This document shows, one piece after another, positions 1 through 64,000 of a DNA stretch of 64,000 nucleotides. The number at the start of each line of letters is the position of its first letter. Within the stretch, counting starts at the first letter, position 1. The notes below the pieces were generated by a model. It was not told the DNA's origin and ran no database searches. It worked only from the letters and a program-made list of their open reading frames with translations. The position numbers and the translations under genes were made by a program. The stretch is from Pocillopora verrucosa (lineage: Eukaryota > Cnidaria > Anthozoa > Scleractinia > Pocilloporidae), in the NCBI RefSeq assembly GCF_036669915.1, contig NC_089315.1, positions 16,266,003 through 16,330,002 on the forward strand, given 5' to 3'.

Positions 1-1757
1 TTCTTTCCTATCCAGTTTCCCTATCTTCAGCAGATTCTGTGTTAACCAGGTGTAAATATTTTTATGCTAAGTAGGCTAATGGTGAATTGAGGTCTTTCTC
101 CTTGAATAAGTTATACATCATAATGAATACGGAATTATTTAAAGTACTAAATAAAAACAATTAAATCGTTGAATTTTTGGGCAACTGTCATGGAATTCTG
201 GTACGCATGAAAGAGATTTGTTGCCGTCAACTGCTGCGTAGGAAAAATTGTCGTGAAGAAAGGTCTTTTGCCCCGCAAGAAGAAATCTTTACTTCAAAAT
301 ATAAACAGGTGGTGTCAAAGAAAACGTTAATTAATTAAGCTTGGATCGAAGAGCTGTCACTGCGTATTGTACGAGTCAAGATGAAGTCTTAAACGATTTC
401 TTTTGCAAACTCACGACTTAAAAAGTCTTTCTTTAAAAGCCTTTCAACCTGACATGAGGGTTGATTGCAGAGTGTTAGCGCAAGACTTGATACTTCACAA
501 ATTTTTACGTGCCGAAGGCCACTACGTAATTATTGATCGCCACGAGCGAGACAATTTGATTTTAATTTGAAGGGTTGAGCATAGGGCCTCTACTTCGATA
601 TCACTCACTATATGGAAGGCTAGAAATTAAACTGGATCAATACCACTTAAAAGGGAGGGTGTATCAAGCTACGACCAGCTAAAAAAGTCGTTAATTAAAG
701 AAACTCTACAGGGAAAGGCTAGACCAGCTAAGATTGTACAAAAACAGGTTTTCATATTCATTTGATTACAGCTTTGACAGAAAACACTGCAAAAAAAATT
801 AAATAAAAGCATTGTTTTTCGCGCCTTAGAGTAGGAAGTATTCAGTCAAGAGCAGAAAATATGAAAACATTCGTTCTAAAATTTTCATTCCAGTTCATAT
901 AACCTTGCGTATCTACAACGAACGCTTTATTGCTAAGCACAGTAATGATTGCAAAGGGTAACGTCGCTTTTGTGTTTCTTGGTGTTATTTTTGTAAATTC
1001 AGTTTTTTCTTTTTCTGAGTTACTTAAGACACATTGTAAACCATAGCTAGAGGAATCTTCAACGACAAAAATGTGCATGAGAATTCACCGAATGTTCGCA
1101 CAATTTCTTCTTCTAGATTAAATCTAACCTTGCGCATAGATGTGTGAAACGAACAATATCTTCCACAGAGCAGCAAATGAAGTGGACATGATTTTGACAT
1201 CAACTTTATCACTTTCCGTCACTCTCGAGGAGACCAAGAGCTCTGCTTACAACCTGGATTTTTAAAATGAAATCGTTATTGTTGACGGATGATGACAGCT
1301 GAAAATTTAATCCTGCAGAGGAAAACTAAAGTAGAACCGCGCTAACTTAACTAATCACATTTTTATGAGGTTTTTCTGTATTTCGCTAGACCCCCTACCC
1401 AAGTAATATTCTTTCCTGAAAGACTTAATTATTTTTTAGGTAAACAATCACTTAAGTGGACAGAACCCCTACTGTATCAGGTGAGATATCATGCAAAGTC
1501 CTACTATGACAATAAAATTAATGATCATATGCTAAAACAATAGAGAACGCTGAAGGCGCACTCTGATTGGCTACTCAAACTCCGAATATTCTTTGCTTTT
1601 CATCTCTGAGCAACTCGCGCGGAATTTGCGCCCAAAAGTATTGTAATCATTGCAGGATTAAATGAGGGGTTAAAATCATCTTTTCGTGCTGTATTATCTC
1701 ACTGCTTTGGTATATACTGAAACAGCTCTTTACCTTAGTTTTGGTGGTTAGCGGTGG
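1..1757. repeat. Left arm of large inverted repeat
   Basis: This stretch is the reverse complement of about 8425-10105, with many substitutions and indels. Matching landmarks include the block near 25-60 (found reversed at 10045-10080), the stretch at 1024-1212 (reversed at 9048-9236) and the end near 1740-1757 (reversed at 8425-8440). About 190 bp at 60-250 is present only in this arm. The repeat starts at the window edge, so its true outer end is unknown. The right arm sits immediately upstream of a PAN/EGF/LamG gene, so this arm is probably the upstream flank of a head-to-head copy lying just outside the window. I see no convincing gene inside the arm; short open frames here are also present in the other arm and look like chance. 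Confidence 0.85.
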
Positions 1758-2070
1758 ATGCTTATGTGGGTCTTTTAAGACGGTGCGACATAAGGAGTCA
1801 CAACACATCATGAAGTACGATTAACTCTTTGCGAGAAGAATTCGCTCAAAATCTCTTTATAGTTCTCTTAAAGGGGAATATGTTTTTGCGTCAGGCTTAA
1901 TTCAAGTTGTGCTAACCATTCCCACAAAAAGCGTGGTGCAAGGAAGCGGAAATAGAATAATTCATGTTCTTTCCGTTTCTGATTGTTTTAGCGACAGTTG
2001 TGCCAGAGGACTAGTTTTTGCCTGTGCAGGTAGCATCAAGCTGAGCTAAGTTGTCACCGAAATAAAAAAG
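1758..2070. other. No feature seen
   Basis: AT-rich spacer between the inverted-repeat arm and the U6-like sequence. No coding frame or recognisable repeat was found. Confidence 0.5.
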
Positions 2071-2122
2071 AAAATTTGGGAAAACTTCAAGAATTTGCGT
2101 GTCATCCTTGCGCTACGGTCAG

Positions 2123-2167
<45 letters not shown>

Positions 2168-2180
2168 TTAAGCGAGTGCG
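2071..2180 (-). ncRNA. U6 spliceosomal snRNA-like gene or pseudogene
   Basis: Read on the minus strand, about 100 nt match U6 snRNA closely. The invariant stretch ACATATACTAAAATTGGAAC is followed by GATACAGAGAAGATTAGC, which contains the ACAGAGA box and the AGC triad, then by GCGCAAGGATGACACGCAAATTC. Differences from canonical U6 are concentrated in the internal stem-loop just after the AGC triad, in the 5' hairpin (two extra bases) and in the 3' tail. A run of T follows the 3' end, as expected for RNA polymerase III termination. An octamer-like ATGCAAAT lies just upstream, but I could not assign a clear PSE and TATA at the usual spacing. It could be a divergent functional U6 or a retroposed copy; I lean to pseudogene because of the stem-loop changes. 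Confidence 0.85.
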
Positions 2181-4609
2181 TTTATTTGCATTGCCCGACG
2201 AAATGCAAACTTGTTTACCGTTATAAACTTCATGGCTCAGTGGGACAAGTTCAACCTTGCCTCAGGCTATGAATATTCAAGTAAACTTTAGACAGAGTGA
2301 ACTAGTGCGAAAACACGTCTAACATTTGTTTGGTTTGCAGACGGGGTAACTGTCACGTTTTTTCAGAACTTTCCTCGCGGTTAATCAGACGAGTTTTATT
2401 ATCCTAATAACTCGATAGCCTCTTAAAGAGTCACGTTTTTGTCATTGAAAATCCCTCCAGGCTAAATAATTTTGAAAACTTGACCCACAGTCACAAAGAT
2501 CGCAGTTCATCAAAACTTTAAAAACATCCATTTAATTTTTTCGCGCGAAAAAGGATTGTTGGTTACCAAAACCCTATAATTTTAGGTAGAACAAGGTAGA
2601 ACATATGGATCACCCAAAGGCAGTTGAAACAGTCGTTATTTCAGATCTCGATAGAGAAGCTCGATCCTCTTTGAGCTCCTCCCGTAACAGCTGAGGTCAA
2701 GTTTGACTCAAAAATAAAATTGAGAAAAATATGGGTAAGCCATTCTCATATTTCACAAAGGAGTCCATACCTGTCGATAGAAGACATTTACTGATTTGGT
2801 AAAACACGTAAAATTTACATAATTCTCTTCAAAATATTTTGTTTTTGTAGATGATGATTTAAATATTCATCGTCATAAAGTTAAAAGGTTTAATTAAAAA
2901 TAATCTTCAGGTAGTTGATAGGTAAGTTTTTTCTTTGAATTCCATTCAACCCTGTTTCGGAAAAATCATTTCGCTTAGGATTGACTGAACTTTCTGAGTA
3001 AAGGGCCAAACGTGGTCTTGATTTCCCCAGTCAGTAAAGCACAAGATTAATCTCTTTTAACAGTTAACAGTTTTAACAGTTTGACTTAACCTTCTTTCTT
3101 CCTACATCTCCTTGAAACGTCTCGATGACATCAAGTCGTCTGCTGCGCTATCAATGTACAGCGGTTTCTGACATAAAGCTTCCGCAGAGTGTCATATTTC
3201 GCAAAAATGGCGGCAAGTTTGAGTTGTTTCGGTGTCTCTGAAGTGGCGTGCAGACATTGGGGATCTTGGTTTGGACAATTTTCTGTATTTGGAAAGTCCA
3301 ACATTTTTTTTAAAGAATGGCCTCAAGTCCTCTTCATTGCAGAGTTACACCACATTTTTCCACTTAATTATTCAAAATGATCGATAAGTATCAAAATTTG
3401 GAAGGAAAGAAAGAAAATGAACTTGAAAAACATTCACTAGAAGAATCCTTGATCTGAGGTATGAGCTAGGACTTATATTTTTCAAAACTGTCATCAAGTT
3501 GACAAGAATCCATTTAGCCAGTTCCGTCACACTAGCCAAAATTTTGTACTTTTACTTGCGACTGCATGTACATCGACGAAAGACGTCAATGAACTATCTA
3601 TGGCTAAATCGAAGTTTATTAGCTATATTCCAAGATAAATCCTTGCTTTTCATTAGGACTGAGTTACGAAATTTTCCCCTCTTTTCAGTGTCAAAACCTC
3701 TGAAAGCTTGATATTTAAAAGATTTGAAGAAAGATACAGCTTACATACGACCTTGAAACTGGTGAGTTTTTACTTGTAGTATTTTACTGTTGCACATACA
3801 CAGTATACATGTATAATTGGGTTGAACGTCCATCCAACGGATGCCGTAAAGCCCAGAAAAACTGATCCCTGAGTACACGTGCCCCCTCAAAGAAGGACAA
3901 TGCAAAAAAAGTTTCATGATAACTTTTTTCAATGGGACCAAGTTTGTGTTTAAATAGAGGTGTACCTGGAACAGAAGTCCACAAGGTGTCATGGATAATA
4001 GTGGCTGCTAATGAATGATCTGAATAACCCATTTATCCTCTGTTTGTGAGTTGGTCTAATGTAATGGCAGAGGAACTTTTTACAAACTGCACAAGAACTG
4101 TTGGGATTGAGTTCCTTGCAGGCCTTGTGTCTGAACTAAAGCACATCCAGATATCTAGAATTACATGGGACAGGAATTCGTGCTACAGCAGGGTTTTCAT
4201 TCAAAGCCTTTAGGTGGGGGGAACCTGATGGCTTTCAGACCATTTTTCACCAGCTACTTTGTGAATTGTAATCAAAGACAGATAATTAGTACTTTTGATG
4301 CCGGAAACATGTACAATGTTGGAAAGTATAATTCAATCAAGCTGCTGACTCATTTCAGGACATCAATCAATTGCATTTAATAATGACAACTTTGTGCTAT
4401 GGTGCATTCATTAAGACTCAATAGAACACTTTCAAAAATGGCCGAAAAATCAAGGGGTGGTTCTTGCTCTGAGCCTTTCAATTAATCCCACTTCTCATCA
4501 AATATCTGAAAGCAATTTACTTAAGTCACTGAAGTCTTAAGCACTTAAGTCTTCATATTGTGTCTGAATTGCTGGGAAAAAAACAGCATAGACTACAGTC
4601 TTCTGAAAT
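2181..4609. other. No gene seen
   Basis: AT-rich sequence with only short, non-conserved open frames on either strand and no splice-supported coding pattern. I recognise no repeat here. Confidence 0.5.
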
Positions 4610-4775
4610 AAGTATCACTCTTGAATTCAAAGCGAAGGTCATGAAAGTAAAGGAAATGATCATTAATTTAAGAAGCTCTCCATTGTTAAATAAATTCTCC
4701 TCATCACAACCATAGGAATTGAAAAGAGAATAGTACAGAGAAAATAAATGCTAATGTTAGGGTGCTTAAGGTGAA
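4610..4775 (+). mobile_element. MITE-like dispersed repeat, family B
   Basis: The block includes a stretch reading GGAAATGATCATTAATTTAAG, then AGAAGCTCT and AAATTCTCCT motifs and ends near GTTAGGGTGCTTAAGG. The same ordered motifs occur reversed at about 30346-30600 and 58375-58560. It looks like one degraded copy of a short non-autonomous DNA element. Ends are approximate. Confidence 0.5.
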
Positions 4776-4799
4776 AAGAATAATAGTTTTGTGAGTAGC

Positions 4800-4832
4800 A
4801 CTGTTATTATCATTATAATTAATATCATTATT
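4800..4832. repeat. AT-rich microsatellite-like run
   Basis: Degenerate ATT/ATC repeats (ttattatcattataattaa and similar) without other structure. Confidence 0.4.
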
Positions 4833-5040
4833 ATCTGCAAAAATTTGTTGTGATTCATTTTGTGGATCAAAAATTAAATCAGAATCATTCTAGATGATGA
4901 ATTTTTCTTTTAACCAAGTTTTGTTTTCTGCTACAGAACTAGATTGCAACTTCCGTTTGCATACCCAAAAAGGAAGTACTTTGTCTAAGTATGTGTCTTC
5001 AGAAAATTAAAAAAGTATAATGAACAATATGAATTACTAG

Positions 5041-5270
5041 TAGGGATGGTGCAGTGGAGAGAGTGCTTGCTTCCTACCAATGTGGCCTGGGTTTGATTCC
5101 TGACCTTTTTGTCACCTGTGGGTTGAGATTGTTGTTAGTTCTCATCCTTGCTCTGAGGGTTTTTCTCTGAATTTCCTCCCTCCAAAAAAAACTAACACTC
5201 TAAATTCCAATTCGATCTGGAAATAGTGGACAAAAAGAGCCACTTAGTGGAATGTCCATTTTTAAATTCC
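5041..5270 (+). mobile_element. tRNA-derived SINE
   Basis: The head (5047-5105) has tRNA-like internal promoter spacing: GGTGCAGTGGAGAGAGTGC resembles an A box and GGTTTGATTCC resembles a B box. The tail is a conserved-looking body ending with ccacttagtggaatgtcc. The organisation of a tRNA-like head plus unrelated body is typical of a Pol III SINE; the body resembles a SINE I associate with coral genomes. Ends are approximate and no target duplication was identified. Confidence 0.55.
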
Positions 5271-5669
5271 AATTTCATTTTTCCATTTTTATTAGTTCAA
5301 AGCCAATGTGAAACATGAAAAAAAACTAAATGTGGAAATTTAGGAGACTAAGCAAGTGTTTGAAGACAACCAATGACCTGTAACAAGACAGGAATTATTA
5401 ACTTTGGTCTTTCATATGGTGAACTTAATTGATGATAAATGCATCATCATCAACAGTATATGTATACATACAGCTCAAATTGAAAAAGGCAACATTTTTA
5501 AACTTTCTTGTAAGAAAGTAAGTAAGCACCCCAAAGGAGTTGATTTTTTAAAACTAGTTTTACTATTGAGTGAAGTTAATCCAACTCATAAACTCATTCA
5601 TAGTTCTTCTGACTACTAGATGTGCTGTATTATACTGTCCCCAATGAAGTCTGTAGAACTAACTTCAAA

Positions 5670-6065
5670 CAATTCACAATTTTATACCAAGGACCAAGAT
5701 TGTGGAACCCTCTGCCTCATTCAATAATTGAATCTGACAGTATAAGATCTTTCAAATGGTTACTTAAATCCTATTTAGTTAATTTGCAAAATACTCAATA
5801 AATTTTATTGTAAGGTTACTGATATTAAGTAATCAAGTTCTCCTTGTACTTTACACTTGTTAAATTACGTCCTACATTCTAGTTTATCTTGAACTCTAAT
5901 TTAAACAAGGAGCCTCACCTATAAGCCTTCATGGCTTCTTGATACTTCCTTGCCATTTCTTTTGTCTTTTTTATATTTCCCATGTTTTGTCTACGTAAAT
6001 CTGCTTTGTTCCCCTTTCAATATGTACTAAATGCATACAATAAATAAACAAAGAAACAAAAAAAT
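5670..6065 (+). mobile_element. LINE 3' end, CR1/L2-like
   Basis: Positions 5670-5801 encode a 43-residue open tail ending in TAA. It contains YQGPRLWNPLPHSIIESDSI and SFKWLLKSYL, the pattern at the C-terminus of reverse transcriptases of non-LTR elements (a G-P-x-x-W-N-x-L-P motif, then a short SFK...K...L helix). A 3' UTR of about 260 bp follows, ending in an A-rich AATAAACAAAG-type tail near 6065, consistent with retrotransposition. Only the 3' end is present; no upstream reverse transcriptase domain is in frame, so this is a 5'-truncated dead copy. Assignment to CR1/L2 is from the tail pattern only. Confidence 0.65.
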
Positions 6066-7553
6066 AAAACTTATCAATCTGCAACTATTGATTATTTGAT
6101 ATTACTGAGGCGACAGAATATTGCTGTACACAGTAAATGTTTACTAAAGCAATTTAATCTAAGGTGGCTACTTAAAAGGAAGAATTTTATCTCATTATTG
6201 ATTGGGTACACTGGTATGGCCGAGTTTCTATTGCTTGAGGATACGCCACTGCAATTCTTATTTTAGCTTGGGAGCCAGCAAACCACTTATAAAACACATC
6301 TTCAAGTTACAAATTTTTTTAAATCCAATTTATCAATTGAGAGTAGCCAATACAAACAAGAGTCACATTATGAGCTTCCAAATCATCCCTGGGAGCAATA
6401 ATTTAGTTTAAGACATCTTGTCAGAAAATTATATCATGTATGCATATATTAAATAATGGAAATTGATGGCAATTTAGAATTTCTAACGTCCTCTCCCATA
6501 AAATTCCTAGTCCAATGGTCCGTCTCAACTTGTCCCAGAAATGTCAAAATAGTCGATATTACCTGCAGTGATAGGGTGCTCCAAGGGTATTGTGGGGTAT
6601 TTGAAACAGATCAGCATGTAGCTGAAGTTTAGAGTACAACGAGGTCTATAAGGAAACATTTCAACTAAGATGTAATGAAAACAAAAGTGATTTTCACTTT
6701 CGCTATGATCGTGTTCCCAATACTTACACTTCTACTGGAGTTAAGTTTTGTTTTGCCAATATTATTAGAAGATGAGTTACCAGCGACAAGGAAATAATTA
6801 ACTAGCAAACCTGATTACAAAATATTCATAATTGTCAACTCTTTTGTCACGAATTTTTAATTTGCAAGGTCTCTCCTTTGAAAAAAGAGAGGAAAGTCCA
6901 TGCAAGGCGGAAATAAACTCTAAGGCAGTTGGTTTAGTGTTAATGAAAACTGAAAAATTAACTGTGGAATTGTTGAAAACAAAGAATTGCTTAAGATTTT
7001 ATCCTCACCAGGTAAGTTATAATTTCCTCCAAGTAAACTAGGGCGACCCTGTTGCTGTTGCTGTTATCTGCTGTAGTCGTTTCATGAAAAATATTTTTAT
7101 CACCTAAAAAGGTGATCACTTCTTGGATAGACAGTCTGTTCTCAAGTTGTGTAACCAGCAATAGATACTGAAGCTACTTGGAGTGCAAGCAGGCTATGTG
7201 AATGGAGAGCGTCAAATTTTGCATTCGCTGTTAGTTCAAGTCCCATTTTAGAGTTAAAAAAGAGTAAAAAAGTCAGCATACTTTATAGAGCCGAAAGCAT
7301 AAAGATTTGTTGTGATTTAAGTTGCAAAAAATAATCAATACACAAATAGCCTGATTTTCATTTGTTCACTTTTTGATCCCCTTTTGGTAACCGGTGTAGT
7401 ATTGCAAACTCTTTGCTTTAAACTTCGCATTAATATCGCCTCTATCAGTATACTTCCAACGCACTCATCACATGTAAGTAATTTGAATACTGACATGGCG
7501 TCTCGTCTCTATGTATTTCTCAACATTACACTTCGTCAAGAGGCTGTAAACTT
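6066..7553. other. No gene seen
   Basis: AT-rich spacer. Open frames are short and unsupported by splice sites or recognisable domains. Confidence 0.5.
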
Positions 7554-7707
7554 AGACATGGTTTGATGCTACTCTGATCTAAAGAATTAATGATTGTAAC
7601 CGAGAGGTTACAATTCATAGCCGTACCCAATGTTTTAATTTAAGATTTCATGTATGTTACTTTTCGGTTACATCCAGTAAATCTTTAATTAGCATCAAAC
7701 CATGTCT
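7554..7707. mobile_element. Palindromic MITE with perfect 18-bp ends
   Basis: Positions 7554-7571 (AGACATGGTTTGATGCTA) are exactly reverse-complemented at 7690-7707. The interior also folds imperfectly on itself, with a central TGTAACCGAGAGGTTACA palindrome. Total length is about 154 bp with no coding capacity, which fits a short inverted-repeat MITE. I cannot see a clear target duplication in the flanks. Confidence 0.7.
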
Positions 7708-8275
7708 GATTGTCCACCTGGTGGCCTTGTGAACATCAATATATCTTAGGTTGTGAACTGTTTATATTCCATTGATCCCGTTAAGATTTTATTTCTCCAC
7801 GGTTGAAGATTTTACAAATCCCACTGAAGTAAGTCTTAACCAGCTGCAATGTCTATAATCTTTGAACTTTTACAATCGTTTCAAACCATTTCGCATAATT
7901 GTGATCATAGTTGGTTCGAAGATGTAACTATTCACTGTTTGGCTCTGCATTGCCGAGACTTCATAAGCTTGTTTACATTTCTGTCAAAACAATAACATCA
8001 CGTTAATCAAAGAACCCAATCGTCCTCACGTACTTTGAATCCTGAAAAGTTTTATCAATAGATTTCTTTTCCTAAATCTCTCGCTATAGAAATATGGACC
8101 ATTTTGAAAAAAATAATCGTGAAACAAAAAATGAGTACATGAAGTTTGCAAACATATATTCAGCGCAGTAAGCGCCAGGCCACCAAACAAGTATAAAACC
8201 TCAGTAGGAAGTTCAACTACTGTAACTTGAATTGCGAGAAAATAAGGGTATCTTTCTTCTTATTTTCTTTTGTCT

Positions 8276-8313
8276 GAATACATTGAGTGACGCTTGAATA
8301 CATTGAGTGACGC
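8276..8313. repeat. 20-bp tandem duplication
   Basis: The string GAATACATTGAGTGACGC occurs twice with a 20-bp period, at 8276 and 8296. Confidence 0.9.
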
Positions 8314-8424
8314 ATTTCAGGTAAGATTTTAGTTTGAGCTGCATTGAAACCGGTGCGTGCGTAACCTAATACCACAGATTATTTTGCAACTATTCACCAC
8401 CACGAGGCGGCTCGGTAACTATCC

Positions 8425-10105
8425 ACCACTAACCACCAACACTAAGGTAAATAGCTGTTTTAATAAATACTAAAACAGTGAGATAATACAACACAGAAAG
8501 ATGATTTTAACCACTCATTTATTCTTGCAATGATTGCAATATTTTCGGGCGCAAATCCCACGCGAGTTGGCAGGAGGTGAAAAGCAAAGATTAATAAGGG
8601 TTTGAGTTGCCAATCAGAGTGCGTCTTCAACGCTCTCTACTGTTTTAGTATATGCTAATTAATGTTATTGTAAGAGTAAGACTTTGTAAGACATATCAAC
8701 CGATAAAGTAGTAGTTCTTTTTTCTTTAAAAATTTTTTATGTCGAAAATCGTTCAGTATTCAAGACCGTGTTTATTCAGGGAAAGACCATTGGAAACGTT
8801 CTTTGGGAAGGGGGTCTAGCGAAATACAGAAAAACCCTCATTAAAATGCATGGTAATAGCCAAAACAAAATAAGAATCGACAATATCGCTTGAAGAAGAT
8901 TCGCAATATGCAGTCCAAACGTCGCTGGAGATTCAGATCGTTTTCACAATTAATTTTTCAGCTCTCATCACCTGTCAACAATAATGATTTTATTTTAAAA
9001 ATCCAGGTTGTAAGCAGAGCTCTTAGTCTCCTCGAGAGTGACGGAAAGTGATACAGTTGATGTCAAAATCATGTCTACTGCATTTGCTGCTCTATGGAAG
9101 ATATTGTTCGTTTTACACATCTATGCGCAAGGTTAGATTTAATCTAGAAGAAAAAATTGTGCGAACATGCGGTGAATTCTCATCCTCATTTTTGTCGTTG
9201 AATATTCCTTTAGCTATGGTTTACAGCGTCTCTTAAGTACCTCGGACGAAGAAAAAAGAAAAAACTTACACTCAGCAACACAAAAGCGACGTTACCCTTT
9301 GCAATTATTAGTGTGATTAGCAATAAAGTGTTCGTTATAGATACGCGAGTTTATATGAACTGGAATGAAACAGGTAGTGCATCAGTACCCTAGAACGAGG
9401 GTTTTCAAATTTTCTCTTTTTGACAGCAAGTTTCAGAATTCTTCCTGCTTGAATGCGCGAAGAACTGCAAAAAAACTGCAGTATTTCTGTGAAAATTGTC
9501 ATCAAATGAAAATGAAGCCTTGTTTTCGTAAAATCTTAGCTGTTTTTAACCTCTCCTTACTGAATTTCTTTAATTAACGACTTTTATAGCTGCTCTTAGC
9601 TGGATACACCCTTCCTTTTAAAGTGGTATTGATCCGGTTGAATTTCTAGCCTTCCATATAGTTAGTGATACCGAAGTAGAAGCCTTATGCTCAACCCTCA
9701 AATAAAAGTCAAATTTCTTGCCTGTGGCAATCAAGAATTACGAAGTGGTCTTCGGCACCTAAAAATTTGTGAAGTATCAAGTCTTGCACGAACACTCTGC
9801 AGTTAATTCTCATGTCAGGTTGAAAGGCTTTTAAAGTAAGACTTTTTTAAAACTGAAAATTAAAGGGAAGTCGTTAGTTTGCACATAAATCGTTTAAGAC
9901 TTCCACAGTAAACATCTTGACTTGTTAAAAACGCGTGTTGACAGCCCCTCGGTCCAAGCTCAGTTAATTAACGTTTTCTTTGACAACGCCTGTTTATATT
10001 TTCAAGTAAAAAAATTCCTTGTTTCAGAGCAAGGACCTTTCTTCGCTACATATTTACACCTGGTTAACACAGAATCTGCTGAATATAGGGAAACTGGATA
10101 ATAAA
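8425..10105. repeat. Right arm of large inverted repeat
   Basis: Reverse complement of 1-1757. The inner boundary is near 8425, where the shared GGTGGTTAG-type stretch ends and the arms diverge. The arm ends at the window-edge partner near 10100, about 190 bp upstream of the PAN-domain exon starting at 10291. It therefore covers the upstream flank, and possibly the promoter and first exon, of the gene on the plus strand. Confidence 0.85.
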
Positions 10106-10290
10106 GGAAAGCAGGCTAGAGTAACGATTTGCCCTAACGCGCATATCGTCCGAACGCAGCTGAAGCCCTGTGGCATATACAGCTGCCTTAGATTGCTTCA
10201 TGTTGGTTTTTTGTTAGACCACTTTATAATCAACTTGTGTTCCCTTTCGTTTAGCATTTTTCATGTTTTTTTATTATCAGAAACGTGCAG

Positions 10291-13200
10291 AATTTTGGAG
10301 TTTGTTCAACCCGAGGAAGACATTTACCTCGAAAATCACGTCATTAAGTCCTTGATGGTTGATAACAAAGATCAGTGTGAATTGAGGTGTTACGCAGAGA
10401 ACTTCTGTTCATCCTTCAATCTTGGAATTTCAGAGACCAGGGGCAAATTAAAATGTGAACTCAGTGATTCTGATCACTTTCAACATCCTGGACATCTCAT
10501 TTGTAAGGAAGGCTTCTCCTATCATCCAACCATGGTAGGTATACTGCAAAGAAAAGGAAGGGCGAAAATAAGTTTCCGCACCCCCATCCCTCTCCTTACT
10601 CTTGACCGTCGCCCACCCCTTTGGTACAAATTTCTCTCTTTCCCCCTCTCCCTCCCCCCTCCCCTCCCCACCATCTGCTACCATTAGAATAAAAGATGGC
10701 GGCCATAATTTACTCTCGCAGGCTAGCGTGAACCTTCAGTACGACCTGGATAACTATTGATAAGAGGAAAACGTGTTTTTGTATGGATCATTTCAAAACT
10801 ACATTTACCTGAATAAGATGACATGATAAAGTTTTAGCGTCAACTGTTATCGACTGGTAGGAGTTGAAGAAAACGTCATCCAGCCAACTTAAAACTTTAA
10901 CGAAAATTTCAAATTTCTGAGAAAATTGTAGTGCACGTAATTCCTTCGTAATATGGTTATTTATTTCAATGAAATATCACTTGGAAATCTTTTTTATCTT
11001 TTTCGTTTTCAACAGAAGTTTTGTGGCACATCTCCTTGTCCCCCATCTGCTTCTTGTGTACCGACTATTCACGGAAAACTCCGTTGTGTTTGTCCTGCTA
11101 ATTGGACTAGAACTGAAAGCTGCGAAAGAGGTTATCGCTATACACCCTTTGTTATACACCTGTTTTGACATAAAGCGTTGCTCGTAATGATCTACGATAT
11201 GAGAGAAAGCCTTCACCTTTCCACGCGCACTCAATTTTTTTTGTATGTTAGGGAACAATTATTTAACTGTTAGCGTTGTGCAATTTGACAAACAAAAGTG
11301 GTATGTTTTAGCAGTATAGTCGCATAGATTGTAGAAATAGTTAGTGAAGCAGTCTGGTCCTCGCCATTTACCATTAGCGCGGTGCCTTTTTTCATACTAA
11401 AATAACGTCGAGAGAATGGTTTGATAGTAGTCTTCCTGAAAGCATTATTGACTAGTGTTTAATCGTTAGTTAACGTAGGGTCTCATTATTTTGTTGAAGA
11501 TACGGACGAGTGTTCCTCTGGATCGCATGACTGCTCAGCGTTCGCGTACTGCAACAACACTTTGGGCTCATTTACCTGCACTTGTAAAGCTGGATTTTCA
11601 GGAGATGGCAAAAATTGCAAAAGTAAGAAACCGGTATTTTGTTTTATTTTTATTTAATTCTTTTTCTTAGCGTTGTTAACTTCAAGAAGTTATGTTATCG
11701 CTTTATACTTCTTATACAGATCCTCTACGTTTCTAGATAATGCTCAAAAATGGACTCGATGTCACCCAGTTTCACAGTGGAGTACTACTCAGAAACAAAA
11801 TGACACTTTACTGACATAAAAGGTTTTTTAAAAGAACTGTAGAGACTGTGTTCAGAGCCAAAGATAAATGACAATAAATCTACCAAAATTTAGCTGTTTG
11901 TTACTCTGGAGAGTGTCACGGTATGATTTCTGGTAACGAGTACAAAGTGTTCATTAAGTGCTAAGCTCGGGTTCGTTATTACTTCAGCCCGTTTCAAACC
12001 CGTACGGGTACCACTTAACTCGTCCTATTTATGTTTATAGTTGTGTAAGCGAGGAAGTATGAGTCTGGATGATTGATAGTGTCGATTCTATCTACATACA
12101 GATATCATTGAATGTAACACCGGAAGTGCCAAATGTCACGTGAACGCCACTTGCAGCGACACTATTGGAGGCTACATATGTAAATGCAAGGACTATATGA
12201 TCGGAGATGGATTCTTATGCGTGGGTGGGTGTTTTGATGAACTCGTTTTATATTAAGAGTTTATATCCACCGTGAGTTCCACTATAGTAGGACCCTGCAA
12301 TACCACCAGTAAGGCTTATTACGGATTTCTTTCACGGCCTTTTTGAAGCATGAAAGCTATTAAGAACAGTCTTCTCTAAAAAAGGTTCATGAGCTTAAAA
12401 TTATACAGTTATCCCACTTGTGCTCAACTATAGTTGGTGATTTGTAGTATCCGCATATGTTGTTTACATCAAGCAGTTTGTGGATCTTCGGACGACATCA
12501 CGGGAATTATTTCAAATCGTCCAATTACTTGTCTTCTATAATTCTTGTCGTTCAAGTTAGTTGCTTTAAATTTAGTTCGCACTCCTATAAACATCTTTAA
12601 AACTTAAGCAAAAAATGTTTGATGTTTGATAAATCGTGATCAAACCACACCAGTATTCATTTTTAAATTCAAGGATTCAAAGGATTTCGTTTTCATTGGG
12701 TACTCAATGGGTCTGATCCAAATATAAGGTAAGATGAGAGAACGCTTTCTTCTTCCAGGAAGAAATTGTCGGAACACTATTATTGTGAAAATTTCACACT
12801 CCTGCTTATAATTATGGATAAACTCTAGTCTCAATGAGTTATTGTTTTGAGTACAGGGCATGAAAGTCATAATACAACGGCTTTGACAAATGAAAGTTTT
12901 AACTTTTAATAATTCTAAAATGCATTGCAGCCAACAAAAATTTACGGTTATTTTGCCGCGTTTGCTATGGCTATTTCCCCAATTTTTTCACATGAATTTC
13001 AAATATCTTCTTAGAGTTTCTCGCAAAATAAATAGTGGAGAGGATCATTAAGCTGCCTTTCTTGAAATACTGTTAAATACTTTCAGTTAATGGTGACATT
13101 TCATTTAGCTACTTGTAAAGAGAATTCCATATGGTATGGTAGGCATTATAACGAATGTATTTCCATTATTTTCATGAATTGAAAAGTTTGTACAATGGTG

Positions 13201-13931
13201 CTTCCTATCAAAATATTGATGGAAGGAATGTACTGTACTTGAATGGATCCCGGCATTCTTACGCAGAAACCCCAGCACTCCCGATCCGAACTATCAGCTT
13301 TAGTATCATGTGTTGGATAAAGGTTTTGAGCCTTCCAAGTGATCATTCAGTTCATATCTATTCTGACTGGTCAGAACCACATCAGTTCAGAATCTTTATT
13401 TATGGTTGGCGTCGAATTTGTGCTCATCTTCGAAAACCTCATCATCTACGTGGACTTACTATGGTTTATTTCTGTCACTGGTAGGTGCATAAGATACATC
13501 TTCTCTTTTCCTACGTGCAATTAATAAATAGGAAGAGACACGTAGAGCACTCAAGTGTGTATCCCAGAGTGATTTACCTTCCTAAGAGGTATATTGAGAA
13601 GCGGAGATTTGCGCAAAGCCTCATTCCCTTTTGTGTTCTGTTCTCTCATAATCAAAGGAAGGTCATCCCTAATAGATGGATGCACGTGGCGTTCACTTGG
13701 AGCCGAGAGAGAAAAGAGGGAATTCTGTACGTAGATGGAATTAGAAGGGGTGGAAGTAGAGTTTCTAATGGTCCTTTAGACCTGATCGAAAATAATCATA
13801 CAGTTTTCGACATTGGGTTGAAACGAGACAGAATGCATTTTCCGACTTTTGATGGGTACATGAGAGATCTTCTTGTAGTTGATAAAGCGCTATCAGGAGA
13901 TGAAGTGAAATACATGAAAGACATACTTTAA
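10291..13931 (+). CDS. Secreted PAN/EGF/LamG-domain protein (5' exon not found)
   Basis: Exons inferred from splice sites and phase: 10291-10534 (PAN/apple), 11016-11130 (EGF), 11500-11622 and 12102-12224 (EGF), 13109-13133 (short linker), 13187-13480 and 13658-13931 (LamG/pentraxin-like, stop at 13931). The PAN exon has NKDQCELRCYAENFC and a later CELSDSDHF. The first 123-nt EGF exon begins TDECSSGSHDC and has GSFTCTCKAGFSGDG, the calcium-binding EGF pattern; the second (IIECNTGSAKC) is more divergent. The LamG half has [17 protein letters not shown] and LYVDG. All phases join. The domain order suggests an extracellular or matrix protein. The signal-peptide exon was not located; the paralogue at 24914-34442 has one. 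A pyrimidine-rich run lies in the first intron near 10590-10680. The exact function is unknown. Confidence 0.8.
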
Positions 13932-14765
13932 GGAAGAGCACGTGGTGTGACGACCTTTAAGGAGGGCTACAAAGGAGACTGGGGCAGAGTGGTACAGTCG
14001 AACGTTCTGGTCGGTGAGATGTTTGGGCATTACAGATCGTTCGAAATGAAATCTTTAGAAGCTCTGATGCTCTCTCGTTACGAAATGACTGCGAGAAAAA
14101 TTAGTTAGCTGATAGGAGACTGTGATAAATCACTCGTTGAAATTCTTGTGAGAAGGACTACAGTGTCTCTGATGAATGAGCACGGGGTTTAATACTGCGT
14201 CAAAGAAACGCTAATCAACACTAAGTTATAAATTTTCGGTCCTCCTTTCGAATACTAGGCATAACTGATTCATAGCAAGAGATTATAAACTATCTACGAG
14301 ATGCATAAATCAATTTAAACCGTGCCTCATTGCAATTATGACCTGCTTAACATTGATGTTTTAAATATCTCTCAAAAATTTCTTCACCTTTCTTCACTTA
14401 TCATAAAAGAAATAGGCCACAATGCGAGCCGAAATATGAGGCAGATCGATGTCAGTATGTAAAAGTTAGAAATCATTGTTTTGGCAATGAGATCGAACCA
14501 GTCGTCTTTTTTTTTTCCATCTCCACCTTTCCTCTTTAGAAAACTCAGAAACAAAACCTTGTGCTAACCCACCGTGCAAAACCTTGTAAGTATATTTACT
14601 GAACTTTACTTGTGGCTTATTACATTAATTGTGGTGACATTATTTTTATTGTTGTTGTTATTAATATAATTGTAATTTTAATATCATTATCAATAATTAC
14701 ATTTAAATGCTAACTGCGGCCTTCAAGTCAAGCTTTTATGTCGGGTCTCCTCAGTGATTAAATTC
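13932..14765. other. No gene seen
   Basis: Presumed 3' UTR and downstream flank of the PAN/EGF/LamG gene, with an AT-rich stretch of degenerate ATT repeats near 14640-14700. Confidence 0.5.
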
Positions 14766-14844
14766 ACTTCAGCAGCAGTTATGGCTTCTTTGCATATATC
14801 TGAACTTTCTGTGTCAGCCGTCAGACGTTCATTTCACTAGGACC
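14766..14844 (-). pseudogene. Decayed second exon of signal-peptide gene family
   Basis: On the minus strand, a CTTTAG acceptor at 14845-14850 is followed by a block that resembles the exon at 16995-17070: similar acceptor context (TTTAGGTC), a shared ATGCAAAGA stretch and similar length. In the expected frame it meets TAG and TGA codons within the first few triplets, so it cannot encode the same C-terminus. It would serve the decayed first exons at 16178-16801. The similarity is partial and the call is tentative. Confidence 0.35.
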
Positions 14845-15130
14845 TAAAGTGAAGGGGAGAAAAATGATGGAGCCATTTTTAAAGAGCGTCGAACGAAAGT
14901 AATCCCAGAATACATTGTTTTTTTACCTCGCTCTATAATTGGCCTAAAAAAAACTGGCCCCACCCGCAGAGCCTCAGTTACAATAGCCTTTAATGAACAA
15001 TGGAAGGAAATGGTGTCGCTTAGGGGAGTGAAGGATAACGAAACTTGGGAGAAAATATCGCCTAAGACAATTGCGTAAATGATATCACTGAAAGAACCAA
15101 TGGCACAGTTCACAGACTTACTCTTCCATT
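14845..15130. repeat. Possible dispersed repeat
   Basis: The segment containing ctcgctctataattggcc and a downstream gccccacccgcagagcc resembles a repeat I associate with coral intergenic DNA. No internal structure or second copy in the window confirms this. An open frame of 100 codons on the minus strand here is probably incidental. Confidence 0.3.
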
Positions 15131-15639
15131 CGACGCTCTGCAACAACTGAGTGCAAAAATAAAATGATTAGATATGTAAAGAGAGATCTTCGTACAAAGA
15201 AACACAAGACACAGTTGTGCTAAAAAGTGTCGATTCAGGTATGTGAATTTCTTATATGTGATTAATAGAGTTAACTACTTAGAGTTAGGTCACGATCTCC
15301 GCCAACGTGAATCCAAAATTCACTCAAGCAATTATACTCAGGAAAGACTGTAAATGAACCAGACTTACTACTCAGCTATCGAAACCCGGCTGACGATGAG
15401 AAGTGATGATGAACCATGTTTGCGCTGACTCGCCTCTCCTCGCTTGGTTTCACGGAGTCGCTCCTTTCCACCAAACTGCAATCAAGCAAAGAAACAACGT
15501 TTGTTACAACCCTGCATGTTTATTAGTACCATAACCAGCTGGGATTATGGATATCAATGTTTTCTTCTTTATTGACATGTCGTAGTTTCAAAGCTAAAAC
15601 TGAGCATATTTTGCGAACGAACAACTCATAGAATTAGAG

Positions 15640-16075
15640 AGATTGTAAGTTTTGAGTTCGGTGAAGAAATAGAGAAAGATCCGCGCTCGGATGCTCTAAC
15701 ACTGAGCCTCACAGACTACGGTGAGCGCGGAATCCGAAGGTCTGAGGTTCGATTCCTCATGGGGACTCAGAAGTGTTTCTTTTTCCGACGCTCGTGACAA
15801 GAAGAAAAACATCTTTCTCTATTTCTTTACCGAGCTCAAAACTTACCACATCTCTTATTCCAATAACAAACATGACGCCATCGACGTTGCTAATCCTAGC
15901 AGTATGCAGGACGCGTGTCATATGAACTTTGTGATAGACTTCGCTAACCGTAGAATCTCTTTGGCTCGTTGGTAGAGTATCGGAGCGCGGAATCCGAAGG
16001 TCTGAAGTTCGCTTCCTCTTGAGGACTCAGAAATTTTCTTTTTCCCACGCTCGTGACAAGAGGAAAAACATTTTT
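15640..16075 (+). mobile_element. Rearranged two-unit tRNA-like SINE array
   Basis: The string GAGCGCGGAATCCGAAGGTC occurs at 15723 and 15983, a 260-bp period. Each lies in a tRNA-like head and is followed by a body with CTCGTGACAAG. Directly upstream (15640-15710) is an inverted fragment of the same element, so the left end is rearranged: the reversed A-box half abuts a plus-strand B-box half at about 15720. A full head of this family occurs at 62090-62157 on the minus strand. That copy folds as a near-cloverleaf, but with an eight-base anticodon loop, so it is not a normal tRNA gene. Confidence 0.7.
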
Positions 16076-16177
16076 CTCGAAAAACTCCTATTTTCACAAC
16101 AATTTAGTCGAAGTCGGACAGAGAAGGGACACGATTATTTTCTTTTGTGTTGTGCTTATTTTTAAACTGGCACTTAC

Positions 16178-16301
16178 AGTGGGGGCAATTTCCGTCTAGC
16201 CCACTTCTCTGCCAAGAGAGCTTTTGTTTCACTAACATAAGATCGGCTAGATACGTAGACAATACAGGCACTGAAAACCAATGTCAATATGAGTTTCTCA
16301 T
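16178..16301 (-). pseudogene. Decayed signal-peptide exon, copy A
   Basis: On the minus strand the sequence around ATG at 16301 (GTGACAGGAAAATGAGAAAC) matches the intact exon at 21282-21403, as does the following signal-peptide stretch. One A is missing directly after the start, so the frame stops after five codons; restoring the frame conceptually would give a similar hydrophobic leader. A GTAAGTG donor is retained at the 3' end. The upstream flank to about 16470 also matches the upstream flank of the intact copy, with its TATA-like box degraded. Confidence 0.6.
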
Positions 16302-16504
16302 TTTCCTGTCACGATGCCAACTTACAACGGGTCTCCTTTGATATTGATTCCTTACGACCTTTCCTTCCGATTCACACAAAATGGGATCATATGCAGGCTT
16401 CCCGTTTTTCGTCTCTCAGATGAAAATATCATGGAACTGAAGGAAATATGTCACTAACGCAACCCGCCTACATGGTATCTTTTAACTTCGAAAGCAGGCC
16501 GTAG

Positions 16505-16580
16505 GCTTTCTAACATAAGATCAGCTGAATACAAAGAAAATACAGGTAATGAAAACCAATGTAAATAAGAGTTTCTTCAT
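16505..16580 (-). pseudogene. Decayed signal-peptide exon, copy B
   Basis: ATG at 16580 opens a frame starting MKKLLFTLVFITCIF, closely similar to the intact leader at 21403. A TGA appears about 20 codons in, where copy A has CGA, and similarity ends near 16505 without a donor. Upstream sequence to 16740 matches that of the intact copy, with TATAGA in place of TATAAA. Confidence 0.6.
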
Positions 16581-16736
16581 TTTCCTGTCTCAATGGCAAC
16601 TCACGATTTCCGGGTATCCTCTGATACTGTTCGTTAAGCTCTTCCCTTCAACTCTATACAAAATTAGATCACATGCGGCCTTCCTGTTTTCCTTTCCTAT
16701 CACATGAAAATACCATCGAAGGCAACATGTTACTAC

Positions 16737-16800
16737 AGCAACCGCAACTTCTGAAAACCAGAGTGAATATGAGTTTTGTAACTCTCCCGTCATTGTGTAA
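16737..16800 (-). pseudogene. Fragment of signal-peptide exon, copy C
   Basis: A short minus-strand block reads ATGACGGGAGAGTTACAAAA and CTCATATTCACTCTGGTTTTC. It aligns with the start of the other copies but has lost the aligned ATG context and the rest of the exon. It is a remnant of a tandem duplication. Confidence 0.45.
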
Positions 16801-16994
16801 ACTAACGGCTTCCGGATCTGCACAATCCTGCACTTTTATTCGTATCACAAAGAGCCAGGAAATTCAAGTTCAGAACTGATGTTCTAGGAAATGTGAATTT
16901 TACCACGCATCTTTAGGGGAATGAGTTTTAACTAACCAACAAGCTGCAGAGAGACAGTTAAGCTCCAACATTTATTTGTCTGCAGTAATTTAGT

Positions 16995-19900
16995 TTAATT
17001 TAACAGCATTTGAGGCCTCTTTGCATAATCTCTATCTTTTATTGCCAGTCTTTGGACGTTTATCTTTGACCTAAAATGAAAACATGGATAAAATAAGGAA
17101 GAAATTAATATCATATTTTGAACTGAATATGTGAAGATGACAATTACAGCCGGTGATATTTTGTAGACCAGCTTACATATGTCAAGAAATGCACGCAGTA
17201 ACGAAAATGGCAGATTGGACGAAATTTCGTCAAAGCGAGCCAATGTTCATTGATTTTTTAGACTTGGCGAAGTTTAGACAAATTCGTCAAAGGGAAATCA
17301 GGTTAGTAGATTTTACTATTTTGACGAATTTTCACCACCCTCGTTTCTGCATGTTTTCTGGACATGTCGGTCAGCCGCAGTAGCTTTTGTCCCAACCAGC
17401 CCAGTTCATGTCTCGTGTAGATTTGTAAGTACAAACATATTGGAGTATTACACTTAGCTTATTCTCTTTGAGAAGCTTTTGTGTTCTTACCAATTGATAG
17501 AAATCAGTCGTTTATCATACATACATAGTAGAACTCTTCCAGTGTCGGGATTTGTCCCATAATTTTAAGCCGGTTTATTACAAGTCCTATAGTCTGGTTT
17601 GTGAATTCTTGAGAAGGCTATTGATGAGAGAGCCTCCTACATAGTGACTTTTTAAAAGGAAGTCATTTCTCCCAGACACAAGAGCGTGACTGTTTGGAAA
17701 TATTTAATTTTACATTTTAAGATATTTCGTGCGCAGAATTATTGAAGAGAAAGACTTACTGTTTACGCTAGTAGACTCGACTTTAAGGATTACTGATTTC
17801 CAAGATGACCATAGTCCGCCCCTCGCTTCGCATTGGCTGCGTCAATCACGTCTTCCTTGCTACAATCGTGTATGAAAAAGAAGAAATTACTGACCACTCT
17901 TCATCGATTTTGATCGAAAATTCGTACAAGAGAAATCATTTTATTCATTAAAGCACAGAAAGGGAACGACTCATGAGAAATCCTCAACCGAACTGTTGGC
18001 GACTAATCCCACCTCCGTTTCCCCTGAAGACCCTGTGATCCCGCTAAAATCCTCCTCACACTCCCTCCCTCTGAAGATAAGTATTGACTAGCCCCCCTCC
18101 CCTGGAAGAAATATTGACTGGTCTCCTATAGACACAAAAAGGAGTGATGTTTCTGCATGGTGCATAGCTTCGTCTTAGTTAAGTTTAAGCTCCTGCTTCC
18201 TTACTCTCACTCATTATTTCTTCGAATCTCGCTTCACTGAAAAGTGAGAACAACAATCTCACAGGACAATTTATCATGTCAACTCTCAACTCTGGGTTAC
18301 TGGTGTGTTAGCAAGTTCATGGGCGTCTTAACATTCTTTGTTAAGTAATCTCCATCTTTGACATTCTTCAAATTATTTTAGACGTTAGCAGCCCTCGGAA
18401 TCCTCGGAACGTCTTCGTAGGTTGTAAGCCGAAGATGTTACGTAATCAGTTGTGGATAAAGCCTCGTTTTGCTTAGAAAAGCAGTTGTGTGATATCTATC
18501 TCGTCAACTACACTTACTCCATAAGCCAGCCACTATGGTAACCTTTATCCTGACAGTGAGGTGGTGTACAGTTTTGACTCCTTTTTTCCCCTCTTCGCTT
18601 AGTGTTAGCGGTGTCGTCCATTTTACTCATCCTACAGTCGTGCAAAGAAGTGAACTTGTTAGTGACCTTTGTTTTGAATTGTATTGTAATGAACTAGGAT
18701 TGTTGAGTCGTCTTTTTAATTTTTGGTTGGTTAAGAAAATGGGACGTCTGTGCTTCTACGTCTGAGCACGTGCAAAACGTTGTAATGATTAGATGGCGTA
18801 CTTTCAGGCTGTCCAAACCAAGTTGTCTCACACAAGTTACAAACACCCACACAAGCCAGGAAGTCACGATGTTTCACAAGCGATGGAGCCTTTTTGGTAA
18901 AGCTCAAAATAGAATATTACATAAACAGCATACCTGTATTTGAATAAGCTTTGAGTTCGAAAAGTCTCGACCTTTGCTTTTCCTTACATTTTTTTCCTTT
19001 TACAGATTTCAATGAACTTTTCCATTTGCATTTCTTATTCTGCGAGACAGCGCTAGTTTCTCATTTTTCCTTTAAAATTTTGCGCGGGAAATTGGCACGT
19101 GGCCGGCCAGTATTGCCCTACATCTGACTGCTACGTTGCCGTTGACTGCCACGGACGCCATATGACTTGGGGTTGAGACGAAGTCTATGCAAATCAAATT
19201 TTGGTGGTGCAGTATTTCAATGCAATATGTTCGACCGTTTTCCACATGTAAGGAAAATGGTAAAGAGGCATATCTTTTATTTCTCGAATTAGAGCTGGAT
19301 CTGAATGAATTTCAGTACTTCCATGGCGGAAATCGCACAAATAACGTTGGCCGATTTTTACATCGTAAGGTATCATTTACAAAGCTGAAGGCTTAAAGTC
19401 CCTACAGAAAATATCAAGCCAAGCTTCCTGCTTAACCTTGGTAACGTCAAGATAATGAAACAGAATATCAACAGAAGTGAGTGACACAAGCATGCATCGG
19501 ATGAAAATTGCCAAATAATTCGAAGGTATACTGCGAAATTGTGTTTCATTTCATACCATTTAATAAGTTCTTTGACCATAAATGTTATCAACGAATTTTG
19601 CCTAGCACTCTCGATGTCAGATAATGTATCTTAGTAATTAAGTTTAATTTTTCCTCCTTCTCTGAGAAAAAAATTGGAAGGAAAAAAAGGCTAATTTTGC
19701 ATATATTTGACTTTTTACCTTACCTTTATAAAATGGTGGCCAAAGTTTATCTTTTCCCTAATATAATTTATTCATTTAGAAACTCCGTCATCCATAGAAT
19801 TAGTAACATATTTGAGTCCTAAAAAGTGGACAGTTTGGATAGCTTCTAAATGTAGTTGAGCTTGGCAGTCTTCTCTGTTGATTTTGTTGATAATGCATTT

Positions 19901-21403
19901 TGTGGAGTGAGATTTTTCTCCTTGATGGAAAACATCAAGCAATTTTTGAAGCACGAATCTTAAACTAATATATTGGGGCTACCATCCGAACAATATTCGC
20001 TCGAAATTGTGTGAAATGACTGGTGAGACACCTGAAAGCCAGACGCTATTTGTTTTACTCCTTGAGAGAGAAAGGATCGGTCATAATGCGGAATGCGTTA
20101 ATCAATCACTGTTACCATGGCTACAGCCCATCTTTGAATGAAATCGTGCCAAATGGATCTAGACTTCAAAACCTAGCAACTTCCATTACCATTATTATTG
20201 ATATCCAATGATCGAGGGAGAATAAGCTGTGAAAAAAATTTAACTGCTAAGACTCCATAAGTTTTTTTTAAACTGGTAAAATTTATTTTTTAAAACTTCG
20301 TTCACTTCAATCACTCTGACGAAGGGCTAACTAGACTTTGGATCAAAACCTAGCAACTTCCATTACCATTATTATTGATATCCAATGATCGAGGGAGAAT
20401 AAGCTGTGAAAAAAATTTAACTACTAAGACTCCATAAGTTTTTTTTAAACTGGTAAAATTTATTTTTTAAAACTTCGTTCACTTCAATCGCTCTGACGAA
20501 GGGCTAACGCTCGAAACGTCAGCTTTTTTACCCTTTACGGTGGCTAATTTACGTTTTCAACCCAGTTGTTAACACTAAATTACCTGCTATACTCTCCCAC
20601 CGACGCAGCAACACAGTTTCTTTAGAAACTTACCCCTTTATTCTTTTCAAATTTTGTTTTGTTTAAAAGCTTGTAACTGAATGTGAAGATTTTCCTCTAT
20701 CGAAGAGCGTACCGAGCCAAAAAAAAATAGGAAAAAACACTTCAGAAATGTTTAGGCGATTTTAGCTGACCACGCAGCATGGGATATAAACCGTGCGAGA
20801 TATGACTAATAATCAGGGCTGTCTTAAATTTGCCCCAAGCAGTTTTTTTTCTTACATGAAAAAAGCGAAAGCATATATTAGTTGGTATTGAGTGTGATTT
20901 TATTTAATTTCCCATGATATTTCTTAAAGAGATACATTTCCATTCCGAGGCAATCTTGTTGGTGGGAGCTCTCCACCACTGCTTTTACGAACTTGTAAAC
21001 GGAGATCTTTCCAGGGGGACTTTTGTTCATTTTAACCTTTTTGTTGGGAATAATTACCGTTTACCAACGCCTAACGCAGTTTGATTTGTCAAAATGCAAC
21101 GTACGTGGAGAATTCGTATACACTAGGATGACGAACGGATTAAATCTCCAAGCGGACACCGAACAGTTTTAATAACAGGTTTACAATGTCCTACAATTAG
21201 TTTTAGGATTAATTCAATCAAGGTCTAACAAAGAAACGTTAACCAAAGAGCAAATGTGATGCTTTCGAAATTATTACTTACCTTGCAAATAATTTCTGTC
21301 TCACTCTCTCTGCTGAGCGTGCGTTGTCTTCAGCCAAAAAAGAACGACAGTACCCATAGGCGATACATGCAATGAAAACCAAAGTCAGTACGAGTTTTCT
21401 CAT
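16995..21403 (-). CDS. Small secreted peptide precursor, unrecognised family
   Basis: Exon 1 is 21403-21282 (40 codons plus two bases) and the proposed exon 2 is 17070-16995 (one base plus 24 codons and TAA). The joint would be in phase and gives a 65-residue product. It starts MRKLVLTLVFIACIAYGYC, a clear signal peptide with likely cleavage after residue 17-19. The remainder is short, basic and without cysteine, and ends DRDYAKRPQMLLN. Exon 1 has a good GTAAGT donor and exon 2 a TTTTAG acceptor. A TATAAA box lies upstream. Related decayed copies at 16178-16800 support a real gene family. The 4.2-kb intron and the choice of exon 2 are inferences; another exon 2 could exist. I do not recognise the product: a secreted peptide or peptide hormone precursor is possible. 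Confidence 0.45.
17500..20165. other. No gene seen (probable intron)
   Basis: Would be intron sequence of the small secreted-peptide gene if its exon pairing is right. No recognisable domain or repeat was found. Confidence 0.4.
20166..20522 (+). repeat. 177-bp tandem duplication, retroelement-like end
   Basis: A unit starting TCAAAACCTAGCAACTTCC occurs at 20166 and again at 20343, nearly identical over about 170 bp. Only the second copy continues into the hairpin-forming end at 20493-20522 and then into a further block to about 20640. I associate that downstream block with the 3' ends of cnidarian retroelements, possibly Penelope-like, which often carry partial tandem copies. The element identity is an inference. 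Confidence 0.7.
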
Positions 21404-21484
21404 TTTCCTGTCACAGTATAGTGCGAACTCACGGGGTACAGAAATCTTCTGAAATCAGTGATCCTTATCGACGGTCCCTCTAAA

Positions 21485-21490
21485 TTTATA
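21485..21490 (-). promoter_or_regulatory. TATA box of the small secreted-peptide gene
   Basis: TATAAA on the minus strand, about 82 bp upstream of the ATG at 21403. The aligned position in decayed copy B reads TATAGA and in copy A is lost, so promoter and coding decay go together. Confidence 0.5.
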
Positions 21491-21619
21491 CACAACGTGA
21501 GCATATACGGCCGTCCTTTTTTAACAGTTCGATTAGATGAAAATACCATCGAAGGCAAAATGTTACTACGCTACGTCAAGTAATGGCTTTTTCACTTATC
21601 GAGAAAGCCGCAGGCCTTC

Positions 21620-24600
21620 CGAATGCAGACTGTGAGAGTATTATTATGAAACAATTGGAATATATTAGAAAGGGTGAGAAGTCGTCTCAAACTCAGATTG
21701 GATGATTTATTAAATTAAAATTTCTTACATCGACGGCATAAAGCTTAAGTTTTACTCTTTTGAGTTCGTTATGACGTTACTAAATGTGGGTTTTTCCTCT
21801 TACAGTTTCACAAAGAAGATGCTTTCAGAGACATGCTGAGGTAAAAATTTTGTATGGAAAATTTTCGCTCCACTACTCAATGGAAATGCGAAAACTAGAT
21901 TTTGTACAACAGAACCCAGACCTGAATGAAAAAAATCTAAACTCAAAATAAATGGTATGCGCATGAGAAATCTCCTTAGATCTCTGAGTGAAGCTGAGAT
22001 TTCATCCTCAAGAAGGAGATCTAGAGAAAAAAAAAAAAGAAAACAACTTGACGCCACTTTGGCGTTGAAAATTGTGACCTTTCCGTGAATTGTATACTGT
22101 GAGAGGGGAAGAAACCTTTAGTGAACACATTTTTCTTGTCATGCTCAATCGATAGAAAAAATCCCAACGGTGAAATCCTTCGAAGAGCTTTTCGGCATTT
22201 CCATTTAAATGAGTAACAATTTAAAAAGTCTTAGTATTTTTTCCAATTAAAACAAACATCCTGAGCCTTAGGATTGGACAGGTGGTAATAAATTACTCCG
22301 GAACTGATAAGTCTCCTTTCATTTCCCATTACTTGGTAAATAACGTTTAATAAAACAAAAAAAGCTTGCACCAAGCTCCAAACCAAACAGTTCTTTTCTG
22401 GGACAATATGAGAGAAATTGTTTAATTTAGTAGAGAAGAACAAGCTAGACACCGAAATCTGGTTCAAACTTGAAGCCCTGTTGAATAAAATTTCGGCTGA
22501 GGAGAGTCTTGAAAAGGGACTAGTATCGGAGTCACAGTAAGTGACGCTTTTCGGCGAACAACTTGAGCTGAAGTCCGAGACAAAGTAACGTGTTAGATAT
22601 AAATTATGTGCGTTCAAAGCTTTTCCGCCACCACATTAACAGCCATTAGTACTTCTGGATTTAAAACATTTATTTTGCAAAGACGCATTTTATTTGATTT
22701 GATTTCATAACATTTGTCTTTGTCTTGAATGTTATGGAAATGTCTTCAAAATGTATTTATGCTTCGTAAAATCTTGTGCAAAATATTTACAGCTATATCT
22801 TAAATCATTATTGAAATATTTGTCTTGAGAAAAAGTTCTGAATTACTGTTACGGATTCAATCCAAATGAAAGAAGTAGATCTCTAAAAGGTAGCCTTGAA
22901 GCTATCTAAAACATCTCTAGATATTGCAAATAAGAAAAATACTTATTCAATAGATTTGAGATCTAAGATATCAAAACTGTTTTAAACAACTTTCAGAGAA
23001 GTTTGGAATTGCATAACCATTCAAACCGTTAACCTTTTAAATTGCAATAAGTTTCTAGAGTCCTCATCAACAGAACAACTATAAGCATTCTGTGTTATAA
23101 TTTAATTCATTTGTCTTTAATTTTCCTTAAATTAACAGAATGACTAGTTAATCGAGGTAACACATATCCTTTATTCGTGCGAAAGAAATGTAACAGTTTA
23201 AACATCGTTCAAAAGCTCTTGAGTTATAATAATTGAGTCAAAATGTTTCCTTTCAACGTGTGAATCCACAGGTCTTTGTTAGAAAAATTTGAATTGCTGA
23301 ATATATTATGAAACCATTGTTTGAATGAAAAATTACGAAAGGACATTTGAGGTAGGCCACGTAACATAATTTCAGATTTTCTGCTTAACACTCATCGTGG
23401 TATCTTATCATCTCAGGTTACCTTCCAGCGCTTGCAAAGTTTTCTCTAAGAATTAGTTTCCTCATATGATTTACGATACTGTAAACAGGAAAGATCTGAC
23501 AAAACTGCCGAGGGCTTTCTATTAAATTATTTCCTAAACTTTTTCCTATAATTTGTACAAAAGTGATATGTAAAGAACCCTACTGATTCATAGATAAATG
23601 TTTGACTCAGATCAACCTGGCCATCGTCGCAACTTGAAAGGAAAAGTAAATGATCTAGTTCAGCTTTCTTTTTTCTGATTGATATAAATAGGACATCCCA
23701 TAAATGATTAAAATGAGGAACGACTCTTTGGAAAGGGCCTCTTACTCTTTTTAACCTGTGCGAATTACTCTTTGACCGGTCTTGCAAACGCTCCCTGATT
23801 GTAAACCATAGCACTGTAGCAAAAAACGTTTTGTGTGCCATCTACTTGAGCAGGTTATTTACAAAGAAATAAAGTATTTCAACGCGTTTAAAACAATTCC
23901 TCAACAATAATTATACCGTCAAATTTGATTCTTGTTGCACGGTCATCCGACTGATAAGGTTACTATTAAACTAAATGGGGCAAGTTGTTGCTGAAAACTC
24001 GTGACGAGTGAAAATAGCCCGGTGCCCTTCGAAATAGATGTTGTAAAATGGGTGTTAGTTAGGTTTTTTTTTTTTTAACAAAATTCACTACTTTTCAAGT
24101 TCTTTGTTGGTTGATGTTAGCGCCAGTTTTGGCAACGCTTTTTTTTTAAGAATATACATCGAACACTCTGGTTTACACACGTTTTTTTATTAGCCATAAT
24201 TTCTAGTTTAACACATTCAACATTCGTGTTGAGGAGAGGTACATTAACAACATCGTGTCCATTTTGAACTTCTGCATTTTGTTACAGGTCTCTTTATGAA
24301 GTTAATGAGATGACACATTCATTTTATGATTAAAAAGCATTTTTGAGCTTAAAAGTAACCAAAGGTATCTTTTTAGATTTTTTCAGGCCGAACTGGTGGC
24401 AAATTTTTTATTCTCTCTCCAAGGCCCTCAAATCGCTAATTAGTTAACAATTTCCGGTGCTTATTCCAGCATCTTATCGTATTAAGTAACCTTCCAGCGT
24501 TTGGAAAGGTTTCTTCAACAATTACCTCTTAATACTATCTGTTGTAAACAGAAAAGATGTAAAGAAACCGCATCGAAGTTTTGTACCAATGTTTTTTCCG

Positions 24601-24913
24601 GACTTCTTTCCTGCACTTCGTTTAGAGGTGATTTGTTAAGAGGTGAGCCAGTTGATAAAGAGAAAAATGTTTAATAAAATCAAGGTAGAATCTCAAATAG
24701 AAATGAAATAGTTACTGATCTACTTAGTATGAATTAATCTGATGATAGCGGAGAGAGGCCGCGAACTATCAGATTTTAGCGTTGCTAGACCACTGTTATT
24801 CAATCGACCTTGTATTGAAAGACACTGTACATGTTGTTAGTTTCGGAAGTTCTTGTCCGTTTTTTTTTTGTTGTTTTTTTTTCTTCTTTTTTCAGTTGTT
24901 ATTGCTTGTATTG
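21620..24913. other. No gene seen; one dispersed duplication
   Basis: AT-rich. The longest open frame (minus strand, 22231-22617) has no recognisable domain and ordinary composition. A block at about 23380-23620 recurs with noticeable divergence at about 24460-24690 (shared CCTTCCAGCG, GTAAACAG and AAAGAT landmarks in the same order). These may be copies of 3' flank from duplication of the downstream gene. Confidence 0.45.
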
Positions 24914-27900
24914 TTAAGCTGCCGTGTAACCGTCTGTAAAAATTTTCTTCACTTCTAATCCAGTTATTGCCACATCAAAAACCATGAGATTCCTTAGAAA
25001 TCCGTGGAAAGTATGTTGAGACAAGGAATCCCGTTTGAGCCCGATGTCAAACACAGAGTGGCCAGTGGGGTTGAGATCTAAATTAGTAGTTGACCCACTA
25101 ACTCTTTCTTTGCCTTCTTCCAATCCGTCTATGTACAGTCTTCCGATAAGTCCTTCGCGACTCCATGTGAATGCAACGTGCATCCATTTGTTCAGGTGGA
25201 TATGCCTTACGGAAGGAAAGAAAATTATAAATGTTAATGTTGATTCATGAAATACTGAATATAATTTTTCGCAGCCGTTCAAAGTTGAACAGTTTTTACA
25301 AACAATGAAAAGCGTCCATATTAAGCAGAAGAAATACTCACTAGTCAGTGAGTTTGATTTTATCCTCTCTCTCTTTTTCCCGTATTGACCTTTTTTTATA
25401 CTTTTCTGGCCACGGTAAAGAGCTCAAAAAGAGTCCGTTTCTAGTGTGGAATTTTTTGTTTATGTGAGCTACAAAAGTTGTTCGTCGCCGGTCTTTTCTT
25501 ATCAACAAAATATTTCCGCAAATTATATTTATTTTCTTACCGCCCTGCTCCAGAATTTAGAGAAAAAAAAACCAGAACAAGAAAAAGGGCAAGAAACTGA
25601 AAAGGCTGATTCGTCCTTTTTATAAAAATATGAACTGATCAGTGTGTTGTATGATGCTCACCCTCTACAGAAGTAAACAATATTTGAGGATTTAGGAAAA
25701 TCTCGGCGGAGGTTGGCGCACAAACTGTCTTGTATCATGCCAAACCTGAACTGGTGGGGTGAAGACCAATCAGAGTAAATGTTTATAACATGCGCAGGAA
25801 GGTTTAAAACTTTCATCCAGCACAGGATACTGAAGCTGGTGGTCTGGATTGGGAGTGCTGGAGTTTCTGCGTATGAACGTCCATCCAAATACAGGGCTGT
25901 CGTTCCATTAATACTTTTGTAGGTGGCACCATTGTACAAGCTGTCCGCGAGATGGAAATGAAATGGGTTTAGGTCATTTTTAGTGGTAATTATTTGGTTA
26001 TCATGCATTTCTGGTGTAGGTCATGGACAATAACCTGCATGATATTCACGCCATTTTAACCATTCGAGATAATACGGATTAGACAGAATTTTCGTCTCTG
26101 AAATCTGTAAATTTTTCAGAGTGTGGTAGGATATTGTTTTTTAACGATATAAAGTGTAATTGTATCGGCGGAAGTTTGTACGTGTATCAGGTGTGTGCTA
26201 GATTTGAAATAATCGCAAATTATAGCGAAAATTTTTCTCCCGTTAAAAGATTGTTAGTTTGAAATATTTTCCAAAAACAACCATGTTTGTGCTGCAAACT
26301 CCTTTTAATGCAATGTCTTTCTTTTGTCTAAGAAAACAAATATGTCCTTTTTGCATGTGAGGGAGCGCGAGAAAATCCTATCGCAAATAGGCAACTTTCT
26401 TAGTGATTATTAACATTTTTAACAGTGATATTCCAAAATCATACACAACAAACCAGCCTGAGTCCCAGTGAGCAGGAAAATAGCTACTCAAGATGGTTCT
26501 GTTTTAAACAGAACTGGAGGAAACGACAAGATGTTTCCTTTGAGTATAATAATAAAGGGGAAAGAAAGCGTTTCCCCATCGCGCCGTTTCCGGATTTGTT
26601 TCATCGTCTTACCTTATGAACGGATCAGATCCATTAAGTGTCCAGTAAAAAGGAAATCCTATAATAGAAGGAATGATAGTGAACTCAAGAAGCTCTTCAC
26701 TTGGCTTGTTAGAGAAATTTCCTTTAAAGTACCGTAAGAAATGTACAGAGAACAGCATGGATCATGGATTATGATTAATTGGTAACAGGACTTCGTGTCG
26801 TCCAATTCTGCCTGTGATCATACGAGTGATTAACAAATCAGACTCCTGCTTTGCGGTCGTCCGATTTTGTCAATCACTCGTATAATTATGGATAGAATTG
26901 GACTCCACTCGATCCATTACCATTTTAAATTATCGTGATACGACTAACCCAAGCATAAGGATCCGTTCCCTATCATATCCTGACTGCACGTGCAGTTGTA
27001 GCCGTCTTCGGTGTCTGTGCACACGGCGTCCTCGTGACATGAATTGTTTTCCGTAACACACTCATTGGTCGCTGCAGAAAGAAAACATATTGATCGGTAC
27101 TGGTAGCTTGCGAGGCGTCGAGTGGAAAACTCGGTCTGGCTAGTATACAGCCAACTTTTTCTTCGTCGATCTCGCTGGTAGGAATAATTCTTGTTTTGGA
27201 AGTGTTATAATGCAGAGACGGTTGAGATTTTCAAGATTGAAAAACTGACATCTAGTTGACAATGCCAACAACAAGGTTTATTATTATTAATGTTGTTATT
27301 TTATTATTATTATTATTATTGATATTATTGTTAATAAGTTTTACCTCTTGGGACTTTTCTGGATGATTTTGGTTGACACAGAAAATTCTAAGAATTATGT
27401 TTAACTATCCTTTGGTTACTGATATCAGTGTAATGAAATCAAGAAACGAGAAGAATGAAATCCATCTTACTTTGGCATGTTCTGCCATCGCCTGTGAATC
27501 CTGTCCTACATGTGCAATTATATGAGCCCACGGTGTCAAAGCAAAACGCGTCAGTAGAGCATTCATTAACATCTAAATTGACAACAACAAAAAACCTGTA
27601 GAAACTACATCTTGAAAGCCTGTTGCACTTGAATATCTATGTAGATTTCATTTCAGTTATCTACGGGAGTAAAAATATGGAAAAATTATTCTGATCATTT
27701 AATATTTTACGGACTATTTCATATCTAATCAGACTGACATTTTTGACTGGTAAATGATAAAATTTAAATGGATCTTACTTTGACATGTTCTGCCATCGCC
27801 TGAGAATCCCAACACACAAGTGCAAGTGAATGAGCCCAAGTTGTCATTACAAAACGCGTCAGCGGAGCAGTTATGTTTTCCAAGGGAGCATTCATCGACA

Positions 27901-30900
27901 TCTGTATTGGATGAAAAACAAAAATGATAATGAAAAAAATGTCATAGATAATGATTGATGTCACATAGCGTGACCAAAAATAGGAACAATGATTGGAATC
28001 TTACTTCGACATATTCTGCCGTCTCCTGTGAATCCTGTCCGACAAGTACACTTAAAAGAGCCCACGGTGTCATTACAATACGCGTCAGCGGAACAGTCAT
28101 GCGTTCCAAGGGAACATTCATCGGCATCTATATTGGATAAAATAAGGAATAAAAAATTCACGAAAGCACGTTTTACTTCTTCATTTTTGAATAGTGAAAA
28201 GCGATTTTCCCCAGAAGCCTTAGCATAACAATTTATCCCCATTTTCCGGCTAGGAAAAGTTTGAAATTGATTTTGTTGTTTGTCTGACATTATTGATGTC
28301 GGTGTAATAAGAACAATGCGCCCGAGAATCCTCTCTTACAGGTGCAAGTGGATGAGCCCACGGTGTCATCACAATAAGCAGGAACAGTAACGTGATCCAG
28401 AGCTACATTCATCAGCATCTAAATCGGATAGAAATAGGATGAACTACCATATGGAAGGGGGTTTTTCGTTCATATTTTTTTTAGAAGGCACTTGTATTAT
28501 CTAGAGAGACACGAATCAGTGACAAACTATTTAGATTATTCCCTATTCATGGCTAACTCAGAAATTGTGCCGATGTCGATTGTGTTTTCTCTTTCGGACA
28601 CAGCCCTGGTCTCCGAATTCATCATACAGGAAGTTTTCTTTTCGATCAATGGATTTCTTGCATTTATTGGATGTAAGTGCAACGTAAGACAATAGCAATG
28701 GTGATGACGGTGATGATGATGAAATAAGTATTGGGGAAAAATGTATTGATGTGGCTAATAGTCGTAATGATGATAGTTACATATTTGTAGCATAAATGTA
28801 TAATAGTAAAACTATTTCACGATTTTAACTAACAGCAAGACAAGATATCATTCATTGAATTGGCGAACAAAACAAGCCTTTGAAAAGTGAAAAATCGCCA
28901 CACAAACTTAGTCGGAAGCCGTGAGAAAATTTAGATCGAAGAGTAAATACGAAATCTCACTGGAACGAGTTTGTCTTATCAATCTGAACCTTCCCTATTT
29001 GAGATTCGTAAAAGTTCCTGATAGATTACATTCGAAACAACGCACCTCTTTCACAGTTAGTTGCATTGGGCCAGTCAGCAGGACAAACACAACGAAGGTT
29101 TCCTTGGTGATTTGGTAAACAGGATGAAGCTGGTGGACAAAGTAAGCCGCTGCAAAGTATCTGTCGATGGAAAAAGAGTGATTCAAACAATTTTTTTCAA
29201 TCGAAAACCGATGGGTGTGACCTTAAACTCACAAAATGATTAATTTCAACAGTTGCACTAACCAACGTTGTTGGAGGGAAGAGTGAGAAATTCATCTTTT
29301 TACGACGAGGCCTGTTTTTCGCAAAAATTAGATGATTTGTTCATCTTTTTTTTTTTCAGCTTTTATCACGTTTATTTTATGTTACATTTTGAAGGTTTTA
29401 TTACGCGTTAATGGTATGAAAGCATTTTGAAAATGCGTGTTCGAACAGTACTTAAACCACGTACTAGCGTAAGTGAATCACCAGCAGGAATGTGAGCTGA
29501 ATGCTTTTTCGGTAAATCATATCATGTTCTCGTACATCAGAATCAGGATAACAAATGTGAACTGACATGGCATAACCACCGTAAAGGATATTTCCCTTTC
29601 CTCGTTCAAGTTCTCATTCTAGATCAGTCACTTTCTCAACTCAGCTAAACCAGTACACCCGCGGTATGGCCTTGTCTTATCGTTAATTTGCGTAGGTGTC
29701 ATAATGTTTATTTTAAATTATGACGGTGATTCGAGAAGAAAAATGTGTCAGTGCTTATTGATCATTCTTTTAAACTCCTCATTTAGTACACGAGAGCTCA
29801 GCCACAAAATTACGAGAGTGAACCTTGTCAGTTGTGCTTAGCACAAGATTACAAGTGTGAACCTTGTCAGTTGTGTTTACCACAAAATTATAAGTGTGAA
29901 CCTTGTCAGTCGTGCTTACCCTACAAGTTTGATTGACGAGTTTGTGAAATTACTTTTGCACCAAGTCAAACACATGTGTGTATGCATGTAAGTACACTTA
30001 CAGCTGTTGGATGATACGAGAAACCTATCCTGGAAACCAAATCTTCCGGGTGTTGATAATGATCTGAGTTACTAAGTTCACAATTCCCCGATCCAAAATT
30101 GAAAGACAGGCACATCTGCTCCAAATAACAGAGTAGTTCACACTGATCTTTATCATTAACGTGTACCAACTGTATAACGTGATTTCGTAACGCGTTGTCC
30201 GCCATGGGCTCGGTGAACTTCAGAATCCTGCAAGAATCTGATTCAATGATTTAAAGAAAATTATATTCGTCGAACGGTTTACTTTATATCTGCCCTGAAA
30301 ATAAAAATTCACAGAGTGCAATGTACTTCTTTTGATCAGACATGTAACCTTTTACACCTTAACATCAGTATGCAAGTTCTCCAAACTGTTCTCTCTACAT
30401 TTCCTATGGTACTAAAAGGAGAATTTCTTTAACAATCAAGAGCTTCTTAAGTTTACAATCATTTCCTCTATTCTCATGACCTAATATTTGATTAATATTA
30501 ATTAATTAATATTGATTCAAGGGTGATACTGTTGGTAAAAATTAGATGCTTATCTTATTAGATGCACTGTTATGGGTTAAAGGCAGTTGTCCCTGAAGTA
30601 AAGTATTTCTTGAAGGATAATTGAATTGTTAGGTAACTTATTGGAGTGAGGTGAGTCGCGAAAGTAATCCGTGACTGCTTTGTTTCAACACGCTCTGCAA
30701 TTTGTCAAGAAAACTTGCATTTTCCTCTCTGCCAATCAGGAGCAACGTTAAAACAAATTGCGATTTCGCCTCATGCGTTTTCCTGCCCTTCATGCATTTT
30801 GCTTTTTTTACTAGAAGTGCCTACTTACTCTCTATGATTTTATCCATGCTCTGCTTGGCCATTGTACTTATTTTGGCTTTTCATCGGTTTACGACACTCA

Positions 30901-33900
30901 ATTGACTGAAATGCGCTCAATGCTTGTCAACTTTTGACAGCTGGGTATTCCATATTTGTGCCAGTAACGTTTGACTCTCGGCAAACCAATGGCTAACCAG
31001 GGCCAAGAAAGAGTGAACTTGGTGGTCATTTTGTGTTTATTATTAGTTTCAAAAGTTAACTGATATCCTTATGCAAACTGTCAATCAGCACAAGTTAAGT
31101 GGCAATTATCGTTATGACAGAATGACAGGTGTTTTTTGCTCTCTCGTGTTCGATTAAATTTCGCCAAATATAAACCTTGTATTTTTGCAATAGAGCGAGC
31201 CGATTTTTAAAAGAGACTCGTCACTCAATTTTGCCCGTGGACAATTAGCTGCTAATAAAATCTCGAGTTTGCATAGTGAAGGCTACGACATCTCTAACTG
31301 GGCTGCTTTATTGAAAGACAGGGTTAAAAAAACCTTTAAAGTACATTTGGTGATTTTTAAGACTCAAGAATACACTTTGTCTCCTAAGGTATATAAATTT
31401 GAAGGAAGTTTGACTGATGGCCACATCAAGTCCCTTTTAGCAACGGCATTGGTTCCTAATGAGACTGAAAACAAAAGCCTCCAAAGCATAGAGTAAATGG
31501 GACTTTTGGGTTGTCTTGCTTGGGATCAACGATACACTTTTACGGTTAATATATGCTACTGATATTAGTGAGTCGTTGTTACTACATCTCCAGATTCACG
31601 TTATTTATGGATGCCAATTAAAAAATGATCGAAGTTTTCCACGCCTCATATTCGTTTTATTCTAGTGAGCTTCGCTAAAAAAAAACAACCTTAAACAAAA
31701 TTTATCGGGAGGACCTTGATAAAATATTAATTGACAGAATTCTTAATTATTATTTTATGCCACACTAAGTTTGTTTTTGACTCAACCTCTTTTCATTTGT
31801 TATCCTCTTTTTCGAAACTAGAGAAGCCTTTAAAACATATTTCATAAAATGATAAATTCGATGATATTTTTCACAGCAGAAGGAACATTAAATGCTCAAT
31901 TTCGTCTTCATTTTGGAACAATTTTATGAACAAAGAGGAGGCAATATTTATCACTTTTCTAAGCACAATCATTAATTCATCCGTTTGCAATTGTGAATAT
32001 TGAAATCACTGGTCCGTTGTCCACAATCGTCAATATTAGTAAGTACCAGTTTGATTTAAAAAAAAACAATGTGCGTCTTTTTAATCTTTAGATCAAGCTT
32101 TGTTGACAGTCTTGATATGAATTCACATTCAAGAGATTCTGTGTTTGATGCATTATATTTGATGACATTGCAAGACAATATCATGTATTTGAAAGCCCGC
32201 AGATATGGAAAAATGTTTTATCACTTCCTATAGCAGGAGTTTGAACATAGCAAAATAGAATTGTCATATACTTTTCCCGAAATATACATGTACACCAACT
32301 TATACTTGAGAGGGAAGGAAGGCTGACAAAATTCAACTCCGCTCACCTTCTGAACGAGCGAGCCATGCAAAACACAATCCGGCAAAAATGTAAACTGCTT
32401 TGCTGAATGCAGTTGGGTTTGCGACAAACGCGAGTCTGAGAGACATTGCCGAACCGCAAGTATACTGACTATCTCTGTGTTCCAAAACGTCGGTTATGTT
32501 GTGGCCTCCATAACTCTGAAGAAAAATTTGTAAATAGAAAAAAAAGTGCATTGTCACTTGGATCACTACTAATACTTATGTTTCTTATGGCCATTTTTGT
32601 ACCTTCATTTAATAACAGACTGACAACCCTTAAAAAAGTTAAGAAATTCAGAAAGGAACAGCGCTATATTCTTGAGGACTAACTATGCTATTTATATTTC
32701 TGTCGAAGTTAATTGAGGACTGGGCAGAAATTCAATGTTTCGCAATTTACTAATACGTTATTGGCTTAGTAAGAATAAGCTAATAGAAAACTGAAAACAA
32801 CTCCCCAATTCACAGTGAAATTATAACATTTGATGGGCTAAAAACTCACGATGATTTTTTTTTTCATTGTCTATACAATTTCACGTCGCTGGCTTTTTAA
32901 AACGATGGAGGGGCAGCAGAGAATTAAAAAAAATTAACGTCTTTCCCCAAATCCACCTATATTGTCTGAAAATTCTTTAAAATTGTCAAACTTCTATCAT
33001 ACTCAGCTGAAGATTTCAAGCCAAATGGGTCCTTCATAGATCGTCTTCAACGTGAATTGCAAATGCTTCATTTTCGAGGATCATTTTAAAGGAGACACTT
33101 TATACAAACATTACCTTGGACCTTAATGAAATATTAATTGCCAGAAGTCTTACTTACAACTCAAGTTTTCGCCATGCAATTAGATTTGATTTTAAGACAA
33201 AATTACATGCTTTGTCTTCGAAGACCTCAAAGTCCCCAGGAAAACATAAAGAACGACATTTGATGAGTTTTTTTAAAATGGTGCAAAAAGCGTCATTAGG
33301 CAGCTTGTCCTTGTCACTTTTCTTTTGAAATAAAGTTTGATACACGTAAAAACACGCATGTTAAGTTTTTACGATTTAAAACACAACGTTAACTAAAATT
33401 TATCTAATTGTCTTTGGTAATACTGCGACAGCTGGAAAAAAAACTATTTTAGAAATAATTGTCAGCTATCCGTATCCAAGGCTCTGCACATAGGTAAACA
33501 GTGCAATCATTGGTTTAGATTATTTTGTTTAAAGTTTCGTTTCAAGAAGAGAAAGATACAAAAGAAAAACGTTGATCCATCTTGCGTTAAACCTGCTTTT
33601 TTTAGATTAAAGATATATTGTGAAAGAGCTTTCACCCCTCAAAGCTTTAGAATTGAAATGACTGAAACGTGTATTTACCAAGTCGCAGAGATGAATGGGA
33701 GATGTTTGCTCTGCTTACCTTCTGAACGGGTAATGGATAATTTAGAATAATAAAATCCTGCCTAGGATAAGAAGCTGAGAATTTTCGAAGAATTGAGTGG
33801 TGCATTGGAAACTTTGTTATCCATATGATTCACAGAACTTCTTTATTACGCACCTTTTACTGGCGTAGGAATATATACTACTCAGCGACAGAAAGCAAGC

Positions 33901-34442
33901 TTTTAAATGCAATTTATCGTAAAATTACGTTGAGCGCAATTTGACAAGCTGAGGTAAGTTTCACAATTGTTTTATTTCAAGTATTATATTCAAGTCGCCA
34001 GCTTCGCCACAGATTGCAAGTAACAGCTGACGGGTCAACAGAGAATGAAGAAGTGAACAGAATGACGGAAAATGAAAGTGATAGGAAATAGCTTGACCTC
34101 ATATATTTTAAGGTAAACAAGCCGAATCCTAAACGATTGGCAGATTTGCTAGGTCTGACAATTTTCTCTCACAGTGCTTCTCTTCACCCATCGTTTAAAT
34201 TGTACCCAGTTAGCAGCTGGATATGAGAATTATCAGTAGCGGCCGTGGGCGCTACAGATATATTGATGATTCTGATTGGCTACCCGAGCGGGGAAGATGG
34301 CTTTGATCCCGGGCAGGAAATTTTTTAAAAAATTGCTTGTAGTAGACTAACAGAGTTCTTACTTTTCTGGACAATGCCAGCGATGGGGTCGCAAAAAGCG
34401 GCAGAAGACAGTCAGAACAAAGAAGACATAAACGAGTCTCAT
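24914..34442 (-). CDS. Secreted PAN/EGF/LamG-domain protein, paralogue
   Basis: Exons in order: 34442-34363 (signal peptide, [14 protein letters not shown]), 30227-30002 ([19 protein letters not shown]), 29160-29046 (EGF), 28127-28005, 27901-27779, 27572-27471 and 27071-26949 (EGF), 25940-25662 and 25205-24914 (LamG-like, [13 protein letters not shown], stop at 24914). Exon lengths match the plus-strand paralogue (115 and 123 nt) and phases join, except that the last EGF exon ends in phase 1 while the LamG exon needs phase 2. A short linker exon, like the 25-nt one at 13109-13133, must therefore exist in 25941-26948 but was not found. The EGF at 27471-27572 is seven residues short and lacks its second cysteine. 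Linking the signal exon across a 4.1-kb intron rests on phase and orientation. The product is likely extracellular; its function is unknown. Confidence 0.75.
26782..26925. mobile_element. Palindromic MITE, family C
   Basis: The ends TAATTGGTAACAGGACTTCG and its approximate reverse (TGGACTCCACTCGATCCATTA) frame an imperfect palindrome centred near 26850, where GACTCCTGCTTTGCGGTCGTC folds. A degenerate copy is at 41227-41335. The element is non-coding. Confidence 0.6.
27279..27335. repeat. (TTA)n-type microsatellite
   Basis: Interrupted ATT repeats within an intron of the minus-strand PAN/EGF/LamG gene. Confidence 0.8.
28310..28418 (-). pseudogene. Decayed EGF exon
   Basis: Positioned between two intact EGF exons and preceded by the usual acceptor context. 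It opens [12 protein letters not shown] in the exon frame. One extra base then shifts the frame, so the rest ([20 protein letters not shown]) is readable only in another frame. The terminal GDG-x-x-C and the donor are missing. It is probably skipped by splicing. Confidence 0.75.
29801..29918. repeat. 39-bp tandem repeat, three copies
   Basis: GTGAACCTTGTCAG recurs with a 39-bp period (AACCTTGTCAG at 29821, 29860 and 29899). It lies in the intron just downstream of the PAN exon of the minus-strand gene. Confidence 0.9.
30346..30600 (-). mobile_element. MITE-like dispersed repeat, family B
   Basis: Reverse-orientation copy of the element at 4610-4775: TTACACCTTAACATCAGTATG, then GGAGAATTTCTTTAACAATC and AAAAATTAGATGC in order. 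An AT-rich palindrome (ATTAATATTAATTAATTAAT) sits inside. Ends are approximate. Confidence 0.5.
30601..34362. other. Probable first intron; no gene seen
   Basis: AT-rich. The longest open frame (plus strand, 31269-31496) shows no recognisable domain. The part around 30670-30990 has a composition typical of dispersed coral repeats, but I cannot name it. Confidence 0.4.
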
Positions 34443-37295
34443 GGATTTATTGCCCCACAAACACAGTTGTCTTTCTTTCCCGGCTCTAGTCACTATTCAT
34501 TCTTGATAAAGTGAAATTTTGTGCTAAATTATAAATCCTTTATTGACAAAGCTTGTTCGGTCAAGATGGCTTGATGTTAGCCTCGTTATTTCTTCCTTTT
34601 TTTTGGAAAACGCAAAAAAGAACTCAACCAAAATCCAGCCATCTTGGCCTCGTGCCCAGTCAGTAACGTATATCTAAACGAGATGTTTGGGAAACCCCAC
34701 TATCCCACCGAGGGAGAGACTTTTTTTCATAATTTCTTCATTTTGCTTAATTAAAACGTTACAACCTACAAAACTTCAATACTACGATACTACAGTACTT
34801 CAAACTTATAATATTACAATGCAATATTATTTTCTGTTAATGAAAGCATGGTGAGATTGTATCCGCAGCCTAGCGAGTCAGTCTTGTTTGCGAATTTTAC
34901 AAGGTTAGAAAAGGAGATCGTATTAAACACAAGGCTGCTCCCTATTCGTTTATTAGGCTTAATTTCTCGAGGTAAATCTTACTCAGGAACACATGGAAAA
35001 TCCCTTTACGCTGATTAGGTTTTTGTTTCGTTTTATCATGTAGAGGCCTGTCACTGTGGGGTATTGGATGCACCTACCAATTACATGAAACCGTGAGAAC
35101 AAAGAAGCAAGGCTCTTCATCAGTGGAGACTTTACTGCACAACGAAGGTCAACAGATCCATCCCAGAGCTTAGATCTGATTCTAACCGATCGTGATGTAC
35201 TCAACATTGCGCTTATCTCGTCGCACCATACACGGATAGTTGAGAGATCTGAAAGTGATTGATCAGGCGATTTCTGATCAAAAGTTAAAGGACATTTCTT
35301 GAGAACAGCCCAAACTGATTTGAATATTAAATCCATTGTTATATTTTCCCTTTTAAATGGTATATACATGACTCTGTTATTTTGCCTTGGGAACCTCTTT
35401 CTCCTTAATTTACTGTAAGCATTGTATTATTACGTAAAGATACAATTTACCGAATTTCTGAACAGTTAAGGATGGGAAAAAACCGTTGGGAAAATATGGG
35501 ATTTGGATCCACCCTCTAAGGGCCCATACAGCCAAATATGACGATATTACCTTAGTAACTGTAGCTTTGGCAAACTTGGTTTCACAGATAATCATTGATG
35601 TACGTCCAAATCAAGCCTTGAGACAATAGAGCTATTTAATAGAAATTAGTTTAATTCGGGAAAACTGAGTGATTGTACTGACGAAATCAGCATGTTTTTC
35701 GATAAAATCCGTCGCAAAAAGTGAAGTGGGTGTCTACTTGCAAGAATTTTGGCTTTGACAAAACGCCAACGCAGTTTGAGTCGATAAGAAATTGTATAGA
35801 CTTTTGAACTACCTCACTTAAACGCTGGAAATCGAGGGTGATCTAGGCGTGATTGATTTCAGTGCAGGATCGGATTGGTCGGGAGGATGGCGCGAGTTTC
35901 AAAGACCAATCATAGAGCGTAGTGCAGAAAAACCAATACAATTCTGGATTACCTTCGACAATTTTGTTTTCTGTCAATACTTTGTCTCGTACCCAGACTC
36001 CACACGGTCACACAGCTCTAAACGTAACAAACGCTGTCCTCCGTAAACTTGCTCTTGTTTCCATCAAGCTTAAGCTGCGAGAATAAGATGCTCCCAAACT
36101 CTCAACTGGATCGCTGCATTTTACCGAAACGGAAACCTGTTCGAATGTCATAGATATATAACCATTATCCCATCATATTGGCATCATACGCTGCTCGCAT
36201 GCAGGTAGGGGTTGCAGAAAAGTTCTTCACTAATGTCGAGCACCCCTCGAGGAGTAAAAGATCGAGGTTGAACAGACTGCAAAATACTACTGCTGTGTCA
36301 CGAAATTCTGTATGGTATCGATTCTCTTTTCTTTAAAAAGTTCAGTATCAACGGTCATTTCAAAGGATTGTCCGTAAAACCTCTGTTTTCCTCTTTTCCT
36401 CTTCTCTTGAAAGCCCTTTTTGATCTAACATGCAAGCTCGCACGTCCAAAATGGAAATTATTCGTTACATAAATTAACGACGACAGCTTGCTAACCACGC
36501 GTATCAGGGGAAACGTGCTGGAGTAGAATTTCTGTTTAGCCAATCACGGTTAGTCCTTGACACTGGGTCACCTTGTTATGATTCTAATATGAGCTTGTCA
36601 GTTTTTGGACGAGGGTAAAAGATTATCCTTTTCTGGTCAACTCTGCCAAGAAAAACTAGGAAAGGAAATGCTGGTTTAGCAAAAGCGGCTAATAGGTCTG
36701 GCAACCCCAGTTTCTTTTATTTCCTCGTTGACCCTTGATGATAACGTTTTCATTTCTATTATAAGTCGAATATTCTGCTCGCTTTGTCATGCTAACCTAA
36801 CGAGGAAACGTCTTAAGACGAGGAAGAAATAAAAGGCAAGACGATCAATGCCATCGGGAAAAGGAATTTTTTGGAGCGGAAGAGAGTGAATAAAAACTCA
36901 TTGTGTTTCCTCTTTGATTTCATGAATAAGTGAGCGATAAGCCGATGATTTATTGATTTGATTCGCTTCAATAGAAGTTCAAAGCCGTGCAAGACAAAGG
37001 TAATTTCACTCACGAATATTTATCAAAATAAACTGCTTTTCTTTCAACCAGCGAATTTGATCTTCTTTGGTAAAATAGTCGGATTTAAAAAAATAAGCCT
37101 CGGGACTTTCCAGTTGTCTTACTAAACGCGGATTTGGAAAGTCAAATTTGAATTCCAAAAATGATTGTGGTTTTTTTTCTACGATATCATGAGTGGCCTC
37201 TCTTGTTTATATTACGTCTTTTCCGGTAAGGATATTATAAATTACGAAAGCGAAAGCGGAAAAAATAATGGTTTTTCTCGATCAATTAAAATTCC
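34443..37295. other. No gene seen
   Basis: Intergenic sequence upstream of the minus-strand PAN/EGF/LamG gene. A TATAAT-like box on the minus strand near 34526-34531 is a possible promoter for the signal-peptide exon. Open frames at 34983-35369 (-), 35849-36046 (+) and 36813-37013 (-) show no recognisable domain. Confidence 0.4.
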
Positions 37296-37487
37296 TTACG
37301 GGAGAGTTGTGTGTTCAAAATATCTCCTTTCCGTGCGCTGCCTGCGGTGTGTCTGCTTGGCGTAGTCAACGCGAACTGAATTATGGGCCACTTCCGAGTA
37401 CGACCATAGCAGCGTTTCGACAATTGACCCTTTGTAGCGCTTGTCTTGGTGGAATTTATCGAGAGATTTTGCGTGGACATTCGCCAT
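37296..37487 (-). CDS. Unrecognised first-exon candidate
   Basis: ATG at 37487 opens 63 codons starting MANVHAKSLDKFHQDKRYKG, with wobble positions that look coding and a charged, arginine-rich C-terminal half. The stop overlaps a plausible donor (CTCCC followed by GTAAGG near 37300), so the exon may splice onward and not stop. I found no matching downstream exon. The opposite strand is also open across this stretch, so one of the two is a shadow. I do not recognise either. Confidence 0.3.
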   Translation of the reverse strand: MANVHAKSLDKFHQDKRYKGSIVETLLWSYSEVAHNSVRVDYAKQTHRRQRTERRYFEHTTLP

Positions 37488-37641
37488 TTAAGTGTTAAGC
37501 TACTTAAGTTTGATATGCAGAGCTTTTAACAATTGTTGTTCGCAAGGTAAGTCTTGTCTCGATTGAGTAGTTCCGACTGTAAATTTGAACTCTTCGCTTG
37601 TCCAGTGTGAGTTACTCGCGAGCTTTTAACTTTGTTGAATA

Positions 37642-38226
37642 TTAAATTTTGCCTGCTATCAAGAACGTTTTAAGCTCACCAGGTTTCATTTTACTGACGA
37701 TCACTGTTTTATGATGTTTTAAGACTTTGTGGATCTCGTTGCAGGTGGCCCGAAGGTCTCCAAACAGTGTGAGGTTTACGGTACGTGCTAGCTTATGGCT
37801 GTTGTCATTTGCAAAGTGTTTTCCTGGTTGACTAAATTCCATGGTAGTAGGTTCTCTGTATTTAAGGTGGGGGAATATTCGATTAATTTTCTCAAGTTGT
37901 CCTTGGTTGGTAAGAAACAGTGAATTCGTGACCTTTTCTAGAATTTCACTTTGTGTCCTCCAACGAGGTTCGATTTTATACTATTAGTAATTACTTCGAA
38001 AGTCTTGTTCCCATTTGCAGTAGTCGTCTAAATTTATGCAAAATCGATTGAAGTTTACATTTATCGAATCATGTAAGACCTCATCAGTCGCTGTGGAATT
38101 ATCGTTATCGATCTTTGTTTGCAAGTAGATAGCTGTTGTGTTTGAAGGCGTCACAATTTGTGATATTTTTCTTCCGTTTTCCCGCAGGAGAAGACCTCGC
38201 CTGATTGCCGACAAGATTACTGAAAA
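37642..38226 (-). pseudogene. Unrecognised ORF interrupted by paired stops
   Basis: On the minus strand one frame is open from about 38226 to 37642 (about 190 codons) except for adjacent TAA and TAG codons near 37984-37979. The second half contains TNSLFLTNQGQLEKINRIFP and NEIHKVLKHHKTVIVSKM and ends at 37642. The first half has no ATG in frame but follows a CTGATTTTCAG acceptor-like site. It lies divergent from the NEK gene, whose ATG is at 38281. It could be a decayed gene, a transposon remnant, or two pieces of a real gene. No family is recognised. Confidence 0.4.
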
Positions 38227-38280
38227 TCAGTGATCATACAGTTAGCTCGCTTAACCTGTTAAATTAAAAAACCGATTAGT

Positions 38281-41200
38281 ATGGCTGCAATGGAGGAAGG
38301 AAATGGCGATAGTATGTCTACTGATAGTGGCCAAGCAGTTGGCCTGCAATATACTAGTCAGAAGAATTTTGAAATTGAGAAGAAAATCGGAAAAGGACAG
38401 TTTAGTGTGGTTTACAAGGCTCGATGTCTCCTAGACAACTCTATAGTTGCACTCAAGAAAATACAGGTGAGCTTAAAATTCGATCGGTGATATTGAGAGA
38501 CAGAGCTCATGCTTAGCCCGCGAACAATTCTTAACTACGGTTTCAGTTCACGATGGGGGGATTTTTGGGCCTCATACGCACAGGTAATTGGTTTGCTGTG
38601 CTTGGCGACTGAAGAATTCGATTCGGTTCAAGAGAATTTCGCGATAATTGCTTGTGAAGTGAGTTTAGTCGTTGCATGCATAGGTTGTCATTTGTCTGAA
38701 AGTAAATTTTGCTGTGTTTTAATGTAAACAAGTTTCATTACTCTGGCAAAGAATCGGCTTCGAGTTTGCACGACGGGGGCCACTTTTTGAGATGGCAACC
38801 TCTTCCTACATGCATAGCACGTAAATAATGGCTTTCGTTTGCCCCAAATACACCCTGTAACTGAGTGAAGGGAAGTTATTGAACCAAGGTGCATCATGCA
38901 ACAAAAAACAATGAAGAGAAAGGAGAAAACTTATCTAAAGATAGTAACACGGAAGCCAGGTGCAATTTGTTTGCTTAGAGATAACATTAGAAATTTGCAT
39001 ACATCTATTGTCAACCGACGAGTTTTGAACTGTGCCTACTTATAATGAATTGAAAACTGAAGGCATTATATGCAACAACAAAAAAAAAGTGTTACTTATT
39101 GTGGAATGTTCAATAAGAATATTCCCACTAAATTAATTATTCTAAGATTAAGTGTGAACTATATTATTAACTGGCTTGTCCCAACCTCTACTCTACTCTG
39201 GTTAGGTTAGTTGTTGCAGGTGGACTAGAATCTAATGCACTTGCAGATGGTCCATTTGTTAACATCTCCCTTACACTCAACTGATATTGTTTTTATTAAT
39301 TCTAAATTTTTTGAAACAGGAGAATTTTCCAAATTGAAAACAAGGTGCTAAATAAACAAACCAATTTGCCACCTGTTTGTTATGATTATCAATACTTTTT
39401 GCTTTGTTAAGAGTAAATTTTGGAAGAGAAGTCCTTCTTATTAATAAATTATTAGACCTTTGTACAACAATAATGTTCTGATTGGTTATTTCATTTTTGC
39501 ATGTGGAACATGATGTCAAACTTGTCAAAATTTTATGGATGGTAAGGGAAAAGAATATGTTTTTGAGATCTAGTCAAGTAAAATGATTTTGGCAAGTTAT
39601 TTTCATGCTATTCCTGAAAATCTATTAATACCTCCATCTTAACTCCTTGACAAGGGAATTTTAAAATAGTTGTGTACAATTTATTGTAGTGTACTTATTA
39701 ATTTTGGCATATTTAATTTATATTCCAACTTCTCAACCAGTTCTAACTGATATTTCTGGTTTTCATATAAATTTATTTTTAATGTTATCTTCTTGAGATC
39801 TTTGAAATGATGGATGCAAAAGCAAGACAAGATTGTATAAAGGAGATAAAGTTACTTCAGGTAAACATTTTGTCCAGAGCATTGCTTCCCATGAATATAT
39901 TTGATTCTTCATACGCTTTGTAAAGTGTGGGTTGACTTTGTTGATGGTTTTGTTCCTGTTTGAGGGTTTTAAGGGTGTCTGTGGCTAAATCAGCATTAAT
40001 TTGATATAACAAGTTTAGGTAGGAAATGCCTAAATTCTACGTATTAGGGTTAAGAACACCTTATTACTCCAACACATTAGTTTGTTTGTGGAACACAAAA
40101 TTCAGCATGGAAACTCTAGTTTCAACATTACTCTTCTAAGGGTTTCAAAATTCAGTGGCATGAAAATTCTAGTTTCCCACATTACTCTTCTTGCAACTTC
40201 AAAACCATAGCTGGGTAGCAGGTAGACCTATCCACATGTAGTGGGCCTACTGGCTGCCTACAGCTTGTTCACAATATCATAAGATTCAGACAACTTACTG
40301 GTCCAAGTTGGTTGCCTTCAAAGAATAATGAAGTAACACGAATGAAGACCTTAGAATGCAGGAAAAGGGTCACTTGGGAGACATGAATTCAGAATTTAAA
40401 ATTTCTCGAGGAACATACCACTTCACTCCTTTAGGTTCAGAATGCTCTTTAACTTAATCAGAAAATAATGTCCATCGTTGTCTAAAATTACTTAAATGTA
40501 CCTTCTTGTGCACAAATTTGATACCCTTGGTTTTCTTCTTTCAGCAATTAAACCATCCCAATGTTATCAAATATTTGGCTTCTTTTATAGAGAATAATGA
40601 GGTATGTTGTTGTTTATTGATTCTTTTTGTGTCCTGTGTGTCAATAAAACTTGTAGTGTGCAGCTCTGAGCTTATTGTTCCTTTCCTAAAGTAAAATGTG
40701 TGCATGATAGATCAGCACTAGCAGTGCATGAGAACAAGAGGTAGTTGTATTTCAGTTTTAGTCTTAAAGAAAAAAAGGTAGAAAATCAGATTACAATTTT
40801 TGTATCTGATTATTCCTTACTTAATCATGTAAGAGTCAAATAATCTTACTTTTTTTATTGCACTCTCCACAGCTTGTTATAGTATTAGAATTAGCAGATG
40901 CAGGAGATTTATCAAGAATGATAAAGGTATGACTTACACATACACAGTATTGTGCAAAAGTAGTGCAAACAGAAATTGCAGAATTTCATTTCTTGTTCTT
41001 TTGAAATTTCATTGAACTTTCTTGCAAAAGTTGGTATAAGATACTCACCTGCAACTCATGTCATTTTGCAATAACAAAGAGCAATATTTCTTCAAATTTT
41101 GTCACATTTAAGTTTGCAATGGGAAACATTTTTATGCTGGCCTTTGTTCACTTGGGAAAATGTATAACAATTCTCTGTATGGTACAACTTTCACATATAC

Positions 41201-44200
41201 ATGTACATGTACTGGTATTTATATTATTGATATTGGTAACAGGATTGCATGTCAGCCAATCTAGTCTTTAATCATACAAATGATTAACAGATAGAATTGG
41301 ATGGCACAAAGTACTGTTACTAATTAGTTAAGACTGTATTTGATATGGCATTTGACAAAATACCTTCACTTAAATGTCTTTGTTGATAAAACATATCGGT
41401 TGACTTTTTTCCTTGAGAAAATGGATGTAATGATCTGTACTGTGGATACACAGGGTACCAGTGTTCTCCCTTACTTTTTAAGCATTTAACTGGTGGAGCA
41501 TTCCTTTTACTTGCTGACTTTTCAAGAAATTTTCAGCAGTAGTAATGAGCACTTTGGGTGGTAAATTTTATTGATTACCGCCTGAACAGGAAAACACTCA
41601 GAGTTATACAGCCATGAGCCTTGTTTTGCCTATTACTTTGTTCATTTAACAAGTTTGACACATACATAGTCCGATCAGTTCTCAAATTTGGCTGCTTATA
41701 GCCAATCATGTTCAAAAATGTTGTTTCTACAGCATTTTTTACAAATAACAATACCTTGAGATCTAACTTTTTAAATTAATTTATTCCCTTAAGTGAGTAC
41801 TAGAGCCCTAAAAACATGAAAAAAAAGATGCAATAGGAATTTAAAAAACATGGCAAATTAAAAACACTTCTTGTTAGGGTTAAAAAAAGAAGCCATGATA
41901 AATATTTTCTTGTGTTAATATTCATAATTAATTGAGATATATATTTTTTATTAAAATAGCATTTCAAAAAACAGGACAGATTGATTCCAGAGAGGACAGT
42001 TTGGTAAGTGTCCCAGCCTCATATTTGACTGTAAACATCAAAAGGAGCAGTTACCTTTAAAGAGCCTGCCTGCCTGCCTGTTTATCCTAAATACATGTAG
42101 CACTCACTGTGTTATGTGCATTTTGAGCTGACTGTTTCTGTGGGTGTTGATGAAGGGTAGCAAAGACTGAAAGAATACATGTGAAACTGATCAGAGTGGT
42201 AGTAATGAACATGTGCCTTTTGGCTGTTATTTAGAAAACATTCAAGTAATTGTGGCCAAAATGATTGAGAATCTTTCTTATCGGACTAGCTCCTCACTCA
42301 GCTGAATCTAAGATAAAAGAATTTTGACACTTTTTCAATATCTTGTGTAGGTTATCAACTTGTTTTTCTAGGTTATTAAGGATCGGGGAGAAACCTTTCC
42401 AAGGCTGAATTTGGCATGTTACTTATCATTTATGTGCACATTTAACATAAACCTTAGATGTTTTTGGTGTTGGAATTTCAGATCTGTAAATGCTATAATT
42501 TTATTATTGGACGTTTCAGGAAATACTTTGTTCAACTGACTGCAGCTCTGGAGCACATGCATTCGAGACGTGTCATGCACAGAGGTTGGTGAACTTATCA
42601 ACTGCACTTGAACTTTTTGCTGCATCATTTTTGTACTGTAGCTTGAGGGATACTTGGCTCTCTGCAAAGGGATATCCCCATCCCACAAGGCTTCCCTACT
42701 ATGATCAAGACTGTTCATATGATGATGACTCCTACTTGAGCTTTCCAATTGTCAGTCATTGACAGCAGCATAAAAATAAGCACCCTCAGTTACTCCCACT
42801 TCTGTAAATATTTGATTACTGTAACACTTACAAGCCCACAAATTGAGTTTTACACAATGCTGCCTCTAGTCAGGAGGATATAAACTTTATTAAGTTTTAA
42901 ATTTGTTGGCTCTTCAGAGAAGGTTCAGTTTGGTGACACTGTTCTGGAGGCCTTTATGAGTCTAGCCTTTCAAATGTTAACACACTTTATTTACAGACAT
43001 CAAGCCTGCCAATGTCTTTATAACTGCATCTGGTGTGGTAAAGCTTGGTGACCTTGGTCTCGGAAGATACTTTAGTTCCAAGACTACTGCTGCACATTCT
43101 TTAGGTGATAAAAATATATCTATTAATAATATTATTAACTTAGCTGTGCAAAGCCTCCAAGAGAATAACATTTATTTCACTTAAGACACATTGGCTCATT
43201 ATATTACGGTAAAGTTACATTTGCTCTGACACAAGTCCACTCCCAAGGACACAAAGTACCTCTGTTTGAGGCTTACAAGGACAATTGAAAAGTGATATAA
43301 TAACACAAATCCACACAACCAGGGCCCAGTTGTTCCAAGGCTAATTAGTGCTAACCCAGGGTTTTATTCTAATCCAGGTATCTATTTTCCTCTGTTTAAA
43401 AGCCGTTTTGGGATAATTTCCCCTATTCTTTTAAGAGCGTTTAATCACCAAATTGTACACAAATGGACTTAAACTGAATCTTCTTATAAAACTTTCAGAT
43501 CTGAAATCAAATTTCACACTAACCCTGGGTTATCTCAACCCTCGAACAACCCAGTCTGGAAACCCAAGCTGAACTCAAATTTGCAGGGTTAAAATTGTAG
43601 TGATACACTGTCACAAGTTCCCAGCCTTTGTGCAAGTTGAACATTAATACATGTACAAAATAACAGTAGACAATAGCCATGAGCTTGGCTGTTGTAGTGA
43701 TAGCAATATAATTCTCATGTTAGTGGGAATGCACAAGTTAGCCAGCAAAACTGGTAGAATCTTTTAGATACTGATGTGATTTTTCATTGTCAGTGGGGAC
43801 ACCTTATTACATGTCGCCAGAGAGGATACATGAAACTGGATATAATTTCAAGTCTGATATTTGGTCTCTGGGTTGTCTTTTATATGAGGTTAGTAACACT
43901 GGCTTAGGATACCAGAGGGTGAAGAGAATGCTGTCAAATTATCTTTGAGGGTATTATTTGGCAATGTTGACATAGCATGAGTTGAATAATAGTTTATGGA
44001 AGGTGTTAATCAGAGAGAAAGTGTTATCATAAAATAATTTGTGGTCTTCTTTGTACAAATTGCTTTGATAGATGGCTGCCCTCCAGTCACCTTTCTATGG
44101 TGACAAAATGAACCTGTATTCACTGTGTAAGAAGATAGAATCTTGTGATTACCCCCCCTTGCCAGCAGAACATTACTCTGAAAAGGTAATACAAGTTAGC

Positions 44201-44751
44201 ATGTTTTGTACAGTTGAACTCCTTTCTTGGCAAACTTTTCTTTTTGCCAAAGTATAAAATATGGTGTGTTGGAGATGCATGAACCGAACAGTTTGCAAGC
44301 TGGACTTGGAGTGGAGAGAACCTGGCCGGGGTATTGTGTTGTGTCCCAGGGCAGGACAATTAATTGTCACTGTTCTTTGCTCCATTCAGGAGTATAAATG
44401 GGTGGTGTTGAGATGTCAGGAAAGCCTGAAAAAATGCTTGGGGGGGAAGGTGACCTGCAATGAACTTGCATATTATCCAGGGGAAGTTGCAACACTCCTA
44501 GTGGTTTCATGAGAGACTGGAATGAACTTTGCAATTTGAGGTCCCCTTGACTCAAGTGCAGACTTTATATTTTTCTTTTACTAATTGAGATAATTTTGTG
44601 TGCATTGTTGCAGTTGCGTGATTTAGTGAGCCGGTGTATTAAATCTGACCCAGACCAGAGGCCAGGTATCACAAAAGTCAATGAGGTGGCACAAATGATG
44701 CATGCAGGCAATCTTCACCAGTTCCCCTCTTCCCCCCAAATGAAACAATAA
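38281..44751 (+). CDS. NEK7: NEK6/NEK7-type serine/threonine kinase
   Basis: Ten coding exons with phase-consistent GT-AG junctions: 38281-38466, 39798-39860, 40545-40601, 40873-40926, 41960-42003, 42520-42584, 42997-43104, 43794-43888, 44072-44185 and 44614-44751 (TAA). The 307-residue product is close to vertebrate NEK6 and NEK7 (about 300-313). Visible features: glycine loop [12 protein letters not shown] (36-47), Lys59, Glu78 in IKEI, HRD at 155-157, DLG in place of DFG at 175-177 (a NEK6/7 trait), activation-loop [14 protein letters not shown] with Ser191, SPE at 200-202 and the C-lobe motif SDPDQRP. There is no C-terminal extension, as usual for NEK6/7. By family knowledge it acts in mitotic spindle and centrosome function downstream of NEK9. 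The choice between NEK6 and NEK7 cannot be made; an invertebrate single orthologue of both is likely. Confidence 0.95.
40095..40210. repeat. Two-copy tandem repeat in NEK intron
   Basis: The motif AAATTCAG...TGGAAACTCTAGTTTC...ACATTACTCTTCT occurs twice in succession, about 60 bp apart, with small differences. Confidence 0.6.
41227..41335. mobile_element. Degraded MITE, family C
   Basis: TATTGGTAACAGGATTGCATG with an inverted GATAGAATTGGATGGCAC near the other end parallels the element at 26782-26925. It lies in the fourth intron of the NEK gene. Confidence 0.5.
43322..43560. mobile_element. MITE with GGGCCCAGTTGTTC-type ends
   Basis: The left end GGGCCCAGTTGTTCCAAGG, followed by CTAACCCAGGGTT, is mirrored at the right by ACCCTGGGTTATC and CGAACAACCCAGTCTGG. 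It is about 240 bp, non-coding, and lies in the seventh NEK intron. Confidence 0.65.
44265..44580 (+). mobile_element. SINE-like repeat, family S2
   Basis: Ordered blocks GGGGTATTGTGTTGTGTCCC, GGAGTATAAATGGGTGGTG, and CCTGCAATGAACTTGC followed by ACACTCCTAGTGGTTTCATG. The same head block occurs reversed at 54645-54745, where a tRNA-like head is better preserved. It lies in the ninth NEK intron. Confidence 0.5.
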
Positions 44752-44873
44752 TTTAAAGAAACTTGATGAGTAATATCAGTGATACACTGAGTAATTTATT
44801 ACAAATATTAATGCCCAAAATTCTTGGTTGAGTGTGCCTTGTAGCATATCTTAATTTTAAGAAATTGATTGAA

Positions 44874-44879
44874 AATAAA
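44874..44879 (+). terminator. Polyadenylation signal of NEK gene
   Basis: AATAAA 123 bp past the stop codon; the first clear signal in the 3' flank. Confidence 0.5.
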
Positions 44880-46669
44880 GAAATTCGAATCAAAAGAGAG
44901 AAACCTGGAGATGAATATGGATGGTCAAAGATTTAAAACTCCAACTGATCTTCTAACCAAAGAGTGATATTTGGGTTTCCACCTTCTTTTAATTGCCTTA
45001 ACTTAAGAACTTTTCTTAGTGGATACAATGTAATTGGTTTTCAAACATTCAATTCACAGTGAACTGCATGCAAAATTGAATTTCATGGAGGGAAATTGAA
45101 TATGGCAACATTTCATTGCACAGATGCATGAACTTATTTATTCATACTGCGGAAATAATCAGCTGCAATTTTGCACCTCTACATTTTGTAGTTTTTTTCG
45201 TCTTCTGTTGAAAAGGATAATGAAGTTGCATGAGACTCCATTAGGGGTTATAAAATGTTGTATCTTTTCAAGTATTTTATAAATTACTTTCTGGATTTTC
45301 ACAGCAAGAATTATTTTATAGAGATCTTCTTACTACTGAAGTCTCAAGTTTAAATATTGTTTGTGACCCTTTCAAATTTCACTTTATTCTAAGATCCACT
45401 TAGTGTGTAAAATGTAAATGGCCTTTACTTAGGTTGTGTAATATAGTTTCAGGGTGTGCTTAAAAATAATAACTTTAGCACTTCACAGAGGTGATACAAC
45501 TTGTGTCTCTCGAAATGGCAACTCTCTTTAGGATTGCTAAATAAATCTCATTTTACAGAAGAAGGGGACTGGATTCTTTTTCTCTATTACATTTGCCTGT
45601 GATGTGAGCCACTGTTGGATAATATGATTTCATTGATATGGGGTAAAAGAAAGTGCTTGTTGCCTTATTTGGTACAGAATTAGCATTATTGGAATCAAAT
45701 TATTAATTTTTTTTTGTAATTAATCAAAATTTATGTCATCACAAGTTGTTATCATACTCCCCTCTGGAAAGAGGTACCCTCAAATTTTCCCTGCTCCCAG
45801 TGTGTGGCTTTGTTGCTCAGTTGGTAGTGCCTGGGAAGCATGGGATGAAATCCCATTTGAATCTCAGGTGTTCACCTAGAAAAACGAAGATCAAAAGTAA
45901 GCAGTGCCATGCAGGCAGATTAGTGAGAAATCAAGGGAGGTTTATTTCTGGTTGTGTAATGAAGCAACCCAACCTGACTCAAACTTCCCCTTCCTTTTCA
46001 CTTTCCTGCTACTAATTATAATTGGCTCCGTTTTACTGAATGCCTGGTAGAGGCTTCCCTGTTCTATGCCCTCAGTTTATGAGAGAAGGCTGAAGCTGTG
46101 GTCTAGGGAGGGCAAAATTTGTATGTGGATTAAGGTGGATGGTGTCTTCCTCATCACCCCCTCTTCCCTGAACCACTCATCAACGACTCATAGCCTCGCA
46201 TTGGGTGGTCCCAACTTCAAACAGAAGCCTCTTCACTAGCTGGCCTTAGGGATAGGCTATTATTTCTTTGGTGAAGAGAATGAAATAATGTTCATGTCTT
46301 GTATTCCTTCTACATTCTCTGGACTGCAAATTTTTTGGAGGCTTTGTTGCTTCTGTTAACAAATATTATAGAGGTTTAGATAAACCCATTATGGTCAGTG
46401 TTTTGACCAGAACTCCATTTTATAGAGAACTGTCACTACAGAATATATGAAGATCCACTCCTCATCTCATTTTATAAAGGGTAGTCGTACCTATGGGAAG
46501 GCTTAATTATTAGTTTCAAAACAACAACATGAGAGTGCTAGTTGTGTCAAATCTACCCACACTACAACCATTACAACTCTCAAATATACTATAAATCTGG
46601 TTGGAATCAAGGTGGAGTGATTATAATGTCACATAAAACAAAACACAGTGTTGTCCTGCACAGTTTTTT
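44880..46669. other. Intergenic, mostly without features
   Basis: Spacer between the convergent ends of the NEK and PSMB7 genes. Apart from a tRNA-like SINE fragment near 45800-45905 nothing is recognised. Confidence 0.5.
45800..45905 (+). mobile_element. tRNA-like SINE fragment
   Basis: TTGCTCAGTTGGTAGTGCCT resembles a tRNA A box. AATCCCATTTGAATCTC, about 35 bp on, sits at the B-box position in degraded form. There is no acceptor stem pairing, so it is not a tRNA gene. Confidence 0.4.
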
Positions 46670-46675
46670 TTTATT
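46670..46675 (-). terminator. Polyadenylation signal of PSMB7
   Basis: AATAAA on the minus strand, about 170 bp past the stop codon at 46845. Confidence 0.5.
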
Positions 46676-46844
46676 TCAAACCTTTTTTTTAATAACATGG
46701 TACACATTTCCTTGTAGCCTTTTTTGATAACACAAAGCAGTTACACTGTAAACTTTTGGAAGAGTTTCAGCTTAACACAGAAGTTCTAACTACAGCTTGT
46801 ATTAGTGTACAAATTCAAAGAGATGAACAAAGAGCGAGGAAAGA

Positions 46845-49800
46845 TCACATTTCCATGGCTTCTCCTGTTACTCTGGTCTCTGTCACTTCCATCACAATGG
46901 GTTTTACATCTTTAGTTAGAACAGCTGTGGGGATGTGATAAAAAATGAATTTGTCAGATTGTGTTTGACAGCAGAAACAATAGTAAGCCACAGACAGACT
47001 GGCAACTTTGAACTTGGAAAAAACTTTCCTCTAAATTCTCAATGATCCCTTTTGTACGATGAATTGTGCATATCATTATGGTGCTTTGCAATATTAATAG
47101 AAATTAGGTGTAAAAAGATGTACATTTTGTAAGCTGCTATTGACAAAGTGGTTGAGGTTCTTTCATGTTTTTTCCTTTTTTTTTTAGATCAACAAACTTG
47201 AAAAGAATTCCATTGGTCTCTTAAAAATTTTACATGGATGGGAACATGAAAGAAGAAAATTTGCACAGTCAACTATTAACTTTCATTCAAATAATCAAGC
47301 ATACAGTTAATTAAGAACCTGCAAGGGCTAAGCTTGATCTTTTTCTGTGACTTTAATTTACTTTAGTGGGTCTATAGGAATAGTTCTTTATAGCAAAGTG
47401 TTACCAGTCAAACAATTTTTTTGTTGTTGTTGCTTTTGATGTTCAGTGGTTCACACTTGCAACAAACCTGTAGTGCCTCTCTTGTAGGAGTACTTTCCTT
47501 GTCTGATGCCCTTTTCATTGGCCACATCATAAGGCCTGAGGTATTGTGTTCCTTCTTTGGTTATAACACATAGATCAACATTACTGCCAGATCCCTAAGG
47601 AGCAGATCACAGCCAGAAAACCAGTTACACCTAATAAAATAATTGCTGCACAAGGTATGAAAACAAAAATATGGCCTCTCAAGAATTGCAAGGTTCATTT
47701 TTATCATCAAGGCAAAAATATACTCACCAAATCATTGAATATTCCTGCAGCAATTGCATCACGAACAAGTTGTTTAGCATCCTCAAGCTAAAAAAAAAAA
47801 CAAAACAAAACAAAACTATAAATCCAGACATAAATAGTAAAGCCCAAATAAGTGCAACCACTCTCACAATGACAATGTTAACCATGATCATGTGAAAGTC
47901 AGTGTAAATTACATAAAGTTTTAATTAATTTAAAGTGATTACCTCCATATCAGGCTTGTATCGTGACTCAAATACAGACATGGCAGCCAAGGAACCAGAA
48001 CCTTAAATTTAAATAAACACTGAAATGTTACTACCGGTAAGACATTTATCAGAACCACTTTTCATAACCCTTGACATAAGTGATGACTTCCAGTCATGAT
48101 ATCAAGAAGCTGGTCACTGTCAATGTAAACAGTGCTTTGCAGGACTACATGCTTTTAATGAGATGACAGCAACTTATATTCAGCTTTTACTCCAGTTCAA
48201 ACCACTAACTGAACTAATGCCTGGCCTGTACATGTGCACATTACACATGAACAAAACCACTTCAGTGACTTTCTTTACTTATGTGATGAGATATGAGCAT
48301 CTAACTGATGTTTACTTACCCATTGTGACATATGGAAGTTTATCAGTACTTCCATGAGGGTAGACAGTATGAAGTGTAGGGCCATTTAAGTCTACACCAC
48401 CAAGCACAAGTGCAGCACTGATGTACCCTTGATATCTGTAGAATAAAGAACAGCATGGACTAAGTGATGTCAATTATCAAAGAAATAAGTACAAGGAGAA
48501 ATGTCCTATAAATTATAAAAAAATACTTTTATGGACATGCATCATGAGTAAGAATTGCATTTTTTTAAATCTATCTCTAGAGATTAAATACCTGAACAGC
48601 AGCTGTTTCAACATACGTAACGCAGTAACAATCCTGGCCTGTAAAGGAAATTAATTTCAAACACTGAGCTATCTCATTAAATCAGCCAAGGTTTAGACTC
48701 TCCTTCCAAAATCAGCAAAACCTTTTGCATTAAGTGTTATCTTTCAAGGAACTCTTACTTTGTGCCACTTCAGTAAAATATCAAGTTTACAAATCATAGT
48801 TCTGATCAAGGAGAAGTATTTGTTAGCTCAATTGGTAGAGCGCTGCACCGGTATCGCAGAGGTCATGGGTTCAAATCCCGTACGGGCCTGAAATTTTTTT
48901 CAGGTCCTACTTACAACTACTAGTTTCAGTAGTGTTCTTAGCTGCGAGGATCTTCTAATTTCAACTTTCCACCGCAGTGCAAATATGTGAATTTTCATAT
49001 ATCTAAATCTTCATTCACTCGGATGTTTATTTGTACCCAATTCATTGACCAGCTCCCAGTTGGCTTGTTAGCTCAATTGGTAGAGCGCTGCACCGGTATC
49101 GCAGAGGTCATGGGTTCAAATCCCGTACAGGCCTGAAATTTTTTTCAGGTCCTACTTACAACTACTAGTTTCAGTAGTGTTCATAGCTGCGAGGATCTTC
49201 TAATTTCATCTTTCCACCGCAGTGCAAATATGTGAATTTTCATATATCTAAATCTTCATTCACTCGGATGTTTATTTGTACCCAATTCATTGACCAGCTC
49301 CCAGTTGGCTTGTTAGCTCAATTGGTAGAGCGCTGCACCGGTATCGCAGAGGTCATGGGTTCAAATCCCGTACAGGCCTGAAATTTTTTTTCAGGTCCTA
49401 CTTACAACTACTAGTTTCAGTAGTGTTTTTAGCTGCGAGGATCTTCTAATTTCATCTTTCCACTGCAGTGCAAATATGTGAATTTTCAAGGAGAAGTATT
49501 GTTATCTTCCCTAAAATGTGAGATGTGAATCATATCTGAGCAAATCTGTATTACATCACTAGGCTCATTGTCATTCATATAATTGGCAAAGGAGAATCCA
49601 GTTGTTCAAAGGGCAGATAATGCTATCCTACAGATAAATTGCTATTCAGCAGATAAGTATTAAGGAAAAGTACTGCGCTATCCACTGGATAGAGATTCAT
49701 CCAGTGGAATTACGGTCAACTCGCCGACGGACCAACTCGCCGACGCCAACTCGCCGACGTATAAAATCGAGTAGAGACATCAGCGAGTTGGTCCTCAATC

Positions 49801-52172
49801 CAATACAACTTATTAGAAGTTAAACATACAGAAAAGTAAACGATATTTAGTAAAAAAACACTGGTGAACATTGGTGAATATCTAACAGAAGCTTAAACAT
49901 TGGTGAACATCACCAAAGACTATAACAGGTTAAGATGCGAACGAGTTATTGTGCGACAACAACACCGTAAAGACTCATCATGTCAATCGCTCAGATTTTT
50001 TGACAAAAACTTGGCTTTCTAGACGAGATCTTTAGTAAAAAGCATTTCTTTTTATTTGCAACAAAGTTTATAAGGATCTCAAGGCGAATAAAGCGAAGTA
50101 AACATCACCAATGACTCACACAACTCATTGGCGTCTACAGCCAATTTTGTTCATTGGCGATGTTAACGTCGCTTTATTCACCTTGAGATCCTTATAAACT
50201 TTGTTGCAATAATTGTTTTTTACTAAAGATCTTGTCTAGAAAGCCAAGTTTTCGTTAAAAAATCTGAGCGATTGACATGATGAGTCTTTACGGTGTTGTT
50301 GTCGCACAATAACTCGTTCGCGTCTTAAGCTGTTATAGTCATTGGTGATGTTCACCAATGTTCAGCAATGTTTAAGCTTCTGTTAGATGTTCACCAACGT
50401 TCACCAGTGTTTTTTTTTACTAAATATCGTTTACTTTTCTGTATGTTTAACTTCTAATAAGTTGTATTGGATTGACGACCAACTCGCCGACGTCTCTACT
50501 CGATTTTATATGTCGGCGAGTTGGCGTTGGCGAGTTGGCGTCGGCGAGTTGGGCTGTCGGCGAGTCGACTGGTTACCATCCAGTGGAAAGCATTACCCAT
50601 CCTTCAAACAACCAGGGCCAGAAGTAAATAATATACACATTTACCTGTCGTCCAGTGGATAAGCTATGGAGCTGAATGTTGGAGGAGATAAGATTTGTAA
50701 CATACTCTGTATCAGCAGCAGTACCAGCCCCACAGCAGCTGAAAAAGACGAATTGGAATAAGCGATTTTTATAAACTAGGAAATAAAAGGAAAACACCAA
50801 CCACCAGGAAAAAATGCTGTTCTAATGCACACTGGTACACAAAGTTAAAAGTGTATCACTATACAATGTAACCTGACAGAGGCAAAAAAGTTGAAGTACT
50901 TACTAAATATTGGGAGCTATGTAGTGGATCTTGGAGCAGTTTTTATCTGCAACAACTGTATCCTTCAAAGTAACAAATAATAAACATGAAAAATATGAGT
51001 CAAAATCAGAATTCACTGAATGAAAAAGAGAGAGCCACAAAGAGTAGTAGGCATATACATACAGATAAAAAATGTAACTTGTTCTAAAAAGTTCTGACTA
51101 TTTTTTGACCAGAACAACAACCAATGTGAGTGGTTATTAATGTTGTACCATTTCTAAAAAAGAAAGATTTCTGAAATAGACATCTTTCAGAATGGCAGCC
51201 TCTACCATGATAATTTGAGTGCACTAAAATTTGCCCTCAAAGATATTATTTGGTACTACAACTCTACTGTTTTTCCACAAAGAGAAGTTACACGTAGCAA
51301 CATTTCTTTCCAATTCCCTCCTTGATTAAGTGTGCATTTCTTCAATAAAAGAATACAATGGTAAAAATAAATATTACCTCTGCGGTTAGGGATTCTTTTT
51401 AAAAATGGTACGTTATGCGTAGAGGAAGCCTTACTTCATATTTCATTAGACCTCAATTACAGTTTCATTGGTGACCAGTTCCCAATAAACACAAATCACA
51501 AAATAATCCAAAAATGTGTTTTAAAAAGTTGTGCAGTTCTTCAATAAAAGAATTCAATGGTGAAAAATAAGTATTACCTTTGCGACTAGCGTTTCTTTTT
51601 GAAAAAGTATAATGTTATGCGTAAAGGAAGCCTTATTTCTTATTTGATTAGACCTCAAAAATGCGTTATAAAAAGCTAATACTAACCTCAGTAGCTCTTG
51701 TATCAGCACCTAATAAGACGCCATCCTACAAAGGTAACAATTAGCAGATTTAGACCATCCCTTCTTTCACTAAAACGCATTACTGGTTTTACATGTGCTC
51801 ACGACAAAACGTTATAAAGAGTTGGATAGACCACAGATCTCGAAGAAGAACCAATTCCGAAGACATTTGTTCCTTTAAACCCGCTAATCACGAACAAATC
51901 GATCACTGATCAGGGAGAAATACCCAATAACAGGAAGATCAAATCTAACCTTGAATACAATTCCCGCAATAGTTGTACCAGTTTTTCTTGCTGTGGGCAG
52001 CTTAGCGCCCATTTTCTCCAGTATGGCATTTCTACGATGGGATCAAAAAGTTAGAACTGAAAGAAGGTGAATAAAAGGAAATTCGACATTCTTAAAATTC
52101 AAACCTTTTGCAGTTTTCGAACGAAAATCCGCCATGGTTTTCTTGAGCAACAATTCCTCCAACAGCGGCCAT
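46845..52172 (-). CDS. PSMB7: Proteasome 20S subunit beta type-7 (beta-2)
   Basis: Eleven coding exons, all phases joining: 52172-52105, 52031-51950, 51725-51687, 50962-50904, 50738-50645, 48638-48592, 48435-48320, 48001-47943, 47787-47728, 47594-47468 and 46924-46845 (TGA). The 276-residue product matches the usual length (277 in human). The propeptide ends KTG before Thr42, the N-terminal nucleophile of the mature enzyme. Asp58 (Asp17 of the mature chain), Lys74 (Lys33) and Gly86 (Gly45) are all in register. Other landmarks are [49 protein letters not shown] and [11 protein letters not shown]. The last exon supplies the C-terminal tail [15 protein letters not shown], which in beta-2 wraps its neighbour beta-3. 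It provides the trypsin-like activity of the 20S core. The intron between 50645 and 48638 is loaded with inserted repeats. Confidence 0.96.
48817..48889 (+). tRNA. tRNA-like unit 1 (anticodon GGT), 5' stem lost
   Basis: D arm, anticodon arm and T arm are identical or nearly so to units 2 and 3. The first acceptor strand is replaced by flanking sequence (TATTTGT), which cannot pair with ACGGGCC, so this unit cannot form a full cloverleaf. It begins directly after the 15-bp direct repeat at 48806-48820. Confidence 0.4.
49062..49134 (+). tRNA. tRNA-like unit 2 (anticodon GGT)
   Basis: The 73 nt fold as a full cloverleaf: acceptor GGCTTGT with ACAGGCC (one G-T pair), D stem GCTC with GAGC, a five-base anticodon stem with one A-C mismatch, and T arm ATGGG-TTCAAAT-CCCGT. 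The anticodon position reads GGT (threonine). However base 33 is C instead of the near-universal T, no CCA is encoded, and it is part of a tandem SINE unit. Probably not a functional tRNA, though Pol III transcription is likely. Confidence 0.5.
49307..49379 (+). tRNA. tRNA-like unit 3 (anticodon GGT)
   Basis: Identical in sequence to unit 2 over the 73-nt head, with the same full acceptor stem and the same C at position 33. Confidence 0.5.
49597..50620. mobile_element. Inverted-repeat element split by the foldback insertion
   Basis: The left end CCAGTTGTTCAAAGGGCAGATAATGCT (49598 on) is the approximate reverse complement of AGCATTACCCATCCTTCAAACAACC (50588-50615). Removing the foldback element and one copy of its target repeat leaves a MITE of about 145 bp. 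Its right end lies only about 25 bp from the PSMB7 exon at 50645. Confidence 0.65.
49710..50576. mobile_element. Foldback element with arrayed CCAACTCGCCGACG tips
   Basis: A long palindrome: left arm about 49710-50113, spacer about 37 bp, right arm about 50151-50576. Matching blocks include TTTATAAGGATCTCAAGG (left) with its complement on the right, and the motif CAATCCAATACAAC. Each tip carries several copies of CAACTCGCCGACG in tandem. The element is flanked by a 12-bp direct repeat, CATCCAGTGGAA, at 49698-49709 and 50577-50588. It has no coding capacity, so it would depend on an enzyme made elsewhere. Confidence 0.85.
51340..51690. repeat. Two-copy tandem duplication in PSMB7 intron
   Basis: The block starting TTCAATAAAAGAA occurs at 51341 and 51540 (period 199 bp). 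Shared TTATGCGTA, GAGGAAGCC or AAGGAAGCC and TTAGACCTCAA landmarks run to about 51660, just before the exon at 51687. Confidence 0.75.
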
Positions 52173-52283
52173 TTTGGAAAATTTTCGTGGAGTCATCCTT
52201 AGTATGCATGTACTTACTATAGAATCCGCTGGTACAGTGTGGACTCTTTTACCCAGCCCCACTCTTTTGTTTTCGGATCGAAT
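52173..52283. promoter_or_regulatory. Bidirectional promoter, PSMB7 and M16 peptidase
   Basis: Only 111 bp separate the divergent start codons. There is no TATA box. Both ATGs sit in a context resembling the YY1 consensus: AAAATGGCCGC for PSMB7 and AATATGGCGGAAA for the M16 gene. A shared core promoter is the simplest reading; whether both transcripts are co-regulated is inferred. Confidence 0.65.
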
Positions 52284-55200
52284 ATGGCGGAAAATTTTGA
52301 ACAAATTTCTTCCTTTAAAGTTCTCGACTCAATTCAAGTCGAAAAGTACCGTTCCAAGAGAACAGGCATTAACTTTTGCTTTGCTAAAGTTCCTGGGCCT
52401 TTGGTTAATGGTTTCCTTTGTCTCGGTAAGTTGAGAGCAGCAATCATTATTTTGTTACTAAGCCGCGAGTTCCTACCTATTTTGGGTTTCATCCGCTCAG
52501 CAAACTTTATCAAAAATTTTTCCTTTGAGAAAAAGAAAAGAAACAATTCTGGAAATGAAATCCCAAGCTCTTAATTGTCTCAAGTAGCGTATAAAATTTC
52601 AAGGACATCAATTATTTAAAATGACTCATAAACTTTATGAGTCAATTTAAATAATTGATGTCCTAAAAATGTCCCACGCTCACTAAAACTTAAAAGTTTG
52701 TACAGCGCTACACGTGAAGATGTAGAATGCACGAGACAGTAGGGTTAGCGTCAGCTAAGAAGTTTTAAAATATCCAAGGCCTGAAGGTTTCTATTTTCTT
52801 TGGGTGTTAACAAGACAGTTTTTTCCTTATAATGTTCTTTAATATTAATAATTCTGATTTAAATGTTTAATTTCTAGGAATATGTAAATATTTTCTTAGT
52901 TAGGAATTTGAAGGTGAGATAGTTTTTCATCAGTTCAGCAAGCATTTTTTCTGTATTGCAGCAACCGAGGCTCATGATGATGATGGTTTGCCACACACCT
53001 TGGAACACTTGGTATTTATGGGAAGTGAAAAATATCCTTTTAAGGTGAGATGATGCAAAGCCTGGATCTTGCATTCTCCATGTTCTTTGTATACTATAGT
53101 AAAATAGACGATGCACATTAAAATTAATTTCAGTTTGAAGCAATTTCAAACAAGTATATACCGAGTTTGCCTTTGTTTTTCATTGTTTCATGTGCCATTT
53201 TGGCTGTTTGTGGTTTAATTCAGTCTTTTCCAATACTTGTGCAGATTTACACACCTGTACCCATTAAACTGAAGTATGACTTTCACAGAAGAAAGAGGAG
53301 ATAAAACTGAAACTATTTGGCCCTTTAGAAGTGTAAAACAAGAAAGGAGGAATTAAGCTTACTTCTTTAGCATTAGCCACAACACTAGCAATGAAAAATG
53401 ACACCACAAAATCTCAACTGTTAAAACTTGATTGGGTTTATACAGTTTATACAGTTGAGACTCAAAGTATATTTCAGAAAAATCATTACATACATGTATA
53501 TCTCATCATGGTATGGAACAAATGCGAGTGATGGCAAGTCCAAGATCGGGAAACTCCATGCAATGTTTTCCTGGAGTACTCTCAGAGAGAATGAGTAACA
53601 AGATTCAGGAAATTGCAATTCTCTTATATTTATATACAAACTTTAGTAGTTTGTAGTCTACACTCTTTACACTGCTTCATATTTTATACTGAGTTTGTGA
53701 AATGGAGTTGTTGTTTCATACCCTGTCTATAGTCCTTGTTGCATGGTCTGCAGACCATGTTTTATCCTGACTGTAATAATGTACATGAAAAAATTACATG
53801 CTTCTGATTGGCTAAAAACAAGTGCATTCTCATGAAACATGTGTGCAAAGTTGTAACACAAGGGCAAATTACAAATAGCATGGATGCTTTCAAAATTTTG
53901 TCTGTCTTGCCTTCTGCAATGTATTTTATGACTGTAAAATATTAACAATTAATAACATGATTTCTCTTGCAATTTGGTGTAATGAGCACTTGTAAATCTT
54001 TCAAAGACTAAAATTGACTTGTGCTTATTAACACTAAATTACACTCGAAATCATGTTATTGCCTAATACTAAATGCATGCTCAACTAATCTATTTACACT
54101 ATGCACAGTATACTGTACATGTAATGTGCAACCTTATTCTAATAAAACAATTGACATAACTTGCAGGGTATGTTAGATTTATTTGCCAACAGATGCTTGG
54201 CACAAGGAACCAATGCATGGACATCCACTGACCATACAGCTTACACCATGGAAACAGCAGGCAGTGAAGGCTTTCTGAACCTTCTTCCAATCTACTTGGA
54301 TCATGTGCTTTATCCAACTCTAACTGTAAGGGACTTTTTAGCAATTTTGAGTCACAGCTATTGCAGTTTGTGACAGATTTGTGAATTGCCAGTACCCATT
54401 TATATACTGGGTGGAGAGGGGCACCATGAGAGTTAACCCTTTAACTCCCAGATCAAATTTGTCTTTCTCCTTATTGTCAACCATACAATTCTTACAATGT
54501 TAGGTCAGAGAATTTAGTATTGGATCAACTAATTATCCCCAAATTGACATTTTTCTTTATTCTCATCACCTATCTGGTTGATATTGTATTGATATTAAAA
54601 GGAGAATTTCTGTCTCCATCACTTATGGGAGTTAAAGGGTTAATTGCTTAAGAACACAACACATTAACTCAGTCAGGTCTCAAACCAGGACTTCGGACCC
54701 AGAGTCTAGCACACTATCCAGTAGGGCCATTGTGTCTCATACACCCAGATACATATATACTGAAAATTTCTAGCCAGCAGAAGCAAATTTTAATAAGACA
54801 AACTGTACTGTCTATTGAGCAGAAACATTACTATCTGCCTCTTTACCAAAGGAGCCAAAGGAATTAGGTGAATGTTTGAATTTTAAGGGGGCAATGAGCT
54901 ACATGTGGCTTCTTGTGAGGAGTTCTTGGTATGACACAAGAGACCACTTTCTACTCAATCTTAAATTAACTAACACATCTTGCTATAATTTAGGAATCAG
55001 CATATATTACAGAGGTTCACCATGTGAATGGTGAAGGCGAAGATGCAGGTGTTGTTTACTGTGAGATGCAGGGAAGAGAAAACATGGAGATATCAAGAAC
55101 TTACTTGAATTTTACACGTGAGATCTACCCTGGAGTCTGTGGTTATAAGGTGAAAGATATAACCTATCATATGCTTCTTGAAACTTGAGCTTCAAAATTT

Positions 55201-58200
55201 ACTCAGTTCTCAAAAGGTTTGAAAATAAAGAAATCGAGCCTTGAGGTGAGACAGTCTTCTTCCTTTTTAGCAGTTCTGTAAATTAAGATCGAACCACACT
55301 GGTATGAGGTTATGCTGTATAGCAGATTTGTACCCAGAAGAAAAGACTGCTTGAAAATTCTGGTATTATTTGCAAACTTACTCACTAATGAAACAAATTT
55401 ACAATGTACATGACTGTATGTTAACAAGCCAAATCACTTAATGTAGTGTTAAATGTAGCATAGGGCTTTGCTGAAACTCTCTTTGTGATGATGGTGCATA
55501 AATAAGATTTTAGTTGTTGAGGAAAATATGATCTGTACTGCTCAAATAGATGAAATCACCAAAACTGAGAAGGGAAAGGAATGTGCAATGGTTGAATATA
55601 CTTCACTTACAAGGCTGCTCCTCTTTTTTTAAGGCATATAGGTGAAGTTGTGTGGGCAAAATTAATTTGTGAAAAAAATTAACTTTTGTTTATTTGTTGA
55701 TTAGATTGGGACATCAACATTCATATGCTGTTTTTGTTTCATTTTATGACAGTCAGAGACAGGAGGAATCATGGAAAATTTACGGACAAGTTGTAGTCAC
55801 ACTAAGGTTAGCAAGTCAATGGTTTGTGATTTCCAGACAAATTGCAGCTGATGATGTTTTTTTTTTCTTTGCTTTTGCAGGAGTTCTTTATGAAAGTGCT
55901 ACTAAAAATAAGATGATTGCCTGCTTAACATGCTTAGCATCTCTGATTAGATCCTTTTTGCTTCTTCAATATATGCAGAAATGCATCTTTGGCAATACCA
56001 AATTCACTCTTTTACTGCATTGCAGGTCTGTAACTACCATCAACAGTATTACCGTCCAGAAAATTTGTGTGTTATCATCACTGGACAGATTGATCCAAAT
56101 AAAGTCTTTGAGGCTGTCAATCCCTTTGAAGAAAAAATCATTGGCAAGGTAAGTAACCTGTTTGTCCAAGTTTATTCAATCAGTCAATTTTGTGCAAAAT
56201 AAAATTGTTATTTTAGACTCCTCCATGTCCTTGTTGAAAGTTCCAGTCCCAAAATTATTGCATGCATGAGGTTCTTCTCTTATTTCTGCAAATTTGATAT
56301 GCTCTTTCTGTCAAACTAAAGATCATTGTCAGTGTATCATTTTGGCCAAGCCCTGCTGTTTCTAGACATGTTATCTTACTTCTTTGTCTTATACCCCACT
56401 CACACCAAAGCTTAAACATGTTTTCAAGTTGTTGGTTAAACACGGTTGAATATTGTTTTCTTCATAGCAACTGCTTACAATGATGTTTGTTGACTTCAAA
56501 TATAGCACATTTGAAATTAAAAGTTAGCGACTACTTGAAACTTGCTGGTATGAATGGAATATTAGATTGTTCCAGGCGCGATAGTAAACGGCGCAAGTGA
56601 AAAAAAAAAGAGAAAGGGTTGGGGCGGGTGGAGTAATGGACACGACCCGACCAGGTGGTCCCAAAAGGCGTTGGGAAGTTTTGTTCAAGAAATTTCTACA
56701 ACTGTTCTCGACACAACCTAACTCAAGCCTCCTCCGTTTTTTTTTTTTGCTTTGCCGTTGCTATCGTACGGTTTACTACTTCGCGTGAATTTCGCACCGT
56801 TTTAACTGCTGGACACCTAAAACAGACCATCGTTGGCTTTTCCAACTTGTCTCTTTCCCAAGTCTGGATAAATTTTTCATTTAGCTTCATGACATACCAT
56901 CAGTTCCAGAGTTGTGTAACTCAGTTAAGAACTTGTGATTATTGGCTCTCTTCGTTGTAAGATACCACAAAAATCTGCCATAAGGAGACTTAAAGCAACT
57001 AAACCACACGTAAGGTGCTTAAACCTAACATGTATAATATTCTAAGAGTGAAACAAAGAAGTTTCTTGTAGCGGAGATACCATAATCGTTCCAGCTGAAC
57101 GACGTATCCACAGTGTAAGGTTCTGACCTTACCGACGAAACTAACAGTTAAAATTACTAAACCTTTAACTCCCAAGATCTCATTCGTAATTCTCCTTACT
57201 GTCTACCATACAGTTCTTGTCATGTTAGTTTGGAGAATTTGGTATTGGATCAACCAATAATCCCCTAATTGATATTTTTCTTTTTTTCTCATCACTTGTT
57301 TACTTGATATTGTATCGATATTGTAAGGAGAAATTCTGTCTTGGTCACTCATGAGAGTTAAAGGGCAAAGCCGTGTATTTGATTCTATAAAATAACTGAG
57401 ATACTATGATCGCCCTGATTGGTCAAAAATCGATCGTTTATTTCTTTGGTAAACCCATAGAGAAATGAAGTTTATGTCAAAAAAGCACTAGAATGCACTT
57501 CACTCACTCGAAAAGTTTGTAAATAGTTCGCCTCTGGCTCGTGATTAACAAACTTTGCTCGTGTTCTCCCGGCATTCCGCGTGGGTTATTAAGCCGGTAT
57601 AGAACAGACAGAAAGTGCAGTCAATTGCTAAAACGGCTTTTAGATGCATTAAATTTGTCAATGTATTTTGGTTCATTATATAGAAACCGCTAGCTCCATA
57701 TGTAAGACCATGGCAGACGCCAGTTCCACCGCTGGGTGAATCTGTTGACAAAATCATCCCCTTCCCGACTGAGGATGAAGAATCCGGTTCTATAATGCTG
57801 GGTTTTCGAGGACCATCTTGTGAAGATCATTACGGCCAGGCTGCATTATCTGTCATTCTTGACTATCTTTCAGACACATCTATAGCCCCACTGCAGCGGG
57901 AACTGGTTGAAATTCCCGATCCGTTTTGTAGTGATATTGACTGTGATGTATTGGAGTTCTTAGAGAGTGCTTTTATTATCAGAGCTGAAAATGTTTCATT
58001 TGACAAGCTCCCTGCCGCCAAAGAAAAGGTAAAAGAGGTTCTTGGAAATCTCGCAGAAGGTAGAGAAGTCATCGACATGGATCGTCTTAATGTAGTTATC
58101 CATCGAAAAATTCTAGACACCAAGAACAGGTTTGAAAACCGCCCTCATGACACGTTTGCGGATGTCCTAGTTAGAGATTTCCTTTACTCCAGCAAGTCAG

Positions 58201-61200
58201 AAGATCTTAAAGAAAGGATGGAAATAATTCAACGTTTGGAAAAGCTTCGGCAAGAATCGGTGACCTTCTGGGTGGATTTTTTAAAGAAATACTTCATTTC
58301 ATCACGAAGCGTTTCGGTAAGTACAACCTTGAGAAATACCATTGAATTTAAGAGGTTATGAGGGTGTGTTAATCCCCTATACCCTAGTACCTGTACCCAT
58401 ATTCTCCTAAAAAGGAGAATTTGTTTAGCAATCAAAAGCTTCTTTAGTTACTGATCATTTCTTATATTCTCGTGACCTTGGTGTGTGATTAAGGGGTGAT
58501 ATTTTAAGGAGAAATTAGATGCTAGTCACTCTTAGGGATTACAAGGCTAAGAATTCATTTCCTGCGACCACGGGAGTGATGGAACAAAGGAAATATTGTA
58601 AATCCTCGGTTACCTTCTTACAACAGCGGCCAGGGATATTTTGAAAATTGACCACATAACTTTTTTAGATTACAGGAAAACCAAGCGCGCAACTAATGAA
58701 AGAAATGTCAGAAGGAGAAAAGAAACGAGTGGCTGAACAGCGGGAATCTCTTGGTGAGGAAGGATTGAAAAGGAAACGGCAGAGGCTGGAAAAGGCGACA
58801 GACGAGAACGAGGTAAACATTGATAAACTCATCACCAAAGGATTTATGTGGGTAAAGTACCTGGAAAGTCTATGGGTGAAGCGAGGAAATGCGTAAGGTT
58901 GCCGTGACAACAATGTTAGCCGTCGAAAAATACTTGCCAATACTCACCTACCGAGCTTGTACGAATCTACTTTCTGTAGCGTCATGGTTGTTATGCTGAA
59001 ACAGCCGCATCCTAACTGATTGATTGATGTCAGAGTGTAACAAAGTACTTGCAAGTGGTTGCATACAGAGCTGTCAATAAGAGAGGGTAGATGGCCAAAA
59101 CCGCCATATTTTGTCGGCTACTTTGACCTCCTTTTGCCATAATTTCTGATGAGAAATCGTTCATTTATCCGAAAGCCATCGAAGCAATCTGCATAGTAGC
59201 CATATCCCAGTTTGTGTGAATCGATTTGTCTTTCACAATGTTCTCGAAGGTTCGAGCAAACTTCATAGAATGCTCGGGACTAAATAGTTGCTGGTCTTTT
59301 TTTTAAACTGACGAAACAACGTCCACGGTAACTTGGCCGCACATTATTTCTGATATAACTTTTACTTTTAAACTTATTAACAACCTTGTGCACTTACCTA
59401 TCGGTCGCTGTTCGCGTCTTACAAAAAAACGGCTGTACCTTAGTGCTCCATTCCCCACTTCTAGGTAGCTCCCCCTCCGGATATAGTGAACAGTCTCCCT
59501 GTGCCTTCCACATCCAGTATCAGTTTCCATCCAATCAAGATGTTCAGTAACAGGCGGCAAGATGGCTGCAATGATTCTGAGAGTGAAGCAAAGAAGTTTC
59601 CTGTATCGGAGATACCATATTCGTTCCAGCTGGACCACGTATCCACATTGTTTGCAAAGGTAGGACCACAAGTTTAGCTCTATGTTAACAATTTTGATAT
59701 GCATACACAAAAAAGACTCGAGGGCAAAACCTTAACTGAAGTTGTTCATAAAATTTCCAAAATTATGCTTTCGGTCCTGTGAAAGGTACGACACAGGCTT
59801 ATTACTATGCGAACACGTGTAGGAAAGAAGCTATTTCCAGCAATAGGGACATTTAGTGACCGACCGGTCAACTAAAGAACTGAACGAACGAACGTGCGAA
59901 TGAGCCGTCGAGCGAACGAACGAATGAGCGTATGTGTGAACGAGCCAACGGACGAGACAATAAACGAGCCGACGAACGAGACAACGGACGAATCCCTTTT
60001 TTCCAAAAATATGTTCAATATGCTTCCTCTGTGTTTCTTTACAGCTTACCGTTTTACTTGATACAGCAGTCGTACCAGAGGAACTCAAACCTTACCTGAG
60101 CTTGTACCTAGAAGTGATATTCGAGTCCCCTTTGTTGAGAGACGGAGGTATGATGTGTTCCCTGAATCCCAGCACAAACATATCTTTTAGTCTGCGCTTT
60201 TTTTAAAATACAAACTACCTGTAGTTTTCCTCTTTCAAGTAACCTTGCATTCAGTAAAGAATATTCTTCACACCACTGTTGTGATAGAATTAACATCAGG
60301 TACAGATGCATGTACATGCATGGACGAGACGGGCCTCGTTCGGTCTGTGTCTTAGAACTCAAGCACAAAAGAAGAACGCGAGCACAGTTTTACTTCGATC
60401 GATCAAGGTCAGCATATAACATATCTCTTACGGGCTTCACGTGTCTTTTCTTTTTTTTTTTCTGTGAAGTAACACCTCCGACACATCTTATTATCTACCA
60501 TCCGTAAGAAAGGTAGAAAACAATGAAAAGATAAAATCGTTCTGTTATATTTAAGTTACTGCATTATGGAGAAGTGTCAGGAGTCTGCGGGTCATTACCA
60601 GGTTGCGGACACCATCAGCTGTGTCATCACCGAGGAAGCGCCATAGATCTAGCTGAATTGATGCTAAATTTACCATCAAATATTATCATCGTCATCATCA
60701 GATGAGGTGACGAATCTACCATCCAGACTTAGGAGAATTTCTCTAACTTCTTATGAACCGTTAAAAAACTTCGAGAAGAATACCTACATGATTAAACTGA
60801 TTTCTTGTAACTTCTCATTTATTTGAATTTCAGTTCTTATTCCGCATGAGCAAGTGGTAGCGGAGCTTGCTGCAGACACTCTTGATCACGTGTCTTCTCT
60901 AGGACTGAAAGGAAGTAGATTCACACCAGAAGAGTTCCCACAACTTGCTTGCATTACTCTAAAGGTTAGCTGCAAATATCAGATGATATTTAGTTTTGCG
61001 CTCTCCTGTGCTTCATAATAACCTCGAATACCCTACATTGAGTCAGAAACGTTACAATATGTTTGAAATAATGTTCTACTTGTTTCCTGCGAAATTCCTC
61101 CGTAGCTTGAAGTCGAGAAGTATGAGAAGGGAATCCACTGGCTACAGGATTTGCTGTACAAGGCTCAGTTCACGAAAGATAGGCTCGAGATTGTGGGAAA

Positions 61201-64000
61201 AAAGATGATGAATGATGTGGCGAGGTGAGAATGCTGGAAATAAAAAGTAAAACTATAAACAACGAAGTTTTATTGTTTTGTTTTGTTTTTTTTCGTTGTT
61301 GTTGTTGTTTTGTTTTGTTTATATCCTTTAAGTAGACGGGTTTTTTAGAAGGGAAGTTTACTTGGAATGTGAGCACAAATGATGTCCTTCTCCTTTGATC
61401 TAAGATCAAGAGTCTACCCTGTCCACCCCTGTGCTTTTGACTAACAATTAGCAGGCATCTATCCCTCCCAAAGCATCACTGGGTCTTGGCTAGGCATTAA
61501 TCCCCTTTTAGTATGTACTCGTATGTGGCCATGTGAAAACTTTGCAAGAGCAGGCACTAAACAATCTATGGTTTTCTTTCACACCAGCAAGAAGAGAGAA
61601 ATGCGACCTGTGACTAAAGCTCTAATAAGAGACATTGTGTTTACTAAAGGTAAAATTAAGATTAAATAGCTTATATTTAGCGTTATAAATCCTGAAGAAG
61701 CCTGGCATAGGAATAGCAGGAATTGTGCGATAAACATAGCGACAGTGCCTCATGAGAAACATTCATTAATTTTATAGCGCTTCACTGCTTTACTATGATT
61801 CAGAAATGCCTTATCTTAGAATCTCCTCATCAATTACTTTTTTTTTGCCCCACTTTTCAGAAAGTAATATGTATTCAGCCAACATGGTGAGGCAGTACAG
61901 TTTCCTGAACCAGTTGATTTCTGACCTTGAAAATGATGCATCCAAGGTTTGTGAGCTTGTCATGTATGCTTGTAACATGGTGAGAATAACCCTGCTAATA
62001 TAAAATATATATCGCTGTTAAAGAAAGATGTTTTTTCGTCTTGTCACGAGCGCGGGACAAAGAAACATTTCTGAGTCCCCACGAGGAATCGAGCCTCAGA
62101 CCTTCGGATTCCGCGCTCCGATGCTCTACCACTGAGCCACAGAGACTCCATGGTGAGCGAGGTCTATTACGAAGTTCATATGACACGCGTCCTGCATACT
62201 GCTAGGATCAGCAATGTCGATAGCGTAATGTTTGTAGATAGAAATGAGAGAGATGGTAAATTTTGAGCTCGGTAAAGAAATAAAGAAAGATGTTCTTTCG
62301 CCTTGTCACGAGCGCGGTACAAGCGTTGTCCATATAGCTGTTGTGCGACACATAAACTTAATCCATTTTGGCATATGGCTGAATGTAGGGCCTTCGTCTC
62401 GGTACAAAGGTCATGAAGGCGGGCGAGGATGGGGGATCTAAGATCCTATTTCACAACCCAAAATTTTCTTCCGAAATTCAAATTCTCGGTCCAAAGTGTG
62501 TCATAAGGCCTATTCCCAGGCCTAATATATAGATTTAGCCATTCATATGGAAAATTGTCTAAACTTTTTTTTTTTTTTTTTCAGGTCATAGAAAAAGTTG
62601 AAAAGCTTCGATCTCTTTTGACGCAGCCTTCAAACTTGCGGGTTCACGTGGCAGCCGATGTGAACAGATTACCGGATAATCCGCATGTGCCATGGAAAAC
62701 AAACCTGTTACTTGATACCTCTGCTGTAATACCAAAGAAGTAAAGCTTTTTTTTATATAGTCGCCGATGTTAAATTTTCATGTTACATTATGAATGTTTA
62801 TAGCTTTAGCTACGTCGAAATCTTTTCCTTAATAATTTTCCTTCTTTTTGTTTTGTTACAGCATCCCGCCAGTTAAGAGATCCAGTGCTTTCCTTGCCGA
62901 TAGTCCTGGCCATGGTAAAATAGTCGGTGTTGGAGCAGTGGAGTCGTCGTTTCTTTACCAAACCACTAAGTGTATTGACAGTTTTGATCATCCAGACCTC
63001 CCCGCAATCATGGTGTTCCTGGAATGTTTGACCACTTTAGAGGTAAATCAGCGTGTAATTTAGGAGTATGGAGTTGAGAAAAACTTGAAAAAATTGAATT
63101 TCGTGGGAAAAGTTATGCAAGATTGCTCTGGTTTTACTTCACTACGCTTAGTAATTGGTCAGGGCAGCATATAAAACCTTTTACATCCATCCGGTTTAAA
63201 ACAAAAGCCAAACGCGACCTACTTACCCAGATTTTCCCGCGCTTCAGACCATTTAGCTCTCATTGGTTCCTTGTGTTGTTTTCCTTTGTTCTGATTGGCT
63301 AGTTGTGCTTACTTTAGCTTACACGCTCAATCGAAAAGCGCTCTGTCTAATAAAAAACAATATGAAGGGTTCACTCAAAGACAAACTATCAAAAGTACAG
63401 ATTTTTTGAGAAATATTCAACTACAGAATTTTTCATGACTTTAATGAATCCTGGTTACGGATTTTTTTTAATTTTCGCACAACTTGGACTCGGTTATTTT
63501 CTTTCTGTGGAAAAAGTTATGCAGCATGATGGAAAGCCTTTTACAAAAAATAAAGTTAAAGGTTAGGTTAAGAAAATGTCCTAAACCTTGAGCGGATCAA
63601 GTATGCTTTTAATTTTAATTGTAAAGAATGTTTATACCTTTCCTCTTCTAGGGACCAATATGGCGCCAAGTTCGTGGACTGGGATTGTCCTATGGATACG
63701 GGTAGGTAATCTCGCTGCTCTGATAAAAAGTTTGAAGATTCAAACGATAAGAACGAGATTTTGTCAAAATATATTTTAGTGTTATTCCTGTTGGGAACGG
63801 GTCAACTTGAGTGGCTTGGATAAATATTAAGCTATCATAAGGCGCAAGTGGAAAACTCCTCATCGTGCTGCTGCAGAGACAGGGATCAAAAATAATAATC
63901 CCTTTTTTATTATCTCAACTCGACCCATGTTCTTCATGGAATTTACGATTGAGTGTCGAAAGTAATTCGGGTTTGCTTTAGTTTGGCTATAGTTTGCTTT
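52284..64000 (+). CDS. M16 metalloprotease, C05D11.1/YOL098C-like (3' end outside)
   Basis: Seventeen phase-consistent exons: 52284-52425, 52962-53044, 54167-54325, 54994-55149, 55753-55806, 56026-56148, 57684-58316, 58669-58812, 59465-59659, 60045-60147, 60834-60964, 61106-61224, 61588-61649, 61861-61946, 62585-62739, 62862-63042 and 63652-63701. At least 858 residues are seen; relatives are about 1000. The inverted zinc motif HTLEH is at 59-63 (His59, Glu62 and His63), within DDDGLPHTLEHLVFMGSEKY. A likely third ligand is Glu152 in GVVYCEMQGRE. The early part GTNAWTSTDHTAYT is typical of the M16C group. The chain has a large central segment from one 211-codon exon. The compartment is unknown; no clear targeting signal starts at MAENFEQISSF. 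No human orthologue of this subtype comes to mind. The gene carries many intronic repeats. Confidence 0.9.
52602..52664. repeat. Near-perfect palindrome, 31-bp arms
   Basis: AGGACATCAATTATTTAAA...CTCATAAA and its complement face each other across a single base, with one mismatch. It lies in the first intron of the M16 gene, about 180 bp after the first donor. Confidence 0.95.
54437..54639. mobile_element. piggyBac-like MITE with TTAA target
   Basis: Terminal inverted repeats CCCTTTAACTCCC and GGGAGTTAAAGGG frame 203 bp. TTAA lies directly outside both ends (54433-54436 and 54640-54643). TTAA duplication and CCC-starting ends are the hallmark of piggyBac-type elements. Confidence 0.8.
54645..54745 (-). 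mobile_element. SINE fragment, family S2, with tRNA-like head
   Basis: Reversed, it reads ACAATGGCCCTACTGGATAG, CTCTGGGTCCGAAGTCCTGG and GTTAATGTGTTGTGTTCTT. The last block matches the start of the copy at 44265-44580. The head has A-box and B-box-like spacing. Confidence 0.5.
57036..57118 (+). pseudogene. Decayed duplicate of M16 exon 9
   Basis: This intronic stretch matches the 3' part of exon 9 (59573-59659) with scattered changes: GAGTGAAACAAAGAAGTTTC here, GAGTGAAGCAAAGAAGTTTC there; then GTTCCAGCTGAACGACGTAT against GTTCCAGCTGGACCACGTAT. In the exon 9 frame it has stops (for example after AEIP and after DVSTV), so it cannot be a working exon. It lies upstream of exon 7, so the copy is out of order. 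Confidence 0.85.
57162..57365. mobile_element. piggyBac-like MITE, degraded copy
   Basis: Parallels 54437-54639 over its length: CCTTTAACTCCCAAGATC at the left and GAGAGTTAAAGGG at the right. The flanking TTAA is no longer visible on both sides. It lies in the sixth intron of the M16 gene. Confidence 0.75.
58375..58560 (-). mobile_element. MITE-like dispersed repeat, family B
   Basis: GGAGAATTTGTTTAGCAATC, ATTCTCGTGACCTTGGTGTG and AGGAGAAATTAGATGCTAG follow the same order as at 30346-30600. Ends are approximate. Confidence 0.55.
59876..59992. repeat. Degenerate (ACGA)n-type repeat
   Basis: Imperfect four-base repeats (GAACGAACGAACG and similar) interspersed with ACGAGCC and ACGAGAC blocks, in the ninth intron of the M16 gene. 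Confidence 0.85.
61262..61322. repeat. T-rich simple repeat
   Basis: GTTTT and GTT repeats within the twelfth intron of the M16 gene. Confidence 0.8.
62010..62160 (-). mobile_element. tRNA-like SINE, best copy of the GCGCGGAATCCGAAGG family
   Basis: Reversed, AGTCTCTGTGGCTCAGTGGT, then AGAGCATCGGAGCGCGGAAT and CCGAAGGTCTGAGGCTCGATT form a cloverleaf-like head. Acceptor AGTCTCT pairs with GGGGACT, and T stem GAGG with CCTC. The anticodon loop has eight bases. The body carries CGCTCGTGACAAG, and a partial second unit (62245-62325) with the same body follows. Confidence 0.7.
62245..62325 (-). mobile_element. Partial second unit of the same SINE
   Basis: GAGCTCGGTAAAGAAATAAAG and CTTGTCACGAGCGCGG repeat the body of the neighbouring unit; no head is attached, because the tRNA part is missing. 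Confidence 0.6.

Follow-up and report, generated by a model that had tools for sequence, protein, structure and literature searches.

Diverging tandem arrays of a tRNA-headed retroposon in the coral Pocillopora verrucosa suggest reverse transcription of small RNA circles

Introduction

In L1 elements, twin priming (5' inversion) gives an insert of two diverging arms, the whole of it enclosed by target duplications. Multimeric arrangements of short elements are described elsewhere, most closely for retrozymes: the excerpted account of those in the coral Acropora millepora gives tandem units of 220-240 bp, with variants of ~225 and 245 bp (Cervera and de la Pena 2020, PMC7229834), and assigns to metazoan non-LTR retrozymes a low GC content, copies ranging from dimers to large multimers and target duplications of >4 bp when present. 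The same text proposes that retrozymes integrate as tandem cDNA made from circular RNA, with help from LINE or Penelope-like elements (PMC7229834). In the portions of the literature that bear on other comparable systems, the Dip SINE forms multimers of up to eight (PMC10702118), Helenus elements are short, non-autonomous LTR elements with tRNA-like sequence and 4-5 bp target duplications (PMC10886601), and coral CMITEs are piggyBac-like DNA elements found in tandem arrays, with TTAA duplications and terminal inverted repeats (PMC2872659).

Here we analyze a tandem array of tRNA-headed units from Pocillopora verrucosa together with its relatives across the host genome, and we argue that this array is probably one insertion of a non-autonomous retroposon that was templated by a small circular RNA, the tRNA-like head included. 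Among the matches listed by literature searches, which covered tandem or multimeric SINEs, SINEs of corals, retrozymes, circles formed by SINEs, and twin priming combined with circles, none describes such a system, judged by title and the start of the abstract, and strings of the unit sequence were not found in literature text.

Results

The window is a stretch of 64,000 nucleotides (NC_089315.1, positions 16,266,003 to 16,330,002), and its array comprises 2.73 plus-strand units, for which Tandem Repeats Finder reports a 245-bp period, 2.7 copies and 98% matches at 48820-49488. A sequence-only reading of this DNA had called the units perfectly periodic, which is not exactly so, as unit 3 has one additional T. 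It had also described the array as beginning and ending in partial units, and this is the case: unit 1 (48820..49061) begins at unit position 4, the 5' stop of this copy, and lacks most of the first acceptor strand; unit 2 (49062..49306) is a full 245-bp unit, with unit position 1 as the first base of its tRNA-like head; and unit 3 (49307..49488) runs to unit position 181 (..GAATTTTCA), where this copy has its outer 3' end. A sequence word search located the two copies of a 15-bp target-site duplication, TCAAGGAGAAGTATT, to which no strand applies, at 48806..48820 on the left and 49486..49500 on the right, overlapping the unit by 1 nt and 3 nt, respectively. This word is absent from the rest of the window with up to 2 mismatches allowed, and the duplication bounds the whole array, as had been proposed. 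The longest word common to both array ends is 15 bp, a length to be compared with a maximum of 12 in random 668-bp control spans from other parts of the window, of which 19,442 were left from 20,000 once array-adjacent ones had been skipped. A 67-bp linker, running from unit position 181 to the next head, is present between units and absent from the outer ends, and none of its 12-mers recurs elsewhere in the window.

The array is intronic to a PSMB7-like gene of the opposite strand, with exon matches on either side of it (48635-48318 and 50956-50648, with a human protein sequence as query), and the best match of the unit to the window outside the array covers only 19 bp (E 0.15). Shortly downstream lies a large inverted repeat (49712-50565, 88%) that has ~14-bp tandem sub-repeats at both ends and is flanked on both sides by CATCCAGTGGAA, at 49698 and 50577. 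Farther away in the window, a 177-bp stretch is duplicated in tandem at 20166-20508 (1.9 copies, 98%) with no flanking repeat of >4 bp, and a minus-strand U6 snRNA-like sequence (2071-2175, 82.7 bits) matches poorly in its 5' stem.

Each unit carries a plus-strand tRNA-like head, scoring 59.7 bits against the Rfam tRNA model in units 2 (49062..49134) and 3 (49307..49379) and 42.2 bits in unit 1, where it is truncated (48822..48883). The head of unit 2 has the anticodon GGT, an A box, TAGCTCAATTGG, that matches expectation and a B box, GGTTCAAATCC, that deviates once from the consensus used, GGTTCGANTCC, and in this it resembles the two-box head of a tRNA-derived SINE. The full cloverleaf pairing earlier attributed to units 2 and 3 is present in the acceptor stem (7/7 pairs) and is interrupted by one broken pair in the anticodon stem. 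A run of seven to eight T directly after a tRNA 3' end is an expected Pol III stop. The units have such a run right behind the tRNA 3' end (49139..49145, plus strand, in unit 2), with 7, 7 and 8 T in units 1-3, and it falls in a predicted hairpin that takes up the acceptor 3' strand in its 5' arm. Full-length Pol III transcription of the unit appears doubtful, since a T7-T8 run would be expected to end it. The tRNA head has fewer array-fixed changes (3/18), a difference that is not significant (p 0.06 and 0.09), and the proposed continuing selection for Pol III activity is no more than a possibility. We also considered whether the window array might itself copy a Pol III transcript, with ends at position 4, beside the tRNA start, and at a T4 run (176-179), and we rejected this candidate because the 5' stops in the genome are scattered; among the 13 single-direction arrays, that of the window is the only one to start ≤3 nt from the tRNA start.

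Self-cleaving ribozymes were sought at several scales. Neither the window nor six fetched array loci contain an Rfam ribozyme at gathering score, and none appeared at E up to 5 in 48700-51200; the hammerhead core CTGANGA is absent from both strands of the unit; and a genome-wide hammerhead-family search gave 0 matches among 73 scored of 48,635 candidates, with controls that were likewise without a match, and is therefore uninformative. We rejected membership among hammerhead retrozymes, having found neither an Rfam ribozyme nor the CTGANGA core in these sequences. Parts of the units had 0 matches in prokaryote and viral collections, and a phage search matched the head only, at eight places of which seven carry a tRNA-gene annotation.

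Across the host genome (353.4 Mb, 52 contigs), a 37-base head pattern with ≤2 mismatches has 1555 matches and its reversed control 0. We mapped 40 arrays, namely every scored candidate of 2054 first-look candidates, as clustered here and including the window array, with segments <25 bp ignored and a 76%-identical fragment of L021 dropped; this set, which favors long copies, spans 2.56 to 16.64 units. A positional sample, built on the 30 exact-head places that come first along one contig, yielded 22 loci, or 20 after merging two segmental-duplicate pairs (L053/L054 and L070/L074, ~96-97% alike over at least 1.7 kb), in which the array thus moved as part of a larger repeat. Its copies measure 0.66-3.73 units and show no fixed monomer; one locus is common to both sets (L031 and L067). 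Furthermore, 100 listed exact heads fall into 74 clusters, 57 of which have a single head. The window trimer had been viewed as an exception to a monomer rule, a view these counts do not support: because copies span many lengths without a fixed monomer, the trimer is one point in a continuum. Unit-length copies with a defined 3' tail, as in SINEs, are likewise not what we find, as 58 of 67 outer 3' ends are internal, at ~147, ~181 and ~197.

An exact direct repeat of 11-15 bp surrounds the whole array in 25 of the 40 mapped arrays, consistent with SINE-like target-site duplication, and no exact repeat of at least 11 bp is found in the other 15; the start of the duplication is blurred by a 0-9 bp overlap with the unit. 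As a control, left and right flanks taken from different arrays never share >10 bp (0/1560 pairs at 11-15 bp). In the positional sample, repeats of at least 10 bp occur at 10/20 loci, several of them up to 19 bp off the mapped ends, and the corresponding control is less clean (two pairs at 10 and two at 13 among 458 mismatched pairs); the plus arm of L055 was omitted there, so that its target repeat was improperly tested. Arrays whose duplication is clear have 46 priming ends, in which the three bases preceding the duplication are A in 33, 36 and 28, and the next two show a weaker CA (C in 17, A in 23). Because two-armed arrays are counted from both sides, the mirror image TG|TTT represents the same data.

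Joining the two flanks of an array allowed a search for sites without the insert, and an uninterrupted match spanned the joint in 5 of 37 joined flanks tested; we examined four of these (L010, L019, L042, L036) and left out the fifth, L038, a partial self-hit. In all four, the target sequence occurs once and the insert is absent, with some mismatches in older copies, the sites being paralogous repeat copies rather than orthologous loci. The site of L010 (8.4 units) is uninterrupted in L037 (96%); that of L019 (11.3 units) is found in the window at 20603-20482 (92%), in L048 (93%) and in L026 (88%, with one additional base); that of L042 is found in the window at 54643-54432 (89%) and 57365-57158 (87%); and for L036 the best match, L030, is merely 79% alike. 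The joined-flank search for spanning matches found no empty site for the window array. Arrays of up to 16.6 units are bounded by one pair of target repeats, and this, together with the empty sites of four other arrays, speaks for a multimer that was inserted entire and lends support to an early guess of rolling-circle-like copying.

Two arms of opposite strand make up 27 of the 40 mapped arrays, always in the order minus then plus (27/27), with the 5' sides meeting inside; the outer ends are consequently 3' ends, and the diverging arms lie inside one target duplication, as in twin priming. The positional sample agrees, with 14/20 loci two-armed, as does the positional list, in which 10/10 mixed-strand clusters run minus then plus (three of them loci of the positional sample). 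The 67 outer 3' ends concentrate in an A147 class (136-156, 30 ends) and a C197 class (190-206, 24 ends), with 4 ends in a B181 class (177-187) and 9 elsewhere. A147 is paired with C197 in 17/27 two-armed arrays and both ends belong to the same class in 1/27; in the positional sample, with C197 taken as 188-206, these counts are 8/14 and 0/14, with L048, whose ends lie at 135 and 148, one base short of a same-class pair. The window array is a single-arm copy ending at the rarer 181 site. Its unit 2 contains the two common sites, A147 at 49195..49208 (ending in ATCTTCTAATTTCA), the commonest outer 3' end genome-wide, and C197 at 49244..49258 (ending in ATATCTAAATCTTCA), the second, both on the plus strand and neither used by this copy. 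Inner, or 5', ends are scattered along the unit with some excess at 71-80 (10/67), where reverse transcriptase would meet a folded tRNA head.

Units within an array are close to clonal. Their divergence is 0.0058 within an arm, 0.0057 between the arms of one array and 0.0131 between arrays, and the within-array rate, a measure of substitutions alone with unit positions 74-90, 144-157, 194-206 and 231 masked, is 0 in 11/40 arrays, with a median of 0.0014. The less clonal arrays are L043, which has the maximum (0.0163), and L040 (0.0118), whereas 0 of 2270 cells differ across the 11.3 units of L019. Several arrays have private variants fixed over both arms (e.g., 124A>T in L019 and 121C>T in L018), and some are periodic: in L030 six sites alternate with period 2 over four units, in L028 a single site does so over six, and L038 shows period 3 at two of four shared sites, the other two being off-period. 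Such clonal and periodic patterns are expected if a circle of one, two or three units was copied repeatedly, and the periodic ones could alternatively stem from later block duplication of DNA.

A single nucleotide departs from this uniformity. Unit position 231, a G in the window (49292, plus strand), is a G/T site that varies in otherwise near-identical arrays elsewhere: it is not G in 19 of 192 units (18 substitutions and one missing base) from 7 of the 40 arrays, the remaining 33 having G only. In L010, L019, L024 and L028, picked for showing variation, T stands at 231 in 13/39 units, versus 4 differences in 8509 other unmasked cells. Position 231 is perhaps one special nucleotide that is repeatedly misread, maybe a ligation point, an explanation that leaves the lack of variation in most arrays unaccounted for. 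Position 205 varies as often (7 arrays each), which we put down to CpG decay.

The window also contains two copies of a second tRNA-headed family with a 262-bp unit: element B (62019..62322, minus strand), of 1.16 units with ends that overlap by 42 bp (93%), and element C (15628..16078, mixed strands), in which a broken inverted piece (15628-15730, minus) adjoins ~1.35 units (15723-16078, plus). A window search with the first-family unit found no match to element B. The 3' acceptor strand of the tRNA-like head is also predicted, in both families, to pair downstream, rivaling the cloverleaf (49139-49145 in the window array, ~62083-62048 in element B); element C has a weak form of this hairpin. 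Folded as a circle, the first-family unit is stabler than 200/200 shuffles (z -4.95), and 34/200 shuffles are as stable as the second-family unit (z -1.04). Genome-wide, the second family has 2151 first-look candidates, and the 40 that were scored include seven mixed clusters of minus-plus order and one, L085, of plus-minus order; nine loci, chosen mostly for being two-armed (eight mixed clusters plus one), were fetched. Excluding the convergent L085, the 17 outer ends of eight loci and elements B and C lie at unit positions 84-91 (9 ends), 39-43 (5) or elsewhere (3), giving preferred regions at ~40 and ~88 that are ~48 nt apart. One end of each class occurs in L079, L082 and L084, and both ends of L080 are of the same class. 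Most target duplications in this family have decayed too far to be recognized; the longest word shared was 10 (L079).

Discussion

Our findings suggest a mechanism in which an RNA circle of one 245-nt unit, sometimes perhaps of two or three, would serve as template for insertion. A retroelement endonuclease would make a staggered cut of ~12-14 bp with AAA before the stretch that becomes duplicated and hence TTT after it, and the 3' end of the target would anneal to UUCA-type motifs in the circle (~147, ~181, ~197) and prime reverse transcription, an arrangement that fits both the end positions and the target context. Reverse transcription would lap the circle a variable number of times and stop at scattered positions. 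In most copies the 3' end of the second strand would prime too, usually at another site, and the two cDNAs would be joined head to head into two diverging arms, while priming from a single end would give a single-direction array such as the one in the window (3' end 181, 5' stop 4, 2.73 units). From the anatomy of the copies we infer the RNA circle itself, the dual priming behind the arms, a LINE or Penelope-like enzyme and circularization that uses no known ribozyme.

Other routes to such arrays deserve weight. Linear multi-unit transcripts of genomic arrays might instead be inserted by target-primed reverse transcription with no circle and with twin priming of the ordinary sort, which would account for the target duplications, the diverging arms and the scattered 5' stops from source arrays that are present in the genome. 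We judge this unlikely: each linear round can only shorten a copy, and 57 of the 74 listed clusters have a single exact head, yet L019 reaches 11.3 units with no substitution outside masked columns; moreover, no single RNA 3' end emerges, as 147 (30/67) and 197 (24/67) are both common and usually paired. It seems improbable, too, that reverse transcriptase strings linear monomer RNAs together by jumping from end to end at unit position 230-232. The single-nucleotide hot spot at 231 (19/192 units, 7/40 arrays) is what a jump junction might give, but its variation consists of 18 substitutions and one missing base instead of variable added stretches, the outer 3' ends lie at internal 147 and 197 and not near 230, units are mostly clonal within an array, and L030 alternates strictly.

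Block duplication at the DNA level would suit the period-2 and period-3 patterns of L028, L030 and, in part, L038, as well as a repeated pattern in L024, and tandem SINE-derived satellites are known in reptiles, according to the excerpted source (PMC10702118). Even so, we hold out little prospect for a short insert that grew afterward by local tandem duplication or gene conversion, because the 67-bp linker of the window array exists only between units, so that duplicating an insert of positions 4-181 alone could not generate it, and because both arms of two-armed arrays are equally clonal and outer ends occupy the same regions whether copies are short or long. Gene conversion by a different array is nevertheless conceivable. 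Capture of satellite or extrachromosomal circular DNA fragments at staggered breaks would explain the circle-like permutation and the short overlaps at the ends, but it predicts neither arms that only diverge (27/27) nor two preferred outer sites nor a shared target context, and we consider it highly improbable.

Several observations count against reverse transcription of an RNA circle as well. These are the failure to find a self-cleaving ribozyme that could circularize the RNA; the T7-T8 run; the 15/40 arrays without a repeat of at least 11 bp; the 9/67 outer ends outside the three classes; the non-clonal arrays L043 and L040; in the second family, the convergent L085, the same-class ends of L080 and the lack of clear duplications; and the low circular folding energy, a property of the first-family unit that the second-family unit does not share. 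With these in mind, we offer a broader proposal tentatively, at somewhat less than even confidence: two tRNA-headed families, between which no similarity was detected, may both spread as ribozyme-free RNA circles with two dedicated priming sites ~50 nt apart, both cut strands priming on the same circle and rolling-circle reverse transcription yielding diverging multimers, and position 231 of the first family may be an error-prone spot resulting from RNA ligation or modification.

If circle-templated insertion is correct, a hammerhead ribozyme is not needed for retrotransposition through circular RNA, a fixed monomer is not required for a tRNA-headed element to move, and some SINE or satellite annotation in such genomes may be circle-derived. 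In the excerpted retrozyme account, tandem integration from circular RNA is a proposal drawn from RNA evidence (PMC7229834); in the present family, the process seems to have left its record in the genomic copies, whose units are mostly clonal, whose lengths are arbitrary and whose arms diverge, with two preferred end sites and with empty sites that show the target once.

Among known systems, the first family resembles tRNA-derived SINEs in being short and non-coding, with a tRNA-like head containing A and B boxes and with target duplications, but it is not a usual SINE because it has no unit-length copy with a fixed tail: in place of a fixed monomer and a 3' tail at the unit end, there are circularly permuted copies and diverging arms. 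Its apparent spread as multi-unit strings, often primed from both cut DNA ends, is unexpected for ordinary SINE elements. Unlike L1 twin priming, it forms arms in 27/40 mapped copies, from two preferred start sites ~50 nt apart on a repeating template. Helenus, as far as its excerpted description goes, likewise combines a tRNA-like promoter with a short non-autonomous element, but it has LTRs and, in animals, 4 bp target duplications, as opposed to 11-15 bp in the 25 of 40 arrays here with a clear repeat (PMC10886601). CMITEs share with it short elements in tandem arrays of coral genomes and differ, on the evidence of the text cited, in their TTAA duplications and terminal inverted repeats (PMC2872659). 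The likeness is greatest to retrozymes, from which the family is set apart by its tRNA-like head and by its two-armed copies with two end sites, a feature not mentioned for retrozymes in the excerpted text of PMC7229834, and among which it cannot be counted because no hammerhead was found (Rfam, core motif). It nonetheless has their short, low-GC tandem units (245 bp, GC 0.416), their range of multimers (0.66-16.6 units) and target duplications of >4 bp, along with, probably, a route via circular RNA like the one proposed there (PMC7229834), and since retrozymes were proposed to integrate by tandem copying of an RNA circle, the first family would work like a retrozyme.
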